Notes under the pieces: generated by a model
What the model saw: only the letters and a program-made list of their open reading frames with translations
The model's database searches: none
Told to the model about the DNA's origin: nothing
From: Stagnimonas aquatica
Lineage (GTDB): Bacteria; Pseudomonadota; Gammaproteobacteria; Nevskiales; Nevskiaceae
Assembly (NCBI RefSeq): GCF_003730135.1
Contig: NZ_RJVO01000004.1
Span: 62,001 to 126,000, forward strand
DNA length: 64,000 bases
Reading direction: 5' to 3'
Program-made: the position numbers and the translations under genes
Shown here: one piece after another, positions 1 through 64,000 of the stretch
Position numbering within the stretch: the stretch's first letter is position 1
Layout of the letters: each line of letters begins with the position of its first letter

Positions 1-23
1 CGGTGATTCCTCGGAGAGCTGCC

Positions 24-617
24 ATGTCCCGCACTGCGCCCGTCTCATTCCTCAGCCTTGCGTTCCTGCTGAGCGCCTGCGTCACCATCAACGTCTACTT
101 TCCCGCTGCCGCTGCCGAGAAAGCGGCTGATCGCATCATCGAGGACGTCTGGAAGCAGCCCGGCGCCAAGCCGGCCGGGGCGGCAACGCCGATGCCGCAG
201 TCCAGTCTGGGCGCCCGTGCCGCGCTGGCCCTGCTCGATTTCCTGGTGCCGCCGGCGCAGGCGCAGCAGCCCAACATCGAGATCAGCTCGCCCGAGGTGC
301 AGCGGGTGAAGGCGGCACTGGAAGCGCGCTATGCCAGCCTGAAGTCGCATCTGGATTCCGGCGCAGTGGGCCTCACCGGTGACGGATATGTCGCCCTGCG
401 TGATCCCAGCGCGGTACCTCTGGCGCAACGCAATGTCGTGAAGGCGCTGCTCGCCGACGAAAACAGCGACCGCAAGGCGCTCTACCACGAGATCGCTGTC
501 GCCAACGGCCAGCCGCAGTGGGAGGGGCAGATTCAGAGCGTGTTCGCCCAGCGCTGGGTCGCCAAGGCCGCCACGGGCTGGTGGTATCAGGACGCTGGCG
601 GCTGGAAGCAGAAGTAG
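24..617 (+). CDS. ydbL: YdbL-family (DUF1318) lipoprotein
   Basis: This is an exported protein of 197 residues. The ATG at 24 gives a short hydrophobic leader ending in a lipobox (LLSAC, Cys19), so it is probably a lipoprotein. The sequence after the cysteine (VTINVYFPAAAAEKAADRI) and the C-terminal half (EVQRVKAALEARY...GWWYQDAGGWKQK) match the DUF1318/YdbL family. In enterobacteria YdbL is encoded with the AsmA-like YdbH and the lipoprotein YnbE, which take part in lipid transport between the membranes. Those partners would lie upstream of the window and are not visible. A GTG at 3 extends the frame but gives a poor signal peptide. The family call is firm; the lipid-transport role is inferred from the family. 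Confidence 0.75.
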   Translation: MSRTAPVSFLSLAFLLSACVTINVYFPAAAAEKAADRIIEDVWKQPGAKPAGAATPMPQSSLGARAALALLDFLVPPAQAQQPNIEISSPEVQRVKAALEARYASLKSHLDSGAVGLTGDGYVALRDPSAVPLAQRNVVKALLADENSDRKALYHEIAVANGQPQWEGQIQSVFAQRWVAKAATGWWYQDAGGWKQK

Positions 618-759
618 CGTCGCGACCAGGCATTGGCGCTGGCACCCGGCCGGCGCCAGCCGTGCTGGTGCCGCGACCGCCTAGTGGGGACCGCGTTGCA
701 CGAGCGAAGCCTCGCCGGAACTAACGACGTCGGATTCTGTTCGGATTAGCGGGAAAAAT

Positions 760-836
760 TGGTCGGGGCGACAGGATTCGAACCTGCGACCTCTTGCTCC
801 CGAAGCAAGCGCTCTACCAAGCTGAGCTACGCCCCG
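760..836 (-). tRNA. tRNA-Pro (anticodon CGG)
   Basis: On the minus strand a full cloverleaf folds. The acceptor CGGGGCG pairs with CGCCCCG, followed by discriminator A and an encoded CCA. The D arm is GCTCAGCTTGGTAGAGC, the anticodon stem CTTGC/GCAAG encloses loop TTCGGGA (anticodon CGG, reading CCG), and the T arm has GGTTCGAATCC. The 5' end lies only 4 nt beyond the ispB stop on the same strand, so it is either cotranscribed with ispB or driven from inside it. Confidence 0.97.
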
Positions 837-840
837 TGCC

Positions 841-1821
841 TCAATGTTTGCGGCCGACGGCGAAATCCGCCAGCTGCAACAGCGCTGTTTTGTAGGGGGA
901 CTCGGGAAGACCGCCGACAGACGCTTTGGCTGAAGCGGCATGCCGTTCAGCGAGGGCGCGAGTGTACGGGATCGCCCCTGTCGATTCAATGGCTTTGCGC
1001 ACCTCGGCGAGGGTGGCGTCGAGGTCGGCGATCTCGCCGCTGCGCAGCACCTGCCGCAGACGGGAGACGGTCTCGGCATCGCCGTGCTTCAGTACCTGGA
1101 TCAGCGGCAGCGTCGGTTTGCCTTCGATCAGGTCGTTACCCACCGCCTTGCCGCTTTCCTTCGGATCGCCCTCGAAATCGAGCACGTCGTCGGCCAGTTG
1201 GTAGGCGATACCCAGTTGCAAGCCGTATTCGGCCAGCGCGGACTGTGTTGCCGTATCGGCCCCGGCTGCGATGGCGCCGAGTTGGCAGGTGGCGCGGAAC
1301 AGGACTGCGGTCTTCAGTTCGATGACCCGGAAGTAGCGCGCCTCGTCGACATCGGGGTCGCGGGCATTCAGCAATTGCAACACCTCGCCTTCGGCGATGG
1401 CGTTGGTGGTGTCGGCCATCACGCGCATCACTGCCAGTTCGCCGACGTCGACCATCATCTGAAAGGCGCGCGAGTACAGGAAGTCGCCGGACAGGACCGC
1501 CGCCGAGTTGCTCCATTGGGCGTTGGCGGTGACCCGGCCGCGGCGCAGGTCGGTGTGATCGACCACGTCGTCGTGCAGCAGGGTGGCGGTGTGGATGAAC
1601 TCGATCACCGCTGCCAGGGTGCGTGCCCGGTCGTTAACACCGCCGGCTGCTCCGGCGGCCAGCAGGGTGGTGGTGGGCCGCAGCCGTTTGCCCCCCGCCT
1701 GGATAATGTGACCGCCGATGTCGTTGATCAAGGCGACTTGCGAGGCGAGCTTTTGGCGGATGACCTCATTGACGCGTAGCAGGTCGTCCGAGACCGGGTG
1801 CAGCAGGGTTTTCAGGTCCAT
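841..1821 (-). CDS. ispB: Octaprenyl/polyprenyl diphosphate synthase
   Basis: A trans-prenyltransferase of 326 residues that condenses isopentenyl diphosphate onto an allylic primer. It makes the C40-type side chain of ubiquinone and menaquinone. Both aspartate-rich magnesium-binding motifs are present: DDVVD followed by HTDLRRG (first, about residue 85) and DDVLDFEGD (second, about residue 210). The substrate-binding GGKRLRP is near residue 40. Length is typical of IspB. It is transcribed away from rplU with a 164 nt gap, the conserved ispB/rplU-rpmA arrangement of gammaproteobacteria. tRNA-Pro follows 4 nt after the stop. Chain length cannot be read from the sequence. Confidence 0.95.
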
Positions 1822-1898
1822 TCTGGGCAGGCTCAGCGGTCTGGCAAACGGCGCGGATGCTAGGTGGGCGGAACGAGGTGCGTCAATCTGAAAATTGC

Positions 1899-1927
1899 TT
1901 GACCGGGCGGGGACTTGTCACTAGAAT
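1899..1927 (+). promoter_or_regulatory. Sigma-70 promoter of rplU-rpmA
   Basis: TTGACC at 1899-1904 and TAGAAT at 1922-1927 are separated by exactly 17 nt. They lie about 60 nt before the rplU ATG. One mismatch per hexamer to the consensus makes this a strong promoter, as expected for ribosomal protein genes. Confidence 0.8.
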
Positions 1928-1985
1928 CCGCCCTCTTTCAAAACGGCCGTCCCTGCGGGGCTGGCCAGTGCTCGGAGTATCCACG

Positions 1986-2300
1986 ATGTATGCCGTGATC
2001 AAGACCGGTGGCAAACAGTACAAAGTTGCCCCTGGCGAACAGCTGAAGGTTGAGAGTCTGGTTGCCGACGTCGGCAGCGTCTTTTCCTTCGACCAGGTGC
2101 TGCTCGTGGCCAATGGCGAAGCCATCAAGGTCGGCGCTCCGACCGTGGCTGGCGCCACCGTGAAGGCGGAGATCGTCGCCCACGGTCGCGGTGACAAGAT
2201 CCGCATCATCAAGCACCGCCGCCGCAAGCACTATCACAAGGAACAGGGTCATCGCCAGAACTACACGGCGGTGAAGATCACCGAGATCGTCGGCGCCTAA
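1986..2300 (+). CDS. rplU: 50S ribosomal protein L21
   Basis: L21 of 104 residues, a 23S rRNA-binding protein of the large subunit. It begins [14 protein letters not shown] and has the family signature [20 protein letters not shown] near the C-terminal third, rich in Lys, Arg and His for rRNA contact. The frame is open upstream to 1857, but the conserved N-terminus fixes the ATG at 1986. It heads the rplU-rpmA pair 38 nt upstream of rpmA and is expressed from the promoter at 1899-1927. Confidence 0.98.
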
Positions 2301-2338
2301 GGCCGCCTCTCCCCGAACAAGCATCAGGAGTATTCGTC

Positions 2339-2596
2339 ATGGCACATAAGAAGGCAGGCGGTTCTACCCGCAACGGTCGTGATTCCGAGTCCAAGCGTCT
2401 CGGCGTGAAGAAGTTTGGTGGCGAAGCGGTCATCGCCGGCAACATCATCATCCGCCAGCGCGGCACGCAGTTTAAGCCGGGCGTCAACGTCGGCATCGGC
2501 AAGGATCACACGATCTTCGCCCTCACCGATGGCAAGGTCCAGTTCAAGGCGCGCGGCGCCAAGGGCAAGACCCACGTCGATATCGTGGCGGCCTAA
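2339..2596 (+). CDS. rpmA: 50S ribosomal protein L27
   Basis: L27 of 85 residues. Its flexible N-terminus ([20 protein letters not shown]) reaches the peptidyl-transferase centre in the 50S subunit. [20 protein letters not shown] is the conserved core. A clear ribosome binding site (AGGAG, 2328-2332) precedes the ATG. It is followed by a strong hairpin terminator before obgE. No N-terminal extension of the Firmicutes type is present. Confidence 0.98.
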
Positions 2597-2613
2597 GGCT
2601 TCGCTCTGCGCTG

Positions 2614-2640
2614 AAAAAGCCCCGTTCGACGGGGCTTTTT
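2614..2640 (+). terminator. Intrinsic terminator after rpmA
   Basis: A perfect 12-bp stem (AAAAAGCCCCGT / ACGGGGCTTTTT) closes a 3-nt loop and ends in five T. It sits 17 nt after the rpmA stop and 36 nt before obgE, so obgE expression depends on read-through or its own promoter. Confidence 0.9.
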
Positions 2641-2667
2641 CATGCCCGCAGTCGCGCCGCCCTTTAG

Positions 2668-4837
<2,170 letters not shown>

Positions 4838-4891
4838 ATCAGGGCGAGGCCCAGCGCGCTGGGCCCGAGATCGCTGGATCGCGCACAAACA

Positions 4892-4918
4892 AAAACGCCG
4901 GCACTAGGCCGGCGTTTT
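4892..4918. terminator. Bidirectional terminator between proB and rpsT
   Basis: An 11-bp perfect stem AAAACGCCGGC / GCCGGCGTTTT with a 5-nt loop. T-runs face both directions, so it can end the proB transcript and the convergent rpsT transcript. Confidence 0.9.
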
Positions 4919-4934
4919 GCGCTGCGGTGGCGTC

Positions 4935-5198
4935 TTAGGCCAGCGCGAGGATGTGCGCCTGCAGGCGGCTCTTGTGGCGAGCGGCCTTGTTCTTGTGGAT
5001 CAGGCCACGGTTGGCGTAGCGGTCGAGCACCGGCACCATCTCGGCGTAGGCGGCGACGGCGCCGGCCTTGTCCTTGGCAGCGACGGCCTTCACGACCTTC
5101 TTGATCGTGGTGCGCACCATGGAACGCTGCGCGGTGTTGCGGGCGCGGTTGTTCTCGGACTGGCGGGCGCGCTTTTTGGCAGAGGCGATATTGGCCAA
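4935..5198 (-). CDS. rpsT: 30S ribosomal protein S20
   Basis: S20 of 87 residues, a helical protein that binds 16S rRNA early in 30S assembly. It starts [21 protein letters not shown] and contains [12 protein letters not shown] and the C-terminal [15 protein letters not shown], the family hallmarks. It is transcribed opposite to its neighbours proB and murJ. It has its own promoter at 5274-5302 and ends at the shared terminator at 4892-4918. Confidence 0.97.
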
Positions 5199-5273
5199 GG
5201 GTCAAGCTCCTGAAGATCGTTCGCGTCCTGTGGACGGTGCGAAGCGATTAGAATCGTGGAAAAAAGGGCGCAA

Positions 5274-5302
5274 AGTATGTTGTGCGATCCCTAGTCTGTC
5301 AA
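5274..5302 (-). promoter_or_regulatory. Sigma-70 promoter of rpsT
   Basis: On the minus strand, TTGACA (5302-5297) and CATACT (5279-5274) are 17 nt apart and point at rpsT. A second TTGACA lies 14 nt further upstream without a matching -10. Confidence 0.75.
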
Positions 5303-5356
5303 CGGTTGCCCTGTCAATGTCGCCCACCGCCTGTCGTCTCCCCGGTTCGCCGCACC

Positions 5357-6949
5357 ATGTCTGAACTTGAAACCCCAGGGCCAGGGCCTGTTGCCAAGAG
5401 CGCCGCCTCTTTGGGGCGCTCCACCAGCATCGTCGGGGCGATGACCCTGTTGTCGCGGGTACTCGGCTTCGTGCGCGAGATCATGCTCGCCACCGCCTTC
5501 GGCGCCGGCGCGGCGATGGACGCCTTCCTGGTCGCCCTGCAAATCCCCAACTTCGGTCGCCGGATGTTCGCCGAGGGCGCCTTCTCCCAGGCATTCGTGC
5601 CGGTCTTCACCGAGACCAAGACCACCCAGAACCACGCCGCCGCCCGCGATTTGGTCGCCGTGGTCGGCGGCACTCTGGGCGGGGTGCTGAGCCTGATCAC
5701 CCTGATCGGCTGTCTGGCAGCCCCGGTGCTGGTCTGGCTGTTCGCCTCCGGCTTCGCCGCCGAGCCGGTCAAGCAGGCCCTGGCCGGCGAACTGCTGCGC
5801 TGGACCTTTCCCTACCTGATGTTCATCTCGCTGACCTCGATGGCCGGCGGCGTGCTCAACGCCTACGGGCGCTTCGCGGTGCCGGCGTTCACGCCGGTGA
5901 TCCTCAACCTCTGCCTGATCGGCAGTGCCTTCGTCGATGGCGGCTCGGTGCAGGTGCTGGCCTATGCGGTGTTCCTGGCCGGCGTGCTGCAATTCGCCTT
6001 CCAGTTGCCCTCGCTGTGGAAGCTGCGCCTGCTGCCACGGCCGCGCTGGGGCTGGCGCGACGGTCGGGTGCGCCACATCGTCGAGCTGATGGTGCCGGTG
6101 CTGATCGGCTCCTCCATTGCCCAGGTCAGCCTGCTCATCAACTCCAATCTTTCCACGCATTTTGGCGACGGCTCGGTGAGCTGGCTGTACTACGCCAACC
6201 GGCTGATGGAGTTCCCACTCGGCATCTTCAGCATCGCCGTCGGCACCGCTATCCTGCCGACGCTCTCTGCCCAGCACGCGGTCGCCCAGGGCCGGCAGTT
6301 TTCATCGACGCTGGACTGGGGCCTGCGCACCATCCTGATCATCGGTCTGCCGGCGGCGGCCGGCATGCTGCTGCTGGCCGGCCCGCTGGTCGCCAGCATC
6401 TACGGCCACGGCCGCTTCGGCGCCGAGGATGTGCGCATGACCACCTATGCGCTCTGGGCCTACGGCGCCGGCTTCATGGGCTTCTCGCTGATCAAGGTGC
6501 TGGTGCCGGGCTTCTACGCCCGCCAGGAGACCAGGCTGCCGGTGCGTTTCGCGATCATCGCGCTGATCGTCGGCATGGCCTTCAGCCTCGGCGTGTTCCT
6601 GCTCGACAACGTCCGCCCGCTGCCGGCCGCGCACGTCGGCCTGGCGATCTCGACGACGCTGACCGCCTGGGTCAATGCCGGCCTGCTGTACCGCCGCCTG
6701 CGCCGCGACGGCATCTACACGCCGGGTGCCGGCTGGCTGGGCTTCGCGCTGCGCATCGCGGCGGCGACGGCGGCGATGGCCGCAGTGGTCTGGTACTTCG
6801 CCGGTCCCATCGAGCTGTGGCTGAGCCTGGACGCCGCCCATCGTGGCCTGCGCCTGCTGCTGGTCATCGTCGCCGCGATGCTGGCCTATTTCGGCGTCTT
6901 GATCGCGCTCGGCCTGCGGCCGCGTGACCTACGGCCCCGGCGCGGCTAA
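5357..6949 (+). CDS. murJ: Lipid II flippase MurJ
   Basis: Polytopic inner-membrane protein of 530 residues with about 14 hydrophobic segments. It moves lipid II across the cytoplasmic membrane for peptidoglycan synthesis (MOP/MATE-like fold). Recognisable blocks are TLLSRVLGFVREIMLATAFG near the N-terminus, with the functionally important arginine in the first loop, then GRRMFAEGAFSQAFVPVF, and NRLMEFPLGIFSIAVGTAILP. The ATG at 5357 is chosen because the conserved N-terminus follows; the frame is open to 5282. It lies upstream of ribF, as in other gammaproteobacteria. Confidence 0.95.
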   Translation: MSELETPGPGPVAKSAASLGRSTSIVGAMTLLSRVLGFVREIMLATAFGAGAAMDAFLVALQIPNFGRRMFAEGAFSQAFVPVFTETKTTQNHAAARDLVAVVGGTLGGVLSLITLIGCLAAPVLVWLFASGFAAEPVKQALAGELLRWTFPYLMFISLTSMAGGVLNAYGRFAVPAFTPVILNLCLIGSAFVDGGSVQVLAYAVFLAGVLQFAFQLPSLWKLRLLPRPRWGWRDGRVRHIVELMVPVLIGSSIAQVSLLINSNLSTHFGDGSVSWLYYANRLMEFPLGIFSIAVGTAILPTLSAQHAVAQGRQFSSTLDWGLRTILIIGLPAAAGMLLLAGPLVASIYGHGRFGAEDVRMTTYALWAYGAGFMGFSLIKVLVPGFYARQETRLPVRFAIIALIVGMAFSLGVFLLDNVRPLPAAHVGLAISTTLTAWVNAGLLYRRLRRDGIYTPGAGWLGFALRIAAATAAMAAVVWYFAGPIELWLSLDAAHRGLRLLLVIVAAMLAYFGVLIALGLRPRDLRPRRG

Positions 6950-6985
6950 GCGGCTAAAATTGCCACCCTTTTCGAGTGGCCTGTC

Positions 6986-7945
6986 ATGGAGCTGATCCGC
7001 GGACTGCACAACCTGAACCGGTCTCACCGGGGCTCGGTGCTGTCCATCGGCAACTACGACGGCGTGCATCGGGGGCACCAGGCGCTGCTGAGTCGTCTGC
7101 GCGAGCACTCCGCCGAGCTGGGCCTGCCCAGCACCGTGCTGGTGTTCGAGCCGACTCCGCGCGAGTATTTCGCCCCGGCCGATGCGCCGCCACGGGTGCT
7201 GACCCTGCGCGACAAGCTCACGGCCCTCGCCGCGCAGGGCGTGCAGCGGGTTCTGATCGTCCGTTTCGACCGCCGGCTGGCGGCGCTCTCGGCGGAAGCC
7301 TTTGTCCGTGAGGTGATCGTCGAGGCGCTGGGCACACGGGCGCTGGTGGTCGGCGACGACTTCCGCTTCGGCGCCCGCCGCAGCGGTGATTTCGCGCTGC
7401 TGCAAAACCTCGGGCAGAGCCTGGGTTACCGCGCCGAGCAACTCGACACCCTGCACGTCAGCGGCTGCCGTTGCAGCTCCACCGCGCTGCGCGGCCTGCT
7501 GGCCGACGCCAGGCTGGACGAGGCGGCCGAGCTGTTGGGGCGGCCCTACGCGATCAGCGGCCCGGTGCGTCACGGCCTCAAGCTGGGTCGCCAACTGGAC
7601 ATGCCCACCGCCAATCTCGCCCTGCGCCGGCCGCCGCCGCTGCCCCTGGGTGTCTACGCGGTGCGCGTGCGACTCGCGGGCTCCGAGACGCACTGGACCG
7701 GAGTCGCCAGTCTGGGTGTGCGGCCGACCCTGGGCCTGAAGCGCTGCCTGCTGGAAACCCATCTGTTCGGCCAGCCGGGCGACATCTACGGCCGTCTGCT
7801 GAGCGTCGAGTTCCAGCGCTACCTGCGGCCGGAGCTGCGCTTCGCTAGTCTCGATGCCCTCAAGACCCAGATGCACCTCGATGCCGAGGACGCCAAAGCC
7901 GGTTTCGCCACCGCGAGCCGGTTCCCCGAAGAACCCGCCTACTAG
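6986..7945 (+). CDS. ribF: Bifunctional riboflavin kinase / FAD synthetase
   Basis: Cytoplasmic enzyme of 319 residues that phosphorylates riboflavin to FMN and adenylates FMN to FAD. The N-terminal FAD synthetase domain shows the nucleotidyltransferase motif GNYDGVHRGHQALL (about residue 22) and VGDDFRFGARRSGD. The C-terminal flavokinase domain has GRQLDMPTANLAL and the RLLSVEFQRYLRPELRF block. It is followed 11 nt later by ileS in the conserved ribF-ileS-lspA-ispH order. Confidence 0.95.
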   Translation: MELIRGLHNLNRSHRGSVLSIGNYDGVHRGHQALLSRLREHSAELGLPSTVLVFEPTPREYFAPADAPPRVLTLRDKLTALAAQGVQRVLIVRFDRRLAALSAEAFVREVIVEALGTRALVVGDDFRFGARRSGDFALLQNLGQSLGYRAEQLDTLHVSGCRCSSTALRGLLADARLDEAAELLGRPYAISGPVRHGLKLGRQLDMPTANLALRRPPPLPLGVYAVRVRLAGSETHWTGVASLGVRPTLGLKRCLLETHLFGQPGDIYGRLLSVEFQRYLRPELRFASLDALKTQMHLDAEDAKAGFATASRFPEEPAY

Positions 7946-7956
7946 CTGAGCTTGCC

Positions 7957-10725
7957 GTGGCCGACGATTCAAACAAGTACAAAGACAGCATCCACCTGCC
8001 GCAGACGGATTTCCCGATGCAGGCCAACCTCGCCAAGCGCGAACCGGAGATGCTGGCGCGCTGGGAGGCCGAGCAGACCTATGCGGCGGTGATGCAGGCA
8101 GGCGAGGGCAAGCCGGAGTTCCGCTTCGTCGATGGCCCGCCCTACGCCAATGGCGACATCCACATCGGCCATGCGGTCAACAAGGTGCTCAAGGACATGG
8201 TGGTCAAGGCCGCGCGCCTCGATGGCTACCAGGCGCCGTTCGTGCCGGGCTGGGACTGCCACGGCCTGCCGATCGAACTCCAGGTCGAGAAGAAGTTCGG
8301 CAAGGTCGGCGAGAAGCTTTCCGCCGCCGAGTTCCGCGCCAAGTGCCGCGAGTACGCCGCCGAGCAGGTCGAGCGCCAGCGCGTGGACTTCAAGCGCCTG
8401 GGCATTCTCGGCGACTGGGAGCGGCCCTATCTCACCATGCAGCCCGGCTTCGAGGCCGAGCAGTTGCGGGTGCTGTCGCGCATCTGCGCGCGCGGCCATG
8501 TGGTGCGCGGCTTCAAGCCGGTGCACTGGTGTCTGGATTGCGGCTCCTCGCTGGCCGAGGCCGAGGTGGAGTATCAGGACAAGCAGTCCTCCGCCATCGA
8601 CGTCGCCTTCGTGGCGGTGGACGGCGCCGACCTCGGCGCCCGCTTCGGCGGCGTCGATGCTGGCGGCGCCGGCTTCGTGATCTGGACCACCACGCCCTGG
8701 ACGCTACCTGCCAACCAGGCGATCAGCGTCAACGCCGAACTCGACTACGCCCTCGTGCAGCTCGGCGCCCGCAAGCTGGTGCTGGCCGCCGGCCTGGTCG
8801 AAGGCGTGTGCAAGCGCCTGGGCGGTGAGGGCCAGATATTGGCGACGGCAAAGGGCAAGGCGCTGGAAGGCGCGAAGGCCCAGCATCCCTTCGCCGAGCG
8901 CGTCGTGCCGATCATCTGCGGCGAACACGTCACCCTGGACGCCGGCACCGGCCTGGTTCACACCGCGCCGGCGCACGGCGTCGAGGACTACGGCGTCGGC
9001 AAGCTCTATGGTCTTCCGGTCGATAATCCGGTGGGCAGCAATGGCGTGTTCATCGCCGGCACGCCGCTGGTGGCCGGCCTGCATGCACGCAAGGCCGAGG
9101 AGCCCATCCTCGCGGCTCTGGAGGCCAGCGGCGCGCTGTTGCACAAGGCGACGATCACGCACAGCTATCCGCACTGCTGGCGCCACAAGACGCCGCTGAT
9201 TTTCCGCGCGACGCCGCAGTGGTTCATCAGCATGGACAAGGAAGGCCTGCGCGCGCAGGCCTTGTCGGAGATCGCCGCCACCCAATGGATTCCTGGTTGG
9301 GGCGAGGACCGTATCGCCGGCATGATCCGCGACCGGCCCGACTGGTGCATCTCCCGCCAGCGCTACTGGGGCGTGCCACTGGCGGTGTTCGTGCATCGCG
9401 AGACCCAGACCCTGCATCCGGACACGCCGGCCCTGCTGCTGCGCGTCGCCGATGCTGTGCAGGAGCGCGGCCTGGAAGCCTGGTTCGGCAGCAGTCCCGC
9501 AGACTGGGGCGTCGATGAGGCTGCCTACGAGAAGGGCAGCGACACACTCGATGTCTGGTTCGACTCCGGCGTGGTGTTCCCGGCCAGCTTTGTCGCCAAC
9601 GGCCAATCCACGCCGGACAAGGCCGACATCTATCTCGAAGGCTCCGACCAGCATCGCGGCTGGTTCCATAGCTCGCTGCTCACCCGCGTCGCCACCGACG
9701 ACAAGGCGCCCTACAAGAGCGTGCTCACCCACGGGTTCACGGTGGACGAGCAGGGCCGCAAGATGAGCAAGTCGCTGGGCAATGTGGTGGCGCCGCAGAA
9801 GGTGATCAGCACCCTCGGTGCCGACGTGCTGCGACTGTGGGTGTCCAGCGCCGACTACTCCGGCGAGATCGCGATCTCCGACAACCTTCTGAAGCGCACC
9901 GCCGATGCCTACCGGCGTATCCGCAACACTGCGCGCTATCTGCTCGGCAGTCTGCACGGTTTCGATCCGGCCACCGATGCCGTGGCCCCGGCCGAGATGG
10001 TGGCGGTGGATCGCTGGGCGATCAGCGAGGCGGCGCGCGTGCAGGCCGAGCTGAAGTCGGCCTACGGCGACCGCGAGTTCCACCGCGTCTACCACGCCTT
10101 GCACAACTACTGCGTCAACGATCTGGGCGGGCTCTATCTCGACCTGCTCAAGGACCGACTCTATACGCTGCCGGAGAAGTCGCTGGCGCGCCGCTCGGCG
10201 CAGACCGCGCTCTGGCATATCGCCGAGGGCCTGGTGCGCTGGATCGCGCCGATTCTCTCGTTCACCGCCGATGAGATCTGGCGCCTGCTGCCGGGAGACC
10301 GCTCGCAGAGTGTGTTTGCGCAGGGGTGGTGGAGCTTCCCGGCGGTAAGCGTGGCCGAGCTGGATTGGTCCGGCCTGCTGGCCGCCCGCGATGCCGTGCG
10401 CAAAGAGCTGGAAGGCCTGCGCATCGCTGGCACCATCGGCGCCTCCTTGCAGGCCGAGGTCGTCGTGCAAACGGAAGGCACGAGCCTGGAAGCCTTGCGG
10501 CAAGTGGAGCCGGAACTGCGCTTCTGGTTGCAGACCTCAGCGGTGCGTGTTGAGCCGGGGAGTGGCGGTGCCTTGAAGGTGCTGGCGCGGCCATCCACGC
10601 ATGGCAAGTGCGACCGCTGCTGGCACTACCGCGAAGACGTCGGCCAGCACCCCGGCCACGAGACCATCTGCGGCCGCTGCGTGTCCAATATCGAAGGTCC
10701 GGGCGAAACCCGGCGCTGGTTCTGA
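7957..10725 (+). CDS. ileS: Isoleucyl-tRNA synthetase
   Basis: Class I aminoacyl-tRNA synthetase of 922 residues that charges tRNA-Ile. It shows the ATP-binding HIGH motif ([11 protein letters not shown]), the editing-domain block [13 protein letters not shown], and the KMSKS loop ([14 protein letters not shown]). A C-terminal zinc finger has two CxxC pairs (CDRCWHYRE and CGRC). The start is a GTG at 7957, 11 nt after ribF; the conserved N-terminus ([19 protein letters not shown]) supports it. Type 1 (bacterial) IleRS, hence expected to be mupirocin-sensitive by family. Confidence 0.97.
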
Positions 10726-10742
10726 GCGGAGTGACCATCCCC

Positions 10743-11225
10743 ATGCGCAACAACGCCGCCTGGCTTGGGCTCTCGGCCCTGGTCATCTTCCTGGACCAGC
10801 TCAGCAAGTGGTGGATCGAGGCCAACCTGGCCCACTACGGCGTCATTCCAGTGATTCCGCACTTCAACATCGTGCACCTGCGCAACACTGGTGCGGCGTT
10901 CTCGATGTTCAACCAGGCGCCGTCGCTGGCCTTCATCGGCCTCGCGGCGGCGGTCAGCGCTGGCATCCTCGCCTGGCTGCGCAAGCACCCGCGCGGCGAG
11001 ACGCTGACCGCCATCGGGCTCTGTCTGATCCTCGGCGGTGCCATCGGCAACGTCATCGACCGCGTGCGTCTGGGCCATGTCACCGATTTTCTCGACTTCT
11101 ACTGGGGCAGCTGGCACTTCGCTGCCTTCAATGTCGCCGACATGGCGATCTCGGTCGGTGCCGGCTTCCTGATTCTGGAAATGCTGCTGGAATGGAAACG
11201 CGGCGGGCCGCGCAAGGAGCTGTAG
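10743..11225 (+). CDS. lspA: Lipoprotein signal peptidase (signal peptidase II)
   Basis: Aspartyl intramembrane protease of 160 residues that removes the signal peptide from diacylglyceryl-modified prolipoproteins. Four hydrophobic segments are visible. The two catalytic aspartates lie in GNVIDR and FNVADMAIS, and LDQLSKWW and [10 protein letters not shown] are further signatures. The ATG at 10743 is preferred; a GTG at 10731 would add four residues. It is separated from ispH by 2 nt. The fkpB/slpA gene usually found between lspA and ispH is absent here. Confidence 0.96.
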
Positions 11226-11227
11226 GC

Positions 11228-12184
11228 ATGGACATCCTGCTCGCCAATCCGCGCGGCTTCTGCGCCGGTGTCGACCGCGCCATCGAGATCGTCGAGCGCG
11301 CGCTCGACAGTCTCGGCGCGCCGATCTATGTGCGGCACGAGGTGGTGCACAACCGCTTCGTGGTCGAGAACCTGCGCGCCAAGGGCGCGGTGTTCGTCGA
11401 GGAAGTGGACGAGATTCCGGAAGGGGCGACGTGCATTTTCTCCGCCCACGGAGTGGCCCGGTCCGTGGTCGAGCGCGCCCGCCAGCGTGGCCTGACGGTA
11501 TTCGACGCCACCTGCCCGCTGGTGACCAAGGTGCATATCGAAGTGAAGCGCTACGCCCGCGAGAAGCGCGAGGTGGTGCTGATCGGCCACGAAGGGCACC
11601 CGGAGGTCGAGGGCACCATGGGCCAGTTCGATGTCAGCCTGGGCGGGGCGATCTACCTGGTGGAGACGCCCGAAGACGTGCAGCGCCTGTCGGTGAACAA
11701 TCCGGCGCACATGGCCTATGTCACCCAGACCACGCTGTCGATGGACGACACCGCCAAGGTCATCGACGCCCTGCGCCAGCGTTTCCCGCTGATCCTCGGG
11801 CCGCGCAAGGACGACATCTGCTACGCCACCACCAATCGCCAGGATGCGGTGAAGCAGCTGGCCGCGCAGTGTGACGCGCTGCTGGTGGTGGGCTCGAAGA
11901 ATTCCTCCAACTCCAACCGCCTGCGCGAGCTTTCGGAGCTGATGGGCACGCCGGCCTATCTGATCGACGGCGCCGGCGACATCGACCCGGCCTGGGTCAG
12001 CGACAAGACCCGGGTTGGTGTTACCGCCGGTGCCAGCGCGCCGGAGATCCTGGTCCAGCAGGTGGTGGAGCGCCTCCGCGAGCTGGGCGGCAAGACCGCC
12101 AGCGAACTGGAGGGCCGCGAAGAGCACATCGTGTTTTCACTGCCGCCGGCACTGCGCCGCGCGGTGCGGAAAACCGCCGCCTGA
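11228..12184 (+). CDS. ispH: 4-hydroxy-3-methylbut-2-enyl diphosphate reductase
   Basis: Last enzyme of the MEP isoprenoid pathway, 318 residues, reducing HMBPP to IPP and DMAPP with a [4Fe-4S] cluster. The three cluster cysteines are in GFCAGVDRA (Cys13), FDATCPLV and [18 protein letters not shown] and the substrate-binding [11 protein letters not shown] are also present. It starts 2 nt after lspA, so the two are coexpressed. It converges with pilus set A (pilE), the arrangement seen near the fim/pil locus of Pseudomonas and Xanthomonas. Confidence 0.96.
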
Positions 12185-12203
12185 GTACGCCTCCGTAGCG
12201 CGA

Positions 12204-12689
12204 TTAGCGCTGCCAGCAGCTGTCGGCGCCGCCGGTGGCGCCGCGGTCGCCGTTGGAGCCGATGCACAGGGTGCCGCAGGTCTGGTCGATGCGGCTGGCG
12301 TAGGGCACGGCGCGGATCGCATAGCTGCGGGCATTCGGAGTTCCAGTCAGCGCCGAGCAGTTTCCGAGTCCCCCCGAAGTTGGCAGGGCCGTCAGGCTCA
12401 GCGTGTACAGCGCGCCGGTGCTGCTGGCGCTGATGCTGCCTTGCGAGTTCAGATAGGTGCTGCCGCTGGAGTTGTAGCCGAGCGCGGCCAGGCTGCTGGC
12501 ATAGCCCTTGTGGTCGGTGGCATAGCTTTCCTGCCGGCTGGCGATCTCGCTGAGCGCGGTCTTGGCGACCGTGCGGTTGGTGCGCTCCACATAGCCACGG
12601 TAGCTGGGCAGGGCGATGGCGGTGAGGATGCCGAGCACCGCGAAGGCGATCAGGAGTTCGGTCAGGCTGAAACCTCGGGAGCGGCGCAT
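12204..12689 (-). CDS. pilE: Type IV minor pilin PilE (set A)
   Basis: A type IV pilin of 161 residues with a short basic leader, a type III cleavage site (SRG|FSLTELL, Glu at +5) and a long N-terminal hydrophobic helix. The head region TAIALPSYRGYVERTNRTVAKTALSEIASRQESYATDHKGYAS is typical of PilE/ComP-like minor pilins. Several C-terminal cysteines could form the D-loop. I chose the ATG at 12689 because AGGA sits about 8 nt before it; an ATG at 12710 has no ribosome binding site. It is the last gene of minus-strand set A, 14 nt after pilY1. Confidence 0.88.
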   Translation of the reverse strand: MRRSRGFSLTELLIAFAVLGILTAIALPSYRGYVERTNRTVAKTALSEIASRQESYATDHKGYASSLAALGYNSSGSTYLNSQGSISASSTGALYTLSLTALPTSGGLGNCSALTGTPNARSYAIRAVPYASRIDQTCGTLCIGSNGDRGATGGADSCWQR

Positions 12690-12724
12690 GGCGGTCCTGT
12701 TCGTGGGCATTTGGGGGGCTGTGA

Positions 12725-15700
12725 TCAGTTCTCGCCGAGCCGTTCGCGCCAGGAGGCGCGCAAGCGCGGCGGTACCGCCTGCTGTTGCAGTTCGCCGCTC
12801 ACCGCCTGGGTCGAGTTGCTGACGGCAGTCAGCTCTCCGGGCAGGCCGCCGGCCGGCAGCAGGCTGGCGCGGTCGGTTCCCAGCTGGTTGATGGCTGGCT
12901 TCGGCTTGGAATTGCGCAGGGCGATGTTGTACAGCCGGCCGCTGCCTTCCAGCGGCACGCAGCTGGCGTCGTCGGGCTGCGGCGGCACGTAGGTCGAGAA
13001 GCTGGTGACGCCGCCGATGGTTAGCGGTGCGGAGAACGCCTTCTCGCCCGAGCTGCCAAGCTGGAAGCGATAGCCTGGGCTCAGCAGATCGAGATCACGG
13101 CAGCTGCTGCTGGAGGCGCTCTGGCTGGCGCAGGCGTTGGTCTGGTCGGTGAAGGCGCTGTGGCGTGCGCCGCTCAGCTGCGACTCCTGGGTCTTGATCT
13201 CGTCGCTGGTCTTGCCGCTGACCACGTCGGTGTCGCGGTAGGCGTAGAACCAGTTCTGGGTGGTGGTGTTGAGCGGGTCTTCGCGGTCGCCGGTGGCGAA
13301 CAGCACCACGTCGTAGTCGCTGCCGCCGCTCTGGCGGTTGCGCACCGGCACGTAGTCGGGGGCACCGAAGATGCGGCGGTCGCTCGCCAGGCTCGGACTG
13401 CTCTCGGCGTGACGACCGACGCTGGCCAGCGGGGTCAGCGTCCAGGCGCTGCGGTCGGCGCCCGGGAAATCGGCGCGCCACAGTCGGCCGCCAGTGTCGC
13501 CAACGTAGAGACGGTCGATGTAGCCGTCGTTGTTGGTGTCGAGCGCGGTGACGTCGCTCGGGATGCTGTCCACCAGCAGGGGGTGCCCGTAGCGCAGGCT
13601 GCCCGCCGTGTAGCCGACGCTGTCGGCGCGGCCGGCGCGCCAGAGCAGGGCGCCGGTTTCGGCGTCGACGATGAACAACGCGTTGCCACGCGCGCTGCTG
13701 GCGTTGCCATCGTCCTTGCCGACCCGCTCGCTGGCGACGCTGTTGCGGGAATTGTTGAGGTCCTTGCCGATCTTGGTGCCCGCACTGTTGCGGCCGCCGT
13801 TGTAGCCGCCGCCGAAGATCAGCACCGATTTCGACACCACATCGCCGGTGGTGGCCGGGTTGCCGTCGGCGTCGATCCGCATGCGTCCGAGCTGCGGCGT
13901 GGAATAGGCCAGGCCCAGCTCCGCGTACTGCGACTCGGTGCCGGCGACGATGCCGCTGGTGCAGGCGCGGCGCAGTCCCTCGGGGCCGATCGACCAGAGC
14001 AGGCGCGCGCCGCCGCCGCCGTTGCAGGGATTGCTGTCTGCCGCCGGCGCATCCGGGTCGGTGATGTCCATGGCGTAGTACTGGCTGCCACCGCGCCGCA
14101 GGCCGAAGAACAGCAGCACCCGGTCCTCGCTGTTGTCGCCGATGGTGCCGAGCTTGCCACCGCTGCTGGCGGCCCGGTCGCGGATCAGCACCACCGGCGA
14201 GCCGTCGACGCCGTAGGGCAGGTTGGCGCCGGCCTGGTTCTCGCGCAGCAGCTTGAGCTGACTCATCACCGCCTGTGGCATGAAGCCCCAGCTCTCGATG
14301 CCGGTGTCGTCGCGCACCATGCGCAGATAGCCGTCGCCGGAGCCGAACAGCACCCGGATGTCGTCGCTGCTGCCGCCGCCGCGCTTGCCGTAGTTGACCG
14401 CCAGCGGCCGCGAGTGCAGCAGCGGGCCCATCAGCCAGGGTCGGCCGCTGATGCCGGCATTGCTGGGCGAAGTTCCTGGGCCGCTGCCCTTGGGCGCGGT
14501 CTGGGTGCCGACGTCATAGCCGCGTGCGTAGAGCAGCAGCTCGCGGGTGACGGTATCGACGCTGCGGCTGCTGCTGGTGCCGCAGGACAGCGTGCAGGCA
14601 TTGAGCGTGTTGCTGCAGTTGCTGGCGCAGCTGCTGGCGTTGCTGCTGCAGCTATTGGTACAGCTACTGGCGGTGCTGCTGCAGCCGCTGCTGCAACTGC
14701 TGTAGTTGCTGCTGCACTGGGCGGCGGCGTTGTTGTAGGTGCTGGTGCAGCTAGCGAGGCTGTTGTTGTAGGTGGTGGTGCAGGCGTTGTAGTTGGTGGT
14801 GCAGGCGGCCAGGCTGTTGTTGTAGGTGCTGGTGCAGCCGGCGATACCGCTGTTGTAGCTGTTGTTGCAGCTGGTGATGCTGTTGTTGTAGGTGGCGTTA
14901 CAGCCGGCGGTGTTGTTGTTGTAGGTGGTGGTGCAGGCCGCCATGTTGTTGTTGTAGGTGGTTGCGCAGGCGGCAAGGCAGGAACTGTTGCCCAGCAGAC
15001 AGCCAACATTGCAGAGAGTCAGGCCGAGACCGGCATTGGTCTGGCACAGGCTCAGCGCGGTGTCGTGCGGCAAGGTGCAGGTGGACTTGGCGGTGTTGGC
15101 GGCGGTGGTGCACAGGCTCAGGTTGGTGTCGTACGGCAGCTTGCAGAGTCCCAGCGCGGTGTTGGCATTGGTCTGGCAGAGCGCGATGTTGTTGTTGAGC
15201 TGGCAGAGCCCCAGCGCGGTGCTGGCGTTGCTGTTGCAGAGATTGCGGGCGCTGGTGGCGTTGCTGTTGCAGAGGCTCTGGCTGGTACTGCAGTTGAGGT
15301 CGCAGCTGCCCTGGTTGCTGTTGCAGAGACTGTTGCAGCTGCTCTGGTTGGTGGAGCACAGGCTGCTGCACAGGTTGGCGTTGCTGTTGCACACCGACTG
15401 GCACAGCGAGACTGGCGAGGTATAGGCCTCGGCGCCGGTGGCGCTGGCCAGCTCGGTGCGTACCGCCGCGTCGTCCGGATGCAGTGCCGCGAGCGAGAAT
15501 TTGTTGCCTGCGCTCGGCGAGGCATAGGAGTCGTAGAACAGCCGGCGCGCGGTATTGCTGCTGACGGCGCCATTGCTGCGGCCTGGACTGCCACCGCCAT
15601 TGAACTGGTAGCCGGGGATCTTCTGACCGGCGCCACCCAGCGTGGTGACCCGTCCGTCGGTGGCCCGGCCGCCCAGCTTGCTGGGGTCGGTCCAGTAGCT

Positions 15701-17275
15701 TAGCGCGCTGTTCTGGAGACGGCCGTCGCTGGCGAAGGCGAGCTGGCCATTGGCGTCGTAGTACTTGAACTGGCCGCTGCCATCGGTCTTCAGCCGCAGC
15801 CGCTTGAGGTTGCCGGCCCAGGTCGGCTTCTTGTCCGGATTCGGGCGGAACTCGGCTACGTAGGCGCCCTCGGCGAGACCGGTGGCGCTGGTCGAGCTGC
15901 TGCTCACACTGGTCGATAGCAGTGAGGCGTCGATACTCAGCACCTGATTGACCACCGAGCCGGCGATGCCCTGGCCGCGCCCGGCGAGACCCAGCAGGTT
16001 GGTGTAGGTGGTGACGTTGTAGCCCAGGTTCTTGAGCGCGCTGAGGTCGGCGAGGTTGCCGATGCTGTCCTGCACCAGGAAGTAGGAATTGATCTTGCGG
16101 CGGTCGCCGGCGTTGCCGTAGATGAAGCCGTCGGTGGCGGCGGAGTCGACCACCTCCGCCAGGCTCAGCTGGCCATCGCCGTTGCGGTCGGCGAGCGGGA
16201 ACAGACGCTTGAGGTCGGCGTCGGAATCGTCCTGCTTGTCGGGCGCGGTCAGCTGCACGTGCAGCATGTTGATGGTGCAGGCCTTGGGGTAATCCTTGAG
16301 CGCGCCCTTGTAGGCCTTGTAGCCGGCGCTGTCGGTGGTTTCCAGGCCGGTGTCGCGCACCAGCAGGCCGTTGAGCAGGTTGTCGTTGGCGCTCAGCGGC
16401 GCATTGAAGATGCGGTCGCCGCGCAGATAGCGCGCCAGCTCCACATAGGCTTCCTTAGTCTGGTAGGGCGCGCCGGAGATCAGATTGCCCGAGGTGGCGC
16501 CGCCGGTCAGCAGATTGCCGACGACGTTGAGCACCTGTGGCACCAGCTTGGTGAGCAGGTCGGTGACATTGACCAGATTGATCAGGCCGAGGAAGAAATA
16601 GGCGCCGTTGCTGCAACCGGGGGTGGTCTGCCGTTCGCCGGGCAGGCTGGCGAGATCGGCGAAGGCACAGGGGCCGCCAAGCGGGCCCTGGTTGCCGTGG
16701 AACAGCATCAGCGCCACCCGGGTGTTGAGCAGCGGCTCCAGCACCGACTGGAGCGCCACGAACAGCGCCAGCGCCGGATTGTTGGCGAGGTTGAGCGGAT
16801 TCAGCGGCCCGAGCACCGAGCTGAGCGTGGCATTGATGGTGCCGATCAGCACGCCGACCACATTGCCCAGCAGTACCTGGATCAGCGGCGGTGCGTTGTC
16901 GAGGATCGACAGCGTGGTATTGCCCAGATCGCCCAGCAGGCCGAGCGGGTCCAGGCCCAGCAGCAGTGGCAGCGGCACGCCGAGGATGTTGAACAGCTGC
17001 TGGAAGGTCAGCAGCTGGCGCAGGGCGATGCAGTCCGGCTCGTTGGACAGCAGCACATTGCTGCACACCAGCGAGTTGAGATTGAGCAGGTTGAGATCGA
17101 GCACCAGCACGGTTAGCGGCGCCTGGTTGCTCGGCACCGTTTGATTGGCGTAGATGTCGATGTCGTCGGCGCGCGCCAGATTGCTGATGCCGACGATGAG
17201 CGCCAGCAGGGCGCTGCCCAGTCCCAGGCGCAACTGGCGCAACAGCCGGGAACCACTGCGGGAGCGCTTATTCAT
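12725..17275 (-). CDS. pilY1: PilY1/PilC-type pilus tip adhesin (set A)
   Basis: Secreted protein of 1516 residues that sits on the minor-pilin tip and acts in adhesion, pilus extension and surface sensing. A signal peptide ends near residue 36. Residues about 40-270 form a leucine/asparagine-rich hydrophobic region in place of a clear vWA domain; the DxSxS metal site is not intact (VLDLNLLN). A canonical EF-hand loop (DRNGDGQLSLAE) is at 363-374. Residues 625-898 are an 11-residue cysteine repeat (36 Cys). The C-terminal PilY1 beta-propeller follows, with calcium loop DTNNDGYID at 1246-1254. Its ATG overlaps the pilX stop by 8 nt, so translation is coupled. Confidence 0.92.
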   Translation of the reverse strand: MNKRSRSGSRLLRQLRLGLGSALLALIVGISNLARADDIDIYANQTVPSNQAPLTVLVLDLNLLNLNSLVCSNVLLSNEPDCIALRQLLTFQQLFNILGVPLPLLLGLDPLGLLGDLGNTTLSILDNAPPLIQVLLGNVVGVLIGTINATLSSVLGPLNPLNLANNPALALFVALQSVLEPLLNTRVALMLFHGNQGPLGGPCAFADLASLPGERQTTPGCSNGAYFFLGLINLVNVTDLLTKLVPQVLNVVGNLLTGGATSGNLISGAPYQTKEAYVELARYLRGDRIFNAPLSANDNLLNGLLVRDTGLETTDSAGYKAYKGALKDYPKACTINMLHVQLTAPDKQDDSDADLKRLFPLADRNGDGQLSLAEVVDSAATDGFIYGNAGDRRKINSYFLVQDSIGNLADLSALKNLGYNVTTYTNLLGLAGRGQGIAGSVVNQVLSIDASLLSTSVSSSSTSATGLAEGAYVAEFRPNPDKKPTWAGNLKRLRLKTDGSGQFKYYDANGQLAFASDGRLQNSALSYWTDPSKLGGRATDGRVTTLGGAGQKIPGYQFNGGGSPGRSNGAVSSNTARRLFYDSYASPSAGNKFSLAALHPDDAAVRTELASATGAEAYTSPVSLCQSVCNSNANLCSSLCSTNQSSCNSLCNSNQGSCDLNCSTSQSLCNSNATSARNLCNSNASTALGLCQLNNNIALCQTNANTALGLCKLPYDTNLSLCTTAANTAKSTCTLPHDTALSLCQTNAGLGLTLCNVGCLLGNSSCLAACATTYNNNMAACTTTYNNNTAGCNATYNNSITSCNNSYNSGIAGCTSTYNNSLAACTTNYNACTTTYNNSLASCTSTYNNAAAQCSSNYSSCSSGCSSTASSCTNSCSSNASSCASNCSNTLNACTLSCGTSSSRSVDTVTRELLLYARGYDVGTQTAPKGSGPGTSPSNAGISGRPWLMGPLLHSRPLAVNYGKRGGGSSDDIRVLFGSGDGYLRMVRDDTGIESWGFMPQAVMSQLKLLRENQAGANLPYGVDGSPVVLIRDRAASSGGKLGTIGDNSEDRVLLFFGLRRGGSQYYAMDITDPDAPAADSNPCNGGGGARLLWSIGPEGLRRACTSGIVAGTESQYAELGLAYSTPQLGRMRIDADGNPATTGDVVSKSVLIFGGGYNGGRNSAGTKIGKDLNNSRNSVASERVGKDDGNASSARGNALFIVDAETGALLWRAGRADSVGYTAGSLRYGHPLLVDSIPSDVTALDTNNDGYIDRLYVGDTGGRLWRADFPGADRSAWTLTPLASVGRHAESSPSLASDRRIFGAPDYVPVRNRQSGGSDYDVVLFATGDREDPLNTTTQNWFYAYRDTDVVSGKTSDEIKTQESQLSGARHSAFTDQTNACASQSASSSSCRDLDLLSPGYRFQLGSSGEKAFSAPLTIGGVTSFSTYVPPQPDDASCVPLEGSGRLYNIALRNSKPKPAINQLGTDRASLLPAGGLPGELTAVSNSTQAVSGELQQQAVPPRLRASWRERLGEN
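14582..15403 (-). repeat. 33-bp-period coding repeat: 11-residue cysteine repeats of PilY1-A
   Basis: This 822-bp stretch encodes 274 residues that divide into 22 units of exactly 11 residues plus five odd units (9, 4, 7, 7 and 5). Every unit begins with Cys. Units at both ends have a second Cys at position 5 (CQSVCNSNANL, CSSGCSSTASS). Units in the middle have Tyr at position 5 (CTTTYNNNTAG). Cysteines total 36. At DNA level it appears as degenerate tandem repeats of about 33 bp. Confidence 0.93.
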
Positions 17276-17825
17276 AGGTCACCCCGGCTGGCTTGCTGTG
17301 TAGGATCAGCACCGACTCCACGACTTCGGCGGCGCTACGGCCCTCGGCGGAGCGATCAATGCCGCCGGTGATCGAGTAGCGGGCAAAATCGTACTGCCGC
17401 GCGCTGGTCTGCGCCTCGCGCATGACGTTGACCGACACGAACAGCGGCAGTACGCGGCGCACTTCGGCATAGCCGTAAGCGAGGGCGTCGGCGCTGCTGT
17501 TGCTGCTGTCGAGCGGGATCTTGTTGTCGGCCGATGCGCAGCTGAACAGCGCCGCTGCGGCGCCGCCGGTGGGCAGGTAGCAGCTGCGGAAATCCGGGTT
17601 GTAGTCCACCGGCGTGTTGCTGCTGTTGCTGGCGACGGTTTCCAGCAGGGATTCGGCGGCCTGGACGGCATTGGTACGGCTCTCGGCGTTGCTAGCCAGC
17701 CGCAGCTGGGTCTGGGTGCTGCGCACCGCCGCGATCCCCAGCAGGGTCAGCACCACCAGCAGGACCAGCGCCACCGCGAGGGCCGCGCCGCGCTCCAGGG
17801 GTTGGGCGGGGAGGGGGCGGTTCAT
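17268..17825 (-). CDS. pilX: Minor pilin PilX (set A)
   Basis: A PilX/GspK-like minor pilin of 185 residues. The N-terminus has a short leader, RG|AALAVALVLLVVLTLLG with no Glu at +5 as usual for PilX, then TQTQLRLASNAESRTNAVQAAESLLE, the PilX N-terminal signature. PilX works with PilV and PilW to prime pilus assembly and hold PilY1. The ATG at 17825 overlaps the pilW stop by 4 nt (ATGA) and its 3' end overlaps pilY1 by 8 nt, so the order is tightly coupled. Confidence 0.88.
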   Translation of the reverse strand: MNRPLPAQPLERGAALAVALVLLVVLTLLGIAAVRSTQTQLRLASNAESRTNAVQAAESLLETVASNSSNTPVDYNPDFRSCYLPTGGAAAALFSCASADNKIPLDSSNSSADALAYGYAEVRRVLPLFVSVNVMREAQTSARQYDFARYSITGGIDRSAEGRSAAEVVESVLILHSKPAGVTYE

Positions 17826-18913
17826 CGCGACACCAGGTTCTTGAGCTGCACGGTGGTGGTGAAGGCGCGTCGCAGCACCCCGGTGGTGGTGAAGGTGGCA
17901 TCGTCGGCGGAACGGTAGTCGGCGAGTACGTACTCCTTCAACGCATCGCTGGACTGCACCCGCTGCTCGCTGGCCCGCACCAGCAGATGGATGCGCGCGC
18001 TGCGCGCCAGCAAGAGCTCGGCAGCAGTGGGTGCGGCGAGGTAGCGGTCGACCAGATCGTCGCCGTCGCTGTCGATGCCCCATTCGATCTGCAGGTTCTC
18101 GACGCCGTAGGCCAGACACTCCTGCTCCATGCGCGGCGTCGTACCCTGGTCGTTGAGCACGTAGCGGCACAGGGTAGGCACCTTGATGTCGCCGCTGACG
18201 TCGTGCACGAAGTAGATGCGCGGCACGTAGGCGTACACCTGCACTGGCTGTTCCTGCGGCGGACAGCCGCCGGAGACGCCACTGTCGCTGGCGGGGCAGT
18301 CGCTCGGATCTCCCAGGTTGACGCTGGCGCTGGCGGCGCGGAACAGCGCGCCGCTGCTCTGGTTGGTCTTTACGTAGTAGCGGCCAGCCGTCAGCGACAG
18401 GCTGGTGGCGGTGGGTTGGTCGAGCGCGATTGCCGAGGCGCCCGAGACCCTTCGCACCATCAGTACATCGGTGTTGGCCTGCACCGCCGTCAGGCAGCGG
18501 AAGCGGCTGGCCAGGCTGGCGGCGTCGAGATGGTTGCGGAACTCCAGCGGCAGCGAGGGCTCCAGCAGCCAGCGGCTATCGCTGGCCGCCGCCGATGGGC
18601 CGCAGTCATTGGCGCGGACGGCCGCCGCCGCCGCGCTGGAAACCAGCAGGTCGCGCGCCGCATCCGGTGGCCGGACGCCGCCCCAGTAGCCGGCCATCGC
18701 CAGATCGCGGGACAGGTTGTCCATCGCAAAGCGGGCGTTGTCCTGCAGGGCGGTGATGGCGTCGTTCTGGCGGTAGTTCTGACTGTTGGCGATGAACACG
18801 CCGATCATCACCGCCAGCGCGATCAGGCCGAGGGTGACGGCGATCAGCAGCTCCACCAGGGTCAAGCCGCTCTGGCGCTGGCGCGACGGGGGCAGGCTGC
18901 GGCTCAGGGGCAT
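17822..18913 (-). CDS. pilW: Minor pilin PilW (set A)
   Basis: A large minor pilin of 363 residues. The prepilin site is RQSG|LTLVELLIAV with Glu at +5. After the helix, NSQNYRQNDAITALQDNARFAMDNLSRDLAMAGYWG is the standard PilW block. The long globular domain contains several cysteines and a C-terminal region (IHLLVRASEQR) typical of PilW. It overlaps pilV by 10 nt and pilX by 4 nt. Processing would need a prepilin peptidase (PilD) encoded elsewhere. Confidence 0.88.
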   Translation of the reverse strand: MPLSRSLPPSRQRQSGLTLVELLIAVTLGLIALAVMIGVFIANSQNYRQNDAITALQDNARFAMDNLSRDLAMAGYWGGVRPPDAARDLLVSSAAAAAVRANDCGPSAAASDSRWLLEPSLPLEFRNHLDAASLASRFRCLTAVQANTDVLMVRRVSGASAIALDQPTATSLSLTAGRYYVKTNQSSGALFRAASASVNLGDPSDCPASDSGVSGGCPPQEQPVQVYAYVPRIYFVHDVSGDIKVPTLCRYVLNDQGTTPRMEQECLAYGVENLQIEWGIDSDGDDLVDRYLAAPTAAELLLARSARIHLLVRASEQRVQSSDALKEYVLADYRSADDATFTTTGVLRRAFTTTVQLKNLVSR

Positions 18914-19548
18914 GGGCCGGCTCCAAGGTTGACCTGGAGCACCAGCACCCGGCGGTAGCTGGTCTGGTCGCCGCTGTTCCACTCGTAGTCGGCGCGGGTC
19001 TGGCCACAGCTGTTGTTGGTCGGGTCGTCGGCGTGGTCGCTGTCGCCCTGGCGGATGCGGGTCATGCCGCGCCAGGCGACCGCGATGGTGGCCTGGCAGC
19101 TGCCGGCGCTGCGCAGGATGCAACCGGTGGGCGAGCGCAGGCCGCCGGCATTGCTGCGGCTGGCGGTGCTGCCGCTGCCTTCGACGATCCGCTCGCTGGC
19201 ACCGTCCAGGCTCTGCCACCACTGCCAGAGATCGAAGGCCGCGAGCTGCGGGCCGGTGCAGGGGGCGTCCGCCGTGCAGGTCTGCTCGGCAGGCAGGGCG
19301 TCGGCGCTGACCGTCACCGTGCCGTTGGGGGCGTAGCTGGCCAGGTTGCCGGCGTTGCCGCGCAGACGCTCGACCAGATCCTGAGCCAGGATGTTGGCGC
19401 TGCCACGCTGGATGGCGTCGAAGGCGGCCTTCTTGGACATCGCCTGCAGGGCGGCGGCCGACAACAGGCCGACCGCGATGATGAACACCGTGATCAGCAC
19501 CTCGATCAGGGTGTAGCCGCGCAGACGGCGGCCTGGGCTCAGCTGCAT
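18904..19548 (-). CDS. pilV: Minor pilin PilV (set A)
   Basis: A minor pilin of 214 residues with a basic leader and prepilin site RLRG|YTLIEVLITVFIIAVGLLS (Glu at +5). It continues AAALQAMSKKAAFDAIQRGSANILAQDLVERLRGN, the PilV N-terminal region. The C-terminal domain has four or more cysteines likely to form disulfides in the periplasm. It overlaps fimT upstream and pilW downstream by 10 nt each. It should form the tip-priming complex with PilW and PilX. Confidence 0.87.
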   Translation of the reverse strand: MQLSPGRRLRGYTLIEVLITVFIIAVGLLSAAALQAMSKKAAFDAIQRGSANILAQDLVERLRGNAGNLASYAPNGTVTVSADALPAEQTCTADAPCTGPQLAAFDLWQWWQSLDGASERIVEGSGSTASRSNAGGLRSPTGCILRSAGSCQATIAVAWRGMTRIRQGDSDHADDPTNNSCGQTRADYEWNSGDQTSYRRVLVLQVNLGAGPCP

Positions 19549-20051
19549 GTCTCGGACTCTTCCAGGCTGATGCCGCCGCTGCGGCTCAGGCGCACCAGCC
19601 GGGCCCGGCGGTCCCGGGCGCCTTGTGGCGCGCAGATCGAGAACTGTGCCTCCGCTGTCGCCCGGCCGCCGGAATCGAAGGCGATGCTGCCGCTGGGTGC
19701 CTGCTGCAGGCGCAGCTGGTCCGAGACCGGCCGCTGCACGGTGATTGCCTCGATGCCGCCACCGTCCAGATCGACGTAGGTGATCCAGCCGTTGAGCCAG
19801 TTGCCGGTGCCGGCACACTTTGGGGTGCTGGCCGCGAGGTCGCGGGCGCAGAGCTTGACCGTGCGGTTGCGGGCGATGGCTTCCGAGCGCGCGCGGTTGA
19901 GGCTGATATAGAGCCCGGTGGAGGCCTCGCGCCGGGCGGCACTGACCAGGAACTCGCGGAAGCTGGGCAGCGCCATGCCGGTCAGCAGACCGGCGATGGC
20001 CAGCACGACCAGCAGTTCCAGCAAGGTAAAGCCGTTGCCGCGTCCTTTCAT
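19539..20051 (-). CDS. fimT: FimT/GspH-type minor pilin (set A, first gene)
   Basis: A GspH/FimT-family pseudopilin of 170 residues opening the set A operon. The prepilin site is RGNG|FTLLELLVVLAIAGLL. The following ALPSFREFLVSAARREASTGLYISLNRARSEAIARNR is the GspH/FimT signature. A C-terminal GRATAEAQFSIC strand matches the family's beta-rich domain. FimT proteins in Legionella and xanthomonads bind DNA during natural transformation. Whether this one does is unknown, though its C-terminal segment has several arginines (QGARDRRARLVRLSRSGG). The ATG at 20051 is the only start near the leader. Confidence 0.83.
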   Translation of the reverse strand: MKGRGNGFTLLELLVVLAIAGLLTGMALPSFREFLVSAARREASTGLYISLNRARSEAIARNRTVKLCARDLAASTPKCAGTGNWLNGWITYVDLDGGGIEAITVQRPVSDQLRLQQAPSGSIAFDSGGRATAEAQFSICAPQGARDRRARLVRLSRSGGISLEESETCS

Positions 20052-20487
20052 GCGTTCGCCGTTATCGTCCTTGCGCCCCCGTTGTGGGCACTTTAATGCA
20101 CGGATACCGCGCGTCGCCGCGTGCCCACTGGACGCCCCGATGGGCGGAACATGGCGAGGGACAAGAGGTGTCAAAAAAATGACGAACTCCGCTGATTGCC
20201 GACCAGGCGGCTCGCTCCTGCGGCCACTCCGAGCGCCCAGCTATCATCTCACCAACGGCCACGGCGTCTGGAACCACGGGCCGTTCCTTGCCCAGGCTTG
20301 GCGGCCGTTCAGTGGCGGGGTTGAGTGCGAAGAGCGGTGCGTCTCTCGAAAGTTCGCGCCGTCGTGCTACCTTCTGATATACGAGTTAAGTATCGTAATT
20401 TTTCCGGGGTCGTTCAGGCTTGGTATGGCGCAAACGAGGGGCTGGCGGGCGGGATCGAAAACGGAACGCGGCTTCCGGCGGGCACTC
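20052..20487. other. Divergent intergenic region between the two pilus operons
   Basis: These 436 nt separate the first genes of set A (minus) and set B (plus). I see no convincing gene. Both operons should be driven from here. An AT-rich island around 20371-20405 stands out against GC-rich surroundings and contains an inverted repeat. I found no clear -24/-12 (RpoN) site and no strong sigma-70 pair in either direction. Confidence 0.6.
20380..20397. promoter_or_regulatory. Possible operator: inverted repeat TACGA-N8-TCGTA
   Basis: A symmetrical TACGA / TCGTA pair separated by 8 nt sits in the AT-rich island between the divergent pilus operons, about 90 nt before the set B start. Shape and position suit a regulator-binding site. 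The arms are short, so this is only a candidate. Confidence 0.3.
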
Positions 20488-21075
20488 ATGTGCTTTCAAA
20501 ACTGGGTCGATGATGCCCCGCCTCCCGGTCGGCAGCGCGGGTTCACCGTTATCGAATTGCTGGTGACCATCGCTGTGATGGCGATTCTTGTCGCGATGGC
20601 TGTGCCCAGCTACCGCAGCGCCATCGCCTCCAATCGGCTCTCAGTGGCTTCCTACGACTACTTCCTGGCCGTCAGCGAGGCGCGGGTGGAAGCCGTGCGC
20701 CGGAACACCAGCACCCAGGTCTGCGCCGCGTCCGGCAATGGTAGCGGCGCGCTGGCTACCGCCTGCGGCACCACCAACACGGGCGCCGTGTATGCACTTG
20801 ATTCCAGTGGCGCGGCCTTCCTGTTACGCGCGGCGCCGGAAATTCCCTCCGATATCGAGGTCGCCAACGTCGCTGCCCTGCGTTATTCCGCGCAAGGCCT
20901 GGCCCGCGCGCCGGGCTCCACCACGCCGTACCGTGGTCGCTTGGTGGACCTGAAATCCAGCGCGCTTAGCGCCAATGGTCACCGCTGCATTTACATGACT
21001 GCCGGGATTCTCCTTAAGACCTGTTCCAATACGGCCGCCTGCGATGCCAATACCGAGCCCAGTGACTGCCAGTGA
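20488..21075 (+). CDS. fimU: FimU/GspH-type minor pilin (set B, first gene)
   Basis: A GspH-family minor pilin of 195 residues. The prepilin site is GRQRG|FTVIELLVTIAVMAILVAMAV with Glu at +5. PSYRSAIASNRLSVASYDYFLAVSEARVEAVRRN is the FimU/FimT block. The beta domain has six or more cysteines, including a cluster near the end (CIYM, CSNTAACD, PSDCQ). The frame is open far upstream; the ATG at 20488 gives a leader of about 17 residues and is the best guess. It overlaps the next gene by 32 nt. It is the set B counterpart of fimT at 19539-20051 but with little sequence similarity beyond the helix. Confidence 0.82.
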   Translation: MCFQNWVDDAPPPGRQRGFTVIELLVTIAVMAILVAMAVPSYRSAIASNRLSVASYDYFLAVSEARVEAVRRNTSTQVCAASGNGSGALATACGTTNTGAVYALDSSGAAFLLRAAPEIPSDIEVANVAALRYSAQGLARAPGSTTPYRGRLVDLKSSALSANGHRCIYMTAGILLKTCSNTAACDANTEPSDCQ

Positions 21076-21607
21076 GACCCGCTGCGCCGGACTCGGCCAA
21101 GGTGCCGTCCTGGGGCGAGCCCAGGGTGGTGCCGGTCTGGTCGAGGTTCTGGTCGCGGTGCTGGTTTTGTCGATCGGCTTGTTGGGGATCGCCCTGGTGC
21201 AATCCCGCTCGCTGTCGAGCAACAACAGCAGCATGACGCGCTCCATGGCTGTGGCCGCGAGTTATTCGATCCTGGACTCCATGCGGGCTGATCGGGCGCA
21301 AGCGGTACTCGGCGCCTACAACCACGACAACACTGCTCCGCTCAAGGCGAACGACTGCCCGGCCGCTGGCAGTAGTCTGGCTAGCCGGCAACTCAACCTC
21401 TGGTGCAGCAACGAACTGGCAGCCCGTCTGGGGGAGAGTGCCGAAGCCGAGATTGTTTGCGACGCGCAAGGTGTTTGTACGGTGACCATCACATTCTTCA
21501 CCCTGGACTGCGGACGTGCCGGCGACGGCCAGACGAACGATGCTCTGTGTACCCAGACGCTTTCCGAGGGTAGAGGGCAACGGATATTCACGCAGGCGAT
21601 GCTATGA
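21044..21607 (+). CDS. pilV: Minor pilin PilV (set B)
   Basis: A PilV-like minor pilin of 187 residues. The leader is rather long and the prepilin site reads QGG|AGLVEVLVAVLVLSIGLLGIAL, with Ala instead of Phe/Met at +1 and Glu at +5. QSRSLSSNNSSMTRSMAVAASYSILDSMRAD follows as in PilV. The C-terminal domain contains paired cysteines (CDAQGVC, CGRAG, CTQT). The ATG at 21044 lies inside fimU, and the stop overlaps pilW by 4 nt (ATGA). The start is not certain, since the leader of about 29 residues is longer than usual. Confidence 0.8.
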   Translation: MPIPSPVTASETRCAGLGQGAVLGRAQGGAGLVEVLVAVLVLSIGLLGIALVQSRSLSSNNSSMTRSMAVAASYSILDSMRADRAQAVLGAYNHDNTAPLKANDCPAAGSSLASRQLNLWCSNELAARLGESAEAEIVCDAQGVCTVTITFFTLDCGRAGDGQTNDALCTQTLSEGRGQRIFTQAML

Positions 21608-22638
21608 GTCCGATCCTCTCCCTTCAACGGCAGCGCGGGTTCAACCTGATCGAGTTGATGATCGCCCTGGTCATTGGCCTGATCGTGGTGCTGGGGGCGA
21701 GCAGCGTTTTCCTTTCCAACAAGCAGTCCTACCGGACCAATTCCGCGATTGGTCAAATCCAGGAGAACGCCCGTATTGCCTTCGAGTTGCTGACCCGTGA
21801 TTTGCGCCAGGCACGTCTGACCGGCTGCGGGAACCAGACGACGACAGCCAATCTGCTCAGTAACAACACGACCTTGTGGTACGCCAACTTTGCCGGCAAC
21901 GGTCTTATCGCCTATGACGGCGGTACTGCGGACAGCAATCCCGCCTTGACGACCGGCACCGCCTCCGGCAACCACCGGGCGGGAACTGACAACCTCACCT
22001 TGATCGGGGCTTCGGACCTGGCTTACAGCCTGGCCACGCATGACGCCGCCACCAGCAAGATCACGCTCAACGAAACCAATCCAGAACTCTCGGTGGGAGA
22101 CCTCGTGGTCATCTGCGATACCGCCCAGGCCGATATCGCGCAGATCACCAGCACTACCGGGGGAGTGTACTTGGCGACCGGTACCGGAACCCCGGGCAAT
22201 ACTGCCGCGCTGTCGAAAACCTATCTGCGAAATGCGCAGGTCTCTGCGTTGAAATCGGTGACTTGGTACATCGGCTGCAATCCGCTGACCGCGCTGTCTT
22301 GCGATCCGAACCGAGGCGGCACCTCCCTGTATCGCATGGCGGCGGTTGGTGCGGCGGGGCCAACGGTTTCGTTGCAAGCCCAGGAGATGGTGCGCGGTGT
22401 GGCGGCGATGGATCTCACCTTTCTCAATACCTCCGCGACCGACTACGTCGACGCCAACGCCATCGCCGCGGCAACCTGGCCGCTGAACACCGTATCGGCG
22501 GTCCGCGTCAGCCTGCGCCTGGTGGCCGAGGATCGCTCCAGCCGGGATGCGATGAGTTCCAGCGACACCCTGCAGGCCAACGCGATGATCTTCCGCGACC
22601 TCAATACCGTCGTCGCCTTGCGCAACCCACCGATCTGA
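21604..22638 (+). CDS. pilW: Minor pilin PilW (set B)
   Basis: A PilW-type minor pilin of 344 residues. The leader and cleavage site are LQRQRG|FNLIELMIALVIGLIVVLGA. SNKQSYRTNSAIGQIQENARIAFELLTRDLRQARLTGCG is the family block. A domain with a possible disulfide (CNPLTALSC) follows, and the C-terminus AVRVSLRLVAED is PilW-like. It is coupled to pilV (4-nt overlap) and pilX (1-nt overlap). Apart from the N-terminal helix it shares little with set A PilW, so the two sets are not a recent duplication. Confidence 0.86.
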   Translation: MSPILSLQRQRGFNLIELMIALVIGLIVVLGASSVFLSNKQSYRTNSAIGQIQENARIAFELLTRDLRQARLTGCGNQTTTANLLSNNTTLWYANFAGNGLIAYDGGTADSNPALTTGTASGNHRAGTDNLTLIGASDLAYSLATHDAATSKITLNETNPELSVGDLVVICDTAQADIAQITSTTGGVYLATGTGTPGNTAALSKTYLRNAQVSALKSVTWYIGCNPLTALSCDPNRGGTSLYRMAAVGAAGPTVSLQAQEMVRGVAAMDLTFLNTSATDYVDANAIAAATWPLNTVSAVRVSLRLVAEDRSSRDAMSSSDTLQANAMIFRDLNTVVALRNPPI

Positions 22639-23270
22639 TGACCATGCGCGCGCCCTTCGCCTTTCATCACCCAACACGTTCAAGGCACTTCGCAGACGGT
22701 CAGCGCGGAGTGGCGCTGGCAGTCTCCTTGTTCCTGCTGATTCTGGTGACCCTGATCGGCTTGGCGGCCATTCGCGGCACCACCATCCAGCAGCGGATGA
22801 CCGCCAATTTCTATGACCGCGAGATTGCCTTTCAGAGCGCCGAGGCGGGCTTGCGTGCCGGAGAAGCCTACCTGAGCGACCCTGGTTCGCCGCTGGTCGA
22901 TGGAGTGGACTTTCGCAATTGTCAGGACGGCGATACCTGCTTGGCGAATCCGTTCGCCGACAGCGGGCTGGGCACCGGCTTCATAAAAACGGTCGATACC
23001 GACGATTACGACGTGTCGGACACCAACGCGCCTGGCCAGCCTCAGTTCGTCATCGAGCTGATCTGCCTGAACAATGCCTGCAGCGCAGGGGCCGGCTCTA
23101 CCGGCAACTGCCAGTCGGCCAACTGTCAGTCCTATGGCACTGAAAACACCGCTGCTGCGGACTTCGCCTACTACCGGATCACCGCACGCAGCGGCGACCC
23201 AGGCAGCGAGGCAGGCACCAACCGGGCCGTTGTCATTCTGCAAGCGGTTTTCCAGGTTCCATTGTCGTGA
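22638..23270 (+). CDS. pilX: Minor pilin PilX (set B)
   Basis: A PilX-type minor pilin of 210 residues. The hydrophobic helix QRG|VALAVSLFLLILVTLIGLAA lacks Glu at +5, as in PilX/GspK tip subunits. RGTTIQQRMTANFYDREIAFQSAEAGLRAGE is a near-textbook PilX signature. A cysteine-rich stretch (CLNNACSAG...CQSANCQ) lies in the C-terminal half. It begins in the pilW stop (TGATG) and is followed 23 nt later by pilY1-B. The family assignment is firm from the N-terminal third. Confidence 0.88.
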   Translation: MTMRAPFAFHHPTRSRHFADGQRGVALAVSLFLLILVTLIGLAAIRGTTIQQRMTANFYDREIAFQSAEAGLRAGEAYLSDPGSPLVDGVDFRNCQDGDTCLANPFADSGLGTGFIKTVDTDDYDVSDTNAPGQPQFVIELICLNNACSAGAGSTGNCQSANCQSYGTENTAAADFAYYRITARSGDPGSEAGTNRAVVILQAVFQVPLS

Positions 23271-23293
23271 CCCCATCAGACAGGAGTACCGCC

Positions 23294-26200
23294 ATGCCCA
23301 GGCACAAGCATGCAAGTCTGGTTTCTAGCCACTACTTCTGGCTCGCGCTGGGCATGGTGGTGTGGCTCTGGTGTCTGCCAGGGCGGGCGGATGTATTTGT
23401 TGACAGCACGCCCCTGTCCAAGCCCAACACCGTGCCTGGCAATTTGGTCTTGGTGCCGTCGGTGGAATGGCCGACGGTGGTCACTCAGGCCAACGATCCG
23501 GGACAGGGTGACGGTAGCGCGGTCTACACGACCGCGCCGGTCACGACCTGTCCGGGCGGTTTCACACTGACCAGTGGGTCTTGCCAGAAGTCGGTGCCCG
23601 CGACTGGAAGTTGCACGTCGCCTTACAACTTGAGCGGCAGTTCTTGTCAGCAGACAACCACACCGAATTCCACAACTACTTATTCGTGCCCGACCAATTT
23701 CTCTCCGAGCAGTGGCGTTACCAGCGGCACGACCTGCTCCAGGACCAAGTCCAGTGGTACCTATACTTCATCGGAATGTTCCGGTTTCGGTACCGGTTAC
23801 AGCAGATCCAACAGCAATAGAACCTGCTCCGGACCTTCCATCTCCTCAACTAGCTACTCGTGTCCGTCTGGTTACCTGCCGTCCAGTGGCGTCACCAGCA
23901 GCACCACCTGCACACAGACTGGTCCAAGTCCGACGTATTCCTGTGCGAGTGGCACGCTCACCGGTACCAATTGCGTCACCACGGTGAGCGGCACGACCAG
24001 AACCATTCCATACGCAGGCTACTTCAACAGCGAGCTTTGCTACGCCTATTACTATGCCGTGGAGGAAAAGAACCGCTACTTCTACCCCGTCTCAAATACG
24101 ACGACCGACGGTTCGGGTAACGCCTACCTTTGCGTTGGGCAAACCGGCGGGACTCCCGTCCAGAAGCTCTGGAGCGGCAACTTCCTCAATTGGGCCTCGA
24201 TGCAGGCCATTGATACCTTCCGTCTGGCGTTGACGGGTGGTTACCGTGTTCATCGGCCGGCTGACGGCACGCCGCCTTCGGTCACTATCACTGGGTCGGA
24301 TGGTGTCAGCGTCACCAAAACCACCAGTGAAATGCCCGGGACCACCTACTTGGAAAAGGGCAACTCTGATCGCTGGGATAACGGTTACACCAAACTGCGG
24401 CAATTGACTGCGGATGTGGCCAGTGCCACCCCCTCTGCGACGTCAAGCTTTCGGACGCGCATCGGCGCTTTACGTAACCAGATGTGGTTTATTCCCAACA
24501 GCAGCGGTGCGCTGGGGGATTCCGAGAGCTACAGCGACCCACAGGCGATCCCCTTGCCGGTGGCGGATGGGGCTCAGACGACCAGTGACGGTGATGGACC
24601 GGCCATACCCTACAACCCCGCTTACAACACCCTTCCCGACCTTGCCACTGCGAGCAATACGAATAGCACGCCCTGCGGCACAAGCCCGAGCGAGTATGGC
24701 TGCTCGATAGCAACCTGGAGTTGCCTGAACGGTGGCGCCAACGGCAACGCTACCACCACAACCGGCGACACCGACGGCACCTGTGCGTCGACGACGACGA
24801 AGGCGGCGTGTCCGACATCTGGCAATGTCTACTACAACTCCAGCACTCAGAAGTGCCAGCCAAGTTCGACCAGCACGACGGGAGCAACCGCGAACCTTTG
24901 CACGACTCCGTTTACAGGCTTGCCTACCAGTTCCGGCTCAGGCAGGACTTGCTCCTTCACCACTTACGCAGGCACCGCCGCGACCTACGCGCATGCCGGC
25001 AAAGACGCGATCTATGCCGTCAGCGTTCGTGTACAGGTTTGCGACGGCACCCTGGATACCCGCAGCCTTTGCACGAAGTACGGTAGCTACCACAAGCCCG
25101 AGGGCCTGCTTCAGAAGAACGCCAAGAAGATCCGTTACGGCCTGTTCAGCTATCTGACCGAGACGGGGCAACAGCGCCAGGGTGGTGTGATGCGTGCCCG
25201 CCAGAAGCTCATCGGCCCGGTGGTTTCGGGCGAGAAGCCATACCCGGACAAGGCCGCGCGCATCGCGGGCATCGACAACCCGGAATGGGATTCAGCGACC
25301 GGCGTGTTCATCGACAATCCTGACGACGGCGACGCGACAGCGACCAACACCAACATCGGCAACTGCGGCAGCAGCGCGCCAGACAGCAGCCAGTGTGTGG
25401 TCAAGTACAGCGGTGTCATCAACTACCTGAACCGTTTCGGCCAGATATTGACTGGTCAGTCGACGCTCAAGTCCTTCGACAATCTCACCGAGATGTATTA
25501 CACGGCCCTCCGCTATCTACGTGGCCTGGCCAACATCTCCAGTTTCAGTGATCTGACCAAGCTGGCGAGTTCGGACTTGTCGGGCTCCGGGGCCTTGGCG
25601 AAATACCAGAACGCCGATGGTTTGCCGGTGATCAACGACTGGTACAAGACTGGCGCCAACGCCAGCGTCACGGCCTGGACAGCCAGCACCCCGGCCCGTT
25701 CGACGGGCACCGACGGAGACCCGATGCTTTACCAGTGTCAGACCTCGGTCGTGCTGGGCATCGGTGATACCCACACCAACAATGAAGACGATACCGCCGA
25801 TCTGACCAAGGACAGCACTACCACCAACACACAGGCCGCCGATGGCGGCACCTGGCGCGGGTATACCGAGTTCAACAGTGGCGGCAACGGCCGGGGAAAT
25901 CTTGCCGGCCTTGCCTACTGGGCGCACCTCAACGATCTGCGCACCGATGTGCCCAACACCGAAGTAGCGAATAAGACGCAGGGTTCGCGGCGTGGTCAGA
26001 TCATCTCCACCTTTTGGGTGGACGTGGTTGAGCAGAACGACCTTTACGCCACGACCACCAACCAGTTCTACAACGCGACCAAGTACGGTGGATACAACAT
26101 CCCGGTTGATGACTGGAACGCCAACGGCAATGCCACCCGGCATGACGCCGCATGGTTCAACAGCAACCAGGCCACATGGACGTCAGCGACGCAGACGGTC

Positions 26201-28309
26201 AAGGTCGAGACCGGGCTGGGTGGTAGCGGAGACTACTACCAGCCCAACAACATGTATCTGGCCAACAACGGCCAGAAGATGATTGACGGGCTGAACGCCG
26301 CCTTCTCAAAAATTGTCGAGGATCTCGCTGGTTCGGGCGCCTCGCTGGCAGCGAACAGCACGAAGCTCGATACCGGCACGACGACCTATCAGGCTGTCTA
26401 CTACACCGGCGACTGGCGTGGCGACGTCAAGGCGTTCCCTGTGAGTGGGACGGGTACCATCTCCACGACCGCGGTCTGGGAAGCTTCGAAGCGGCTGCCA
26501 GCGGCCTCCGCCCGTAACATCGTGACCTGCACTGGCTCCGGCACCTGCTCCAGCAGTGTGTCCTTCAAGACGACCACGACCTTCGATACCAAGAATTATC
26601 TCTGTGCCAACTCGGCTGCCTGTGGTTCGGGGGAGGCCGACAGTCTCATCAATTACCTGCGCGGCACCAGTGTCAGCACTCTGCGCCTGCGGTCCACGGC
26701 CTTGGGCGACATCGTCAACTCGCAGCCGGTATTTTCCGGGTCGCCAAACCCCAACCTGTATAACGGCCGGAACTTCGCATCGGCCTACCGGACGTTCGCC
26801 AACCATTCCGACGTCAAGACTCGAAAGAAGATGATCTACGTGGCGGCGAACGACGGCATGGTGCACGCGTTTAGCGCCGAGGCGACGTCATTCACCGCGA
26901 CTATCGACAGCGTCAGCACCAACGTTCTCCCTGGCCAGGAGGTGTTCGCCTATCTGCCAAGGGCCGTTATCAAGAGCGGACTTCGCAAGATTTCTGCTGC
27001 CGACTACGGTGATACCACCAACCCTCACCAGTTCTGGAACGATGGCGAACTGGTGGTGGCAGATGTCGAATGCGCCACCGCCTGCCCGAACGCCGTGGGA
27101 GGTTGGGCTACCGTGCTGGTGGGTACCACGGGGCGTGGGCCGTCCAAGGCGGTCTATGCCCTGGATGTCACCGACCCGACTGATATTCAACTGCTATGGG
27201 AGCGCTCTTCGGCCGACGGCGTCACTGGCAGCGACTACATCGGTCAGGTTGTCGGCAAGCCGGTGATCGCGAGGGTCAGTAGTGCCGGCGGTTGGGCGGT
27301 GCTGATGGGCAACGGCTACAACAGCACCCAGAATGCGCCGGCGCTCTTGCAGTTCAACATCACCGATGGGACTTTGAGTGTCTACACCACCGGTGGTAGC
27401 GCAGACGATGGCCTTGCTCCACCCGCAGTCTGGATCAAGGACGCCAATGTCAGCAGCAATGTCAGCAGCGAGGCCTATGCCGGTGATCTGAACGGTAACG
27501 TCTGGGGATTCACCTTGACGGCATCGGGCGGCGGTGCCGGCACCAAGCTCTTCATCGCCAAGGACCGCGACGGTAGTGGTTTCAAGCTGCAGCCCATCAC
27601 CTCGGGCATGCTGGTCGCCAAGAATCCGGAGGACAATCAGGTCTGGGTCTTCTTTGGCACCGGCTCGTTCCTGTCCAGTTTCAAGGCAACCGATGGCTTG
27701 CAGACCTGGTACGGCCTGATCGTTCAGGGTGCCGACAAGGTCAGTTGCACTGGTTCCAGTAGTTGCTCGGCGCGTTCGGCGCTGCGTCAGCGCAGTATCG
27801 TCGCTGAAAGCGCGGCCTCGAACACCAGCCTTGCCGCGCGTGCGATCAGTGCCTCCACCGCTAGCGATATGGTCGGCAAGAAGGGTTGGTTCATCGACCT
27901 GAAGCTGAGTGGTGGGTCCGAGAAGGGTGAGCGCATGATTACCTCCAACCAGTTCTACGGGTATCTGTTGGTCGGAACTACGCGTCTACCCACGACCGGT
28001 GATCCCTGCAATCCTTCCGGTAGTGGTTGGGTGATGGCGATCTACCCCTTCACCGGAGCGCCGCCGAGTACCGCGTTCTTCGACGTGAACAGCAGCGGAA
28101 TCTTCACGGATGATCGAGTGATCGCCGCCGATGGAACTTCCTACGTGGCGGCTGGTGTCGGGTTTGGCGCCATTCCGAACAACCCGATCTTCGTCGGGCA
28201 CACCATGATGATGAGTTTCGACAATGCGACTACCGGCAGCCTAAATGTCCGCCCCACCGGCGCGGGTGTGGCGGCACGCTTGTCCTGGCGTGAACTGGTG
28301 GGACAATGA
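23294..28309 (+). CDS. pilY1: PilY1/PilC-type pilus tip adhesin (set B)
   Basis: A secreted tip protein of 1671 residues. The ATG at 23294 has AGGAG 7 nt before it and gives a signal peptide ending near residue 32. The N-terminus continues as in PilY1 forms without a canonical vWA site (VPGNLVLVPSVEWPTVVTQA). Residues about 86-227 are Cys-rich with near-repeated loops (YSCPxxxxPSSGVTSxTTC). A second Cys-rich, Ser/Thr-rich insert lies near residues 460-560. The C-terminal propeller is clear (YVAANDGMVHAF, YALDVTDP, GNGYNS, YAGDLNGNVWGF, WVFFGTGSFL). The calcium loop before YAGD (D1383 ANVSSNVSS) has lost the usual DG core. Confidence 0.92.
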   Translation: MPRHKHASLVSSHYFWLALGMVVWLWCLPGRADVFVDSTPLSKPNTVPGNLVLVPSVEWPTVVTQANDPGQGDGSAVYTTAPVTTCPGGFTLTSGSCQKSVPATGSCTSPYNLSGSSCQQTTTPNSTTTYSCPTNFSPSSGVTSGTTCSRTKSSGTYTSSECSGFGTGYSRSNSNRTCSGPSISSTSYSCPSGYLPSSGVTSSTTCTQTGPSPTYSCASGTLTGTNCVTTVSGTTRTIPYAGYFNSELCYAYYYAVEEKNRYFYPVSNTTTDGSGNAYLCVGQTGGTPVQKLWSGNFLNWASMQAIDTFRLALTGGYRVHRPADGTPPSVTITGSDGVSVTKTTSEMPGTTYLEKGNSDRWDNGYTKLRQLTADVASATPSATSSFRTRIGALRNQMWFIPNSSGALGDSESYSDPQAIPLPVADGAQTTSDGDGPAIPYNPAYNTLPDLATASNTNSTPCGTSPSEYGCSIATWSCLNGGANGNATTTTGDTDGTCASTTTKAACPTSGNVYYNSSTQKCQPSSTSTTGATANLCTTPFTGLPTSSGSGRTCSFTTYAGTAATYAHAGKDAIYAVSVRVQVCDGTLDTRSLCTKYGSYHKPEGLLQKNAKKIRYGLFSYLTETGQQRQGGVMRARQKLIGPVVSGEKPYPDKAARIAGIDNPEWDSATGVFIDNPDDGDATATNTNIGNCGSSAPDSSQCVVKYSGVINYLNRFGQILTGQSTLKSFDNLTEMYYTALRYLRGLANISSFSDLTKLASSDLSGSGALAKYQNADGLPVINDWYKTGANASVTAWTASTPARSTGTDGDPMLYQCQTSVVLGIGDTHTNNEDDTADLTKDSTTTNTQAADGGTWRGYTEFNSGGNGRGNLAGLAYWAHLNDLRTDVPNTEVANKTQGSRRGQIISTFWVDVVEQNDLYATTTNQFYNATKYGGYNIPVDDWNANGNATRHDAAWFNSNQATWTSATQTVKVETGLGGSGDYYQPNNMYLANNGQKMIDGLNAAFSKIVEDLAGSGASLAANSTKLDTGTTTYQAVYYTGDWRGDVKAFPVSGTGTISTTAVWEASKRLPAASARNIVTCTGSGTCSSSVSFKTTTTFDTKNYLCANSAACGSGEADSLINYLRGTSVSTLRLRSTALGDIVNSQPVFSGSPNPNLYNGRNFASAYRTFANHSDVKTRKKMIYVAANDGMVHAFSAEATSFTATIDSVSTNVLPGQEVFAYLPRAVIKSGLRKISAADYGDTTNPHQFWNDGELVVADVECATACPNAVGGWATVLVGTTGRGPSKAVYALDVTDPTDIQLLWERSSADGVTGSDYIGQVVGKPVIARVSSAGGWAVLMGNGYNSTQNAPALLQFNITDGTLSVYTTGGSADDGLAPPAVWIKDANVSSNVSSEAYAGDLNGNVWGFTLTASGGGAGTKLFIAKDRDGSGFKLQPITSGMLVAKNPEDNQVWVFFGTGSFLSSFKATDGLQTWYGLIVQGADKVSCTGSSSCSARSALRQRSIVAESAASNTSLAARAISASTASDMVGKKGWFIDLKLSGGSEKGERMITSNQFYGYLLVGTTRLPTTGDPCNPSGSGWVMAIYPFTGAPPSTAFFDVNSSGIFTDDRVIAADGTSYVAAGVGFGAIPNNPIFVGHTMMMSFDNATTGSLNVRPTGAGVAARLSWRELVGQ

Positions 28310-28857
28310 CAGTCGCCAGTTTTTCGCAAACCTCCGTCGATATGAGAAAGCACTGCCAACAAAGCCCCGTTAACGCCGCGCTCTTGCCGCAAGCCACGAG
28401 TACGGGAGGAGCACAGCATCGGTCTCAGTTCGGCTTCAGCTTGATCGAACTGATGATCACGGTGGTGATTGTCTCGATCCTTGCCGCCATCGCGATCCCG
28501 TCCTACAGCAATTCCGTCACCAAGTCCCGGCGTCGCGCGGCCGAGGCCTGTCTCTCCATCTATGTCCAGTACATGGAGCGCTTCTATACGGCGAACATGC
28601 GCTACGACAAAAGGGTGGATAGCACCGATAACACCTTGCCTGCCTTTGACTGCGCTTCCAACCAGAACACTGGCAACGATTACACCTATTCATTCCCTTC
28701 GGGCTCCCCGACGCGCTCGACCTACGTTGTCCAGGCGGTTCCCAAGGGGAACCAGGCCACACGGGATACGGCTTGTGGAACGCTGACACTGAACCAGGCT
28801 GGCACGCGTGGAGCGAACGGCTCGACCGCCGCTGCGAACGTATCGAAATGCTGGTGA
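28306..28857 (+). CDS. pilE: Type IV minor pilin PilE (set B) with long leader
   Basis: A PilE-like minor pilin of 183 residues. The cleavage site is SQFG|FSLIELMITVVIVSILAAIAIPSY, followed by RRRAAEACLSIYVQYMERFYTANMRYD, typical of PilE. The C-terminus has three conserved-looking cysteines (FDCAS, DTACG, SKCW). The ATG at 28306 overlaps the pilY1-B stop (ATGA) and would give an unusually long 43-residue leader. A second ATG at 28342 would give 31 residues. It ends set B and converges with the extra fimT-like gene. Confidence 0.86.
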   Translation: MTVASFSQTSVDMRKHCQQSPVNAALLPQATSTGGAQHRSQFGFSLIELMITVVIVSILAAIAIPSYSNSVTKSRRRAAEACLSIYVQYMERFYTANMRYDKRVDSTDNTLPAFDCASNQNTGNDYTYSFPSGSPTRSTYVVQAVPKGNQATRDTACGTLTLNQAGTRGANGSTAAANVSKCW

Positions 28858-28888
28858 ACCTGCTTTGGCGAGCGAAGGCGACGACGCG

Positions 28889-29494
28889 CTAAGGAGCGAG
28901 GCAGCGCCCGGCGTGGTCGTGATGTTCGGTGACGATCCGTCCGCTGCCGATGAGTACCAGGTCGATGGTGTTATCCGCTGGCATTCGCTCGACGCAGACG
29001 CGTACACGCCCTGCGGCGAAAGCGCCGGTCGCCGTTTCTGCTCGGCCAGTCGGCGTGAAGACCACGCGATTCCGGAACGGGCCGTTGGCTGCGACGGTCA
29101 GATAAGAGCTGCTATTCGAACGGCTCTCCAGATGCAGGCGTTCCCCTGAATCGAAGACGCCGTCCCGGTCCTGATCCTCGAAGACCAGCCATTCCTGAAG
29201 ACTCCAGTCGCCGTGACAGCCGACCTCGCTGCGGCCTGCGCAGAAGGCGATGGCTCGATTGCCGCTCACCGCCAACTGTCGCGCGGTTCCGGCCGCCAGC
29301 AGGATCTGATTGCTGGTGACGGCGAGCTGGTTTCTTCTCGCCACCTGGTCGAAGGCCGGGATCGCCAAGCCCAGTAGCACGCCTGCCACGGCGACCGTGA
29401 CCAGCAGCTCAAGCAAGGTGAATCCGCCTTGTCGGCAGGTCTTGTGCGAATGCCCCAACCAGCCAGAAGCAACCGGCATCCAGTTCCCGAGCAT
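28889..29494 (-). CDS. Additional FimT/GspH-type minor pilin
   Basis: A GspH/FimT-family pilin of 201 residues converging on set B pilE with a 31-nt gap. The prepilin site is CRQGG|FTLLELLVTVAVAGVLLGLAIPAF. QVARRNQLAVTSNQILLAAGTARQLAVSGNRAIAFC is the family block. The C-terminal part has VVFTPTGRAE, matching the GspH beta domain, and a terminal cysteine (GRCLAP). The ATG at 29494 is chosen; an ATG at 29479 is also possible and gives a more usual leader. It is a stand-alone third copy, oriented with suf rather than with set B. Confidence 0.8.
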   Translation of the reverse strand: MLGNWMPVASGWLGHSHKTCRQGGFTLLELLVTVAVAGVLLGLAIPAFDQVARRNQLAVTSNQILLAAGTARQLAVSGNRAIAFCAGRSEVGCHGDWSLQEWLVFEDQDRDGVFDSGERLHLESRSNSSSYLTVAANGPFRNRVVFTPTGRAETATGAFAAGRVRVCVERMPADNTIDLVLIGSGRIVTEHHDHAGRCLAP

Positions 29495-29651
29495 GGCCCC
29501 TCCCAGACGCAAGGGGCAGGCTCGCCGGCAGTTCTCCAGGGTTCCCAACCCCTTCGCTGCCGCCTGTCCCGGCGACTCATTTGTTGTGCCGTCGATGCTA
29601 GCCCTGTTCGGCGGGCGCGCAAAGCGGCATGCGATGAGCGGGTGGTTTGTG

Positions 29652-30890
29652 CTAGGACCGCAGCAGGCGCACAGCCTTGTGCAGGGCAGCAACCAACTGG
29701 TCGATGTCGTCCTCGCCGTTGTAGCAGGCGAGCGAAGCGCGGGTGGTCGCGGAGACGCCGTAGCGGGCCATCAGCGGCATGGTGCAGTGATGGCCGGTGC
29801 GCACCGCGACACCTTCCATATCGAGGATGCTGCCGACGTCCTGGGCATGGGCGCCTTCGAGCACGAAGGACAGGATGCCGCCCTTGCCGGTGGCGGTGCC
29901 GATCAGGCGCAGGCCGGGGATTTCCCGCAGACGCGGCGTGGCGTATTCGAGTACCCGATGCTCCTGCGCGGCGATCTGCTCCAGGCCCAGCGCCTCGACA
30001 TAGTCCAGTGCCGCCGCCAGACCGATGGCGCCGGCCATGTCCGGCGTGCCGGCCTCGAAGCGGTAGGGCGGCTCGGCCCAGGTGCTGCCGGCAAAGCTCA
30101 CGGTCTTGATCATGTCGCCGCCGCCGTGCCAGGGCGGCATCGCCTCCAGCCGCTCGCGCCGTCCCAGCAGACAGCCGAAGCCGGTGGGGCCGTAGAGCTT
30201 GTGGGCGGAGAGCGTGTAGAAGTCGGCGCCGAGCGCGGCGAAATCCACCGGCAGATGGGCGACCGCCTGCGCGCCATCGACCAGCACCGGGATGCCGCGC
30301 GCCTGCGCCTCGCGAATGATCTCCGCCACCGGGTTGACCGTGCCCAGGGTGTTGGAGACGTGCACCACGGCGATGAAGCGGGTGCGTTCGCTGAGCAGCT
30401 TCTTCCAGCCCTCGAAGTCGAGACTGCCGTCGTCGAGCACCGGCGCCGCCAGCACGCTGGCCCCGCGCTCGGCGGCGACCAGCTGCCAGGGCACGATGTT
30501 GGAGTGGTGCTCCATGCCGGTGACCAGGATCTCGTCGCCGGCCTTTAGCAGTGGCCGCAGAAAGCTGTAGGCGACCAGATTGATCGCCTCGGTGCTGCCA
30601 CGGGTGAACACCACTTCCTCGCGCTGGGCATTGAAGAAGCGGGCGATGCGGTCGCGTGCGCCCTCGTACTGCGTGGTGGCACGCTCGGCCAGCTCGTGCA
30701 CGGCGCGGTGCACATTGGCATTGCTGGTCTCGTAATAGCGGCTGATCGCCTCGATCACCGCGCGCGGCTTCTGGGTGGTGGCGGCATTGTCCAGATAGGC
30801 CAGGCGCTTGCCGCGCACCATCTGCGCCAGGATCGGGAAATCGGCGCGGATGCGCTCCAGCGGGTAGCTGCTATCCAGGCCGTAGCTCAT
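29652..30890 (-). CDS. sufS: Cysteine desulfurase SufS
   Basis: A PLP-dependent class V aminotransferase-fold enzyme of 412 residues that takes sulfur from cysteine as a persulfide for Fe-S cluster building. It shows YLDNAATTQKP, the PLP-lysine region TLSAHKLYGPTGFG, and the active-site cysteine in RTGHHCTMPLMARYG (group II desulfurase motif). The ATG at 30890 overlaps the sufD stop (ATGA). It is the last gene of the suf operon. No sufE or sufU partner is adjacent, so the sulfur acceptor must be encoded elsewhere. Confidence 0.95.
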   Translation of the reverse strand: MSYGLDSSYPLERIRADFPILAQMVRGKRLAYLDNAATTQKPRAVIEAISRYYETSNANVHRAVHELAERATTQYEGARDRIARFFNAQREEVVFTRGSTEAINLVAYSFLRPLLKAGDEILVTGMEHHSNIVPWQLVAAERGASVLAAPVLDDGSLDFEGWKKLLSERTRFIAVVHVSNTLGTVNPVAEIIREAQARGIPVLVDGAQAVAHLPVDFAALGADFYTLSAHKLYGPTGFGCLLGRRERLEAMPPWHGGGDMIKTVSFAGSTWAEPPYRFEAGTPDMAGAIGLAAALDYVEALGLEQIAAQEHRVLEYATPRLREIPGLRLIGTATGKGGILSFVLEGAHAQDVGSILDMEGVAVRTGHHCTMPLMARYGVSATTRASLACYNGEDDIDQLVAALHKAVRLLRS

Positions 30891-32026
30891 GCCGGCTGCT
30901 CCGCCAGCAGGGCACGGACCTTTTGCTCGGACCAGGCGCGCAGGCCGTCCAAGGGCAGTTGGTCGAGCACCGATTGCGCGAAGGCCAGGGTCAGCAATTG
31001 CCGCGCCTCGTCGGCGCCGAGGCCACGGCTGCGCAGGTAGAAAGCCGCCGCCTCGTCGAGCTGGCCGAAGCTGGCGCCGTGCGCGCACTTCACGTCGTCG
31101 GCGTAGATCTCCAGCTCGGGCTTGGCGTCGATCTCCGCGCCGGCGCTCAGCAGCAGGCTGGCGATGCGGGTTTCGGAGTCGGTCTTGGCGGCGCCCGGCT
31201 GCACCTGCACCTTGGCGTTGAGCACCGCCTTGGCCCTGCCGGCGGCGATCAGTCGGCCGTCGCTACGACTCTCGCAGCCAGCTGCGTTGTGCCAGACATG
31301 GCTGCGCTGATCGACCTGGCTGCGGCCGGCGAGGGCGGTGAGGCCGGCCTGGCGGAATACCGCGCCAGGGGCATCGAGGTGGATGTCCAGCTCCTGGCGC
31401 ACGCGGCGGCCGCCGAAGTCGAGCTGGATCAGTTCCAGCTGGGCATCGGTCGCCAGCCTGGCGCTGAGGTGCAGGGCGCGGATTGCAGCGGCATCGGCGT
31501 CCTGCAGGCAGATCAGCCGCAGCTGGCTGCCGGCGGCCAGCTCCAGCTGCAACACTGCGGTGAGCAGGGTCTCGCTCTCGCCCGCGCCAGGGGCATCCCA
31601 GAGCAGCACCGTGGCGCTGGCGCCGACATCCAGGGCCAGCCGGTGGCGGAGATGGCGCATGGTCTGCGCCCCCGTCACCTGCTGAACGATGGCGAACGGC
31701 CGCTGGGCCTGGCCCTGCAAGGTCTTTTCCACCCCTTCGGTGGCGAAGGCCAGGTTCAGCGCGTCGAGTGCGAAAGCGGGGCAGGGTGTGGGCGTGTGCA
31801 CCGGCCGCAGGGGCAGGGGCTGCACGGTGTCGAGCGTGAAGCTCGGCTCGGCCCCAGCGGAGGCCAGGGGAAACTCGCGTTCCGCCAGCGCGCTCCAGTC
31901 GCTGTAGTGCCAGCTCTCCAGCCGGGGCCCGGGGAAGCCCTCGGCCGCGAACCGCTCCAGCGCGGCCTGGCGCCGCTCCTGCTCGTCCGCCGGCAGCGCC
32001 AGGCGGGAGGTGTCGAAGAAGCTCAT
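30887..32026 (-). CDS. sufD: Fe-S cluster assembly protein SufD
   Basis: SufD of 379 residues, the partner of SufB in the SufBC2D scaffold on which Fe-S clusters form. The C-terminal core carries the SufBD signature (IASLLLSAGAEIDAKPELEIYADDVKCAHGASFGQLDEAAAFYLRSRG). The histidine in KCAHG corresponds to the residue required for cluster assembly. The N-terminal part (ERFAAEGFPGPRLESWHYSDWSAL) is usual for SufD. It lies 14 nt after sufC and overlaps sufS by 4 nt. Confidence 0.93.
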   Translation of the reverse strand: MSFFDTSRLALPADEQERRQAALERFAAEGFPGPRLESWHYSDWSALAEREFPLASAGAEPSFTLDTVQPLPLRPVHTPTPCPAFALDALNLAFATEGVEKTLQGQAQRPFAIVQQVTGAQTMRHLRHRLALDVGASATVLLWDAPGAGESETLLTAVLQLELAAGSQLRLICLQDADAAAIRALHLSARLATDAQLELIQLDFGGRRVRQELDIHLDAPGAVFRQAGLTALAGRSQVDQRSHVWHNAAGCESRSDGRLIAAGRAKAVLNAKVQVQPGAAKTDSETRIASLLLSAGAEIDAKPELEIYADDVKCAHGASFGQLDEAAAFYLRSRGLGADEARQLLTLAFAQSVLDQLPLDGLRAWSEQKVRALLAEQPA

Positions 32027-32040
32027 GGTCGGTCCGGCCC

Positions 32041-32820
32041 TCAGGCGGCTTCCAGCCAGCCGTAGCCCTTTTCTTCCAGTTCCAGCGCCAGTTCCGGGCC
32101 GCCGGTCTTGACGATGCGGCCGCCGGCCAGCACATGCACGTAGTCCGGCTTCACATAGTCGAGCAGGCGCTGGTAGTGCGTGACCAGCAGGGTGGCGCGC
32201 TCGGGGCTGCGCAGGGTGTTGATGCCGTCGGCGACCACCTTCAGCGCGTCGATGTCGAGGCCGGAGTCGGTTTCGTCCAGAACCATCAAGGTCGGTTCCA
32301 GCACCAGCATCTGCAGAATCTCGTTGCGCTTCTTCTCGCCGCCGGAGAAGCCCTCGTTGACGCCACGCTGCAGCATCTTGGGCTCGATGCCGACCTGCTT
32401 GGCCTTGAGCTTCACATAGGCGAGGAAGCTGCCGGCGTCGAGTTCCGGCTTGCCTTCGTGCTTGAGCTTGGCATTAAGCGCGGTCTTCAGCAGAGTCATG
32501 TTGGAGACGCCAGGGATCTCCACCGGGTACTGAAAGCCCAGGAAGATGCCGCTGCGGGCGCGCACCTCCGGCTCCAGGGCGAGCAGGTCGGCGCCCTGGT
32601 AGCGCACGCTGCCGGCGGTGACGAGGTAGTCCTCATGGCCAGCCAGCACCTTGGAGAGCGTGGACTTGCCAGCACCGTTGGGGCCCATGATGGCGTGCAC
32701 TTCGCCGGCCTGGATGCGCAGATTCAGACCCTTGAGGATGGCCTTGCCGGCCCCGGCGAGACGCGAAGCGGGATCGCGATCCGAGGATATTTCGGCGTGC
32801 AGGTTTTCGATGGAAAGCAT
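32041..32820 (-). CDS. sufC: Fe-S assembly ATPase SufC
   Basis: An ABC-type ATPase of 259 residues that drives conformational change of the SufBCD complex in the cytoplasm. Walker A is GPNGAGKST, the signature is FSGGEKKRNEI, Walker B is MVLDETDSGLD and the switch histidine is in LLVTHYQR. These are all SufC hallmarks. A short insertion near residue 15-25 (SDRDPASRLAGAGKA) precedes LKGLNL. It sits 12 nt after the tautomerase-like gene and 14 nt before sufD. Confidence 0.95.
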   Translation of the reverse strand: MLSIENLHAEISSDRDPASRLAGAGKAILKGLNLRIQAGEVHAIMGPNGAGKSTLSKVLAGHEDYLVTAGSVRYQGADLLALEPEVRARSGIFLGFQYPVEIPGVSNMTLLKTALNAKLKHEGKPELDAGSFLAYVKLKAKQVGIEPKMLQRGVNEGFSGGEKKRNEILQMLVLEPTLMVLDETDSGLDIDALKVVADGINTLRSPERATLLVTHYQRLLDYVKPDYVHVLAGGRIVKTGGPELALELEEKGYGWLEAA

Positions 32821-32832
32821 GGGGTGATTTCT

Positions 32833-33023
32833 TCAGGGTTTCTTGTCGGCCAGCAGCTGTCCGCCGCTGGCCCAGTTGTGCTTGGCGACGTCTTCGATGA
32901 CGACCGTGATACTGGTTTCGCTACAGCCGCAGATGCGCGCCAGCTCGCGGGTGTAGACCGCCACCAGCTCGCGCTTCTGTTCCAGGCTGCGGCCTTCCAG
33001 CATTTCGACGCGGACGATGGGCA

Positions 33024-33024
<1 letters not shown>
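32833..33024 (-). CDS. 4-oxalocrotonate tautomerase-like small enzyme in the suf operon
   Basis: A 63-residue protein of the tautomerase superfamily. After Met the catalytic Pro is exposed (MPIVRVEMLEGRSLEQKRELV). VVIEDVAKHNWASGGQLLAD at the C-terminus is the classic 4-OT signature. The family interconverts enol and keto forms using the N-terminal proline as base and works as hexamers. It is translationally coupled to sufB (TGATG, 1-nt overlap) and lies 12 nt before sufC, which makes accidental placement unlikely. The substrate and any link to Fe-S assembly are unknown. Confidence 0.85.
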
Positions 33025-34500
<1,476 letters not shown>

Positions 34501-34523
<23 letters not shown>

Positions 34524-35016
34524 GCACCTGGCTAGTCGGACGACTGTTGGCTGGGTGAAAAAGGATCGGCACCTCGGTCAGTGGGACCTCGGCGGGGCGT
34601 CGTGGCGTGGCAGACAGCGAGGCGGCCATGTCGGCCAGCGTCACCGCTTCCAGCGCCTGGGTGACGGCAGCATTGATGAGTCGGAACGGTGCGCGGGCGG
34701 CACAGCCGACCTCGATGGCACAGCCGCCGTCGTGCACCGCGCAATCGGTGACCGCGATCGGCCCTTCCAGGGCGCGGATCACGTCGGCGACGGTGACCAG
34801 CCCCGGCGCGCGTGCCAGGCGGTAGCCACCGTGGGCGCCGCGCGCGGACTGAACCAGGCCGCCTTTCTGCAACTGCTTCAGCAGCTTGGCGACGGTCGGC
34901 GCGGCCACCGAGGTGCGCCCGGACAGCTCCAGTGCCGCATGCAGGCGCTCCGGCTCGGCGGCCATGGCCGCCAGCAGCACGGTGGCGTAGTCAGTGAGTT
35001 TGCCGAGCTTGAGCAC
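34501..35016 (-). CDS. Rrf2-family transcriptional regulator of the suf operon
   Basis: A winged-helix regulator of 171 residues at the head of the suf operon. The N-terminus ([16 protein letters not shown]) and the wing region ([20 protein letters not shown]) define the Rrf2 family. Three cysteines spaced as in Fe-S sensing members ([14 protein letters not shown]) could hold a [2Fe-2S] cluster and make it a sensor of cluster supply. It matches the SUF-system regulator subgroup found with sufBCDS in gammaproteobacteria, by gene order. Its 3' end overlaps sufB. Confidence 0.88.
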
Positions 35017-35054
35017 GTAAAGAAGACCAAAGCAGTCCGGTTTTCGGGGCGCGC

Positions 35055-35083
35055 AGTGTAGGCCTGCGATTCCCCGGCTTCAA
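35055..35083 (-). promoter_or_regulatory. Sigma-70 promoter of the suf operon
   Basis: On the minus strand TTGAAG (35083-35078) and TACACT (35060-35055) are separated by 17 nt and point to the Rrf2 regulator gene, whose ATG lies about 39 nt downstream. An Rrf2 binding site would be expected to overlap it, but I cannot delimit one. Confidence 0.65.
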
Positions 35084-35124
35084 GCCGGCGTCGGGCGGGT
35101 GGGGTGCGTCGCTATCATGAGCCC

Positions 35125-35580
35125 ATGAGCACTCCCGAAAATCTGGCCTGGGATGTCCCAAGGCCCTACACCGAAACCGTGCTGGTCGGCCCCGAGCACC
35201 TCGATGCGTTCGGCCACACCAATAACGTGGTGTACCTGCAATGGCTGGAGCGGGTCGCCTGGTCGCACTCCACTGCACTGGGCCTGGACTGGGCGGCCTA
35301 CCAGCGCCTGGGCGCCGGCTGCGTGGCGCGGCGCCACGAGCTGGACTATCTGGCGGCAACGTTTGCCGGCCAGACCCTGCGGCTGGGCACCTGGATCCAC
35401 GAGAACGACGGTCGCCTGAGCATGTGGCGGCGCTACCAGATCATCCGCGTCGATGATGGCAAGACCGTGCTGCGGGGACAGACGCACTGGGTATGCATCG
35501 ACCCTGCCAGCGGCCGGCCCAAGCGCCAGCCAGCAGCATTTATCGAGGCCTATCGCGCCGGGCGTGGCGCCATCGACTGA
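35125..35580 (+). CDS. Acyl-CoA thioesterase, hotdog fold (YbgC/FadM type)
   Basis: A 4-hydroxybenzoyl-CoA thioesterase-type hotdog protein of 151 residues. The active-site stretch HLDAFGHTNNVVYLQWLERVAW (Asp/His with NNVxYLxW) is the family mark. HELDYLAATFAGQTLRLGTWI forms the central strands. It hydrolyses acyl-CoA or acyl-ACP thioesters; the substrate is not predictable. The ATG at 35125 is preferred over one at 35104. It is divergent from the suf operon, 108 nt away. Confidence 0.82.
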   Translation: MSTPENLAWDVPRPYTETVLVGPEHLDAFGHTNNVVYLQWLERVAWSHSTALGLDWAAYQRLGAGCVARRHELDYLAATFAGQTLRLGTWIHENDGRLSMWRRYQIIRVDDGKTVLRGQTHWVCIDPASGRPKRQPAAFIEAYRAGRGAID

Positions 35581-35588
35581 AGAGGCTG

Positions 35589-36038
35589 CTAGACCAGCCA
35601 GACCAGGCGCGGCGCCTCGCCGAGCCGGGCGGCGACGAAGGCGTTCTGGTGGAAGCGGGCGGCCAGATCGTGCAGCCATAGCGGCTCGGCGTCGGCGACC
35701 AGAAAGCCCGGCTCGTCCGGCCAGCTGCCCGAGGGGGCGTGATTGATGGCCTGCAACCAGCGGTCGTCGCGGCCGGCGAGGGCGTCGCGCAGCTCGTGGT
35801 AGTAGAAGCTGTTCAGCTCCTCGGTGGCTTCCTGCGAGCGCGGATTGCAGGGCGTGAGGATGGCCCACTCCCGGCGCACCGGCAGGCTGCGGCGCAGCAG
35901 GGCCTCGGCCACCGGGTCGTGCTCGCCGATGCGGAACACCACCTGGTGCTCGGGCAGGGCGACCTGGTAGTCGGTCTTGCGATACGCCTGCTCCAGGCGC
36001 TGGCGCTGGCTGCGGGGCAGGAGATGGGCAGGGATCAT
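35589..36038 (-). CDS. DUF3293 domain protein
   Basis: A small cytoplasmic protein of 149 residues with AYRKTDYQVALPEHQVVFRIGE, AILTPCNPRSQEATEELN and EPGFLVADAEPLWLHDLAARFHQNAFVA. This fits the uncharacterised DUF3293 family, in which the TPxNP-like motif (here TPCNPRS) and the C-terminal FxQNA are conserved. No signal peptide or membrane segment. It overlaps the upstream hydrolase gene by 4 nt (ATGA), so the two are coexpressed. Function unknown. Confidence 0.72.
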   Translation of the reverse strand: MIPAHLLPRSQRQRLEQAYRKTDYQVALPEHQVVFRIGEHDPVAEALLRRSLPVRREWAILTPCNPRSQEATEELNSFYYHELRDALAGRDDRWLQAINHAPSGSWPDEPGFLVADAEPLWLHDLAARFHQNAFVAARLGEAPRLVWLV

Positions 36039-36556
36039 GGTGTGTCCGTCTTCGCGGCGCGCAGCAAGAGCTGCTCGAAAAGGAGGCTCAGGGTGTCGAG
36101 CTGGTCGTTGAGGCCGTGGTCGGAGTCCAGCAGGTGCAGCGCCGCGCGGTGACGCTGGGCGAAGCGCAGGCCGCGCTCCACTGGCACGATGTCGTCGCGC
36201 CAGCCGTGCACCACGCTGGCGAGCGCGGGGATGCCTTCGGGTTCCTCGTCCCAACCGGGGAAGTACAGGGCGGGGGCCATCAGGAACAGGGCCTGCGGCC
36301 GCAGTTGCGCGCAGGCCATCGCGCTCACATAGCCGCCCATGCTGGAGCCCGCCAGCACGAGGCTTTGAACGGCCTGCGGTGCCAGCGCGTGCAGCTCGCG
36401 CAGGCGCTGGTGAGGGTCATGGCTGTGGCTATAATCCGGACTGATCACCGCGTAGCCGCAGCGCTTCGCCACTTCGGCGAGACGCGTGATCTTGGTCCCC
36501 CAAGGCCCGCTCTCCTTGCCATGCGCGAACACGACCAGACGTTCGGGCAGCGGCAT
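36035..36556 (-). CDS. Alpha/beta hydrolase (YqiA/dienelactone hydrolase-like)
   Basis: A small alpha/beta-hydrolase of 173 residues. It has the oxyanion strand VVFAHGKESGPWG, the nucleophile elbow AGSSMGGYVS, the acid in HGWRDDIVP and the catalytic His in DSDHGLND, so the triad is complete. The short cap resembles cytosolic esterases of the YqiA/YcfP type. Substrate unknown. It is cotranscribed with the DUF3293 gene through a 4-nt overlap. Confidence 0.82.
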   Translation of the reverse strand: MPLPERLVVFAHGKESGPWGTKITRLAEVAKRCGYAVISPDYSHSHDPHQRLRELHALAPQAVQSLVLAGSSMGGYVSAMACAQLRPQALFLMAPALYFPGWDEEPEGIPALASVVHGWRDDIVPVERGLRFAQRHRAALHLLDSDHGLNDQLDTLSLLFEQLLLRAAKTDTP

Positions 36557-36610
36557 GGGTGTAGTCCTCGCGGGTGGTGATGGGCAGCTGTACAGGAGTC
36601 AGCCACCAAG

Positions 36611-36925
36611 ATGATAGCGAAAGCGCGCAAGTCCACGGCGGCAAGCGAAAGCCGCAGCCCCGCACGCCGGCCGCGTCGCGGCGATCCGCTCGAGGTGCGT
36701 CTGAGTCTGAAGGTCCGTTTCGGCGAGGAGCCGGGCGAGTCGGTGGTGCTGATGAAGGACCGCCAGGTGCCGATGGTCGACAGTGTGTTCCAGAACCGCG
36801 ACCGCATCCTGCGTGGCTTCACCATGCTGCTGCTGAAGGCCTCGCTGGCGCAGCCCAAGGTGGTCCGTGAAGTGTTCCCCGCGCTGAAGCTGATGGGTCG
36901 GCTGCGCAACAGGAAGAAAGACTGA
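36611..36925 (+). CDS. Small basic protein of unknown function
   Basis: I do not recognise this 104-residue protein. It starts with a Lys/Arg/Ser-rich tail (MIAKARKSTAASESRSPARRPRR), then a probable strand-helix part (LEVRLSLKVRFGEEPGESVVLMKDRQVPMVDSVFQNRDRILRG), and ends LMGRLRNRKKD. Third-position G/C bias is as in neighbouring genes, which supports real coding. It lies 7 nt before a small membrane protein and heads a tight plus-strand run ending in two enzymes. Nucleic-acid or ribosome binding is conceivable from charge alone. Confidence 0.55.
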   Translation: MIAKARKSTAASESRSPARRPRRGDPLEVRLSLKVRFGEEPGESVVLMKDRQVPMVDSVFQNRDRILRGFTMLLLKASLAQPKVVREVFPALKLMGRLRNRKKD

Positions 36926-36932
36926 AATCCCC

Positions 36933-37235
36933 ATGCTGCGTTACCTGTTCATCCTCGATGTAGCCATTGCCGTGCTCGGCGCTTCCATGGTGATCGGCGT
37001 CGGTGTCAGCGCCCTGCTGCTCGGCTGGTATCTCGACACTGCACCGGAATACCGGGACCAGGTGTTCACCCTGGTGGAGCTGACCTTGGTCTACCTGTCG
37101 GCGACCGTCGCCGCCGGCCTCGCCGCCTGGGGCTTGCGCCGGCAGCGGTCCTGGCACTGGCTGGCCCAGGCGGCGCTGCTGCTGGCCGGCTTCGGCTCCT
37201 ATCTCGTCTCCATCACCAGTCTGAGCGCCCAATGA
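36933..37235 (+). CDS. Small three-helix membrane protein
   Basis: A 100-residue inner-membrane protein with three predicted hydrophobic segments: about 3-33 (LFILDVAIAVLGASMVIGVGVSALLL), 48-67 (LVELTLVYLSATVAAGLAAW) and 75-95 (WLAQAALLLAGFGSYLVSI). No known family recognised. It overlaps the FMN reductase gene by 4 nt (ATGA), so expression is coupled. Confidence 0.65.
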   Translation: MLRYLFILDVAIAVLGASMVIGVGVSALLLGWYLDTAPEYRDQVFTLVELTLVYLSATVAAGLAAWGLRRQRSWHWLAQAALLLAGFGSYLVSITSLSAQ

Positions 37236-37807
37236 CCGTCCACCTCCTCGCCATCTCCGGCAGTGCCCGCCGCGACTCCTACAACCGCAAGCTGCTGGCC
37301 GCGATGGTCGAGGGCGCCCGCGCCGCCGGCGCCAGTGTCGAGGTGCTGGACTGGTCGGTCCACCCGCTGCCGATCATGGACGAGGATCTGGAGGCGGCCG
37401 GAATTCCCGAGGCGGCGCCCCGGCTGAAGGCGGCTTTCCGCGCCGCCGATGGCTATCTGATCGCCACGCCGGAAAACAACGGTGGCTACCCGGCGCTGCT
37501 GAAGAACGCGCTCGACTGGGCCAGCCGCGGTCTCGGCGACCCGCCCGGCGCCGGCTCTGTCTACAAGAACAAGACGGCGGTGGTGGCCGGTGCCACGCCC
37601 GGTCGCTGGGGCGCGGTGCGCTCGATCCGCCAGTTGCGTGAGGTGCTCGGCTATCTCGGCTGCATCGTGCTGCCGGACACGGTATCGGTTAACGATGCCG
37701 GCAAGGCCTTCGACGCCGAAGGTGGCCTGATCGACGCCAAGACCCGTGTGCTGGCCCAGGGTCTGGGCGCCGCGCTGGCGCGTGCCACGCAGGCGCTCAA
37801 GCAATGA
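37232..37807 (+). CDS. NADPH-dependent FMN reductase (flavodoxin fold)
   Basis: A flavoprotein of 191 residues that uses NAD(P)H to reduce FMN or quinones/azo compounds. The phosphate-binding loop ISGSARRDSYNRKLL at the N-terminus and the flavin-binding stretch ATPENNGGYPALLKNALDW are the hallmarks of the FMN_red family. GATPGRWGAVRSIRQLREVL follows as in ChrR/YieF relatives. It overlaps both neighbours by 4 nt, within a four-gene run of a basic protein, a membrane protein, this reductase and a hydrolase. Confidence 0.9.
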   Translation: MTVHLLAISGSARRDSYNRKLLAAMVEGARAAGASVEVLDWSVHPLPIMDEDLEAAGIPEAAPRLKAAFRAADGYLIATPENNGGYPALLKNALDWASRGLGDPPGAGSVYKNKTAVVAGATPGRWGAVRSIRQLREVLGYLGCIVLPDTVSVNDAGKAFDAEGGLIDAKTRVLAQGLGAALARATQALKQ

Positions 37808-39225
37808 GTCAGCCTGCCGCCCACCTGCCGCAGCGGCCGCCGCGTGCCTTTGAATGGCGGGCTTTCATCCCGCTCTCGGCAGCCATCGCCTGGTTGGGCG
37901 GCGGCAGCGGCTGGGCCTGGTGGCTGTGCGCGGCGCTGCCGGTGGCCTATCTGCTGACCGCCTCGGTGGCGCTGTTCGCCAAGATTCACGATCTGCGCGT
38001 GCATCAGTTGCACGCGGCAGGCGGCTTTCTCGGCAGCCTGCTGGCGATTCCGGCGCTGTTCATCGGCGGCGGCGAGGCCTTGTTCGCCGGGGCGCTGTCG
38101 GCCTGGGCCTTCGTGACCGCTGGCCGCATCGCGGTGGAGTACGAGCCGCGCTACCACGGCGCCAGTGAGCCGGAGGCTCGGCTTTCGGTCGATGCCAAGG
38201 CGGCGCTGGACGAGACCGTGCTGGCCTACTTCGTCGGGGTTGCCAAGGTGCCGGCCGGCAGTTCCGCCGAGGCCATGTGCCTGGAGGCCCTGCGGCTGGA
38301 AGCCGTGCTCAAGGAGCAGGGCTGGGCCGGCGACATCGACAGCTATCACCAGACGCCACGTGCGCCGGAGGCGGTGGTCGCCGAGCCGCAGCGCTGGCGT
38401 GGTATCGACTACGAGCGGATCAGCTACCCCAGCGGCTTCCTGCCGCGACCGGAGTTGCCCGGGGCGGCGGCCTGGGCGGCGCATCCGGCCAATCCGCGCA
38501 TGCAGTTGCGGGTGTTTCGTCATGGCGGCGCACCCCGGCCCTGGCTGATGTGCATCCACGGCTACCGCATGGGCGCCGACTGGATGGACTTCAGCCTGTT
38601 CGACCCCGGCTGGCTGCACCGGAAGCTGGGCCTGAACCTGATCCTGCCGGTGCTGCCCCTGCACGGCCTGCGCCGCATCGGCCGCCAGTCCGGCGATCAC
38701 TATCTCGACGGCGATCTGCTCGACCTGCTGCACGCCCAGACCCAGGCACTCTGGGACTTGCGCAAGGCGCTGGCCTGGCTGCGCGACCGCGAGCCGGGCG
38801 CGCAGGTCGGTGTCTACGGCGTCAGTCTCGGCGGTTACAACGCCTCGCTGCTGGCCACGGCGGATGCGGACTTGAGCTTTGTGGTCGGCGGTGTGCCGCT
38901 GGCCGATGTCGCCCGCGCGCTCTGGCGCAATCTGCCGCAGGTGCACGAGCGCTTCTACGCCCAGCACGGGCTCAGCGAGGCGCGTTACCGCGACATCCTG
39001 CGGCCGGTATCGCCGCTGGCGCGGCCGGCGCTGCCGGCGGCGGAGCGCCTGCATCTGTTCGCCGCCAGCGCCGACCGGCTGGTGACGCCGGACCATCCGC
39101 TCAAGCTGTCCGCCCACTGGCAGCGGCCGGTGCACTGGTACCAGGGCTCGCATCTGTCGATCCGCCGCGAGCGGGTCACCCGCGAGGTGGTGGAGCTGGC
39201 GGTGAAGAGCGCCGGCTGGAAGTAA
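37804..39225 (+). CDS. Membrane-anchored alpha/beta hydrolase
   Basis: A 473-residue protein. The first 110 residues contain two or three hydrophobic segments (AAIAWLGGGSGWAWWLCAALPVAYLLTASVALF, LGSLLAIPALFIGGG). The soluble hydrolase domain starts near residue 240 with WLMCIHGYRMGADW, has nucleophile elbow VYGVSLGGYNAS and a late catalytic His in YQGSHLSIRR. The Asp is likely in AASADRLVTPDH. Substrate unknown; the fold resembles DUF2048-like/lipase hydrolases. It is coupled by a 4-nt overlap to the FMN reductase. Confidence 0.75.
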   Translation: MSQPAAHLPQRPPRAFEWRAFIPLSAAIAWLGGGSGWAWWLCAALPVAYLLTASVALFAKIHDLRVHQLHAAGGFLGSLLAIPALFIGGGEALFAGALSAWAFVTAGRIAVEYEPRYHGASEPEARLSVDAKAALDETVLAYFVGVAKVPAGSSAEAMCLEALRLEAVLKEQGWAGDIDSYHQTPRAPEAVVAEPQRWRGIDYERISYPSGFLPRPELPGAAAWAAHPANPRMQLRVFRHGGAPRPWLMCIHGYRMGADWMDFSLFDPGWLHRKLGLNLILPVLPLHGLRRIGRQSGDHYLDGDLLDLLHAQTQALWDLRKALAWLRDREPGAQVGVYGVSLGGYNASLLATADADLSFVVGGVPLADVARALWRNLPQVHERFYAQHGLSEARYRDILRPVSPLARPALPAAERLHLFAASADRLVTPDHPLKLSAHWQRPVHWYQGSHLSIRRERVTREVVELAVKSAGWK

Positions 39226-39314
39226 GCCTTAAAAGGTAGGCGCAGTAGCGCGCCGCCGCTACACTGCCGGCCTGCTCAATTCCCGCACTCGTTTCTAAGG
39301 ATCGGAAGCCTGTC

Positions 39315-40436
39315 ATGACCCGCGTCGCCATCACCGGCTCCGGCCTGTTCACTCCCGCCGAATCCATCAGCAACGACGAACTGGTGGCCTGCTACAACGC
39401 CTACGCCGAGCGCGAAAACAGTCGCCACGCCGAGGCCATCGCCGCCGGCACCGCGCAGCCGCTGCCGCTGTCGTCCAGCGAGTTCATCGTCAAGGCCTCC
39501 GGCATCAAGAGCCGCTACGTGGTCGACAAGGCCGGCGTGCTCGACATCGACTTCATGCGCCCGCGCATCCGCACCCGTGGCAATGACGAGCCCTCGCTGA
39601 TGGCGGAGATGGGCGCTGCCGCCGCCCGGCAGGCGCTCGCGACCGCCGGCCGCGATCCTTCGGAAGTCGACTTCATCATCTGCGCCGCCTCCAATCTGCA
39701 GCGGCCGTACCCGGCGGTGGCGGTGGAGCTTCAGCAACTGCTGGGCGCCGGCGGCTTTGCCTACGACATGAACGTCGCTTGCGCCTCGGCGGCCTTCGGC
39801 ATCCAGTCGGCGGTCGACGCGGTGCGCCTGGGCAACGCCAAGTGCGCCCTGGTGATCAATCCGGAAATCTGCTCGGGGCATCTGAACTGGCGCAACCGCG
39901 ATTGCCATTTCATCTTCGGTGATGCCGCCACGGCGGTGGTGATCGAGCCGCTCCACGGGGCCAAGTCCCGGGATGCCTTCGAAGTGATGGGGACCCGGCT
40001 CAAGACCCAGTTCTCCAACAACATCCGTAACAATTTCGGCTTCCTCAACGCCTCGGAAATCGAGGCGCGGCCCTGGAACGACGTGCTGTTCCAGCAGGAG
40101 GGTCGCAAGGTCTTCAAGGAAGTGGTGCCGATGGTGTCGGAGCTGCTGCTGGGTCATCTCGCCGCGCTCGGCATCGCGCCGGAGTCGGTCAAGCGCTTCT
40201 GGCTGCACCAGGCCAATCTGTCGATGAACCAGTTCATTGCCCGCAAGGTTCTGGGCCGCGACGCGACTGAAACCGAGGCGCCGGTGATCCTCGACGAGTA
40301 CGCCAACACCAGTTCCGCCGGCTGCATCATCGCCTTCCACAAGCATCACGCCGACCTCGCGGCGGGCGAGTTGGGCCTGCTCAGCGGCTTCGGTGCCGGC
40401 TACTCGGCTGGCAGCGCGATCCTCCGCAAACTTTGA
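39315..40436 (+). CDS. Beta-ketoacyl-ACP synthase III, FabH2-like
   Basis: A KAS III-type condensing enzyme of 373 residues, longer than housekeeping FabH (about 320). The catalytic Cys is in MNVACASAAFGIQ, His in WLHQANLSMNQFI and Asn in EYANTSSAGCI. The triad is complete, so it should start or elongate acyl chains by decarboxylative condensation with malonyl-ACP. An insertion after residue 45 (TAQPLPLSSSEFIVKASGIKS) sets this subgroup apart, as in the 373-residue FabH2 of Pseudomonas. It stands alone, with no acyl carrier or reductase genes next to it. Confidence 0.85.
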   Translation: MTRVAITGSGLFTPAESISNDELVACYNAYAERENSRHAEAIAAGTAQPLPLSSSEFIVKASGIKSRYVVDKAGVLDIDFMRPRIRTRGNDEPSLMAEMGAAAARQALATAGRDPSEVDFIICAASNLQRPYPAVAVELQQLLGAGGFAYDMNVACASAAFGIQSAVDAVRLGNAKCALVINPEICSGHLNWRNRDCHFIFGDAATAVVIEPLHGAKSRDAFEVMGTRLKTQFSNNIRNNFGFLNASEIEARPWNDVLFQQEGRKVFKEVVPMVSELLLGHLAALGIAPESVKRFWLHQANLSMNQFIARKVLGRDATETEAPVILDEYANTSSAGCIIAFHKHHADLAAGELGLLSGFGAGYSAGSAILRKL

Positions 40437-40455
40437 GCGACGCTTTTGTGACAGC

Positions 40456-40484
40456 CGGTCATGACCTTGTCACAAATTGCTAAT
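40456..40484 (+). promoter_or_regulatory. Pho box upstream of phoB
   Basis: Three PhoB half-sites at 11-nt spacing: CGGTCAT (40456), TTGTCAC (40467) and TGCTAAT (40478), with the spacer AAAT after the second. The consensus half-site is CTGTCAT. It lies 29 nt before the phoB ATG, which implies autoregulation under phosphate limitation. Confidence 0.75.
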
Positions 40485-40512
40485 AGCCTGATTTGTAGAG
40501 TTTAATCAGGCC

Positions 40513-41211
40513 ATGGGAATGCAGAACAAACAGATTTTGGTGGTGGAAGACGAGGCGTCCATCCGCGAAATGTTGCGTTTCGCCCTGGAGCGCGCCGAGT
40601 TTCGGGTGATGCTCGCCGCCAACGCCCAGGAGGCGCGCCTGAAGATCGCCGAGGCGCAGCCGGATCTGATCCTGCTCGACTGGATGATGCCCGGCCTCTC
40701 TGGCGTGGAGTTCGCCAAGGAGCTGAAGTCCGGCGCCACCAGCAAGGACATCCCGATCATCATGGTCACCGCCCGCGCCGAAGAGGAAGACAAGGTGCGC
40801 GGCCTGAACATCGGTGCCGACGACTACGTCTCCAAGCCGTTTTCCTTCCCCGAGCTGATCGCCCGTATCCAGGCGGTGCTGCGCCGCTCGCTGCCGGGCG
40901 GCGTCGAGGAGCGGCTGGCGGTGGCCGGCCTGGAAGTCGATGCCGCCAGCCAGCGGGTCACCGCCCGTGGCGAGCCGGTCAAGCTCGGCCCCACCGAATA
41001 CCGTCTCCTGCACTTCTTCATCAGCCATCCGGAGCGGGTCTACACCCGTGAGCAGGTCCTGGACCGGGTCTGGGGGCAGAACGTCTACGTCGAGGAGCGC
41101 ACCGTTGACGTGCACATCCGCCGCCTGCGCAAGGCGCTGGAACCCTATGGCTACGACAACATGATCCAGACCGTGCGCGGCACCGGCTACCGTTTTTCGG
41201 ACAAGGTCTGA
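40513..41211 (+). CDS. phoB: Phosphate regulon response regulator PhoB
   Basis: OmpR-class response regulator of 232 residues activating genes under phosphate limitation. The receiver domain has acidic pocket VVEDE (13), phospho-acceptor Asp56 (LLDWMMPG) and Lys108 (DDYVSKPF). The C-terminal winged helix has [31 protein letters not shown] and the [14 protein letters not shown] recognition helix typical of PhoB. The ATG at 40513 or 40519 may be used. A Pho box precedes it and phoR follows 21 nt later. Confidence 0.96.
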
Positions 41212-41232
41212 GGTCTGGCCGGCCGCGCAGGC

Positions 41233-42558
41233 ATGACCGCCGCTCTCCAGCAGGAAATCCTCAAGGCGGTCCTGCGTGCCCTGCTCGGGGCCTTGCTGGG
41301 CTGGCTGTTCGGGCAATGGCTGCTCGGCTTGACCCTCGGCATCGCGCTGTACCTGCTCATGCACCTGCGCTACCTCGCGGTGTTGCGGCGCTGGTTCGAT
41401 GCGCCCAAGCAGGTCGAGCTGCCGGAGCCCGGCGGGATCTGGGGCGAGATCTTCGAAAGCCTGCTGACCCTGCAGCGCCGCAACCGCAAGCGCAAGAAGC
41501 GCCTGGCCGCCATCGTCTCGGAATTCCAGGCCTCCACCGAGGCGCTGCCGGACGCGGCGGTGGTGCTGGGCGAACGCGGCGAGATCGTCTGGCTCAACAC
41601 TGCCGCCCGCACCCTGCTGGGCCTGCGCACCCCGCAGGACCTCGGCCAGCGCCTGCCCAACCTGATCCGCCACCCGGCTTTCACCGAATACTTCACGCAG
41701 GGCGAGTACGAGGGCGAGGTGGAGGCACCGTCGCCGATCCACGCCCAACTGACCCTGGCCTACCGCATCGTCCCCTACGGCAACGGCCAGCGTCTGCTGG
41801 TGGCGCGGGACGTGTCGGAGATGCGCCGGCTGGAGCTGGTGCGCCGCGACTTTGTCGCCAATGCCAGCCACGAGTTGCGCACGCCGCTCACCGTCCTGCG
41901 CGGCTATCTGGACATGATGGGCGCCGACGCCGGCAGTGGCCCGCTGGCCAGCTGGCGCGGGCCTATCGAGGACATGCGCGCCCAGGCGCAGCGCATGGAG
42001 TCGCTGATCAACGACATGCTCAAGCTGGCTCGGCTGGAGGCTGACAGCCCGATGACACGCCAGGATCTGGTCGATGTCCCGGGCCTGCTGCGCCGGGTGG
42101 TGGACGATGCCCGGGCCTTGTCCAAGGGTGAGCACCGCTTCGAGACCGAGATCCAGCCCGAGCTGTTCCTGCTCGGCCGCGAAGCCGAGCTGCAGAGCGT
42201 GTTCTCCAACCTGGTCGCCAACGCGGTCCACTACACCCCGTCCGGTGGCGTGATCCGGGTGCGCTGGAAGGCGGACGGCGAGGGCGCCCAGTTCAGCGTC
42301 GCCGATACCGGGATTGGCATTGCCGAAAAGGACATCGCCCGGCTGACCGAGCGCTTCTACCGCGTGGACATCGGTCGTTCGCGGGCCAGCGGCGGTACCG
42401 GCCTGGGCCTGTCCATCGTCAAGCATGCCCTGGAGCGCCACGACGGCCGGCTGCGTATCGACAGCGAGCTGGGCGTGGGCAGTACCTTCAGCTGCCAGTT
42501 TCCGCTGCACCGGGTGCAGCAGGGGCCGGTGGTGCAGGAAAAGATCGCCCTGTCCTGA
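41233..42558 (+). CDS. phoR: Phosphate regulon sensor histidine kinase PhoR
   Basis: Inner-membrane histidine kinase of 441 residues that phosphorylates PhoB when phosphate is scarce. Two hydrophobic segments lie in residues 10-47. A PAS domain follows (about 100-200, EALPDAAVVLGERGEIVWLN...). The HisKA H-box is NASHELRTPLT (His213). The ATPase domain has N box (NLVANAVHYTP), DTGIGI and GGTGLGLSIVKH. There is no large periplasmic sensor, so input is expected through the PstSCAB-PhoU complex encoded downstream. Confidence 0.95.
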   Translation: MTAALQQEILKAVLRALLGALLGWLFGQWLLGLTLGIALYLLMHLRYLAVLRRWFDAPKQVELPEPGGIWGEIFESLLTLQRRNRKRKKRLAAIVSEFQASTEALPDAAVVLGERGEIVWLNTAARTLLGLRTPQDLGQRLPNLIRHPAFTEYFTQGEYEGEVEAPSPIHAQLTLAYRIVPYGNGQRLLVARDVSEMRRLELVRRDFVANASHELRTPLTVLRGYLDMMGADAGSGPLASWRGPIEDMRAQAQRMESLINDMLKLARLEADSPMTRQDLVDVPGLLRRVVDDARALSKGEHRFETEIQPELFLLGREAELQSVFSNLVANAVHYTPSGGVIRVRWKADGEGAQFSVADTGIGIAEKDIARLTERFYRVDIGRSRASGGTGLGLSIVKHALERHDGRLRIDSELGVGSTFSCQFPLHRVQQGPVVQEKIALS

Positions 42559-42582
42559 GGCCGGGGCGCCCCGGATCGGGGC

Positions 42583-42622
42583 CTGTCACAAATGCTTCAT
42601 CCCTGCTTCATACCCTATACAT
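42583..42622 (+). promoter_or_regulatory. Pho box and -10 element upstream of pstS
   Basis: Three half-sites repeat every 11 nt: CTGTCAC (42583), GCTTCAT (42594) and GCTTCAT (42605), with AAAT and CCCT spacers. A TATACAT -10-like element follows at 42616-42622, and the pstS ATG is at 42675. This is a near-textbook PhoB-activated promoter lacking a normal -35. Confidence 0.82.
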
Positions 42623-42674
42623 GCCGGCTGCCCAGAATCGCCGGCGCTAACACTCTTATCAGAGGCTTATCCGC

Positions 42675-43637
42675 ATGAAATTGAAGTCATTTCTCGTCGC
42701 GTTGACGGTTTCCGCCGGGGCCTACACCAGCGCCGCCAGCGCCGGTGTCGATGCCAAGCTGCCGGACTACAAGGCCGCCGCAGGCGTCTCCGGCAACTTC
42801 AGCTCGGTGGGTTCGGACACCCTGAACAACCTGATGACCCTCTGGGCCGAGGAGTTCAACAAGTTCTACCCCAACGTCAACGTGCAGATCCAGGGCGCCG
42901 GTTCCTCCACCGCGCCGCCGGCACTGACCGAAGGCACCGCCAACTTCGGCCCGATGTCGCGCCTGATGAAGGACCAGGAAATCCAGGCCTTCGAGAAGAA
43001 GTACGGCTACAAGCCGACCGCGATCGGCGTCGCCATCGACGCCCTGGCGGTGTTCGTCAACAAGGACAACCCGATCAAGAGTCTCTCCATCGCCCAGGTG
43101 GACGGCATCTTCTCCGCCACCCGCAAGTGCGGCGGCAAGGACGTCAAGCGCTGGGGCGACCTCGGTCTGACCGGCGATTGGGCCAGCAAGCCGGTGCAGC
43201 TCTACGGCCGCAACTCGGTGTCCGGCACCTACGGTTATTTCAAGGAGCACGCCCTCTGCAAGGGTGACTTCAAGACCACGGTCAACGAGCAGCCGGGCTC
43301 CGCCTCGGTGGTGCAGTCGGTGGCCGGCGGCCTCAACGCCATCGGTTACTCCGGCATCGGCTACAAGACCTCCGGCGTGCGCGCCGTGGCGCTGTCCGCC
43401 AAGGACGGCGGTGAGGTCGAGGAAGCCACCGAAGAGAACGCCGTCACCGGCAAGTACCCGCTGGCCCGCGTGCTCTACGTCTACGTCAACAAGGCGCCCA
43501 ACAAGCCGCTTTCGCCGATGGAGTCGGAGTTCTTCAAGATGGTGCTGTCGAAGACCGGTCAGAACGTGGTGGTGAAGGACGGTTACATCCCGCTCCCCGC
43601 CGCGATGGTCGCCAAGGAACTCGCCAAGCTGCAGTAA
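42675..43637 (+). CDS. pstS: Phosphate-binding periplasmic protein PstS
   Basis: Substrate-binding protein of 320 residues for the high-affinity phosphate ABC transporter. A signal peptide ends near residue 23 (AASA|GVDA). The phosphate-binding signatures [12 protein letters not shown] and [23 protein letters not shown] are visible, with [10 protein letters not shown] later (the SGT loop). It belongs to the SphX-like subgroup rather than the E. coli type. It is preceded by a Pho box and followed by an OprP-like porin before pstCAB. Confidence 0.94.
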
Positions 43638-43737
43638 GCCACCCCCTGCCTAGCCACCACTGCGGGGAGGCCCGCGGTGGGCGGCTGCCCGCAACCTTTC
43701 GCAAGTGCAACACAGAAACCCCCACGGGAGACCCCAG

Positions 43738-45015
43738 ATGAACAACACCCTCAAGTACGCGGCCCTGGCTGCTTTCATCGGCGCCACCGGCGCTGCTCAC
43801 GCTGACCCGGCCGAGACCAAGGGCGGCATCAAGATCAAGACCGACGATGGCCGCTTCGAAGCCACCGTCGGTGGTCGCATCCAGTTCGACTATTACAGCT
43901 TCTCGGAAGATGACGGCGCCCTGATCGGCAGCACCGCCTTTGGTTCCGGCGTGGCCGCCAACGACAACCGTGGTGGCGCCGCCTTCCGTCGCGCCTACCT
44001 GACCCTCACTGGCAAGGCCTACGGCTGGGACTACAAGTTCGAGAACGATTTCGCCGGCACCCCTGGCGCTGGCGGTGGCACCTTCCGCGAAATGTGGATC
44101 GGCACCAAGGTGGGTCCGGGCAAGCTGATGATCGGTCAGCACAAGGGCTTCCGTGGCATGGAAGAACTGGCCAGCTCCAATGAAATCACCCTGATGGAGC
44201 GTCCCAACACCACCGCCACCGGCATCTACAACGGGCGCCAGTTCCTGCGCGGTCTGTTCTACAAGGGCAATACCGACAGCTTTGGCTACGGCATCCATGC
44301 GACCACGCTGACTGGCGAAGCGGGCGACCCGACCGAGGGCACCTCCTTCGGTGCGCGTGCCTACTGGTTCCCGATGTCCGACGACGGCCAGACCCTGCAC
44401 CTCGGCCTCGCCTACAGCACGGATCGCGAGGACACCAACTCCAAGAACGCCGCTGCGGTGTTTCAGTACGGTGGCCGTCGCGGTATTTCGCTCGGCCTGG
44501 CCGGCGCCGGCACCGCCAACGGCTCCACTTTTGGCACTCAGAACACCATCCACGGTGAAATCGCTGGCTCCCTCGGCTCCTTCACCGCGCAGGCCGAATA
44601 CGCCGTCGCGTCGATGCAGGATGCCTACGCCGGTCCTTCCGATGCCGACGTGACCGCCTACTACGTGCAGGCCAGCTACTTCGTCACCGGCGAGAAGAAG
44701 GTGTACAAGAAGGATCGTGGCGCCTTCGGCTCGCCGAAGCCGATCAACAGCTACGGCGCCGTCGAGCTGGTGGCTCGCTACGAGGCTTCGGAGAACTCCG
44801 AGACCACCACCGGTGCCGCCAACGGCTGCTCGCTGACCGGCGTCGCCGCTGGCAGCTACCAGACCTGCGAAGGTTCGCAGATCACCTTGGGCGCCAACTG
44901 GTACGTGAACCCGAACGTCCGCTTCATGCTGAACTACTACCTGGCCGAAGCCGATGTCGGCGCCGGCAAGGACCAGCCGGAAGCCATTTCGATGCGCGCC
45001 CAGTTTGGTTTCTAA
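43738..45015 (+). CDS. Phosphate-selective porin, OprP/OprO family
   Basis: Outer-membrane beta-barrel protein of 425 residues. A signal peptide ends at AHA|DP (about 21). The barrel begins KIKTDDGRFEATVGGRIQFDYYSF and ends with SMRAQFGF, the aromatic C-terminal signal for barrel insertion. FRRAYLTLTGKAYGWDYKFENDFAG and MIGQHKGFRGMEEL are OprP-family blocks. Placed between pstS and pstC, it should bring phosphate or polyphosphate across the outer membrane. The ATG at 43738 follows GGGAGA. A terminator follows the gene. Confidence 0.9.
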   Translation: MNNTLKYAALAAFIGATGAAHADPAETKGGIKIKTDDGRFEATVGGRIQFDYYSFSEDDGALIGSTAFGSGVAANDNRGGAAFRRAYLTLTGKAYGWDYKFENDFAGTPGAGGGTFREMWIGTKVGPGKLMIGQHKGFRGMEELASSNEITLMERPNTTATGIYNGRQFLRGLFYKGNTDSFGYGIHATTLTGEAGDPTEGTSFGARAYWFPMSDDGQTLHLGLAYSTDREDTNSKNAAAVFQYGGRRGISLGLAGAGTANGSTFGTQNTIHGEIAGSLGSFTAQAEYAVASMQDAYAGPSDADVTAYYVQASYFVTGEKKVYKKDRGAFGSPKPINSYGAVELVARYEASENSETTTGAANGCSLTGVAAGSYQTCEGSQITLGANWYVNPNVRFMLNYYLAEADVGAGKDQPEAISMRAQFGF

Positions 45016-45035
45016 GTCGGGCTTGTAAGAGAATG

Positions 45036-45062
45036 CGCCCGGCCGTGTAGGCCGGGCGTTTT
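45036..45062 (+). terminator. Intrinsic terminator after the OprP-like porin
   Basis: A 9-bp GC stem CGCCCGGCC / GGCCGGGCG with a GTGTA loop and a TTTT tail. It splits the pho locus into pstS-porin and pstCAB-phoU transcripts, probably letting the binding protein and porin be made in excess. Confidence 0.85.
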
Positions 45063-45146
45063 CTTCAAGCTCTCCCGAATCGGCGAGGGCTTGAAGAAGA
45101 CGAGCAGGGACCATGCCTCGTCCGGGGCATGCCAACGAGCGATTTC

Positions 45147-47411
45147 ATGAGCGAACCCACGACTCCCTCCGCCTCAGAGACCAGTCGGCACAACATCGTT
45201 GCCGGCGGCATGGGCTTTCAGATCCGTGCCTTCAAGGACAGCCTGGCCCGCTGGGTGGTGTGGGTCGGCGGCCTGGGCGTGATCGCCGCGCTGATGCTGA
45301 TCTTCTTCTACCTGGTTTCGGAAGTGGCGCCGTTGTTCGAGCCCGCCGAGTTCCATCCGCGCCCCGAGTACGCCGTTCCCGGGTCCGGCAAGACGCTCTA
45401 CACCACGGTGGAAGAGCAAGGCGAAGTCGCCATGCGGGTCGCCGACAACGGCGAGGTGAGCTTCTTCAACCTCACCAGCGGTGCGGTGCTGGTGCAGCAG
45501 AAGCTGCCGATCGGTGAGCAGAGCATCGTTTCGATTGCCGAGGTCTCCGCCGAGCGCGGCGTGCTGGCGGCGGCGCTGTCCGATGGCTCGGTGCTGCGCT
45601 TCGCCCACGAGTACGAGATCAGCTACCCCAACGACAAGCGGCTGATCACCCCCAGCCTGAGCTTCCCGCAGGGCGAGGCACCGCTGCCGTTCATGACCGG
45701 GCCGGCGAGCAGCCTGGTGGTGCGCGACGAGGGTGACAAGGCGATCTTCCTGGGCGTCGATCCGGCCAAGGCCGTGCATCTCAAGGCCTTCGAGACCACC
45801 ACCAACATGATCACCGGCGAGTCCAGCTCGGAAGTTTCCGGCGAACTCAGCTTCACGCCGCCGGTGAGCGCCGACATCCTGCTGGTGGAGCCGCTGCTGT
45901 CCTGGCTGTACGTGGTCGACCAGAAGAAGGGCAAGATCGCCTTCTACCGGCTGAGCGGCGGCAGCCAGCCCGAGCTGGTGGAGATCAAGGACGTTGGCAG
46001 CGAGGTCAGCGCCGCCCACTACCTGGCCGGTGGTATCTCCATCGTCGTCGCCCAGGCCGACGGCAAGGTCTCCCAGTGGTTCCCGGCACGCAAGGACGAC
46101 GGCGAGCCCTATCTGGCGCGGGTACGCGAATTCGATCCGCCAGGCGACGCCAAGCTCACCGCCCTCGGCGTCGAGCTGCGCCGCCGCAGCTTCGCGGTCG
46201 GCGACGAGACCGGCCGGGTGAGCGTGTTCTACGCCACTTCCAAGCGCCTGATTCACAGCGAGCAGGCCTTGCCTGGCGCAGTCTCGCAGCTGGCCTTCAA
46301 TCCGCGTGCGCAGGTGCTGATCGCCGAGAGCGCCGACGGCAAGGTGCACGCCTACGACGTGCACAACGAACATCCCGAGGTGTCGTTCGGCGCGCTCTGG
46401 TCGAAGGTCTGGTACGAGAGCTACGACGACGCCAAGTGGCTGTGGCAGTCGTCCTCGGCGAGCGCCGACTTCGAGCCCAAGTTCTCGCTGACGCCGCTGG
46501 CCTTCGGCACCCTTAAGGGCGCCTTCTACGCGATGATCTTCGCGGTGCCGCTGGCGGTGATGGGCGCGATCTTCGTCGCCAACTTCATGTCCGCCGAGTT
46601 GCGTCAGGTGGTCAAGCCCACGGTCGAGCTGCTGGCAGCGCTGCCCTCGGTGATCCTCGGCTTTCTCGCCGGCCTCTGGCTGGCGCCGTTCATCGAATCG
46701 AACCTGCCCGGCGTGTTCCTGCTGCTGGTGCTGTTGCCGATCAGCATCCCGCTGTTCGGCTACCTGTGGCTGAACCTGCCGGCACGGCTGCGCTACTTCG
46801 TGCCCGCCGGCTGGGAAGGCGCCCTGCTGGTGCCGGTGGTGGCGCTGGTGGCCTGGTTCTGCTTCGCCATTGCCAAGCCCATCGAGGCGGTGGCCTTCGC
46901 CGGCAACATGCAGTCCTGGATGGATCACACCCTGGGCATCCATTACGACCAGCGCAATGCCCTGGTGGTTGGCATCGCCATGGGTATCGCGGTGATCCCG
47001 ACCATCTTCTCGATCGCCGAAGACGCCATCTTCTCGGTGCCCAAGCAGTTGTCGCTGGGCTCGCTGGCCCTAGGTGCCAGCCCCTGGCAGACGCTCACCG
47101 GCGTGGTGCTGCCCACCGCCAGTCCCGGCATTTTCTCGGCGATCATGATCGGCCTCGGCCGCGCGGTAGGCGAGACCATGATCGTGCTGATGGCGACCGG
47201 CAACACGCCGGTCACCGATGCCAGCCTGTTCAGCGGCATGCGTACGCTGTCGGCCAACGTCGCGGTGGAAATGCCGGAGTCGGAGGTCGGGTCGACGCAC
47301 TTCCGCCTGCTGTTCCTGGCCGGCCTGGTGCTGTTCATCTTCACCTTTTTCTTCAATACGCTGGCCGAAGTGGTCCGCGCCCGCCTGCGCAAGAAATACG
47401 CGAGCATCTAA
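45147..47411 (+). CDS. pstC: Phosphate ABC transporter permease PstC with large periplasmic domain
   Basis: A permease of 754 residues, over twice the size of E. coli PstC (319). One transmembrane helix near residues 35-57 is followed by about 380 residues with repeated strand patterns and WD40/propeller-like spacing (VADNGEVSFFNL, LSDGSVLRFAHEYE, VAQADGKVSQWFPA, VGDETGRVSVFYA, SADGKVHAYDVHNEH). The membrane permease core with the EAA-like loop (LSLGSLALGASPWQT) begins near residue 450. Large PstC forms are known in pseudomonads. An ATG at 45129 is an alternative start. Confidence 0.92.
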   Translation: MSEPTTPSASETSRHNIVAGGMGFQIRAFKDSLARWVVWVGGLGVIAALMLIFFYLVSEVAPLFEPAEFHPRPEYAVPGSGKTLYTTVEEQGEVAMRVADNGEVSFFNLTSGAVLVQQKLPIGEQSIVSIAEVSAERGVLAAALSDGSVLRFAHEYEISYPNDKRLITPSLSFPQGEAPLPFMTGPASSLVVRDEGDKAIFLGVDPAKAVHLKAFETTTNMITGESSSEVSGELSFTPPVSADILLVEPLLSWLYVVDQKKGKIAFYRLSGGSQPELVEIKDVGSEVSAAHYLAGGISIVVAQADGKVSQWFPARKDDGEPYLARVREFDPPGDAKLTALGVELRRRSFAVGDETGRVSVFYATSKRLIHSEQALPGAVSQLAFNPRAQVLIAESADGKVHAYDVHNEHPEVSFGALWSKVWYESYDDAKWLWQSSSASADFEPKFSLTPLAFGTLKGAFYAMIFAVPLAVMGAIFVANFMSAELRQVVKPTVELLAALPSVILGFLAGLWLAPFIESNLPGVFLLLVLLPISIPLFGYLWLNLPARLRYFVPAGWEGALLVPVVALVAWFCFAIAKPIEAVAFAGNMQSWMDHTLGIHYDQRNALVVGIAMGIAVIPTIFSIAEDAIFSVPKQLSLGSLALGASPWQTLTGVVLPTASPGIFSAIMIGLGRAVGETMIVLMATGNTPVTDASLFSGMRTLSANVAVEMPESEVGSTHFRLLFLAGLVLFIFTFFFNTLAEVVRARLRKKYASI

Positions 47412-47414
47412 GCC

Positions 47415-49133
47415 ATGGCCGCCACCCCAGCTCCCAAGCCCTTGGACCTGACCGCCAAGGACACGCAGTCCGTCGCCGCCTATGTGAAGTCGGGCCAACC
47501 CTATGTCTGGCTCACGGCGGCCGCGATCTCGGTCGCCTTCATCATCACCGTTGCGCTGCTGTGCCTGACCGCCGCCCGTGGCATGCCGCACTTCTGGCCG
47601 GCCGATCTGCTCAAGGCCGAGTACCAGGAGCCGGGTGCGGAGCCGGTGCCGCTGCTCGCCGAGCTGATCAGCGAGGAAGAGGTCAGTACCGCGCGCCTGA
47701 TCTCCGCTGGCCTCAAGCTTGATGACAGCCAGCCCTTCCATACCCGCGATCTGATCAAGGTCGGCAATCGCGATCTCTACGGCGCCGACTTCCGCTACCT
47801 GCTCGACGAGTGGATCCTCAACCGCAGCTATCCCGAAGACGCGGTGGTGCTGGAGCGCATGGAGTGGGGCAACTTCCACGGCTTTCTGGAAGCGCTAAAG
47901 GAGAACGGCAGCGTGGTCGCAACCGGCGAGCAGGCCTGGACCGCCTACGCCGAGCGGCAGCGCCGCGCCGACCGCCTGCATCACGAGCTGCGCGAGATCG
48001 AGAAGGGCGAGATCGGCAGCATCAACTACGGCCTGGAGCGCGTGCGCCTCGACACCCGGCGCCTGGAACTGGCCGGCAAGACCCGCGAAAACGCCGCCGC
48101 CGACTACCAGAAGCTCGACGCCCGCAAGGCGGAGTTGGACGCCAGCTACGAGACCCTGCGTACCCGACTGGTGGAGATCAAGACCGAGCTGGCGCGCGAT
48201 TCGCTGGTGCTGAAGTCGGTGGATGGTCAGGAGCTGGAGATTCCGCTGGCCAAAATCGCCCGCGGCTACCGGCCGAATGCCATGGGCCTGTTCGCCAAGC
48301 TGGGGCTGTACTTCGAGAAGCTCTGGGAGTTCGTCTCCGCCGAACCGCGCGAGGCCAATACCGAGGGCGGCATCTTTCCGGCGATCTTCGGCACCGTGAT
48401 GATGGTGCTGCTGATGAGCGTGTTCGTGACGCCGTTCGGCATCCTCGCCGCGCTCTACCTGCGCGAGTACGCCAAGCAGGGCACGGTCACCCAGATCATC
48501 CGCATCGCGGTCAACAACCTGGCCGGCGTGCCCTCCATCGTCTACGGCATGTTCGGTCTGGGCTTCTTCGTCTACTTCGTCGGCGGCTCGCTCGATCAAC
48601 TGTTCTACGCCGAGTCGCTGCCGTCGCCGACCTTCGGCACCCCCGGCATCCTCTGGGCCTCGCTGACCCTGGCGATCCTGACCCTGCCGGTGGTGATCGT
48701 CGCCACCGAGGAAGGTCTGGCGCGCATTCCGCGCTCGCTGCGCGAAGCCTCGCTGGCGCTGGGCGCGACCAAGGCCGAAACGCTGTGGAAGGTGGTGCTG
48801 CCGATGGCCAGCCCGGCGATGATGACCGGCCTGATCCTGGCCATCGCCCGCGCCGCCGGCGAGGTCGCACCGCTGATGCTGGTCGGCGTGGTCAAGCTCG
48901 CGCCCAGCCTGCCGCTGGACGGCAACTTCCCCTTCGTGCACTTGGAACGCAAGTTCATGCACCTGGGCTTCCACATCTACGACGTCGGCTTCCAGAGCCC
49001 CAACGTGGAGGCGGCGCGACCGCTGGTGTACGCCACCTCCTTCCTGCTGGTGCTGGTGATCGTGCTGCTCAATGTCTCGGCGATCCGCATCCGCAACCGT
49101 CTGCGCGAGAAGTACAAGGCCCTGGACGGCTAG
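47415..49133 (+). CDS. pstA: Phosphate ABC transporter permease PstA with periplasmic coiled coil
   Basis: A permease of 572 residues, about twice the E. coli length (296). The first membrane helix (residues about 33-52) is followed by about 260 periplasmic residues. These include a long charged helical stretch ([42 protein letters not shown]), likely coiled coil. The permease core starts near residue 315 ([24 protein letters not shown]) with EAA loop ([18 protein letters not shown]). It starts 3 nt after pstC, so the two permeases are made together. Confidence 0.93.
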
Positions 49134-49173
49134 GCCGCCCGGCAGTTTCGCGTTCCGACAGGAATCCAGGACA

Positions 49174-50022
49174 ATGACTATGACCGGTGTACAACCCACT
49201 TCTTCCCTACGCGCCATGGATATCGACGCTCTCAGTGCCTCCCGCCAGCCGTCGCGCATCGAGGACGACGTCCACGCCATCACCGTGGAGAACCTCAACC
49301 TGTTCTACGGCCCCAAGCAGGCGCTGAAGAACATCAACATGAAGATCGCCAAGAAGAAGGCCACCGCCTTCATCGGCCCTTCCGGTTGCGGCAAGTCGAC
49401 GCTCTTGCGCTGCTTCAACCGCATGAACGATCTGGTCGATGGCTGCCGCGTCGAGGGGCACCTGAACCTCGAAGGCAAGAACATCTACGACAAGGATGTC
49501 GACATCTCGGCGCTGCGCCGCAACGTCGGCATGGTGTTCCAGAAGCCCAATCCCTTCCCGAAGTCGATCTACGAGAACGTCGCCTACGGCATGCGCCTGG
49601 CCGGCGTCACCAAGAAGCGCGAGCTGGACGAAACCGTCGAGTGGGCGCTGAAGGGCGCCGCGCTCTGGGAAGAGGTCAAGGACCGGCTTGACGATTCCGC
49701 GCTGGGTCTCTCCGGCGGTCAGCAGCAGCGCCTGGTGATCGCCCGCGCGGTGGCGATCAAGCCGCAGGTGCTGCTGATGGACGAGCCCTGCTCGGCGCTG
49801 GACCCGATCAGCACCCTCAAGGTCGAGGAGCTGATCAACGAGCTGAAGAAGGAATTCACCATCGTCATCGTCACCCACAACATGCAGCAGGCGGCGCGCG
49901 TCAGCGACTACACCGCCTTCATGTACGTCGGTGATCTGATCGAGTTCGGCAACACCGACAAGCTGTTCACCAAGCCGTCGATGAAGCAGACCGAGGACTA
50001 CATCACCGGCAAGTACGGCTGA
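49174..50022 (+). CDS. pstB: Phosphate ABC transporter ATPase PstB
   Basis: ATP-binding subunit of 282 residues powering PstCA. Walker [10 protein letters not shown], the PstB-specific [14 protein letters not shown], signature [14 protein letters not shown], Walker [17 protein letters not shown] and the switch His in [10 protein letters not shown] are all intact. An N-terminal extension of about 35 residues precedes [11 protein letters not shown]. The ATG at 49174 or 49180 may be used. It also takes part in signalling to PhoR via PhoU. Confidence 0.95.
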
Positions 50023-50106
50023 GGCCTGGCCGCGCGCCACCGCCGGTTCCGGCACACCGTGCCGCACCCCCAGTCACGACATCCGCGCTGTACCTGGTAA
50101 GACGCC

Positions 50107-50829
50107 ATGCATACCCCGACCTACAAATCCCACATCTCCAGCGTCTTCAATGCCGAACTCGAGGACGTGCGCCAGCGCGTGCTGGCGATGGGCGGCCTGG
50201 TCGAGCAGCAGATCGTCGACGCCACCCGGGCGCTGACCGAGGTGGATGCCGAGCTGGCTGCCGAGGTGATCGCCAATGATGAAAAGGTAAACACCCTCGA
50301 AGTCAGCATCGACGACGAGTGCAGCCGCATCCTCGCCCGCCGCCAGCCCACCGCCTCCGACCTGCGCCTGGTCTATGCGGTGATCAAGACCATCACCGAC
50401 CTCGAGCGCATGGGCGACGAGGCCGAGAAGGTGGCGCGCATGGCTGCGGACCTTTCCGAGCAGGAGCGTGGGATCGCGCCGCTGGTCGAGGTCGGGCATC
50501 TGTCCCGCCACGTCTCGCAGATGGTGCGCGATGCCCTCGACGCCTTCGCCCGCATGGACGCCGAATCGGCGCTGGCCTGCGCGCACGAAGACGTCAACAT
50601 CGACCGCGAGTACGAGGCGCTGATGCGCCAGTGCATCACCTTCATGATGGAAGACCCGCGCACCATCCGCCGGGTGCTGGACGTGATCTGGGCGGTGCGC
50701 GCGCTGGAGCGCATCGGCGACCACGCCCGCAATATCTGCGAGTACGTCATCTACTTCGTGAAGGGCAAGGACGTTCGCCACATCTCGCTGGAAGCGATGA
50801 AGAAGGAAGTCCAGGAAGACGACGAGTAG
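50107..50829 (+). CDS. phoU: Phosphate signalling protein PhoU
   Basis: PhoU of 240 residues, two three-helix bundles linking the Pst transporter to PhoR and damping the Pho response when phosphate is plentiful. The metal-binding motifs E/DxxxD are seen in NDEKVNTLEVSIDDEC, KTITDLERMGDEAEKVARM (first half) and DREYEALMRQ, RALERIGDHARNICEYVIY (second half). It ends the pst operon and is followed by a weak terminator. Confidence 0.96.
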   Translation: MHTPTYKSHISSVFNAELEDVRQRVLAMGGLVEQQIVDATRALTEVDAELAAEVIANDEKVNTLEVSIDDECSRILARRQPTASDLRLVYAVIKTITDLERMGDEAEKVARMAADLSEQERGIAPLVEVGHLSRHVSQMVRDALDAFARMDAESALACAHEDVNIDREYEALMRQCITFMMEDPRTIRRVLDVIWAVRALERIGDHARNICEYVIYFVKGKDVRHISLEAMKKEVQEDDE

Positions 50830-50836
50830 GCACGCG

Positions 50837-50863
50837 CCCCGGCGTCAGCGGGGGTTTTCTTTT
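50837..50863 (+). terminator. Likely intrinsic terminator after phoU
   Basis: A 5-bp GC stem (CCCCG / CGGGG) with a 7-nt loop, followed by TTTTCTTTT. It is short but well placed, 8 nt after the phoU stop. Confidence 0.55.
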
Positions 50864-50900
50864 AAACTGCCCGCTGCTCCCACGCCCCTACTGAAGATCC

Positions 50901-53219
50901 GTGCTGCCGCCCCGTCTGGCGTCCTGGTTTACCCGTCGCAACCTGCTCCGCTCCGGCCTGACCGCGCTGGTGCTGTTGCTGAGCGCCCTGCTGGTCGTCG
51001 CTGCCTTCCAGGTCGCCAGTCTCGACCGCGAGATCCGCAGTCGCTTCGCCGGCGTGCGCTGGACCCTGCCGGCCCAGGTCTACGCCGCGCCGCAGGAGCT
51101 CTATCCCGGCCTCAACCTGCCGCTCGCCGACCTGCGCCACGAGCTGGTGCGGCTCGGCTACCGCCCGGTGGATGCGCTTGAAGGCGCCGGCACCTTCGTC
51201 GCCCGCGCCGACAGCCTGGACATCGCCACCCGTGCCTTCGGCTTCTGGGATGGCGCGCAGCCGGCTTCGCGCATGCTGGTGCGCGGCGGCGCCGAGGGCA
51301 TCGAGTCGATCAGCGATCTCGGCACTGGCGGTCCGCTCGACCTGATCCGTCTGGACCCGATGCTGATCGGCAGCATCTACCCCAGCCGAGGCGGCGAAGA
51401 CCGGGTGCTGATCAAGCTCTCGGAGGCCCCGGAGCTGCTGGTGCAGGGCCTCCTGGCGGTCGAGGACCGCGCCTTCTACGAGCACGCCGGCATCAGCCTG
51501 CGTGGCATCGCTCGCGCTGCCTTCGAGAACATGACCTCGGGCCGGGTGCGCCAGGGTGCGTCCACCATCACCCAGCAGCTGGTGAAGAACTTCTTCCTGT
51601 CCAGCGAGCGCACCTTCCGGCGCAAGGCCAAGGAAATCGTCATGGCCCTGCTGCTGGAGGCGCATTACGACAAGGCCGCCATCCTCGAGGCCTACCTCAA
51701 CGAGATCTACATGGGCCAGGACGGCTCGCGCGCGGTGCACGGCTTCGGCCTGGCCAGTTCGTTCTACTTCAACAAGCCGCTGGCCGAACTCAAGCCGCAG
51801 GAAATGGCGCTGCTGGTGGGCATCGTCAAAGGCCCGAGCCAGTACGACCCGCGCCGTCGGCCGGACCTGGTGCGCGAGCGCCGCAATCTGGTGCTGAAGA
51901 CCTGGGCCGAGCGCGGCCTGCTGCGCGAGGACGAGCTGGAACGGGCGCTCGCGCAACCCCTGGGGCTGTCCGGCGGCGCCCGTGGCGGTGTCGAGCGCTA
52001 CCCGGCCTTCGTCGAGTTGGTGAAGCGCCAGCTGCGCGACCAGTACCCGGAAGAGGCACTCACCAACGAGGGCCTGCGCATCTTCACCACCCTGGAGCCG
52101 CGCGCCCAGGAGGCGCTGGAACTGCGTCTGCTCGCCGACCTGCCGGAGCTGGAAAAGGCGCGCAAGCTGCCGGCCGGCACCCTGGAAGCTTCCGGCGTCA
52201 TCACCAGCGTCGAGGGCGGCGAGGTGCAGGCGGTGGTCGGTGGTCGCAGCATCCGTTACGCCGGCTTCAACCGCGCGCTGGATTCGCGGCGCTCGATTGG
52301 TTCGCTGTCCAAGCCCTTCGTCTACCTGGCGGCGCTGATGCAGCCGGAGCGCTACAACCTCGCCACCGTGCTGCCGGACGAGCCGATCAACCTGAAGCTG
52401 TCCAAGGGCAATGTCTGGAGCCCGGCCAACTACGACAAGAAGCTGCACGGCAGCATGCCGCTCTACGTGGCGCTGGCGCAGAGCTACAACCTGCCGACCG
52501 TGCGCCTGGGCCTGGACGTTGGCGTGGACAAGGTGCAGCAGGCCTTCGCCGGCGCCGGCTTCGCCAACGTGCCGGCGCTGCCTTCGATCTTCCTCGGTGC
52601 GGTGGACATGGCGCCGCTGGACGTTGCGCAGGTCTACAACACGCTCGCGGCCTCCGGCTACCAGACGCCGCTAAGCGCGATCCGTGAAGTGCTGACCAAG
52701 GAGGGCCAGCCGCTCAAGCGCTATCCGTTCAAGGTCAAGCAGACGCTGCCGGAGGCGCCGGTGTTCCTCACCACCTGGGCGATGCACAAGGTGCTGGAGT
52801 TCGGCACCGCGCGCTCCGCCTACAGCGTGATTCCCGCCAGCACCCGGCTGGCCGGCAAGACCGGCACCACCGACGACCTGCGCGACAGCTGGTTCGCCGG
52901 CTATTCCGCCGACCGGGTGGCGGTGATCTGGGTCGGCCGCGATGACTACAAGCCTACCGGCCTGTCCGGTGCCACCGGCGCCTTGCCGATGTGGTCGCGG
53001 CTGATGCGCGACCTCAAGGTGCGCGGCCTCGACGACACCCCGCCGGCCGAGGTCGAGGAAGCGCTGATCGACCCCGCCAGTGGGCTGAAGGCCGACGAGC
53101 GCTGTGTCGGCGCGGTGAGCATTCCCTTTGTTGCCGGCTACGCGCCCAGCGAGTCCGCGCCCTGTGCCGGCGGCTTGCTCGACAAGCCGGCGGATTGGCT
53201 CAAGGAGATTTTCCAGTGA
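50901..53219 (+). CDS. mrcB: Penicillin-binding protein 1B (bifunctional)
   Basis: Class A PBP of 772 residues that polymerises and crosslinks peptidoglycan. A single N-terminal membrane anchor (about 15-40) is followed by a UB2H-like region. The glycosyltransferase domain carries VEDRAFYEHAG (Glu188) and RQGASTITQQLVKNFFL. The transpeptidase domain has Ser468-x-x-Lys471 (GSLSKPF), SYN (AQSYNLP) and KTG (653-655). The start is a GTG at 50901. The stop overlaps the lpoP-like lipoprotein by 4 nt, which matches the ponB-lpoP order of Pseudomonas. Confidence 0.95.
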   Translation: MLPPRLASWFTRRNLLRSGLTALVLLLSALLVVAAFQVASLDREIRSRFAGVRWTLPAQVYAAPQELYPGLNLPLADLRHELVRLGYRPVDALEGAGTFVARADSLDIATRAFGFWDGAQPASRMLVRGGAEGIESISDLGTGGPLDLIRLDPMLIGSIYPSRGGEDRVLIKLSEAPELLVQGLLAVEDRAFYEHAGISLRGIARAAFENMTSGRVRQGASTITQQLVKNFFLSSERTFRRKAKEIVMALLLEAHYDKAAILEAYLNEIYMGQDGSRAVHGFGLASSFYFNKPLAELKPQEMALLVGIVKGPSQYDPRRRPDLVRERRNLVLKTWAERGLLREDELERALAQPLGLSGGARGGVERYPAFVELVKRQLRDQYPEEALTNEGLRIFTTLEPRAQEALELRLLADLPELEKARKLPAGTLEASGVITSVEGGEVQAVVGGRSIRYAGFNRALDSRRSIGSLSKPFVYLAALMQPERYNLATVLPDEPINLKLSKGNVWSPANYDKKLHGSMPLYVALAQSYNLPTVRLGLDVGVDKVQQAFAGAGFANVPALPSIFLGAVDMAPLDVAQVYNTLAASGYQTPLSAIREVLTKEGQPLKRYPFKVKQTLPEAPVFLTTWAMHKVLEFGTARSAYSVIPASTRLAGKTGTTDDLRDSWFAGYSADRVAVIWVGRDDYKPTGLSGATGALPMWSRLMRDLKVRGLDDTPPAEVEEALIDPASGLKADERCVGAVSIPFVAGYAPSESAPCAGGLLDKPADWLKEIFQ

Positions 53220-53809
53220 CACGATGGCTGCTGATCCCTGTTGCCGGCCTGCTGCTCGCCGGCTGCGCCAACATCCAGCCGCAGCCGGTGGGCCAGGTGT
53301 ATCCCGAGCCGTCCGGCCAGCCGAGCAGCACCGGCGGTAGTCCGGTGCCCGGCGGCGCTGTGGGCCAGCCGGTGTCGCCCGGCGAACCGGTGCCGGTGCC
53401 CGAGGTGAAGCCGCCGCTGCTGCCCAGCTATCCGCGCAATATCGAGGCCTCTGGCGCCGCCGCGCCGGTGTTGTCGCTGGTGCGTCAGGCCCGGGAGGCG
53501 CGCAAGGCCGGCAAGCTCGAGCCGGCCGCCGCCGCGCTGGAGCGGGCGCTGCGCATCGAGCCGCGCAATCCCTGGGTCTGGCAGGCGCTGGCCGGCCTGC
53601 ACCTGCAGATGGGCCAGGCCGAGCAGGCCGAGAGCGAGGCCCAGAAGTCCAATTCCCTGGCGCGCCGCAATCCCTATATCGAGGTCGAGAACTGGCGTCT
53701 CTTGGCGGCCGCCCGCACCCAGCGTGGCAACGCCAATGGCGCGGCCCAGGCCGAGGCCCGCCACGAGGAATTGCAGCGCCTGCTGACCCAGCCGCCGCTG
53801 GCGCCTTGA
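53216..53809 (+). CDS. lpoP: TPR lipoprotein, probable PBP1b activator LpoP
   Basis: An outer-membrane lipoprotein of 197 residues with lipobox LLAGC (Cys17), a Pro/Gly/Ser-rich linker (about 18-75), and tetratricopeptide repeats (LVRQAREARKAGKLEPAAAALERALRIEPRNPWVWQALAGLHLQMGQAEQA). In Pseudomonas aeruginosa the TPR lipoprotein encoded beside PBP1b is LpoP, which activates it; position and architecture fit here. The start is a GTG at 53216 with AAGGAG 9 nt upstream and overlaps the mrcB stop. Orthology is inferred from context. Confidence 0.78.
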   Translation: MTRWLLIPVAGLLLAGCANIQPQPVGQVYPEPSGQPSSTGGSPVPGGAVGQPVSPGEPVPVPEVKPPLLPSYPRNIEASGAAAPVLSLVRQAREARKAGKLEPAAAALERALRIEPRNPWVWQALAGLHLQMGQAEQAESEAQKSNSLARRNPYIEVENWRLLAAARTQRGNANGAAQAEARHEELQRLLTQPPLAP

Positions 53810-55752
53810 GCGAGGCGCAAGCCCTGGCGGCGGAGCTGGACGGCATCTTCGGCGAAGACGGCGCGCTGGCACGGGCCATCCCCGGTTTCGCCCCGCGCGC
53901 CGCCCAGCAGACCATGGCGGCGGCGGTGGCCGAGGCCTTCAGCTGCGGCGACAGTCTGATCGTCGAGGCCGGCACCGGCACCGGCAAGACCTACGCCTAC
54001 CTGGCGCCGGCGCTGCGCTCCGGCAAGCGGGTGGTGGTGTCCACCGGCACCAAGAATCTCCAGGACCAGTTGTTCGGCCGCGACCTGCCGCGTCTGCTGC
54101 AGGCGCTGGACGCCCAGGTCCGGGTCAGCCTGCTCAAGGGCCGCGCCAACTATCTGTGTCTGCACCGTCTGGCCAAGGCGCAGATGGACGTGCGCGCGCG
54201 TCCGCAATGGCCCAGGCTGGCGGAGATCGAGGCCTGGGGCCGCAATTCGCCCAGCGGCGAACTCGCCGAGCTGCCGGGCGATCCGCCCGATGACGGCCTC
54301 AATGCCCGCATCACCTCCACCGCCGACAACTGCCTGGGCGCCAAGTGCCCCGACTTTGCCGACTGCTTCGTGGTGAAAGCGCGCCGCGCCGCCGCCGCCG
54401 CCGACCTGGTGGTGGTGAATCACAGCCTGCTGTTCGCCGACCACCTGCTGCGCCAGGAGGGCTTCAGCGTGCTGCCCGGCGCCGACGCGGTGGTGATCGA
54501 CGAAGCGCACCAGCTGCCGGAACTGGCGCTGCGCCACTTCGGCCAAAGGGTTTCCACCCAGCAGGTGCAGGCACTGGCGCGCGACGCGATGACCGAGGCC
54601 GAGCAGTACGGCGATGTCCCGGCGCTGATGCAGGCGGTGGCTGACCTGGGCGAGAGCAATGCGCGGGTCGAGTCCAGCTTCGGCGGCGGCTTCCGCCAGC
54701 GCCTGCGCGAGTACGCGTCGCGCTTCGGGGTCGCCGACAGCCTGCGCGCCCAGACCCAGGCGCTGGAAACCCTGGTGGACTGTCTGAAGCCGCTGGAAGA
54801 GCGCAGCGCCGAGTTCGGCGCCTGCCTGGAGCGAGCCTTGCGCCTGAGCGAGCGCTGGACGCTGGTCGCCGACCTCGACGCGCGCGACTCGCAGGTGCGC
54901 TGGGTGGAGCCGGTGGGGCGGGGCGGGGCGCTCAATGCCACGCCGCTGGAAGTCGCCGAGAGCTTCGGCACCATGCGCGCCGCCCATCCCGGTGCCTGGA
55001 TCTTCACCTCGGCGACGCTGGCCGCCGGCGAGGACTTCGCCCATTTCACCCGGCCTCTGGGTCTGGACGCTGTGCGCAGCCTGCGCCTGGACAGCCCCTT
55101 CGACTACCGCCAGCAGGCGCGGCTGTGGTTGCCGCCCGGTCTGCCGGAGCCCAACGACCCCGCCTACACCGGCGCCGCCGCGCAGGCGATGCTGCCGGTG
55201 ATCCGCGCCAGCGGCGGCGGGGCCTTCGTGCTCTGCACCAGCCACCGCGCGCTGCAGCAGCTCTGCGGCCTGCTGCGCGCGGCGCTGCCGGAGCTGCCGG
55301 TGCTGGCCCAGGGCGAATGGCCCAAGCCGGAGCTGCTGCGCCGCTTCGCCGAGGCCGGCAATGCGGTGCTGGTCGCCACCGCCAGCTTCTGGGAAGGCGT
55401 GGACGTGAAAGGCCCGGCGCTGCGGCTGGTCATCATCGACAAGCTGCCGTTCGCCGCCCCCGGCGACCCGGTGCTTGACGCCAAGCTGGAGGCGATCCGC
55501 CAGGCTGGCGGCAATCCCTTCAGCGACGACCAGCTGCCGCGCGCCATCGTCACCCTGCGCCAGGGCGTTGGACGGCTGATCCGCGATGTCAGCGACCAGG
55601 GCCTGCTCATGCTTTGCGACCCGCGCCTGCGCAGCAAGGGCTATGGCCGCAAGGTGCTGGCCAGCCTGCCGCCGATCCCGCTGCTGTCCAGCCTCGCCGA
55701 GGCCGAGGACTGGTTGCGCGCGCTGCGTCCGGAGTCGCGCGAAAACGCTTGA
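53806..55752 (+). CDS. ATP-dependent DNA helicase, DinG/YoaA family
   Basis: An XPD-like superfamily 2 helicase of 648 residues. Walker A is EAGTGTGKTYAY, Walker B/DEAH is VVIDEAHQLPE, and the Fe-S domain cysteines are YLCL, CLGAKC and DC. The C-terminal motifs are SATLAAGEDF, ATASFWEGVDVKG and VTLRQGVGRLIRD. This matches YoaA, which acts in repair of stalled or damaged forks with the polymerase chi subunit in E. coli. The start is a TTG at 53806 overlapping the lipoprotein stop (TTGA); the N-terminus MSEAQALAAELDGIFG fits the family. Confidence 0.9.
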   Translation: MSEAQALAAELDGIFGEDGALARAIPGFAPRAAQQTMAAAVAEAFSCGDSLIVEAGTGTGKTYAYLAPALRSGKRVVVSTGTKNLQDQLFGRDLPRLLQALDAQVRVSLLKGRANYLCLHRLAKAQMDVRARPQWPRLAEIEAWGRNSPSGELAELPGDPPDDGLNARITSTADNCLGAKCPDFADCFVVKARRAAAAADLVVVNHSLLFADHLLRQEGFSVLPGADAVVIDEAHQLPELALRHFGQRVSTQQVQALARDAMTEAEQYGDVPALMQAVADLGESNARVESSFGGGFRQRLREYASRFGVADSLRAQTQALETLVDCLKPLEERSAEFGACLERALRLSERWTLVADLDARDSQVRWVEPVGRGGALNATPLEVAESFGTMRAAHPGAWIFTSATLAAGEDFAHFTRPLGLDAVRSLRLDSPFDYRQQARLWLPPGLPEPNDPAYTGAAAQAMLPVIRASGGGAFVLCTSHRALQQLCGLLRAALPELPVLAQGEWPKPELLRRFAEAGNAVLVATASFWEGVDVKGPALRLVIIDKLPFAAPGDPVLDAKLEAIRQAGGNPFSDDQLPRAIVTLRQGVGRLIRDVSDQGLLMLCDPRLRSKGYGRKVLASLPPIPLLSSLAEAEDWLRALRPESRENA

Positions 55753-55804
55753 GTCGTTCCCGGCGGCGGCGTAGCTTGGCGGCTCCACTGGAGGGGGAAG
55801 AATC

Positions 55805-56827
55805 ATGAAAGCACTGAAGATCGTGATCTCGGTGATCGTCGGCCTGATCGCGCTGCTGGTGATCGTCGGCTTTGCGTTGCCGGATCGTGCCCACATCGAG
55901 CGCAGCACCCTGGTGCAGGCCAAGCCACAGGCGGTCTACGCGGTGCTCAACGGCTTCAAGCAGTTCCGCAAATGGTCGCCCTGGGAAGACCTCGATCCGA
56001 ACGCGGTGCAGACCCTGTCTGGCCCGATCTGGGGTGTTGGCGCGCAGCAGGCCTGGAGCAGCCAGGACCCGAATGTCGGCAGCGGCTCGCAGGAGATCAT
56101 GGCCACCGAGCCGGACAGCAGCGTGACCGTGCGTCTGGTCTTCGCGGGTTTCGACAGCGAAAACACTTCGATCTACCGCCTGAGCACCGAAGGCGAGGGC
56201 ACCCGCGTGGTCTGGAGCTACGACTCGGTGTTCCACGGCAATCTGCTGGGCCGCTACTTCGGCCTGATGCTCGACAAGATGCTGGGGCCTGACTACGAGA
56301 AGGGCCTGGCCCGGCTCAAGACCCTGGTCGAGTCCATGCCCAAGACCGATTTCAGTGGCGTGGAACTGGCGGTGGTGCAGGTCGAGGCCGGGCCGATCCT
56401 CTACGTCTCCGCCAGCGCCAGCGCGGCCGAGGCCGGCGCCAAGCTGGGCGCGGCTTACGCGCAGATCATGGCGGTGATGGCGGCGCAGGGGCTGAAGCAG
56501 GTGGCGGCGCCGATGGCCATCACCCGCAAGTTCGACGAGGCCAGCAAGTTCTGGGAATTCGACGCCGCGATCCCGGTGGATCGCCAGCCCCCGGAGCCCC
56601 TCGCCGAGGGCACGGTGAAGCAGGGCGTGAGCTATGCCGGCTGGGCCTTGCGTGCCGTCCATACCGGCCCCTACGAGGCGATGGAGCCAACCTACGAGAA
56701 GCTGCTGGCCTACAAGGCGGTGGCCGGTTTCGAGGACAACGGCAACTCCTGGGAGCACTACGTCAGCGACCCGACCACGGTGCCGCCGGAGCAGGTCAAG
56801 ACCGAGCTGTACTGGCCGATCAAGTAG
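55805..56827 (+). CDS. Membrane-anchored SRPBCC plus GyrI-like domain protein
   Basis: A 340-residue protein. The N-terminal membrane helix (about 4-26) is followed by a polyketide-cyclase/SRPBCC ligand-binding domain (about 30-175: RSTLVQAKPQAVYAVLNGFKQFRKWSPWEDLDPN). The C-terminal domain (about 185-340) is GyrI/SOUL-like (GVSYAGWALRAVHTGPYEAMEPTYEKLLAYKAVAG, ELYWPIK). Both domains bind small hydrophobic ligands in other proteins. The ligand and role are unknown. A strong ribosome binding site (GGAGGGGGAAG) precedes the ATG. Confidence 0.8.
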   Translation: MKALKIVISVIVGLIALLVIVGFALPDRAHIERSTLVQAKPQAVYAVLNGFKQFRKWSPWEDLDPNAVQTLSGPIWGVGAQQAWSSQDPNVGSGSQEIMATEPDSSVTVRLVFAGFDSENTSIYRLSTEGEGTRVVWSYDSVFHGNLLGRYFGLMLDKMLGPDYEKGLARLKTLVESMPKTDFSGVELAVVQVEAGPILYVSASASAAEAGAKLGAAYAQIMAVMAAQGLKQVAAPMAITRKFDEASKFWEFDAAIPVDRQPPEPLAEGTVKQGVSYAGWALRAVHTGPYEAMEPTYEKLLAYKAVAGFEDNGNSWEHYVSDPTTVPPEQVKTELYWPIK

Positions 56828-56920
56828 GTGAGGGCGGCCTGCGCTGCGGGCCGCACTTACTCCGAGGCAGGTCGCCGACCTCAACCCTGGAATCCGTCCG
56901 CAACGCCCAGCGGCGACAAT

Positions 56921-58810
56921 ATGGGCATGGCCGCCGAATTCGACTCCCGTTCCTTCCTCCAGCAGCTCACCACCGCCCCCGGCGTCTACCGCATGTACGG
57001 GGCGCAGGACGAGCTGCTCTACGTGGGCAAGGCCAAGAGCCTGAAGAAGCGGGTCAGCCAGTACTTCCTGCGCGCCTCCGGCGATGCCCGCATCGAGGCG
57101 ATGGTCAGCCAGATCCAGCGCATCGAGGTGACGCTGACCCATACCGAGGACGAGGCGCTGATCCTCGAAAGCAACCTCATCAAGGAGCTGGGGCCGAAGT
57201 ACAACATCGTCTACCGCGACGACAAGAGCTACCCCTACGTGCGCTTCAGCGCGCACCGCTATCCGCGCATCGGCTACTACCGTGGCCAGAAGACCGGCGA
57301 GCACCGCTACTTCGGGCCTTTCCCCAGCGCCGGCGCGGTGAAGGAAACGCTCTACACCTTGCAGAAGCTGTTCAAGCTGAGGCCCTGCCGCGACAACTTC
57401 TTTGCGCACCGCCAGCGCGCCTGTCTGCAATACCAGATCAAGCGCTGCTCTGGCCCCTGCGTGGGCCTGATCAGCGAGGCCGACTACGCCCGCGACGTGC
57501 GCAATGCCGTGCGCCTGCTGGAAGGCAAGGCCGACGCCCTGGCCGGCGAGCTGACGGTGGAGATGGAGCAGGCCGCCGAGGCCCTGGAATTCGAGCGCGC
57601 CGCCTCGCTGCGCGACCAGATCGCCGCGCTCAAGAGGGTGCGCGAAAGCCGCTCGCTGACCGGTGGCGCCGAGGATCTCGACGTGGTGGTGGTGGCCCCG
57701 CACCAGTCCAGTAGCTGCGTAGTGGTGATGAGCGTGCGCGACGGCATGAACCTCGGCCACCGCAGCCACTTTCCTCGTCATCCGCCGCACGCGGCGCCGG
57801 AGGAGCTGCTGGAGAGCTTCCTCTCCCAACACTATCTCGACCAGCCGGCGCCGCCGGAGATTCTGGTCAGCCACGCGGTGGACGAGGAGGCGATGATCGA
57901 GGCGGCGCTGAGCGCGCGCGCCGGCCGCAAGGTGACGGTCAATCGGCCCCAGCGCGGCGCCAAGGTGCGCCTGCTGGAGATGGCGCAGGCCACCGCCGCA
58001 CAGGCGCTGTCCACCCGCCTGGTGGAGGCGGCGAGCATGGACGAACGCATGCTGGAGCTGCAGCGCGCGCTCGATCTGGAGCAGCCGCCACGCCGGCTGG
58101 AATGCTTCGACATCAGCCACACCCGTGGCGAGCGCACCGTCGCCAGTTGCGTGGTGTTCAACGAGGACGGGCCGCTGAAGAGCGCCTACCGCAAGTTCAA
58201 TCTCGAAACCGTGGACCCGGGCCGTGATGCCGGCCGGGCAGGCCCGTCGGCGCCCACGGCGGTGGCGGATGAGTTGCGCGGCGCGATCACCGCTGGCGAC
58301 GATTACGCCGCGATCCACCAGGCGGTGAAGCGCCGCTATGCCCGCATCAAGGGCGGCGAGGTGGCAGCGCCGGATGTGCTGTTCATCGACGGCGGCCTGG
58401 GGCAGCTGAATGCCGCGCTCGAAGCCCTGGACGAGCTGGAGTTCAGCGACCTGAAGGTGGTCGCCATCGCCAAGGGGCCGACCCGCAAGCCGGGCCTGGA
58501 GGAACTGATCCTGCCCGACCGCGAGCTGCCGCTGCGGCTGCCGCCGGACTCTCCGGCGCTACACCTGATCCAGCGCATCCGCGACGAGGCGCACCGCTTC
58601 GCTATCACCGGCCATCGCGACCGTCGCGAGAAAGCGCGGGTGAGTTCCAGCCTGGAGGAGATCGAGGGCCTGGGCCCGGCGCGCCGACGCGCGCTGCTCA
58701 CCGCCTTTGGCGGGCTGCCGGCGGTGAAGCGCGCCAGCGTTGATGAGTTGGCGAAGATCGAAGGCGTCAACCGGCCGCTGGCGGAGCGCATCTACGCGCA
58801 TTTCCACTGA
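56921..58810 (+). CDS. uvrC: Excinuclease ABC subunit C
   Basis: Endonuclease of 629 residues making both incisions in nucleotide excision repair. The GIY-YIG domain begins LTTAPGVYRMYGAQDELLYVGKAKSLKKRVSQYF. The UvrB-binding UVR motif lies near 200-235 (LAGELTVEMEQAAEALEFERAASLRDQIAALK). The second nuclease (RNase H-like) domain has CFDISHTRGE, and a C-terminal helix-hairpin-helix pair is present (LEEIEGLGPARRRALLTAFGG). The ATG at 56921 or 56927 fits; the frame is open further up. pgsA follows, as in E. coli. Confidence 0.96.
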   Translation: MGMAAEFDSRSFLQQLTTAPGVYRMYGAQDELLYVGKAKSLKKRVSQYFLRASGDARIEAMVSQIQRIEVTLTHTEDEALILESNLIKELGPKYNIVYRDDKSYPYVRFSAHRYPRIGYYRGQKTGEHRYFGPFPSAGAVKETLYTLQKLFKLRPCRDNFFAHRQRACLQYQIKRCSGPCVGLISEADYARDVRNAVRLLEGKADALAGELTVEMEQAAEALEFERAASLRDQIAALKRVRESRSLTGGAEDLDVVVVAPHQSSSCVVVMSVRDGMNLGHRSHFPRHPPHAAPEELLESFLSQHYLDQPAPPEILVSHAVDEEAMIEAALSARAGRKVTVNRPQRGAKVRLLEMAQATAAQALSTRLVEAASMDERMLELQRALDLEQPPRRLECFDISHTRGERTVASCVVFNEDGPLKSAYRKFNLETVDPGRDAGRAGPSAPTAVADELRGAITAGDDYAAIHQAVKRRYARIKGGEVAAPDVLFIDGGLGQLNAALEALDELEFSDLKVVAIAKGPTRKPGLEELILPDRELPLRLPPDSPALHLIQRIRDEAHRFAITGHRDRREKARVSSSLEEIEGLGPARRRALLTAFGGLPAVKRASVDELAKIEGVNRPLAERIYAHFH

Positions 58811-58894
58811 GGCACGCGGTGGGCCACATTTTTTTGCCTTGCCGGGGATGGGGCGGGGCGGTGGCCCGGATGCTTTCGGCTATCCTTCAAAGCC

Positions 58895-59461
58895 ATGCGC
58901 ATCAACTTTCCACTTGCCTTGACGCTGGGCCGCGTCGCCGCCATCCCTCTGGTGCTCGCGCTGTTCTACGTCGATTGGCCGCATGCCCGGCAATGGGCCT
59001 GCGTGCTGTTCGCCCTGGCGGGCATCACCGACTGGCTGGACGGCTACCTGGCCCGCAAGTGGAACCAGACCAGCAAGTTCGGCGCCTTTCTCGATCCGGT
59101 CGCCGACAAGCTGCTGGTGGCGATCTCGCTGGTGATGCTGCTGCGCGACGAGCCGGGTGGGGTGATGGCGATCCTGGTCGCGGTCATCATCGGCCGTGAG
59201 ATCACCATCTCCGCCCTGCGTGAATGGCTGGCCGAGTTGGGCCAGCGCACCACCGTAGCGGTGAGCATGGTCGGCAAGGTCAAGACCGGCTTCCAGATGA
59301 CCGCCATCGGCCTGATGCTCTGGCAGCAGCCCTTTCTCGGCCTGCCCATCTACGAGATCGGCTATCTGTGCCTGTTCGTCGCCTCGGCGCTGACCATCTG
59401 GTCGATGGTGGTCTACCTGCGTGCCGCCTGGCCGCTGCTGCGGGAATCGATGCCGCAATAA
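58895..59461 (+). CDS. pgsA: CDP-diacylglycerol-glycerol-3-phosphate phosphatidyltransferase
   Basis: Inner-membrane enzyme of 188 residues making phosphatidylglycerol phosphate, the first step to phosphatidylglycerol. That lipid is also the diacylglyceryl donor for lipoproteins. The CDP-alcohol phosphotransferase motif is complete: DWLDGYLARKWNQTSKFGAFLDPVADK. Four to six hydrophobic segments span the rest. Order uvrC-pgsA-tRNA-Gly-tRNA-Cys matches E. coli uvrC-pgsA-glyW-cysT. Confidence 0.96.
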   Translation: MRINFPLALTLGRVAAIPLVLALFYVDWPHARQWACVLFALAGITDWLDGYLARKWNQTSKFGAFLDPVADKLLVAISLVMLLRDEPGGVMAILVAVIIGREITISALREWLAELGQRTTVAVSMVGKVKTGFQMTAIGLMLWQQPFLGLPIYEIGYLCLFVASALTIWSMVVYLRAAWPLLRESMPQ

Positions 59462-59558
59462 GCCGTGTCGCGGCTGCACGGTGGCTGCCGATGCCGAGGC
59501 GCTTCGGAATGCGCTCGCGGTGGCTTGAGAGCAGTCCCTCAGATCGCCGGATTTTTCC

Positions 59559-59586
59559 TTGACACTCCGAGCTTCCCCCCTATAAT
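59559..59586 (+). promoter_or_regulatory. Consensus sigma-70 promoter of the tRNA genes
   Basis: TTGACA (59559-59564) and TATAAT (59581-59586) are both perfect consensus hexamers with a 16-nt spacer. The tRNA-Gly 5' end is 14 nt after the -10, so the leader is very short. Confidence 0.9.
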
Positions 59587-59599
59587 GCCGGCCACGCAA

Positions 59600-59675
59600 G
59601 CGGGAATAGCTCAGTTGGTAGAGCGATACCTTGCCAAGGTATAGGTCGCGAGTTCGAATCTCGTTTCCCGCTCCA
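59600..59675 (+). tRNA. tRNA-Gly (anticodon GCC)
   Basis: Acceptor GCGGGAA pairs with TTCCCGC, discriminator T, encoded CCA. The D arm is GCTCAGTTGGTAGAGC, the anticodon stem ATACC/GGTAT (one A-T outer pair) encloses loop TTGCCAA (anticodon GCC), and the T arm contains GAGTTCGAATCTC. It is driven by the consensus promoter just upstream. Confidence 0.98.
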
Positions 59676-59682
59676 AAGATTC

Positions 59683-59706
59683 AAAGCCCCGCCCAGCGGG
59701 GCTTTT
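59683..59706 (+). terminator. Terminator-like hairpin between tRNA-Gly and tRNA-Cys
   Basis: A 10-bp stem AAAGCCCCGC / GCGGGGCTTT with a 3-nt loop and a TTTT tail, sitting 7 nt after tRNA-Gly and 22 nt before tRNA-Cys. It would reduce transcription into tRNA-Cys unless read through, or the hairpin may act in processing. Confidence 0.75.
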
Positions 59707-59728
59707 GATTTTTATCGCTAGCGCAAGT

Positions 59729-59802
59729 GGCTGGGTGGCAGAGTGGTCATGCAGCGGACTGCAAATCCGCGTACGCCGGTTCAATTCCGACCCCAGCCTC
59801 CA
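59729..59802 (+). tRNA. tRNA-Cys (anticodon GCA)
   Basis: Acceptor GGCTGGG pairs with CCCAGCC, discriminator T, encoded CCA. The anticodon loop is CTGCAAA (anticodon GCA) in stem GCGGA/TCCGC, and the T arm contains CGGTTCAATTCCG. The total is 74 nt, usual for tRNA-Cys. No separate promoter is visible in the 22 nt after the preceding hairpin. Confidence 0.97.
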
Positions 59803-59809
59803 CTTGCGA

Positions 59810-59834
59810 ACCTGGAGGCTACAGCTCTCCAGGT
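59810..59834 (+). other. Inverted repeat after tRNA-Cys
   Basis: ACCTGGAG / CTCCAGGT form an 8-bp stem with a 9-nt loop, 7 nt after the tRNA-Cys CCA. No T-run follows, so it is at best a weak or factor-dependent terminator, or a processing signal. The rest of 59835-60009 holds no gene I can support. Confidence 0.4.
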
Positions 59835-60009
59835 CGCCCGCCTTTCGGCTCCCAAGCTTTCTTGTTCGCGGCCCCGAGATGGAGACGCCAGCGCTCATCG
59901 CGCGTGCCGAGGCTGGCGTGGTCCGGTGGGCGAGACGTGTACGATCCGATAGCGCGCCGACGCCGGACTTGGTGATGGTCCCTGGCGGGTTCAGGAATCA
60001 AGGCATCTC

Positions 60010-60378
60010 ATGAGTGTTTCCCGCCACAGGATTCTGGTTCTGCTCCTCTCGATGTTGCTGGCTTCCACCGCGAACGCCGGTGAGCGCGGCTGGTTTGGCG
60101 TCGATGCGCGCTACGCCACGCAGGGATTCTGGCTGGCACGCAAGCTGGAGTCGGTGGAGATTCTCGCCGTCGCCCACGGCTCGCCAGCCCAGCATGCCGG
60201 CTTGCGGGCGGGGGATCGCATCCTGCGCATTGACGATTGCCCAATCCCCGGCTGCTCGATTCTGCAGGCGGGCAAGGGCCTGTACCGTAATGTGGGTGAT
60301 GTCGTTCGGGTGCGCGCCCGCCGGCCCGACGGAACCGAGTACGAAATCCAGCTTGTCGCTGGCCGCAGACCCAACTAG
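60010..60378 (+). CDS. Small exported PDZ-domain protein
   Basis: A 122-residue protein with a signal peptide ending near residue 23 (ANA|GERGW). A single PDZ domain covers most of the rest: GWFGVDARYATQGFWLARKLESVEILAVAHGSPAQHAGLRAGDRILRIDD, then GDVVRVRARRPDGTEYEIQLV. No protease domain is attached. A cysteine pair (DDCPIPGC) could form a disulfide. Free-standing periplasmic PDZ proteins usually bind C-termini or internal strands of partners. It is followed by the Lgt-like gene. A role in presenting or recognising C-terminal tails is only a guess from context. Confidence 0.75.
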   Translation: MSVSRHRILVLLLSMLLASTANAGERGWFGVDARYATQGFWLARKLESVEILAVAHGSPAQHAGLRAGDRILRIDDCPIPGCSILQAGKGLYRNVGDVVRVRARRPDGTEYEIQLVAGRRPN

Positions 60379-60535
60379 CGTCTTTTCCTCCGGGGCACTT
60401 CCTGGCCTGTTCGCAGGCGCCTTGCTCGTGCTCAGTTGGCGTCTTTGCCGAGATGGAAATCAAGCGGCCGATGCTCCATGCTCGCGCGCCGAAGACCGAT
60501 ACCCGGTCCTTCATCCGACACCCGAATACTCCCGA

Positions 60536-61327
60536 GTGATTCCCTACATTCCGCACCCGGTCGTCTCGATCTTCGGCCTGCAGGTTCAAGCCTTCCAAAT
60601 CACGCTGACGCTGGCGGTGGTCAGCTTCGTGCTGGTGGCCGAGCGCTTGGCGCGCCGCAAGGGGCTGCCCATCGTCCAGTCGGCGCGCATGGCCGCCGCC
60701 GCGCTGGCCCTGGGGGGTATCGGGTCCTACCTGACCATGCTGCTCGCCTATTTTCCCGAGATCGGTTTCTCCGGCGATTGGCGGGCTATCGCCGCCTTCG
60801 GCGGTATGTCGTCCACCGGCGCGCTGTTCGGCGGACATCTGGGGGCCTGGCTAGTGACCCGGCGCTACTGGTCGGTCGAAAGATCCTTGCAGTTCCAGGA
60901 TGCGATCATTCCGGCCTACGGCGTGGCGCTGACCATTGGCCGGGCCGGTTGTGCCCTGGCCCACGATCACCTGGGTGTGCATAGCGATGCCTGGTTCGCC
61001 GTGGACTTTCCGGGCGGCCCACAACTCGACATGGGCCTGATCGAATGCGTGCTGCTGATCCCGATCACCGTGGCCATGTTCTATGTGGACCGGCATGCGC
61101 GACGGCCAGGCACCACGCTGGCGTTCGGCTTCATCTGTCACGGCGTGATGCGTTTCGTGCTCGACTTCTGGCGGGTGGACGACAAGACCTACTTTGGCCT
61201 GATGCCCTCGCAGTATCTGTCGGTCGCATTCGTGCTCACCGCTCTGTTGGTGCTGGCCCTGGCGCCGCGCGCCGCTGGCCCGACTGCGGGGCGGAGGCTC
61301 GAAGCCGGGGACGCGGCCTCGCGCTGA
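60536..61327 (+). CDS. Divergent Lgt-family (prolipoprotein diacylglyceryl transferase-like) membrane protein
   Basis: A polytopic membrane protein of 263 residues with about seven hydrophobic segments. The GTG at 60536 gives an Lgt-like N-terminus (MIPYIPHPVVSIFGLQVQAFQITL). The central block GGMSSTGALFGG (89-100) aligns with the GGMSFHGG of Lgt but lacks its His. IGRAGCALAHDHLG (R136) replaces the usual GRxGNFxNxExxG, keeping the Arg and losing both Asn and the Glu. Lgt attaches diacylglyceryl from phosphatidylglycerol to lipobox cysteines. This is probably a paralog with altered specificity, since the housekeeping lgt is normally better conserved and beside thyA. The frame is open far upstream, so the start is not certain. 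Confidence 0.75.
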   Translation: MIPYIPHPVVSIFGLQVQAFQITLTLAVVSFVLVAERLARRKGLPIVQSARMAAAALALGGIGSYLTMLLAYFPEIGFSGDWRAIAAFGGMSSTGALFGGHLGAWLVTRRYWSVERSLQFQDAIIPAYGVALTIGRAGCALAHDHLGVHSDAWFAVDFPGGPQLDMGLIECVLLIPITVAMFYVDRHARRPGTTLAFGFICHGVMRFVLDFWRVDDKTYFGLMPSQYLSVAFVLTALLVLALAPRAAGPTAGRRLEAGDAASR

Positions 61328-61474
61328 GGCGAGATCGGCGTCGCAGCGGGCCGCCCGCCTGCGCCAGTGTTCCGGCCATTCGGCGGTGCCGTGGTCTTTT
61401 GCCGAGATGACGGCCCGCACGGCGCGCGTGCAATAATTCAGACGCCCCCGCCACGACCTCGTCCCCAGCAAGCC

Positions 61475-62254
61475 ATGCGCATGAACATGAGGACCCTGGT
61501 CCTTGCCGCCGCCCTGATCGCCGGCCCTCAGGCCGCATCCGCACTGCAACTCTCCGAACTCGGCTTGTCGCCCGAGCAGATCAAGGCGCTGTTGGCGCAG
61601 GCCAAGGCCCCGGTCGCCTCGCCTGGCATCGCCTTCGGTTCCCCAGTGGCCTTCGGTGCGGGTTGGGGTGAGGTAGGTGTCGGCGCGGGTGGATCCACCC
61701 GCCCCAAGGGCCGTTCGCCGACGTTGGACGGTGGCGCCTCGGTGGTGGTGGGAGTGGGAAACCCCAAGTCCGCCGTGGGGCTTGAGTCCGCAGTGAACAT
61801 CATCAGTATCGGTGAGGATCCCGGGCACGACGGCAACGTCAATCTCAAACTGCACACCTCCCTGTCCCGGTTCTCGGCGATGGCCGTCGGCGTCGAGAAC
61901 GTCGCGCGCTGGGGGACCGCAAAGAAAACCCGTACTTCGACCTTCGTCGCCTATTCCCAACTGGTTCCGCTGCCCTGGAATGGTCCACGCGCCCTGGCCT
62001 TCAATATCGGGCTTGGCGACAACCGCTTCAGCAAAGGCGGGGAAGGCACGCAGTTGTTTGGTGGCATGGCCGTCTTCGTGCACCCGCAGGTTTCGCTGAT
62101 CGCCGACTACAACGGTATCGAGCTGAACGGTGGTGTTTCCTGGGTTCCGTTCAGGCGCTGGCCGCTGACGATCAACCTCGGGGCCATCAACCTGACCGAG
62201 AACACCGCAGGCACTGAGTTCTCTGGCGGCGTTGGTTACTCCTTTAGATTCTGA
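61475..62254 (+). CDS. Predicted outer-membrane beta-barrel protein
   Basis: A 259-residue exported protein I cannot assign to a named family. A signal peptide ends near residue 23 (ASA|LQLSELG). A short helical part (LSELGLSPEQIKALLAQAK) precedes about ten alternating strands (GASVVVGVGN, TFVAYSQLVPL, LAFNIGLGD, VSLIADYNGIELNGGVSW, LTINLGAINLTE). The C-terminus GGVGYSFRF ends in Phe, the usual Bam recognition signal. There are no cysteines. It sits between the Lgt-like gene and the CTERM substrate, 31 nt before the latter, so it probably belongs to the same operon. Confidence 0.65.
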   Translation: MRMNMRTLVLAAALIAGPQAASALQLSELGLSPEQIKALLAQAKAPVASPGIAFGSPVAFGAGWGEVGVGAGGSTRPKGRSPTLDGGASVVVGVGNPKSAVGLESAVNIISIGEDPGHDGNVNLKLHTSLSRFSAMAVGVENVARWGTAKKTRTSTFVAYSQLVPLPWNGPRALAFNIGLGDNRFSKGGEGTQLFGGMAVFVHPQVSLIADYNGIELNGGVSWVPFRRWPLTINLGAINLTENTAGTEFSGGVGYSFRF

Positions 62255-62285
62255 TCCTCTCTTCGCACCACGGAAGACCCAAGTC

Positions 62286-62756
62286 ATGCGCACACTGCTG
62301 ATCGCGATTGCCGCCTTGTTGAGTTTCACGGCGATGGCTGGAAACAGACCCCCGGTCAGTCTGCGTAGCGGGCCTGGTGGCTCCCTGGTGGCTTCTTCCG
62401 GCCAGTCGGAGGCAGTCTTCGGCGCCAGCGGCGGGCAGACTGCGGCGGGGGAGGCCTTCTACACCTCGTTGACCGAGAACCCCAAGTTTTCCAGTGAGGG
62501 TGGCAACGTCGATCAGAACGGCAAGGCCACCATCGATGTCGAGAACGGCGATGAAAAGTACGTGCTCAGCGTCGAGCCCGACGGTTCCGCGAGCCTGGAA
62601 GAGAAGGCGGCGCCGGTGCTTGGCACGGGCATCAGTTGCGCCACCAGCAACCCAGGCCTGCCACTGATCGTCGGCATGGCGCTGTTTTACCTGCTCCGCC
62701 GCCTGCTGCGGCGGGGTGGCTGGCGGGCCCAGGCATCGGCCTCTTCCAGCCAGTAG
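62286..62756 (+). CDS. Secreted protein with C-terminal Cys sorting signal (JDVT/MYXO-CTERM-like)
   Basis: A 156-residue protein with an N-terminal signal peptide (about 1-18, AMA|GNRPP) and a hydrophilic Gly/Ser-rich body. It ends in a tripartite tail: Cys118 (TGISCATSNPG), a hydrophobic helix (LPLIVGMALFYLL) and an Arg cluster (RRLLRRGGWR). Cys118 is the only cysteine. This order of Cys motif, membrane helix and basic cluster is that of the MYXO-, JDVT-, Synerg- and CGP-CTERM sorting signals, processed by glutamic intramembrane proteases. The gene for such a protease overlaps its 3' end, which makes it the likely dedicated substrate. Confidence 0.8.
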   Translation: MRTLLIAIAALLSFTAMAGNRPPVSLRSGPGGSLVASSGQSEAVFGASGGQTAAGEAFYTSLTENPKFSSEGGNVDQNGKATIDVENGDEKYVLSVEPDGSASLEEKAAPVLGTGISCATSNPGLPLIVGMALFYLLRRLLRRGGWRAQASASSSQ

Positions 62757-63202
62757 TCGCGCGTCTGCGGTACGACGCGCCGCTGCGCGACCGGCTTTTT
62801 CTTGCCGCGCTGGCGGCTGCCCTTCCTGCCTGTGCGCTGCTGGCCTGGGTGCGAACTGGCACCCTGACCTGGCATTGGCAGTCGCCGGATCTGAAAACCG
62901 TCCTGCTGGTGTTGATCTTTCACCCACTGGTGGAGGAACTCGCGTTCCGTGGCGCCATCCAGGAGGCGCTCCTGCGACGGCTGCCGGTGGGCTTCGGACC
63001 GCTGAGCTTCGCCAACCTAGTTACCAGTCTGCTGTTCGCGGCGATGCACCTTGGTTCGCGGGCAGCCTGGCTCGCCATCGCCACTTTCATACCCTCGCTG
63101 GTTTTCGGCTACTTCCGCGAGCGGCATGGCTCTCTGCTTTCGCCCATCGTCCTGCACATGGTCTACAACGGCATGGCGCTGTTGCTTTTGCCCCTACCCT
63201 GA
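62636..63202 (+). CDS. mrtJ: CPBP/Rce1-type glutamic intramembrane protease, MrtJ-like sorting enzyme
   Basis: A membrane protease with all three Rce1-family motifs: EELAFR (EExxxR), FAAMH (FxxxH) and HMVYN (HxxxN). SFANLVTSLLFAAMH and PSLVFGYFRERHGSLLSPIVLH resemble the MrtJ group that handles JDVT-CTERM tails; this is from memory of the family and not a search. Hydrophobic segments start near RLFLAALAAALPACALLAW. The start is unclear: the only in-frame ATG/GTG/TTG before the first helix is a TTG at 62636 inside the substrate gene (121-nt overlap). A GTG at 62849 would remove that helix. The first 40 residues as drawn are probably not all real. Confidence 0.78.
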   Translation: MRHQQPRPATDRRHGAVLPAPPPAAAGWLAGPGIGLFQPVVARLRYDAPLRDRLFLAALAAALPACALLAWVRTGTLTWHWQSPDLKTVLLVLIFHPLVEELAFRGAIQEALLRRLPVGFGPLSFANLVTSLLFAAMHLGSRAAWLAIATFIPSLVFGYFRERHGSLLSPIVLHMVYNGMALLLLPLP

Positions 63203-63213
63203 GTCAGGGGCGA

Positions 63214-64000
63214 TCAGCCGGCCGCTGGCCAGGTGAAGGGCTGCCAGCCGGCGCGCCAGAGCAGATACAGCGCCAGCACCGTGATCGGATAGATGGCGAT
63301 GACGGCGAGGGCTGTCTGTGGCGGGTTCAGCAAGGCCTGGTCGCGGCGGCCGGCGACTGCCGGAGCGACGATCAGCCGGTCGGTCAGCAGTGCCACCGCC
63401 ACGCCGGCGACGACATCGGCGAAGGCGTGATGGCGAGCCGCCATCGTCGAGTAGCCGATCAGCACCGCCCAGGCGATGGCCACGGCGCCGACGCGCGGCT
63501 GCACCCTGAGCAACAGCAGCGAGGCCATGAAGGCATTCGCCAGGTGCAGCGAGGGGAACAGATTGCGCGGCTGGTCCAGTGCGTAGTTCAGCGCCAGTCC
63601 CCACTCCAGGAAGTGGCTGTCCGGACGGAGATTGGTTGGCCGCTCGATGCCGACCGGGTAGGCCAGGAACACGGCGAAGCAGGTGAACTGGATGACCACG
63701 AAGCTGAGCACCGTCCTGCGAAAGAGGTGCGCGTCGCGGATGTAGAAGACCAGGACGAAGAGGTAGAAGTAGATCGAGACGTAGACCAGCTCCCAGGTCG
63801 GATTGAACGGGATGAGCCGGTCGATCGTTCCTCTCAGGTCCTGCGCCGGCAGTGACAGCGTCAGATGGTTGATCGGGAAATAGGGCAGGAAGGCGCCGAT
63901 GGCGATCAGGGTCATCACCACGCGCTCAAAGGCCGCATCGCCCAGATGTCTGGGCCATGGGCTGCTCAGGATCGGTCGATCTGCCTGGGTCTGTGCCGGT
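63214..64000 (-). CDS. PAP2-family phosphatase, 5' end beyond the window
   Basis: A membrane phosphatase of the PAP2 / inositolphosphotransferase type. The phosphatase motifs PSLHLANAF and STMAARHHAFADVVAG (His...Asp) are present with about six hydrophobic segments. A GTG at 63921 gives 235 residues, but the frame stays open to the window edge and the extension (PWPRHLGDAAFERVVMTLIAIG) reads as real coding, so the start is outside. Such enzymes remove phosphate from undecaprenyl or other lipid phosphates, or transfer head groups. It converges with the protease gene, 11 nt apart. Confidence 0.8.
   Translation of the reverse strand, partial: PAQTQADRPILSSPWPRHLGDAAFERVVMTLIAIGAFLPYFPINHLTLSLPAQDLRGTIDRLIPFNPTWELVYVSIYFYLFVLVFYIRDAHLFRRTVLSFVVIQFTCFAVFLAYPVGIERPTNLRPDSHFLEWGLALNYALDQPRNLFPSLHLANAFMASLLLLRVQPRVGAVAIAWAVLIGYSTMAARHHAFADVVAGVAVALLTDRLIVAPAVAGRRDQALLNPPQTALAVIAIYPITVLALYLLWRAGWQPFTWPAAG

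Follow-up and report, generated by a model that had tools for sequence, protein, structure and literature searches.

A stretch of the Stagnimonas aquatica genome appears to carry, beside a tRNA-Cys gene, a strain-specific block of envelope genes in which an MrtJ sorting pair is accompanied by an Lgt paralogue that would act as a separate lipid enzyme; we give this reading a probability of about 60%. The Lgt-like gene looks more like a neighbour of the sorting pair than its dedicated partner. The window, that is, the whole stretch analyzed, comprises 64,000 nucleotides (NZ_RJVO01000004.1, 62,001-126,000, forward strand), and all positions below are those of the window.

The six genes of the block span about 4.7 kb, adjoin tRNA-Cys, and were not found at the corresponding site in the four congeners compared. 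The tRNA-Cys gene (59729..59802, plus strand) marks the left edge of the block and is its likely insertion site; DNA similarity to genome G004 stops at 59809, and tRNA-Gly (59600..59675, plus strand; both tRNAs were detected by ARAGORN) has the same place in the four congeners. On the plus strand follow, in this order, a secreted PDZ-domain protein (60010..60378; PF17820, 33.8 bits, cut-off 27), the Lgt-like protein, an outer-membrane barrel-like protein, the candidate protease substrate, and the protease. A PAP2-superfamily membrane protein (PF01569, 45.3 bits, cut-off 27.2) is encoded on the minus strand at 63214..64000 and continues to 64035, past the end of the window, its extent being taken from L047 (11215-12036). 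Promoter and terminator scans gave a signal no greater than chance.

The protease (62636..63202, plus strand) scores 96.5 bits with the MrtJ model NF033192 (curated cut-off 75; match at 62903-63184) and matches PF02517 at E 2.7e-20. The original prediction of an Rce1-type protease with EExxxR, FxxxH, and HxxxN, overlapping a Cys-tail protein, is borne out: all three motifs are present (EELAFR at 62933, FAAMH at 63035, and HMVYN at 63155), the reading frames of protease and substrate overlap, and the MrtJ model suggested as a check recognizes the protein above its threshold. The start of the protease is uncertain, since TTG 62636, located inside the substrate gene, is the sole ATG, GTG, or TTG codon of this frame upstream of the conserved core. 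Sequence searches of the PDB with the protease and the Lgt-like protein as queries returned no match.

The candidate substrate (62286..62756, plus strand) is a small secreted protein of 156 amino acids with a signal-like N-terminus. As predicted, its sole cysteine, Cys118, opens CATSNPGLPLIVGMALFYLLRRLLRR in a C-terminal sorting tail (62637..62714, plus strand), and the tripartite arrangement of Cys motif, transmembrane stretch, and Arg cluster is evident. The peak hydropathy of the tail over 17 residues is 1.74, and a tail-less relative, L243, reaches 1.78. The JDVT-CTERM check had the opposite outcome from the MrtJ one, as NF033191 (cut-off 27) left the tail unmatched even at E 1, while five of five control proteins scored 33.6 to 54.2 bits. 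A single CTERM protein with one cysteine is encoded beside MrtJ, as expected for this protease family. These sequence data support an MrtJ-family sorting protease of the glutamic intramembrane type, encoded beside its putative Cys-tail substrate, and the membrane protease probably cuts the small secreted protein.

The locus resembles the MrtJ/JDVT-CTERM systems (NF033192, NF033191) in having a protease over the MrtJ cut-off, an adjoining substrate gene, and a Cys/TM/Arg tail. In contrast to them, its tail is unmatched by the model and lacks the GGC and DP common in other MrtJ-site tails, and its substrate seems to be part of a barrel-partner module. With MrtX/MYXO-CTERM it shares the protease superfamily and the tripartite tail, but the available text of PMC11980579 describes dozens of substrates per Myxococcota genome, whereas here one substrate is encoded beside its own protease.

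Matches to the barrel-like protein (61475..62254, plus strand) occur in 24 of the 85 genomes searched in the order, its own included; its barrel nature is suggested by a PF13505 match that is weak and below the cut-off (E 0.74). Among plasmid records it gave two weak Cetobacterium matches. A search of the remaining 84 genomes of that order gave no match to the substrate itself. In all seven copies inspected, out of 28 other matches of the barrel-like protein, the barrel is followed by a small secreted protein that lacks the Cys/TM/Arg tail. The barrel-like protein and the substrate look like a two-gene module; among the inspected copies, the tail and the protease appear only with the small protein of this window. 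These comparable tail-less proteins, which presumably work unanchored, and the missing JDVT signature would both fit a scheme without any lipid, in which the tail reaches MrtJ unmodified and cleavage simply releases the partner of the barrel. We regard this scheme as rather unlikely, as one cysteine is kept at the expected position of the tail, and cleavage of TraA by MrtX required the cysteine (reported in the available text of PMC11980579).

The Lgt-fold paralogue (GTG 60536..61327, plus strand) belongs to a non-canonical branch with the motif GRxGCxLxHDHxG. A divergent Lgt-family protein two genes upstream of the protease pair had been anticipated, and indeed it scores 82.7 bits with PF01790 (cut-off 24.9), with one gene between it and the substrate. 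It reaches 23.4 bits against an equivalog cut-off of 118.9 in TIGR00544 and is below the cut-off in all six NCBIfam Lgt models matched. The best match of its predicted structure (pLDDT 74.8) is Lgt, PDB 5azb (E 3.6e-7, TM 0.61). One outcome named beforehand as refuting the lipidation proposal, that this protein is the only Lgt in the genome and hence housekeeping, did not arise: a canonical, full-score Lgt (258.9 bits) is encoded on another contig, C5.

Residues Y26, H103, R143, N146, G154, and R239 are described as essential in E. coli Lgt (PMC13251419, PMC4728403, in the portions available). By alignment, the paralogue shares three of the six with 5azb, namely the R143, G154, and R239 positions, and lipid binding may thus persist; it has F, T, C, and D at Y26, H103, N146, and E151, and HGGL, proposed as the peptide-binding motif (PMC4728403), is replaced. 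According to the accessible text of PMC13251419, H103 varies among other Lgts, and N146C and E151C/D are found in distant Lgts too. The paralogue shares N146C of the signature motif with L. interrogans Lgt and MSMEG_5408 as described there, but apparently differs from them in the HDH motif beside it. The three changed essential positions and the long tree branch (3.18) could indicate a degenerate, catalytically dead Lgt copy; we consider this improbable, as the replacement motif is invariant in a four-member subfamily (two of the four being near-identical), a pattern that points to selection for a different activity. A search of plasmid records with the Lgt-like protein was negative at E 1e-5, and a contig scan with its sequence alone found no relative. 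A four-row profile recovered three, one of them an Eubacteriales GRxGC homologue; the other two appear to match loci already known from genomes G049 and G042.

The original prediction was that the paralogue could lipidate Cys118 before or together with protease cleavage. In the version considered here, it would add diacylglyceryl to Cys118 of the inverted tail, and MrtJ would then cut after the lipidated cysteine. The locus would then hold the first dedicated lipidating enzyme of the Cys-CTERM/Mrt pathway, a divergent Lgt with a rebuilt acceptor site producing a C-terminal thioether-lipid anchor. Several features agree with this: the paralogue, the substrate, and MrtJ form one co-directional run within the block, the Lgt fold is predicted, the lipid-site residues are kept while HGGL is replaced, which fits a different acceptor, and two of its substitutions have precedents in distant Lgts. 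On the other hand, Y26F inactivated E. coli Lgt (PMC4728403, as far as its available text goes), and the census of neighbourhoods gave no recurrent link, which, within the genomes sampled, is a second outcome named beforehand as refuting the proposal. A gene of the Lgt family lies within about 8 kb at two of 72 MrtJ sites, many of these neighbourhoods being cut by contig ends; the two are the window and a genome in which the gene is the only Lgt. The subfamily is missing from the 71 other MrtJ sites searched, no member of the Lgt family lies within about 8 kb of the second MrtJ pair of the same genome (contig C3), and the genomes of all three nearest relatives (39-40% identity) lack an MrtJ match at E 1e-3. 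Dedicated lipidation by the paralogue is unsupported by these data, and we judge it unlikely. Tail partners were found at 18 of the 72 sites with a strict tail pattern, which missed the tail of the window; a looser pattern recovered it.

At the genome level, the count of second PF01790 copies favours an Lgt-MrtJ link but fades by family. In the class sample, at least two matches occur in 12 of 53 genomes with MrtJ over the cut-off versus 31 of the 316 others (p 0.018; 0.031 when genome G000 is left out), and by family in 8 of 32 versus 25 of about 150 (p 0.31; 182 families in total, approximate). In the order, this count is inflated by contig-end fragments and partial N-terminal matches; two partial matches examined are N-terminal halves of Lgt fused to a TlpA/DsbE-like thioredoxin. 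Beyond the 8-kb range of the census, genus g17 has 13 genomes in which MrtJ exceeds the cut-off, and in eight of them canonical lgt lies 11.5-12.5 kb from it; in G037 the distance is 16 kb. The lgt-MrtJ gene order is shared by G055 and G037, which belong to different families, and we read it as inherited synteny.

The relatives of the paralogue point elsewhere. The three nearest adjoin a diacylglycerol-kinase-type (DAGK_cat) gene, and the two other GRxGC paralogues of the same family (G003 and G068) each lie 1.2 kb from a homologue of the PAP2 protein, compared with 1.9 kb in the window; this PAP2/DAGK link is post hoc, covers about three lineages, and lacks a canonical Lgt neighbourhood as control. 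One PAP2 homologue, L222, is under the Pfam cut-off (22.2 versus 27 bits). The PAP2 query found nothing in the other 71 MrtJ neighbourhoods at E 0.01 and no match at the three DAGK loci. The block with paralogue, substrate, and MrtJ resembles a co-transferred unit, an observation that runs against a separate enzyme.

Lipidation of Mrt substrates by an Lgt-type enzyme has already been proposed in PMC11980579, where, in the text available, Lgt is the leading candidate for an acyltransferase of the Mrt/Cys-CTERM pathway that is still to be identified, and substrate processing by MrtX took place in E. coli with no dedicated partner. It is quite possible, if somewhat short of an even chance, that Cys118 receives a lipid from the ordinary Lgt encoded on contig C5 and that MrtJ cuts, with the paralogue uninvolved. 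The same text nevertheless treats lipidation as a prediction, and by its account such tails have no lipobox and an inverted topology. If Cys118 carries a lipid at all, the housekeeping Lgt is no less plausible than the paralogue as the enzyme responsible.

In the reading that we prefer, with the sorting pair and a separate lipid enzyme in one block, the substrate would form the smaller half of a module that pairs a barrel with a small protein. From what is known of the family, it would be exported and retained in the inner membrane by its Cys/TM/Arg tail, and MrtJ would cut near Cys118; the barrel-like protein's partner may thereby be released or anchored at the surface. The Lgt-fold paralogue would serve as a lipid enzyme of its own, its relatives adjoining lipid-phosphate enzymes rather than MrtJ. 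Within the sampled genomes, the negative census speaks against MrtJ commonly having an Lgt partner of its own. Were the paralogue to lipidate after all, the acyltransferase missing from the pathway of PMC11980579 would be found, and the locus would offer a compact system for reconstitution in E. coli. As it stands, it is a testable locus in which a barrel-partner protein likely carries a sorting tail together with its own protease.

The genome comprises 3.8 Mb in 15 contigs, the window being part of contig C4. On its plus strand uvrC and pgsA (assigned by sequence and gene order rather than by a model match), tRNA-Gly and tRNA-Cys are followed by genes for a PDZ protein (60010-60378), an Lgt-like protein (60536-61327), a barrel-like protein (61475-62254), a Cys-tail protein of 156 amino acids (62286-62756) and a protease (62636-63202), the last two frames overlapping; a convergent PAP2 gene, running from 63214 past the window end on the minus strand, lies 1.9 kb from the Lgt-like gene. 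All three protease motifs were found in the protease sequence, and the Cys-tail protein has a single cysteine, residue 118. The original prediction of a CTERM-type tail cut by a glutamic protease was upheld for the enzyme, which scored 96.5 bits with the MrtJ equivalog model (cut-off 75), but only in part for the tail, which was undetected by the JDVT-CTERM model; this model detected all five other MrtJ partners given as controls (33.6 to 54.2 bits, cut-off 27). By the model's rule, then, the protease counts as MrtJ; the tail resembles JDVT-CTERM in kind without being a member.

Contig C3 encodes another MrtJ over the cut-off, whose neighbour is a protein of 924 aa ending in a JDVT-CTERM tail (locus L046, 4807-7581, minus strand). 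This neighbour has seven stretches of choice-of-anchor D type and, close to its N-terminus, a weakly matching cytochrome c-like region. The window pair is the extra one of the genome, because the congeners G003 and G004 carry a single MrtJ apiece, its partner resembling that on C3 (949 or 924 aa, tail near-identical), and none was found in congeners G001 and G002. At five other loci (L127, L129, L130, L131, and L136), a pattern search found no CTERM-type gene adjoining an MrtJ over the cut-off; the substrates there may be remote.

Cleavage by the myxosortase MrtX, its dependence on cysteine, and cleavage in E. coli were shown in PMC11980579, where MrtJ with one JDVT-CTERM protein is described as a conserved two-gene neighbourhood. 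That paper also depicts an Lgt-like acyltransferase as predicted, with Lgt itself as the foremost candidate, and states that the cognate enzyme is unidentified. Since Lgt-type lipidation had already been proposed there, the general inference is prior art, and only a dedicated paralogue would be new; among titles and abstract openings on JDVT-CTERM/MYXO-CTERM, myxosortase and diacylglyceryl transferase, no paper naming a dedicated partner was found.

The Lgt-like protein is not the only Lgt of the genome, as a housekeeping role would have it: a full-scoring Lgt, which could itself lipidate Cys118 by the ordinary route, is encoded on contig C5. The window protein passes PF01790 and falls under the cut-offs of all six NCBIfam Lgt models matched. 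Below E 0.001, its predicted structure (four-row alignment input, mean pLDDT 74.8) matched E. coli Lgt and no other PDB structure. Positions were numbered with the help of motifs named in PMC13251419 and PMC4728403. According to the former, Y26, H103, R143, N146, G154, and R239 are essential in E. coli Lgt, H103 varies, and N146 is C in distant homologues; according to the latter, Y26F is inactive and the HGGL motif is proposed to bind the acceptor peptide. Among 30 Lgt proteins outside the branch, including that of the same genome, Y26, H103, and N146 are each invariant (30/30) and E151 is E in 26; at these four positions the window protein carries F, T, C, and D, and it retains the residues at the R143, G154, and R239 positions. 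This pattern is compatible with a transferase acting on another acceptor, and also with something else. In the tree, the window protein groups with those of G042, G043, and G049 (100/100), the branch being long; other GRxGC proteins were not placed with confidence. Two weak LGT matches, L224 (7402-8244, minus strand) and L225 (7308-8129, minus strand), are fusions of an Lgt-like N-terminal half to a TlpA/DsbE-like thioredoxin domain and can inflate paralogue counts.

MrtJ matches above the cut-off came from 19 of the 85 genomes searched in the order and 53 of 369 in the class sample, giving 72 sites in 69 genomes, with three genomes common to both samples. About 8 kb per side was searched where the contig allowed (both flanks reached 5 kb or more at 41 sites and 2 kb or more at 51). 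With a profile of Lgt proteins that included the subfamily, Lgt genes were found at two of the 72 sites. One is the window; at the other, in G261, an Lgt of canonical type, the sole PF01790 match of that genome, lies 3.9 kb downstream of MrtJ. Roughly 0.3 to 0.5 such sites would be expected by chance in up to 16 kb per site and genomes of ~3.5 Mb. The other three subfamily carriers had no MrtJ match at E 0.001. The proposed neighbourhood link with MrtJ/CTERM pairs was therefore not borne out in these samples, and we found no comparative support for a partnership. We put the probability that the Lgt paralogue serves the MrtJ pair by lipidating Cys118 at roughly one in six; because lipidation by the ordinary Lgt and cutting of the unmodified tail both fit the best explanation, the probabilities of these rivals overlap.

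Members of the subfamily are rare, making up 4 of 61 relatives with the window genome included. Over 398 genomes from the phylum, the top score beyond the window genome was 89.7 bits, against 433.8, and among the 29 best-scoring other loci 28 have the canonical GRxGN, L207 having no readable motif. In G042, G043, and G049 the subfamily gene is divergent from a DAGK_cat-type gene, the domain being scanned in G043 and G042 and judged by sequence in G049. Such an arrangement at L043 (7687-9426) and L045 (4371-6060), in two families of the order, is a possible lipid-recycling pair. Each of two more GRxGC paralogues, one from G003 and one from G068, is separated by 1.2 kb and a single gene from a homologue of the window PAP2; the G003 homologue falls below the Pfam PAP2 cut-offs, and the MrtJ of G003 is on a different contig from its paralogue. 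The window PAP2 query at E 0.01 found nothing in the other 71 MrtJ neighbourhoods or the three DAGK loci. In two genomes of the window's family, genes for a non-canonical Lgt paralogue, for a secreted protein that begins with a lipobox-like sequence, and for a PAP2-like protein stand in a row (L222, 7442-10229; L223, 2089-4842, the secreted protein of L223 having no Pfam match).

pgsA, tRNA-Gly, and tRNA-Cys are conserved in the four congeners, as is uvrC, which is incomplete in G002. The six genes that follow tRNA-Cys gave no match at E 0.01 in any of the congeners (10.8 to 11.4 kb each beyond tRNA-Cys). From window coordinate 64476 onward the sequence is similar to a different region of a G002 contig, thus delimiting a strain-specific block of ~4.7 kb and six genes adjoining tRNA-Cys. 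The distance from tRNA-Cys to tRNA-Leu is 39 bp in G003 and 3.7 kb in G002; the tRNA-Leu of the window genome is 42.4 kb downstream. On contig C59 of G004, the last 49 bases of tRNA-Cys (78538-78586, L218) are repeated 19 kb downstream (97583-97631, L227), a trace that integration of an element may produce; over 131 kb of the window genome, the final 16 bases had no second exact copy. The block may travel as a unit without a shared pathway among its genes.

Finally, matches to the barrel-like protein occur in 24 of the 85 genomes searched in the order, and the window genome has three copies. All seven copies inspected, out of 28 non-window matches, are followed by a gene for a small secreted protein that lacks the Cys/TM/Arg tail; cysteine is absent from six, and L243 has one within a signal-like segment. 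Six of these seven genomes have no MrtJ match, and the MrtJ of G003 is on another contig. The window substrate resembles these small proteins in size and position; since no relative of it was detected in the other 84 genomes of the order, common descent with them is something we infer. Overall, the protease is of a known kind and the substrate unusual, and in the simplest reading one copy of a two-gene barrel module would have acquired a sorting tail and, with it, the protease.
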